Part shown: one piece after another, positions 1 to 7,946 of the stretch
Numbering within the stretch: position 1 is the stretch's first letter
Layout: every line of letters starts with the position of its first letter
NCBI GenBank assembly: GCA_023150835.1
Contig: JAKLKB010000192.1
Span: 1 to 7,946, forward strand
DNA length: 7,946 nucleotides
Direction of reading: 5' to 3'
From: Myxococcota bacterium
Lineage (GTDB): Bacteria > Myxococcota_C > UBA6777
Made by a program: the position numbers and the translations under genes
Notes under the pieces: model-generated
The model's input: the letters and a program-made list of their open reading frames with translations, nothing else
Database searches by the model: none
Told to the model about the DNA's origin: nothing

Positions 1-41
1 ACGCTGTTTGCACGAGACGCAGACGCTGCCCGTTCCAACTT

Positions 42-74
42 CCCCCCGTTCACGGGGGGATTGAGGGGGGGTAG
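42..74. repeat. GC-rich intergenic hairpin repeat
   Basis: An inverted repeat pairs CCCCCCGT (42-49) with ACGGGGGG (52-59). In practice it would fold as a six-pair C/G stem with a six-base loop. A third arm of seven G (65-71) could compete for the same C-run, so the element can switch between two pairings. The spacer ATTGA and the trailing GTAG (71-74) complete the unit. It lies in an intergenic stretch with no gene between the window edge and 184. It looks like a dispersed intergenic repeat rather than a terminator, because no T-tract follows on either strand. Its copy number elsewhere in the genome cannot be seen from here. Confidence 0.5.
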
Positions 75-132
75 AAAAAGAAACGGCGATCAGCCTAGAC
101 TATCCGATGTTTCCACCTTAACAAGGCGCGTA

Positions 133-147
133 TGGGGTGGAACCCCA
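133..147. repeat. Small hairpin, same family as 3031-3047
   Basis: TGGGGT (133-138) pairs with ACCCCA (142-147) around a three-base loop GGA. The core matches the hairpin at 3031-3047 (GGGGT-GAA-ACCCC there, GGGGT-GGA-ACCCC here), and both are followed by a similar A/C-rich tail (CAAAACC here, CCAAAGCC there). This suggests one dispersed repeat family. It lies just downstream of the lipoprotein gene that ends at 185, but no T-run follows on the minus strand, so it is a poor intrinsic terminator. Confidence 0.45.
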
Positions 148-184
148 CAAAACCGAACCGACTTTTTAACAAAAAGGGGAGAGA

Positions 185-550
185 TCAGAGGCAGAGCTTG
201 CAGGCGGCTGTAAGGACGGTTTTGATCTCGCTACAGGAGGTGGTTTTGTTGATGGCTTCGAGGCAAGCGTCGAGTTGGGGTTGGGTGACGCTACCGCATT
301 TGGAGTTGCCGTGTTTGAGGGGGTCATCAAGGCGGCTGACCCAGAGCTTGACGCAAAAAGTCTCGTCGTTGATGCCGAAGTAATTATCGAATTGAGCCTT
401 CCCGTTTTCATCGGCGCGGAGATCGTTGCGGCAAGAAAACCCTTTCTTACAAAAGGGTTCGCCGAAGGATTTCCCGGGCGAAGAACCGCAAGCGCTCAAC
501 CACAGACCACACAAAAAAGCCAATCCTACAGACCGAAACATCCAATTCAT
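185..550 (-). CDS. Small cysteine-rich lipoprotein, unknown function
   Basis: A 121-residue protein with a type II (lipoprotein) signal peptide: a short N-terminus with Arg6, a hydrophobic core, and the clear lipobox LSAC with Cys21 as the lipidated residue. The mature chain is about 100 residues. It has eight further cysteines at about 34, 40, 66, 85, 96, 106, 117 and 120, an even number that fits up to four disulfides and an extracytoplasmic location. The residue after Cys21 is Gly, not Asp, so there is no inner-membrane retention signal; outer-membrane sorting is an inference. The start is supported by AAGGAG (559-564 on the complement) eight bases upstream. Small Cys-rich lipoproteins of this style are common in Myxococcota, but I do not recognise a named family. 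The gene is divergent from the HEAT-cyclophilin gene and appears monocistronic within the window. Confidence 0.85.
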   Translation of the reverse strand: MNWMFRSVGLAFLCGLWLSACGSSPGKSFGEPFCKKGFSCRNDLRADENGKAQFDNYFGINDETFCVKLWVSRLDDPLKHGNSKCGSVTQPQLDACLEAINKTTSCSEIKTVLTAACKLCL

Positions 551-697
551 TTGAGACTCTCCTTACGATTGCACAACACAGGCGCAGGCTGTTGCGGAGT
601 GTAGTCTTTCCTGCCCGCAAAAAACAAGCGCCTGACTTTCCTTATGGCTTGAGTCGGCCTTTGTGGCAAGATCTTTGGTGTTTGTGTTGTTCGTGCG

Positions 698-707
698 GGG
701 ACGTCCC
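698..707. promoter_or_regulatory. 10-bp perfect palindrome in divergent spacer
   Basis: GGGACGTCCC is a perfect palindrome in the 231-base spacer (551-781) between two divergently transcribed genes, 75 bases before the start codon of the HEAT-cyclophilin gene. A dyad in a shared promoter region may be an operator for a dimeric regulator. It could equally be a remnant of an intergenic hairpin repeat, since such repeats are frequent here. I could not identify convincing -35/-10 boxes nearby. Confidence 0.25.
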
Positions 708-781
708 TCGTGGTGAGGCGGGTGTTGTGGTAGAAGCGAAACAGTTGGAGAGCGAACACTCAAACCAAGAGGAAGTGACGG

Positions 782-2773
782 ATGTTGCGCGTGATCGTGT
801 GGTCTTTGTTGGTGTGGTTGGTGGGGGGAGCAAGGCTGTGGGGGGCGGATCGGGAGCTGTTTGGGGTGGCGGAGGAGAACAAAGATCCGCGCCATCCGAG
901 TCTGCTGGTGGCATTACGTTCGGTGGATGCGTCGTTGCGTGTTCGCGCAGCGCGGAGCATCGGGAGGATGCAGACACCGAAGGCGTTGGATGCGTTGCGG
1001 ATGTTGGCGAGCGATGCAGACGAAAAAGTCCGAACGATGGCGATCTTTGGACTCGGCCAGTTGGGTTGGGAGGTCTCGTGGACGCAAGGGCATCGAGATA
1101 CGATCAAGGGGGTCTTGCGTCGGGCGTTGGCTGATCCTTCGGTGGGGGTGAGGCGTGCCGCGATCGAAGCGGTCGGAAAATACGCCTTTGTCGAGACGCG
1201 CCTGTGGCTGATGGCTTTTTTGCGTGGAACGCAGGTGTCGTTGCAGGCAGAGGCGTTGCGTGCGTTGTTTCGTGCTTCGTATTTGTGGCAGCGGCGGGCA
1301 GCGACGGCCACGAAAGGCTGGTTGCCTTCGCGTCTGCCGCTGTCTCAGGCGATGATGCAACAGATGCAACGGCTATCCAAGTCAAAAGAGGCGGAAGTTC
1401 GGGCGGGTGTGGCGTATTACTTTGCACGAATCAACGAGCCACAAGGATTATCGATCTTGCTGGATTTGGCGGATGATGCGCACGTGCAGGTCCGCTTGTT
1501 TGCGTTGCAGGGGCTTCAAAAACTCGCTGACCCAAAGGGAGCCGAGGCGGCGTTGCGCGGGACGACTTCGGCGGAGGTGGCCCATCGCATCGCTGCGTTG
1601 CAAGCGCTCGAAGCGATGAAACAAGCGCATCGGGTCTCGGACTTGCTCTCACGTGACAAGTCGGCCCATACACGGGCTGTTTGGGTGCGAGTTCGCAGCA
1701 AAGGCTTGCGCCCACCGTTGGCGCTGTTTCGTGCGATGTGGAAGTCTGACCCTTCTCGAAGCGTCCGATCGGCGGCGTTGATCGCTTTGGGAGAGCATAC
1801 CGATCCTGATGCGTTTTTGTTGGAGCTGATCGGAGTCTTGCACCAGCAGGATATCTTCTTGCGCGAAGCGGCGGTTGCGGCGAGTGCTGGGCTTGGATGG
1901 CGACGGTTGTCTTTTTTGGAGATGGCTTTGCAAGACCCGCATGTCCTTGTGCGCTCGGCGGCGTTGATGGCGTTGGCCAAAGAAAAGTCGCCGCGTGTGT
2001 GGTCGCTGCTCCAACGCGCCCTTCGTTCGGAGGAGTTGGCGGAGCGCGGGGCTTTGGTGACGTTTCTTGCGGAGCAAAAGTCGCCGCGTGTTCAAGAGAT
2101 CGCGTGGGATCTTTATCAGAAAAGCCGAGGTGAACGTTGGGTCGAAGTCCGCGAAGAGATCGCGCAGATCCTCGCACGCATCCTGAATCCGCAGACCACG
2201 CATCTGCTCGGTCTGGTGGCGCACGACGAAGCTGCTTCGGTGGCGCGTATCGCCCAACAAGCCCTTCAAAAGCGTGGCCTCTCAAAGCCTTGGCCGCCCG
2301 CAAAGGCGCGTCGAGCGAGTCCTTATCGAGGGGTGCGTTTTTCGCAGGATCCTGTGGTGGTCTTTGAGACGACGCGGGGTTCATTTTCGGTGGTTTTGTT
2401 TGCGGAAGATGCACCGATCCACGTTGCGACGGTGGTGGGTCTTGTCGAAAAAGGTTTTTATCACGGACTGTTGTGGCATCGAGTGATCCCCAACTTTGTG
2501 ATCCAAGGCGGAGATCCCGATGGGACGGGATGGGGTGGTGGGGATTTTTCCTTGTGGGCCGAGATCAATCCGCGTCGGTTTGTACGTGGAACGCTTGGGA
2601 TGCCTCGTGCGATGGGCTGGGATACGGGGAGCGTGCAGCTTTTCTTTACACATGGGCAGACGCCGCATCTTGACGGCCAATACACCGTCTTTGGGCAGAT
2701 CCGCAAGGGCTTCGAGGTCTTGGAGCGCATCGAACGTGGAGATCGGATAATCCGCGCTTATCGAGTTCCGTGA
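782..2773 (+). CDS. Periplasmic HEAT-repeat protein with C-terminal cyclophilin domain
   Basis: A 663-residue fusion. Residues 1-22 are a signal peptide (hydrophobic core, likely cleavage after WGA) with no lipobox, so the protein is probably periplasmic. Residues about 35-500 are a run of HEAT-type helical repeats, recognisable by recurring motifs such as D..VRTMAIFGLGQLG, SVGVRRAAIEAVG and HVLVRSAALMALA; these normally bind partner proteins. Residues about 522-660 are a cyclophilin peptidyl-prolyl isomerase domain. HRVIPNF-V-IQGGD carries the catalytic Arg567 with Phe572 and Gln575, and QLFFTHG...HLDGQYTVFG carries Phe622. Position 629 is His where human CypA has Trp121, and 634 is Tyr where CypA has His126; both are usual in bacterial members, so activity is expected. 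The ATG is preceded by AGAGGA (768-773) with eight-base spacing. The end of the gene is tandemly duplicated downstream. The likely role is folding or assembly of exported proteins. Confidence 0.92.
   Translation: MLRVIVWSLLVWLVGGARLWGADRELFGVAEENKDPRHPSLLVALRSVDASLRVRAARSIGRMQTPKALDALRMLASDADEKVRTMAIFGLGQLGWEVSWTQGHRDTIKGVLRRALADPSVGVRRAAIEAVGKYAFVETRLWLMAFLRGTQVSLQAEALRALFRASYLWQRRAATATKGWLPSRLPLSQAMMQQMQRLSKSKEAEVRAGVAYYFARINEPQGLSILLDLADDAHVQVRLFALQGLQKLADPKGAEAALRGTTSAEVAHRIAALQALEAMKQAHRVSDLLSRDKSAHTRAVWVRVRSKGLRPPLALFRAMWKSDPSRSVRSAALIALGEHTDPDAFLLELIGVLHQQDIFLREAAVAASAGLGWRRLSFLEMALQDPHVLVRSAALMALAKEKSPRVWSLLQRALRSEELAERGALVTFLAEQKSPRVQEIAWDLYQKSRGERWVEVREEIAQILARILNPQTTHLLGLVAHDEAASVARIAQQALQKRGLSKPWPPAKARRASPYRGVRFSQDPVVVFETTRGSFSVVLFAEDAPIHVATVVGLVEKGFYHGLLWHRVIPNFVIQGGDPDGTGWGGGDFSLWAEINPRRFVRGTLGMPRAMGWDTGSVQLFFTHGQTPHLDGQYTVFGQIRKGFEVLERIERGDRIIRAYRVP
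1983..2091 (+). repeat. Near-recent duplication of one HEAT unit
   Basis: The 16 bases AAAAGTCGCCGCGTGT occur identically at 1983-1998 and 2076-2091. The offset is 93 bases, or 31 codons, which is the length of one HEAT repeat. They encode KSPRV at the same point of two consecutive units. The nucleotide identity suggests that the array grew by unit duplication, or is homogenised by gene conversion. Confidence 0.6.
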
Positions 2774-2859
2774 TCGGAGCTTACCGAACGCGGAGATCAG
2801 ATCATTCGCACCGATCGAGTTCCGTGATCGGAGCCTCCGCACCGATCGAGTTCCGTGAT
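2731..2859 (+). repeat. Tandem 54-bp repeat spanning the cyclophilin stop codon
   Basis: Copy one (2731-2784) contains the last codons and stop of the HEAT-cyclophilin gene. Copy two (2785-2838) follows directly, with 45 of 54 bases matching by hand alignment. A third, partial copy follows: 22 bases at 2807-2828 recur exactly at 2838-2859. The 54-base period is 18 codons, so copy two stays in the gene's frame. It reads ERGDQIIRTDRVP followed by a second TGA, against ERGDRIIRAYRVP plus TGA in the gene. The downstream copies are therefore untranslated echoes of the C-terminus unless the first stop is read through. Confidence 0.85.
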
Positions 2860-3004
2860 TGGATCGTTTCAGCCTATCGAAATTATCTGGTGGGTAGGAT
2901 CTTTTTGAGGGGGCTGGCTTGTTGGAAAAAAGCCGTGTTTGCAAGCGTTCAAGCAGTAGAGCTGTTGGTTTGAAAAGCGCTGATCGTCTCATCCATACGG
3001 GGCC

Positions 3005-3047
3005 AAGGGAGCCGTGCTCCCTTGTGGGGCGTGGGGTGAAACCCCAC
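3005..3047. repeat. Double hairpin intergenic repeat
   Basis: There are two perfect hairpins in a row. AAGGGAGC (3005-3012) pairs with GCTCCCTT (3016-3023) around CGT, and GTGGGGT (3031-3037) pairs with ACCCCAC (3041-3047) around GAA. The second matches the hairpin at 133-147. Neither is followed by a T-run on the plus strand, so terminator function for the cyclophilin gene is doubtful. The pattern of two adjacent stems fits a dispersed intergenic palindromic repeat. Confidence 0.55.
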
Positions 3048-3122
3048 CAAAGCCATCGATCCGCGTAATACAAAATCTGAGCGATGTGTACACGAAGGAA
3101 AGTGCGTAGACGCCCGATTTTT

Positions 3123-3148
3123 GGGCAGCCACAGGGGGCTGCCCCTAC
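3123..3148 (-). repeat. REP-like hairpin with GTAG foot (copy 1)
   Basis: GGGCAGCC (3123-3130) pairs with GGCTGCCC (3137-3144) around a six-base loop, followed by CTAC (3145-3148). Read on the minus strand, GTAG sits at the 5' foot of an eight-pair stem, the architecture of REP elements recognised by RAYT (Y1 IS200/IS605-like) transposases. The same design and orientation recur at 4424-4447 and 7904-7929. On the plus strand a TTTTT run begins two bases after the CTAC, so this copy might also serve as a distant terminator for the cyclophilin transcript. Confidence 0.65.
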
Positions 3149-3187
3149 GTTTTTACGATCAAACTCCCTGCGGATTTCGTATAAGTC

Positions 3188-4351
3188 TTATCGTAAAGAA
3201 GAAAAAAAAGCATGAGCAGATGCTTTTGTTTCGGGAGATGGAGTCGTAAGTGTCACCGTTTCAGAAGACGGATGGCAGGGCTTTTTGGAAACAAAAAACA
3301 GGACGCCACCCACAATCGCAACGGCACCTGCTCCGATGTAGAGTGAGCCGGAGACTTGCGCGAGGGTGACGGAACTTTCGTATTGGGTTTTCCAAGTCGG
3401 ATCTTTTGTGAGATTTTGCATGGCTTGCCGATAAGAATCATCGGCACTGACTTGCGTGATAATCCCGCCGCCAAGCAAAAGCGCCGCACCACCGAGAACA
3501 AGCAGCGGTGGCGTCCAGTTCACGCACTGTGTCGCAGGCGGTTTGGGTTCGAGGGTGAAACTGCGGGTGGTGTTGCTTTGTAAAGCGACGGTGTGTTGTT
3601 GTGGCCGATAGCCGGGATATTCCAGTTTGATCTGGATCTCGCTGGTTTTTTTAGCCTTGAAAAAGAAAGGAGTCTGCCCTGTTTGAGTGCGTGAGCCTTC
3701 TTGAAGCGTCACTTTTGCTCCGAGCGGGACGGACTGGATCTGGAGTGTATATTCAGGTTCGGGGGATTTGGGGATTGCGACAAGATGGAAAGATTGAATC
3801 AGTTTTTGTTTCGGAAGAATCGAGATCTTTTTTGAGATCGATTGAAACCCGCTGAGATGTAGCGAGAGCGTGTAATCGCCCGGGCAGATGTCATCAAAAG
3901 CGTGGGGAGAGCGGCCTTGTTGTGTGGCTTGCGGGTTTTGGAGTGTGGCTGCGGCTTGGGGAGGAGTCGTGAGTACGGTCAGTCGTCCAAGTTCAAGGCT
4001 GGATTGGATCTGTTGGATCTGGGCTTGGATGCGGATGAGTTCATCGCCAGAGACGAGCTTTTCGTAGCGCTGGTATCGTTGGAGTGCTTGGCGGCGAAGA
4101 AAGCAAGCCTTTGCAGCCTCTTGAGGCGGTAACGTTTTGGCCCAAATAACAAAGACGCGGGCTTGGTTGTAAAGGTGAGAGGCCTGTGTGGGGTGTGCTT
4201 GCAACAGCCGCTCAAAACAATCGGCTGAGCCTTGATAATCTTTTTGGCTGAATTTTGTACGACAGTCTTGATCGCTTTGTGCGTGTACATGGATTGGAAT
4301 AATCAGCCAAAATCCATACAAGAACCAGCTAAAATGTATAAAATATTTCAT
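3188..4351 (-). CDS. PEGA-domain envelope protein with TPR-like N-terminus
   Basis: A 387-residue protein. Residues 1-24 are a signal peptide with likely cleavage after HVHA. Residues about 28-120 are helical and TPR-like (SQKDYQGSADCFERLLQAHP, then a run rich in Arg, Gln and Tyr). Two PEGA-type beta domains follow: about 123-192 (GRLTVLTTPPQAAATL ... PGDYTLSLHLSGFQ) and about 201-268 (LQIQSVPLGAKVTL ... LEYPGYRPQQHTVAL). PEGA domains are extracytoplasmic and often bind surface or cell-wall components. Two hydrophobic segments, about 281-300 and 335-355, flank a 34-residue polar loop and would form a transmembrane hairpin; the last 30 residues are polar. The ATG is preceded by AAGGGGAA (complement of 4361-4368) about ten bases away. 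The TPR + PEGA + paired-helix layout is typical of Myxococcota proteins of unknown role. It is probably transcribed on its own, because a MITE-like element separates it from the gene upstream. Confidence 0.88.
   Translation of the reverse strand: MKYFIHFSWFLYGFWLIIPIHVHAQSDQDCRTKFSQKDYQGSADCFERLLQAHPTQASHLYNQARVFVIWAKTLPPQEAAKACFLRRQALQRYQRYEKLVSGDELIRIQAQIQQIQSSLELGRLTVLTTPPQAAATLQNPQATQQGRSPHAFDDICPGDYTLSLHLSGFQSISKKISILPKQKLIQSFHLVAIPKSPEPEYTLQIQSVPLGAKVTLQEGSRTQTGQTPFFFKAKKTSEIQIKLEYPGYRPQQHTVALQSNTTRSFTLEPKPPATQCVNWTPPLLVLGGAALLLGGGIITQVSADDSYRQAMQNLTKDPTWKTQYESSVTLAQVSGSLYIGAGAVAIVGGVLFFVSKKPCHPSSETVTLTTPSPETKASAHAFFSSLR
3202..3227 (-). terminator. Terminator-like hairpin inside the 3' end of the PEGA gene
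   Basis: On the minus strand AAAAGCAT (3227-3220) pairs perfectly with ATGCTTTT (3213-3206) around CTGCTC, and four more T follow (3205-3202). This has the form of a weak intrinsic terminator. However, it lies within the coding sequence (codons for K-A-S-A-H-A-F-F), about 12 bases before the TAA at 3190-3188. Translating ribosomes would normally block the fold. The stem is A/T-rich at its base, so it may be fortuitous. Confidence 0.3.
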
Positions 4352-4378
4352 TGACTTATATTCCCCTTTTTCTTCAGA

Positions 4379-4494
4379 TAGGACTTACGCATTTCGATAC
4401 GAAAAAGGCCAATGTTCGGGTGCGGGCGGTTCGCGAACCGCCCCTACAACGTTCTGATATCTCAGGGTTTCCCTTTTCAACTGCGTCACTCCTA
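4379..4494. mobile_element. MITE-like 116-bp element with inverted ends
   Basis: The left end TAGGACTTACGCA (4379-4391) is the inverted counterpart of the right end TGCGTCACTCCTA (4482-4494), with 11 of 13 positions paired. Weaker pairing continues inward (GAAAAAGG near 4401, CCCTTTTC near 4471). TTCAGA flanks both sides (4373-4378 and 4495-4500), consistent with a 6-bp target duplication. The body carries no reading frame and contains the REP-like palindrome at 4424-4447. It lies 27 bases upstream of the PEGA gene start and may therefore supply or disrupt its promoter. The family of the mobilising transposase is unknown; none is encoded in the window. Confidence 0.6.
4424..4447 (-). repeat. 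REP-like palindrome with GTAG foot (copy 2)
   Basis: GGGCGGTT (4424-4431) and AACCGCCC (4436-4443) flank CGCG, making a perfect 20-base palindrome, followed by CTAC (4444-4447). The minus strand therefore reads GTAG then the stem, as in the copies at 3123 and 7904. The loop differs (four bases, itself palindromic), but the stem start GGGC, the stem end GCCC and the CTAC are shared. It sits inside the MITE-like element. Confidence 0.65.
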
Positions 4495-4567
4495 TTCAGA
4501 TCTTCGATGCTAGTTTGAGCCTCTTTTCAGGATGTTTCCTGCCAAACGTACACAACGGATGTCGTTT

Positions 4568-4599
4568 CCAAGAAAACTCTCATCCAAGAAAACTCTCAT
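4568..4599. repeat. Perfect 16-bp head-to-tail duplication
   Basis: CCAAGAAAACTCTCAT occurs twice without a gap, at 4568-4583 and 4584-4599, ending eight bases before the stop codon region of the collagen/beta-roll gene (on the complement, just after the TAA). The exact identity implies a recent slippage duplication. It is non-coding in the minus-strand gene layout. Confidence 0.85.
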
Positions 4600-4607
4600 G
4601 GCCGAGA

Positions 4608-6209
4608 TTACGGACATGCTGGGGAACAGATGTTTGGGGTGCCGACGGTTTTGTTTATTCCCCCCAAGAGCGAGGAGAAGTCTGCCTCTACGGTATTCCC
4701 GCTCCCGCCGACGAGGCTGGCTCGCTTCGTGGTTTTGTTTCTCACGCCGCTGCCAATCCAAGAGAGAACACCCGCTGCTTCGTTGCCGTCTGTGCCGATC
4801 GTGCATTTCGTGTAGTTCGTTTGGCCTTGGCAGGCAAGATCACCGCCTCCGCTGATGCTTGAAAGTAGAGCGGATGTTTTGTTGCTTCCGCCGCCGCTGA
4901 TGCTTGAAAGCGGCGCCGTCACAGTCGTTTGATTTCCGAACCCCCCTGAGATGCTGGAATTCGCACCGTCTGCATAATTGAATAGCCCACCCGAAACCGA
5001 AGCTCCGACCCCTTTTGCACGATTGCCTCCCCCCCCGCTTACTACCGCATATCCGCCACTTGCGATGTTTCCCACCGATGCGTCCTGTCCTCCGCCGCCT
5101 GATACAGTCGAATGATTTCCGATAGCTTTGTTGTTTTTTCCTCCACAGATTGTTGCATATTTACCTATATTTGTAGTACTTTCTGGCTCTGCTGTATTGG
5201 ATTCCCCGCCCAAAATACTTGCGCTCTCGCTGGTTGCTTTGTTGCGAGCCCCCCCTGATACGTGGGCGTAGGGTCCGAGCGCTTGGTTCTCTGTGCCACC
5301 GCTGACGGTGGCGTAGTCTTGACCTGCTGTATTCGCCTTTCCGCCGGTCACACTGGCGAACGTGTTTGGAGTCCGATTCTCTGCGCCACCTGTGATGCTT
5401 GACCACCTTCCAGAGGCTGCGTTGTACTTGCCTCCGCTGATGCTTGCATAGTCGCCTGACGCGCTATTGCCTTCTCCACCGCTGACGCTCGCATAAGGGT
5501 TTGTTGCCTTATTGCCAAGGCCGCCGCTAACGCTCGCATATTCCCCGCTTATCGTGCTGTCCTTTCCGACAACAAGGCCGCTGTGACTCTCGTAAGCGTG
5601 GCCGTCCCCAACGATCAGGTTGTTGGAACCGTTGCGCTTCGTTGCGATGACTGTGCCTTGAGCGTCTTTTCGTGGATGGTTGTAGCCGACGAGTAGGTTG
5701 CCTTTTCCTTCGGGATAACTCGGTTCTTCCACCTTATTTTTGTCGTCAACGATCTGTACGTTGATGCCCGATATCACGAGCGTTTGGGTTTTTGTTCCAT
5801 CAGTATGGGTCTTTTCTTTGAAAGAGAGATATTGCGCAAGTTTTTGTAAGACATCAGGGATTGAACCTGTGCCATCTTTTCCAGCGGGACCTTGCGGACC
5901 AGCGGGGCCTTGCGGGCCAGCGGGGCCAGCGGGGCCAGCGGGGCCAGCAGAGCCTTGCGAGCCTTGCGTTCCATTTTCTCCGTTGATTCCTGCTGTGCCT
6001 TGGGGGCCCGGGTCACCTTTGGGACCTTTGCAAACCGAAAGATCGCCGTTTGGGGCGCACCATTCGCCCGCTTTGCACGACGTCCCATCTGCGCACACAC
6101 CATCCGACGGACACAGCACGCACGTCGGCTTGAAGGTCAACACCGAACATCCGCAAAACAACAACACACATAACACCATCACTTGTAAGAAAGCCATCTT
6201 TGTCTTCAT
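4608..6209 (-). CDS. Lipoprotein with collagen-like stalk and beta-roll head repeats
   Basis: A 533-residue, probably surface-exposed protein. Residues 1-20 form a lipoprotein-type signal peptide; the box FCGC is non-standard, with lipidation proposed at Cys21. Residues 21-61 are Cys-rich (30, 33, 39, 45, 51, 60). Residues 62-115 are 18 uninterrupted Gly-X-Y triplets, mostly GPA/GPQ, a collagen-like stalk that implies a trimer. Residues 116-165 (LQKLAQYLSF ... VISGINVQIV) are a linker. Residues about 195-523 hold about 18 copies of a 15-residue repeat with consensus YASVSGG-xxN-xAxG, resembling YadA-like head or beta-roll repeats. A few copies carry insertions (near 340-350, 372-386 and 458-480). 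The C-terminus (CSPACP) has no YadA-type membrane anchor. The start has AAGGAG (complement of 6219-6224) nine bases away. It lies 52 bases downstream of the Sel1 gene, likely the same transcript. An adhesin or surface-layer role is inferred. Confidence 0.88.
   Translation of the reverse strand: MKTKMAFLQVMVLCVLLFCGCSVLTFKPTCVLCPSDGVCADGTSCKAGEWCAPNGDLSVCKGPKGDPGPQGTAGINGENGTQGSQGSAGPAGPAGPAGPQGPAGPQGPAGKDGTGSIPDVLQKLAQYLSFKEKTHTDGTKTQTLVISGINVQIVDDKNKVEEPSYPEGKGNLLVGYNHPRKDAQGTVIATKRNGSNNLIVGDGHAYESHSGLVVGKDSTISGEYASVSGGLGNKATNPYASVSGGEGNSASGDYASISGGKYNAASGRWSSITGGAENRTPNTFASVTGGKANTAGQDYATVSGGTENQALGPYAHVSGGARNKATSESASILGGESNTAEPESTTNIGKYATICGGKNNKAIGNHSTVSGGGGQDASVGNIASGGYAVVSGGGGNRAKGVGASVSGGLFNYADGANSSISGGFGNQTTVTAPLSSISGGGSNKTSALLSSISGGGDLACQGQTNYTKCTIGTDGNEAAGVLSWIGSGVRNKTTKRASLVGGSGNTVEADFSSLLGGINKTVGTPNICSPACP
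5885..5950 (-). repeat. 9-bp tandem repeats encoding collagen triplets
   Basis: On the plus strand GGGGCCAGC and close variants recur head to tail, with the most uniform stretch around 5917-5950. Read on the minus strand they encode GPA/GPQ triplets. Gains or losses of whole 9-bp units would stay in frame, so stalk length could vary between strains without inactivating the gene. Confidence 0.75.
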
Positions 6210-6261
6210 TTGAACAGTCTCCTTGTTATGGGATCCCTTTCGATCCGAGTGATTTGCTGTA

Positions 6262-7794
6262 CTATTTCTCTGGCTGAAAACGAAAAGATATCCGCAAGTC
6301 TATCTCTTCGGTGGATGGAGAAAATTTCTTGTGTATGATTTTTTGTTTGATACAGTCTTGTAATCCTTGATGTTTCAGTTCATCCTTTACGAAGCGGATG
6401 ACGGTGACTTGGCCTGACGGTGCGATACGTAAATTCACCTCGATTTCCCCTCGGAGCGTTGGTTTGTGTTGGAGTGCGCGTTCGTAACACTGCCTGAGAC
6501 TGTCCACAGATTTTAGCTCGATCTCACTTGCCCATTTTAAAGAGCACCCCAAAGCACCGCGTAACGTGCAAGCCGCGTCAAAAAACGAAACTGCCTTAGA
6601 GATATCTTTTTCCCTTCCGATCCCTTTCTGGTAAAAAATACCAACGCTCATGCAAGCATTGGCGTGGCTGAGTTTGCAGGCGTGTTGGTAAGCCTCGAAA
6701 GCGCGCTGCGGAAATTGCTGCGCCACATAAATATCCCCCATCACAGCACAAGCATCTGCGCTGTTGTGTTCGCAACCTTTCTTTGCGTAGGTGAGCGCAC
6801 GAGGAAGATCGCGCTTTACCCCAGCCAAGTTGTGGATATAGAATACGCTTGCATGAGTACATCCCGAACTATGGTTGTGTTGGCAGGCTTTGTCGTAGTA
6901 ATATAAAGCTTTTTTCTGGTCGCGTGTTCCACCCAGCCCTCGGTTAAACATATTGCCTAGGTAGAAGCAAGATTTCGCGAAAACGCCGTAGCTATCGCAA
7001 CCTGCACGAAAAAAGTCCCGCGCTTTTGTGATGTTTTCTGATGTTTGGGGGGAACTATTGAGAAAAAGCAACCCGACTGCACGACATGCTTTCCCAACGC
7101 CAGAAGAACACGCAAATTGTAATAATTGCTGGGCTTTTTCCTTATCTGGAGGTACCCACTTGCCCTCGATATAAAAACTCGCGTACTGGTAACATGCTCC
7201 GGCTGCGTTGGATTTTTGAATCGGCGAGTAGATCTGCGATCGCATGGCGAGGTGGCAACCTTTTCGTACGTTGGACAAGGCGGCCTTAAAATCTCCTCCG
7301 TTGATCTGAGCAACGCCGAGGAGCGCACAACCCGTAGCGCTTTGGAGGTCGCAACTACGCTGTAACAAACCAATGGCTTGCAAAGGCGTTGATTGAACAG
7401 CCACCAAAGCACACGCATAGCCATACCCCAAATCGCAGGATTTTTTTAATTGCTCATGGGATTGGGTCGGTTTGTTTTCGTAGAGAAGGTCACCCATGAG
7501 GAAGCAGCCTCTTCCAGAACCGTGCTTGCAGGCTTTACGGGCGTATAGAATCGAATGCGGTGTGTTTTTTTTGACCGACTTTCCGTAGTGTAAGCGCGCA
7601 GCCATCTCGGCGCAGGCATCCGCATCTTTGGCCTCACAAGCATCGCGAAGGGTTTGCGTGGTAGCGCTGGAAATTTGCTGTTTCCGAAGCACAGGTACAC
7701 ACGCCACACACAGCCACACCACGACGCTCGACGTCAAACATAACAGCAGAGAGTTCCGTTGCTTTGGTTCTTTGACTTTGTCGCAAACGCTCAT
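6262..7794 (-). CDS. Sel1-repeat lipoprotein with AgmX/PglI-like C-terminal domain
   Basis: A 510-residue protein. The start chosen is ATG at 7794: it has AGGAG eight bases upstream and directly precedes the signal peptide. A start at 7887 would add 31 residues in front of that signal without support. Residues 1-31 are a signal peptide with hydrophobic core 16-31; the box LCVAC (Cys32) is a plausible but atypical lipobox. Residues about 45-425 are some ten Sel1-like helical repeats of the form KKAC..G...GC..LG..Y, with paired cysteines about 11-13 residues apart, as in the disulfide-braced Hcp proteins of Helicobacter. Residues about 446-508 (LRGEIEVNLRIAPSGQVTVIRF ... LQDCIKQKI ... FSP ... 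IDLRISFRF) match the AgmX/PglI C-terminal, TonB-C-like fold common in Myxococcota. The solenoid probably binds proteins or peptidoglycan in the periplasm. It is the first gene of a probable two-gene unit. Confidence 0.87.
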   Translation of the reverse strand: MSVCDKVKEPKQRNSLLLCLTSSVVVWLCVACVPVLRKQQISSATTQTLRDACEAKDADACAEMAARLHYGKSVKKNTPHSILYARKACKHGSGRGCFLMGDLLYENKPTQSHEQLKKSCDLGYGYACALVAVQSTPLQAIGLLQRSCDLQSATGCALLGVAQINGGDFKAALSNVRKGCHLAMRSQIYSPIQKSNAAGACYQYASFYIEGKWVPPDKEKAQQLLQFACSSGVGKACRAVGLLFLNSSPQTSENITKARDFFRAGCDSYGVFAKSCFYLGNMFNRGLGGTRDQKKALYYYDKACQHNHSSGCTHASVFYIHNLAGVKRDLPRALTYAKKGCEHNSADACAVMGDIYVAQQFPQRAFEAYQHACKLSHANACMSVGIFYQKGIGREKDISKAVSFFDAACTLRGALGCSLKWASEIELKSVDSLRQCYERALQHKPTLRGEIEVNLRIAPSGQVTVIRFVKDELKHQGLQDCIKQKIIHKKFSPSTEEIDLRISFRFQPEK

Positions 7795-7802
7795 CTCATG
7801 GA

Positions 7803-7807
7803 CTCCT
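7803..7807 (-). promoter_or_regulatory. Ribosome binding site that fixes the Sel1 gene start
   Basis: AGGAG on the minus strand lies eight bases before ATG 7794. The ATG at 7799 runs into a stop after two codons, and the in-frame ATG at 7887 has no comparable site placed before it. This supports the shorter protein. Confidence 0.75.
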
Positions 7808-7903
7808 AAGTAAGTATCACTAAGTTTCTTCAACTTTCGCGCCCGAAGAACGGGTTCGTTCAAAAAAGATGGCGATGAAGAGGTCACCGACGCAACAGAT
7901 CGA

Positions 7904-7929
7904 GGGCAGGCACGGGGGCCTGCCCCTAC
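7904..7929 (-). repeat. REP-like hairpin with GTAG foot (copy 3)
   Basis: GGGCAGGC (7904-7911) pairs with GCCTGCCC (7918-7925) around a six-base loop, followed by CTAC (7926-7929). Stem length, loop length and foot are identical in design to the copy at 3123-3148, with near-identical arms and the same orientation. It lies about 110 bases upstream of the Sel1 gene. Confidence 0.7.
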
Positions 7930-7946
7930 GAAACACCGTGTGATTT

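Follow-up and report, generated by a model that had tools for sequence, protein, structure and literature searches.

GTAG-type REP hairpins of two classes in a Myxococcota genome: probable carriage by MITE-like elements and a probable match to group 4 RAYTs

The GTAG-tagged REPs described by Di Nocera et al. (2013) are intergenic palindromes of 20–40 bp that have a GTAG foot, occur in high copy number and have a RAYT nearby; REP dimers were also found inside outer palindromes, e.g., in A. variabilis (TATAGGAnT...AnTCCTATA) (PMC3733652). RAYT group 4, or TnpAREP subclass 2.4 (Quentin et al. 2018, PMC6006769), comprises HUH-Y1 proteins with NHxH, WQ and YIxNP motifs and a variable β3–αC insert. 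REP insertions in the gene, as well as double-foot REPs, are already known from this subclass, where the insertions were considered to form a peripheral loop with little impact. Only three RAYT–REP pairs have been studied biochemically, and the TnpAREP of E. coli contacts the REP through K82 of its DNA-binding helix α3 (PMC8266576). How REPs spread and how a RAYT discriminates among hairpins are the questions on which the data presented here bear.

Here, we describe three hairpins in a stretch of 7,946 nucleotides (the window), which is an entire contig of a 7.56-Mb draft genome (G000; 239 contigs, 93% complete), and compare this genome with that of a congeneric sister species (G001). The window's main genes encode a HEAT/cyclophilin protein, a PEGA protein, a collagen-like protein and a Sel1-repeat protein, and all three hairpins lie between these main open reading frames. 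An Rfam search of the window gave no match. The preliminary description had reported three hairpins with a GTAG/CTAC foot, and all of them were recovered, with paired parts at 3123–3144, 4424–4443 and 7904–7925 and CTAC following each. CTAC on the plus strand corresponds to GTAG on the minus strand, so that the tetranucleotide stands directly at the foot of all three, as it does in GTAG-type REPs. Their stems comprise eight perfect base pairs with loops of 6, 4 and 6 nucleotides, respectively; the second stem can be extended to 9 bp, which leaves a 2-nt loop. The differences between the arms had been read as compensating changes within one family, but they are differences between classes or sub-types: two REP classes are present and each is perfectly paired, class A with AGCC or AGGC arms and a 6-nt loop, class B as the palindrome GGTTCGCGAACC. 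With a probability of about 0.78 for the explanation as a whole, we interpret the hairpins as GTAG-type REPs of two classes that are cognate to group 4 RAYTs (TnpAREP subclass 2.4), and, for hairpins 1 and 2, we regard the surrounding MITE-like element rather than the hairpin itself as the mobile unit. The features are compiled in Table 1.

Table 1. REP hairpins and surrounding elements in the window
Feature	Position	Strand	Remarks
Left TAA, 3-bp target duplication of A-frame element	3066..3068		
A-frame MITE-like element with hairpin 1, 113 bp, ends TACAAAATCTG / reverse complement of TACGAAATCCG	3069..3181	-	missing at orthologous site G001:C77
REP hairpin 1, class A (GTAG-GGGCAGCCCCCTGTGGCTGCCC, minus strand)	3123..3148	-	commonest variant in the genome, 21/48 sampled copies
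Right TAA, 3-bp target duplication of A-frame element	3182..3184		
Left TTCAGA target duplication of B-frame element	4373..4378		
B-frame MITE-like element with hairpin 2, 116 bp, TIR consensus TAGGACTTACGCAGTTG	4379..4494		many places with 82–95% identity in G001
REP hairpin 2, class B (GTAG-GGGCGGTTCGCGAACCGCCC)	4424..4447	-	
Right TTCAGA target duplication of B-frame element	4495..4500		
Left part of larger element with inverted REP pair	7802..7946		cut by contig end; whole in G001:C210
REP hairpin 3, class A (GTAG-GGGCAGGCCCCCGTGCCTGCCC)	7904..7929	-	one base different from copies within the RAYT gene

Further repeated sequences occur in the same contig. Directly before the element around hairpin 1, at 2926–3068, lies another repeat of about 143 bp with a hairpin of its own (CAAGGGAGCCGTGCTCCCTTG) that has no GTAG foot; it has many matches of 71–88% in G001, often beside REP-bearing elements. 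Positions 1–180 are also repetitive and contain a CCCCCCGTTCACGGGGGG hairpin as well as a stretch resembling GTTAAGGTGGAAAC; similar sequence comes after several truncated A-frame elements on other contigs (e.g., L187 near 4387 and L197 near 19756). The stretch 4608–6209 encodes a collagen-like part followed by many SGGxxNxA repeats that resemble the head repeats of trimeric adhesins.

The family is abundant, as had been proposed from the three copies: GTAG-GGGC...GCCC occurs about 800 times in the genome (GTAGGGGCN{8,28}GCCC, 388 forward and 437 reverse, a few sites being counted twice at two lengths), compared with 39 matches (19 and 20) of the reversed control pattern. The same pattern was found 139 and 134 times on the two strands of G001, and in three other genomes of the family its counts are near background. 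A stricter REP definition gave 48 copies in 400 kb of sampled genome and none in shuffled sequence. The GTAG foot is present in 39 of 44 sampled class A and 3 of 6 sampled class B copies, and 46 of 50 sampled copies lie outside open reading frames of at least 150 amino acids. Separated by class, pattern A (GGGCRRNCNNNYGTGNYYGCCC) matches 644 places in G000 and 110 in G001, pattern B (GGGCGGTTCGYGAACCGCCC) about 83 and about 80; such genome-level counts are a weak test of RAYT–REP pairing, and the correspondence between classes is loose, since several REP classes coexist in many genomes. The common orientation noted before holds for the window, where CCCCTAC occurs at these three sites only, but it is not a property of the family, since the genome counts are balanced between the strands. 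Five further genomes (G098–G102, those of loci L114, L132, L139, L149 and L160) possess a class A RAYT, yet the degenerate class A pattern occurs at only about two (maximum five) places in each, which in the cases checked are the RAYT gene itself.

Could the hairpins simply be intrinsic terminators or other transcript-end structures that form no repeat family? Hairpin 1 lies between convergent genes, is followed by CTACGTTTTT and scores like a terminator, and a secondary role of this kind is possible for it. Hairpins 2 and 3 lack a T tract, however. The fixed foot shared by hundreds of near-identical copies and the insertion polymorphism described below also contradict this reading, which is refuted as an origin of the hairpins and, as a whole, is very improbable.

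Hairpin 1 is located centrally in a 113-bp unit. An alignment built from 37 class A copies revealed a conserved frame of about this length, TACGAAATCCGCCCGTTGTGTGATCGTAAAAATGTAG-REP-...-CACTCGGATATCGTA, whose inverted ends correspond to terminal inverted repeats (TIRs) of about 11 bp. The orthologous locus of G001 lacks exactly window positions 3069–3181, and the TAA that flanks the element on both sides in the window is single there. Only 285 bp away the relation is reciprocal: G001 has its own A-frame copy flanked by TTA, and the window contains a single TTA at this place. The two species are polymorphic for insertion of the element around hairpin 1. Among strict A-frame copies of the genome 12 of 26 show a 3-bp duplication, mostly TNA (3.9 expected), so that a clean duplication is seen in only about half of them; in G001 the ratio is 2 of 11 (1.2 expected). 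Duplications of the TNA type would presumably fit the IS5 group. Most strict copies carry a class A REP, one contains a class B REP and one subfamily a GTAT-type REP, which suggests that REPs of different classes can occupy the same TIR frame. A-frame elements with this GTAT core (class F) were observed at L186 near 16489 and L253 near 364.

Hairpin 2 is central in a different frame with TIRs of 17 bp in the consensus. Flanking repeats of 5 or 6 bp accompany 10 of 17 B-frame copies (about 1 expected), and a class B REP or a mutated one is present in all copies of 116 bp. Both frames thus show the inverted ends and target duplications of MITEs, the empty site being found for the A-frame only. 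The third hairpin belongs to a larger element, in which it is followed by an AACC-type REP after the spacer AAACACCGTGTGATTTCCAACA, with the putative TIR ACTCCTAAGTAAGTATC; this frame was deduced from one complete copy together with copies on contigs C1 and C2 of G000. The inverted class A pair with a short spacer is seen in these copies of both species and is cut in the window.

These findings do not support the preliminary idea that single hairpins were moved by a RAYT, since hairpins 1 and 2 reside within TIR elements with target duplications. To our knowledge, such duplications are not expected of single-strand transposition by Y1 enzymes. In the classical REP/REPIN scheme the RAYT itself would have copied the hairpin, or the hairpin with its frame, and the outer inverted repeats would be the larger stems of REPINs. 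REPs beside and inside the RAYT gene, their occurrence as inverted pairs and the GTAG foot of most sampled class A copies (39/44) speak for it. The precise 113-bp insertion with its 3-bp duplication, the reciprocal insertion at a second site, the 5–6-bp duplications at the B-frame and the coexistence in one genome of two frames with unlike ends and duplication lengths argue against it, and we consider this scheme unlikely. Hairpin 3 with its inverted partner does resemble a REPIN, unlike hairpins 1 and 2, which are single REPs in TIR frames.

We therefore return to the MITE-like unit. It is short and non-coding, has TIRs and target duplications and exists in many near-identical copies, and it differs from MITEs in general in that nearly all examined copies have a central REP or REP remnant. 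From the GTAG-tagged REPs of Di Nocera et al. (PMC3733652), with which the hairpins share length, foot, copy number, intergenic position and a nearby RAYT, the present system differs in that two outer palindromes are insertion units with target duplications, one of them with a precise empty site. REP cores would have become part of MITEs, which DDE-type transposases may then have copied in trans, so that the high REP copy number in this genome could result largely from MITE amplification. A full-length parent transposon would have TACGAAATCCG or TAGGACTTACGCAG ends. No autonomous DDE transposon with ends of this kind was found in the 93% complete genome; a genome scan for perfect TIRs with B-frame ends gave no pairs at transposon distance, and the inverted pairs obtained were all closely spaced (116 to about 170 bp).

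A RAYT elsewhere in the genome, as predicted before, is indeed present, with REPs beside and inside its gene. Contig C113 of G000 contains a class A RAYT of 254 amino acids (about 53.27–54.03 kb, minus strand) with HUH and Tyr motifs. It matches the NCBIfam model of REP-associated tyrosine transposases NF047646 with an E-value of 9e-16 and 58 bits; the curated cut-off is 80, and the lower score is probably due to splitting of the match by the insert. The sequence shows the typical features of group 4, namely MPNHIHG, WQRNYYEHIIRD, YILDNP and, in the insert between HUH and Tyr, two complete class A REPs in frame (GGGCAGGCACAGGGGCCTGCCCCTAC). Beside them the insert contains repeated 15-bp half-REP units, which encode (GQAQI)n; this long insert distinguishes the protein from the described subclass 2.4 members (PMC6006769), with which it shares the HUH-Y1 motifs, the variable β3–αC insert with in-frame REPs and the double-foot REPs. 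After the gene come five REP or REP-like units, arranged in tandem and oriented the opposite way. In the RAYT insert at L032:1450-2214 (minus strand) the run of 15-bp half-REP units (ATCGGGCAGGCACAA) stays in frame, as if a half-site had been amplified. Fragments of PF01797 (Y1_Tnp) on contig C42 of G000 (13710–13846, L031) were rejected as a RAYT; they directly precede a TnpB-like open reading frame of 452 amino acids and are probably an IS200/IS605 remnant.

The RAYT of the sister species (G001:C260) possesses a different helix (LGRLVGAFKTVSTKRIN) and has class B REPs on its flanks; its in-gene REP copy is decayed, and the helix alone still predicts class B. This is an independent sign of REP–helix pairing. 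A RAYT beside REPs of its own class was thus found for class A (G000:C113) and for class B (G001:C260), and a class B RAYT was not found in the G000 assembly (93% complete) despite about 83 class B REPs.

A search across species genomes yielded 80 RAYT loci, and with other genomes 96 usable genes were obtained. In 70 of these, from at least 21 phyla, the stretch between the HUH and WQ motifs contains a GTAG- or CTAC-footed hairpin (at least 8 bp), whereas shuffling of synonymous codons gave a mean of 0.56 and a maximum of 4; in the N-terminal and C-terminal parts such hairpins occur in 10 and 2 genes. The in-gene hairpin starts at a median of 11 codons past the HUH motif and ends at a median of 9 codons ahead of the next helix. 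In-gene pairs usually appear in the order GTAG then CTAC, and class A RAYT genes carry inverted REP pairs in frame. In a model of one such RAYT (pLDDT 82.8) the insert is a low-confidence loop before the helix and the fold is nearest to PDB entry 4er8, which was also the only hit of a sequence search of solved structures. Judged from its place after the HUH strand, this helix would be the equivalent of α3 of E. coli TnpAREP.

In the 70 genes REP similarity correlates with the identity of the 17-residue helix after the insert (r = 0.55; partial correlation given the core 0.546), some of which reflects shared descent, given the poor resolution of the core tree and the clustering of classes B and D on it. 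For the rest of the protein (core) the values are 0.11 and 0.05, and 2000 permutations of the REP–helix correlation reached at most 0.10. The columns most linked to the REP are 4, 8 and 11–13 of the helix block and a short stretch before the V-x-LD (HUH) strand; no column of the C-terminal part is linked to REP type. In a replication with 19 further in-gene REP genes the REP was predicted in 42% by the neighbour nearest in the helix, in 16% by that nearest in the core and in 4% at random. For REPs flanking a RAYT gene, agreement with the type found in the gene or predicted from the helix is 66%, compared with 9% for random RAYTs.

Two interpretations have to be weighed. The one we rather favour is that the in-frame REP of group 4 RAYTs and the following helix form one specificity module: the gene would carry a readable copy of the enzyme's recognition site, across phyla the helix residues would change in step with the REP stem, and the gene of an uncharacterized RAYT would reveal its cognate REP. 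According to the other, the in-gene REPs are random insertions that a loop tolerates, and their link to the helix reflects nothing but subfamily inheritance. This corresponds to the published view of subclass 2.4 as having a peripheral loop with little impact (PMC6006769) and agrees with the poorly ordered insert of the model and with some clustering on the core tree. It seems doubtful to us, since same-REP pairs exceed different-REP pairs in helix identity at every core identity above 0.4 (0.69–0.79 versus 0.41; 69% versus 41% at core identities of 0.4–0.5), and a second, non-adjacent stretch of the protein is REP-linked as well. Moreover, the five other genomes with a class A RAYT and the class A pattern at only 2–5 places indicate that a large genomic REP pool is not needed. 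Exchange of a cassette and convergent constraint on the helix look alike on a core tree that is too weakly resolved for counting exchanges. The RAYT would bind the same hairpin as folded single-stranded DNA via the helix after the HUH domain, and the in-frame REP may be the enzyme's own cognate site, inherited together with the specificity helix. The covariation of REP type with this helix is apparently new; a link of in-gene REP type to αC helix residues was not found in the literature searched.

The insertion polymorphism means that REPs can multiply as passengers of MITEs, and REP copy number alone is therefore no measure of RAYT activity. The covariation of REP and helix, in turn, offers a direct list of candidate specificity positions and may allow the cognate hairpin to be read from the RAYT genes of little-known phyla.
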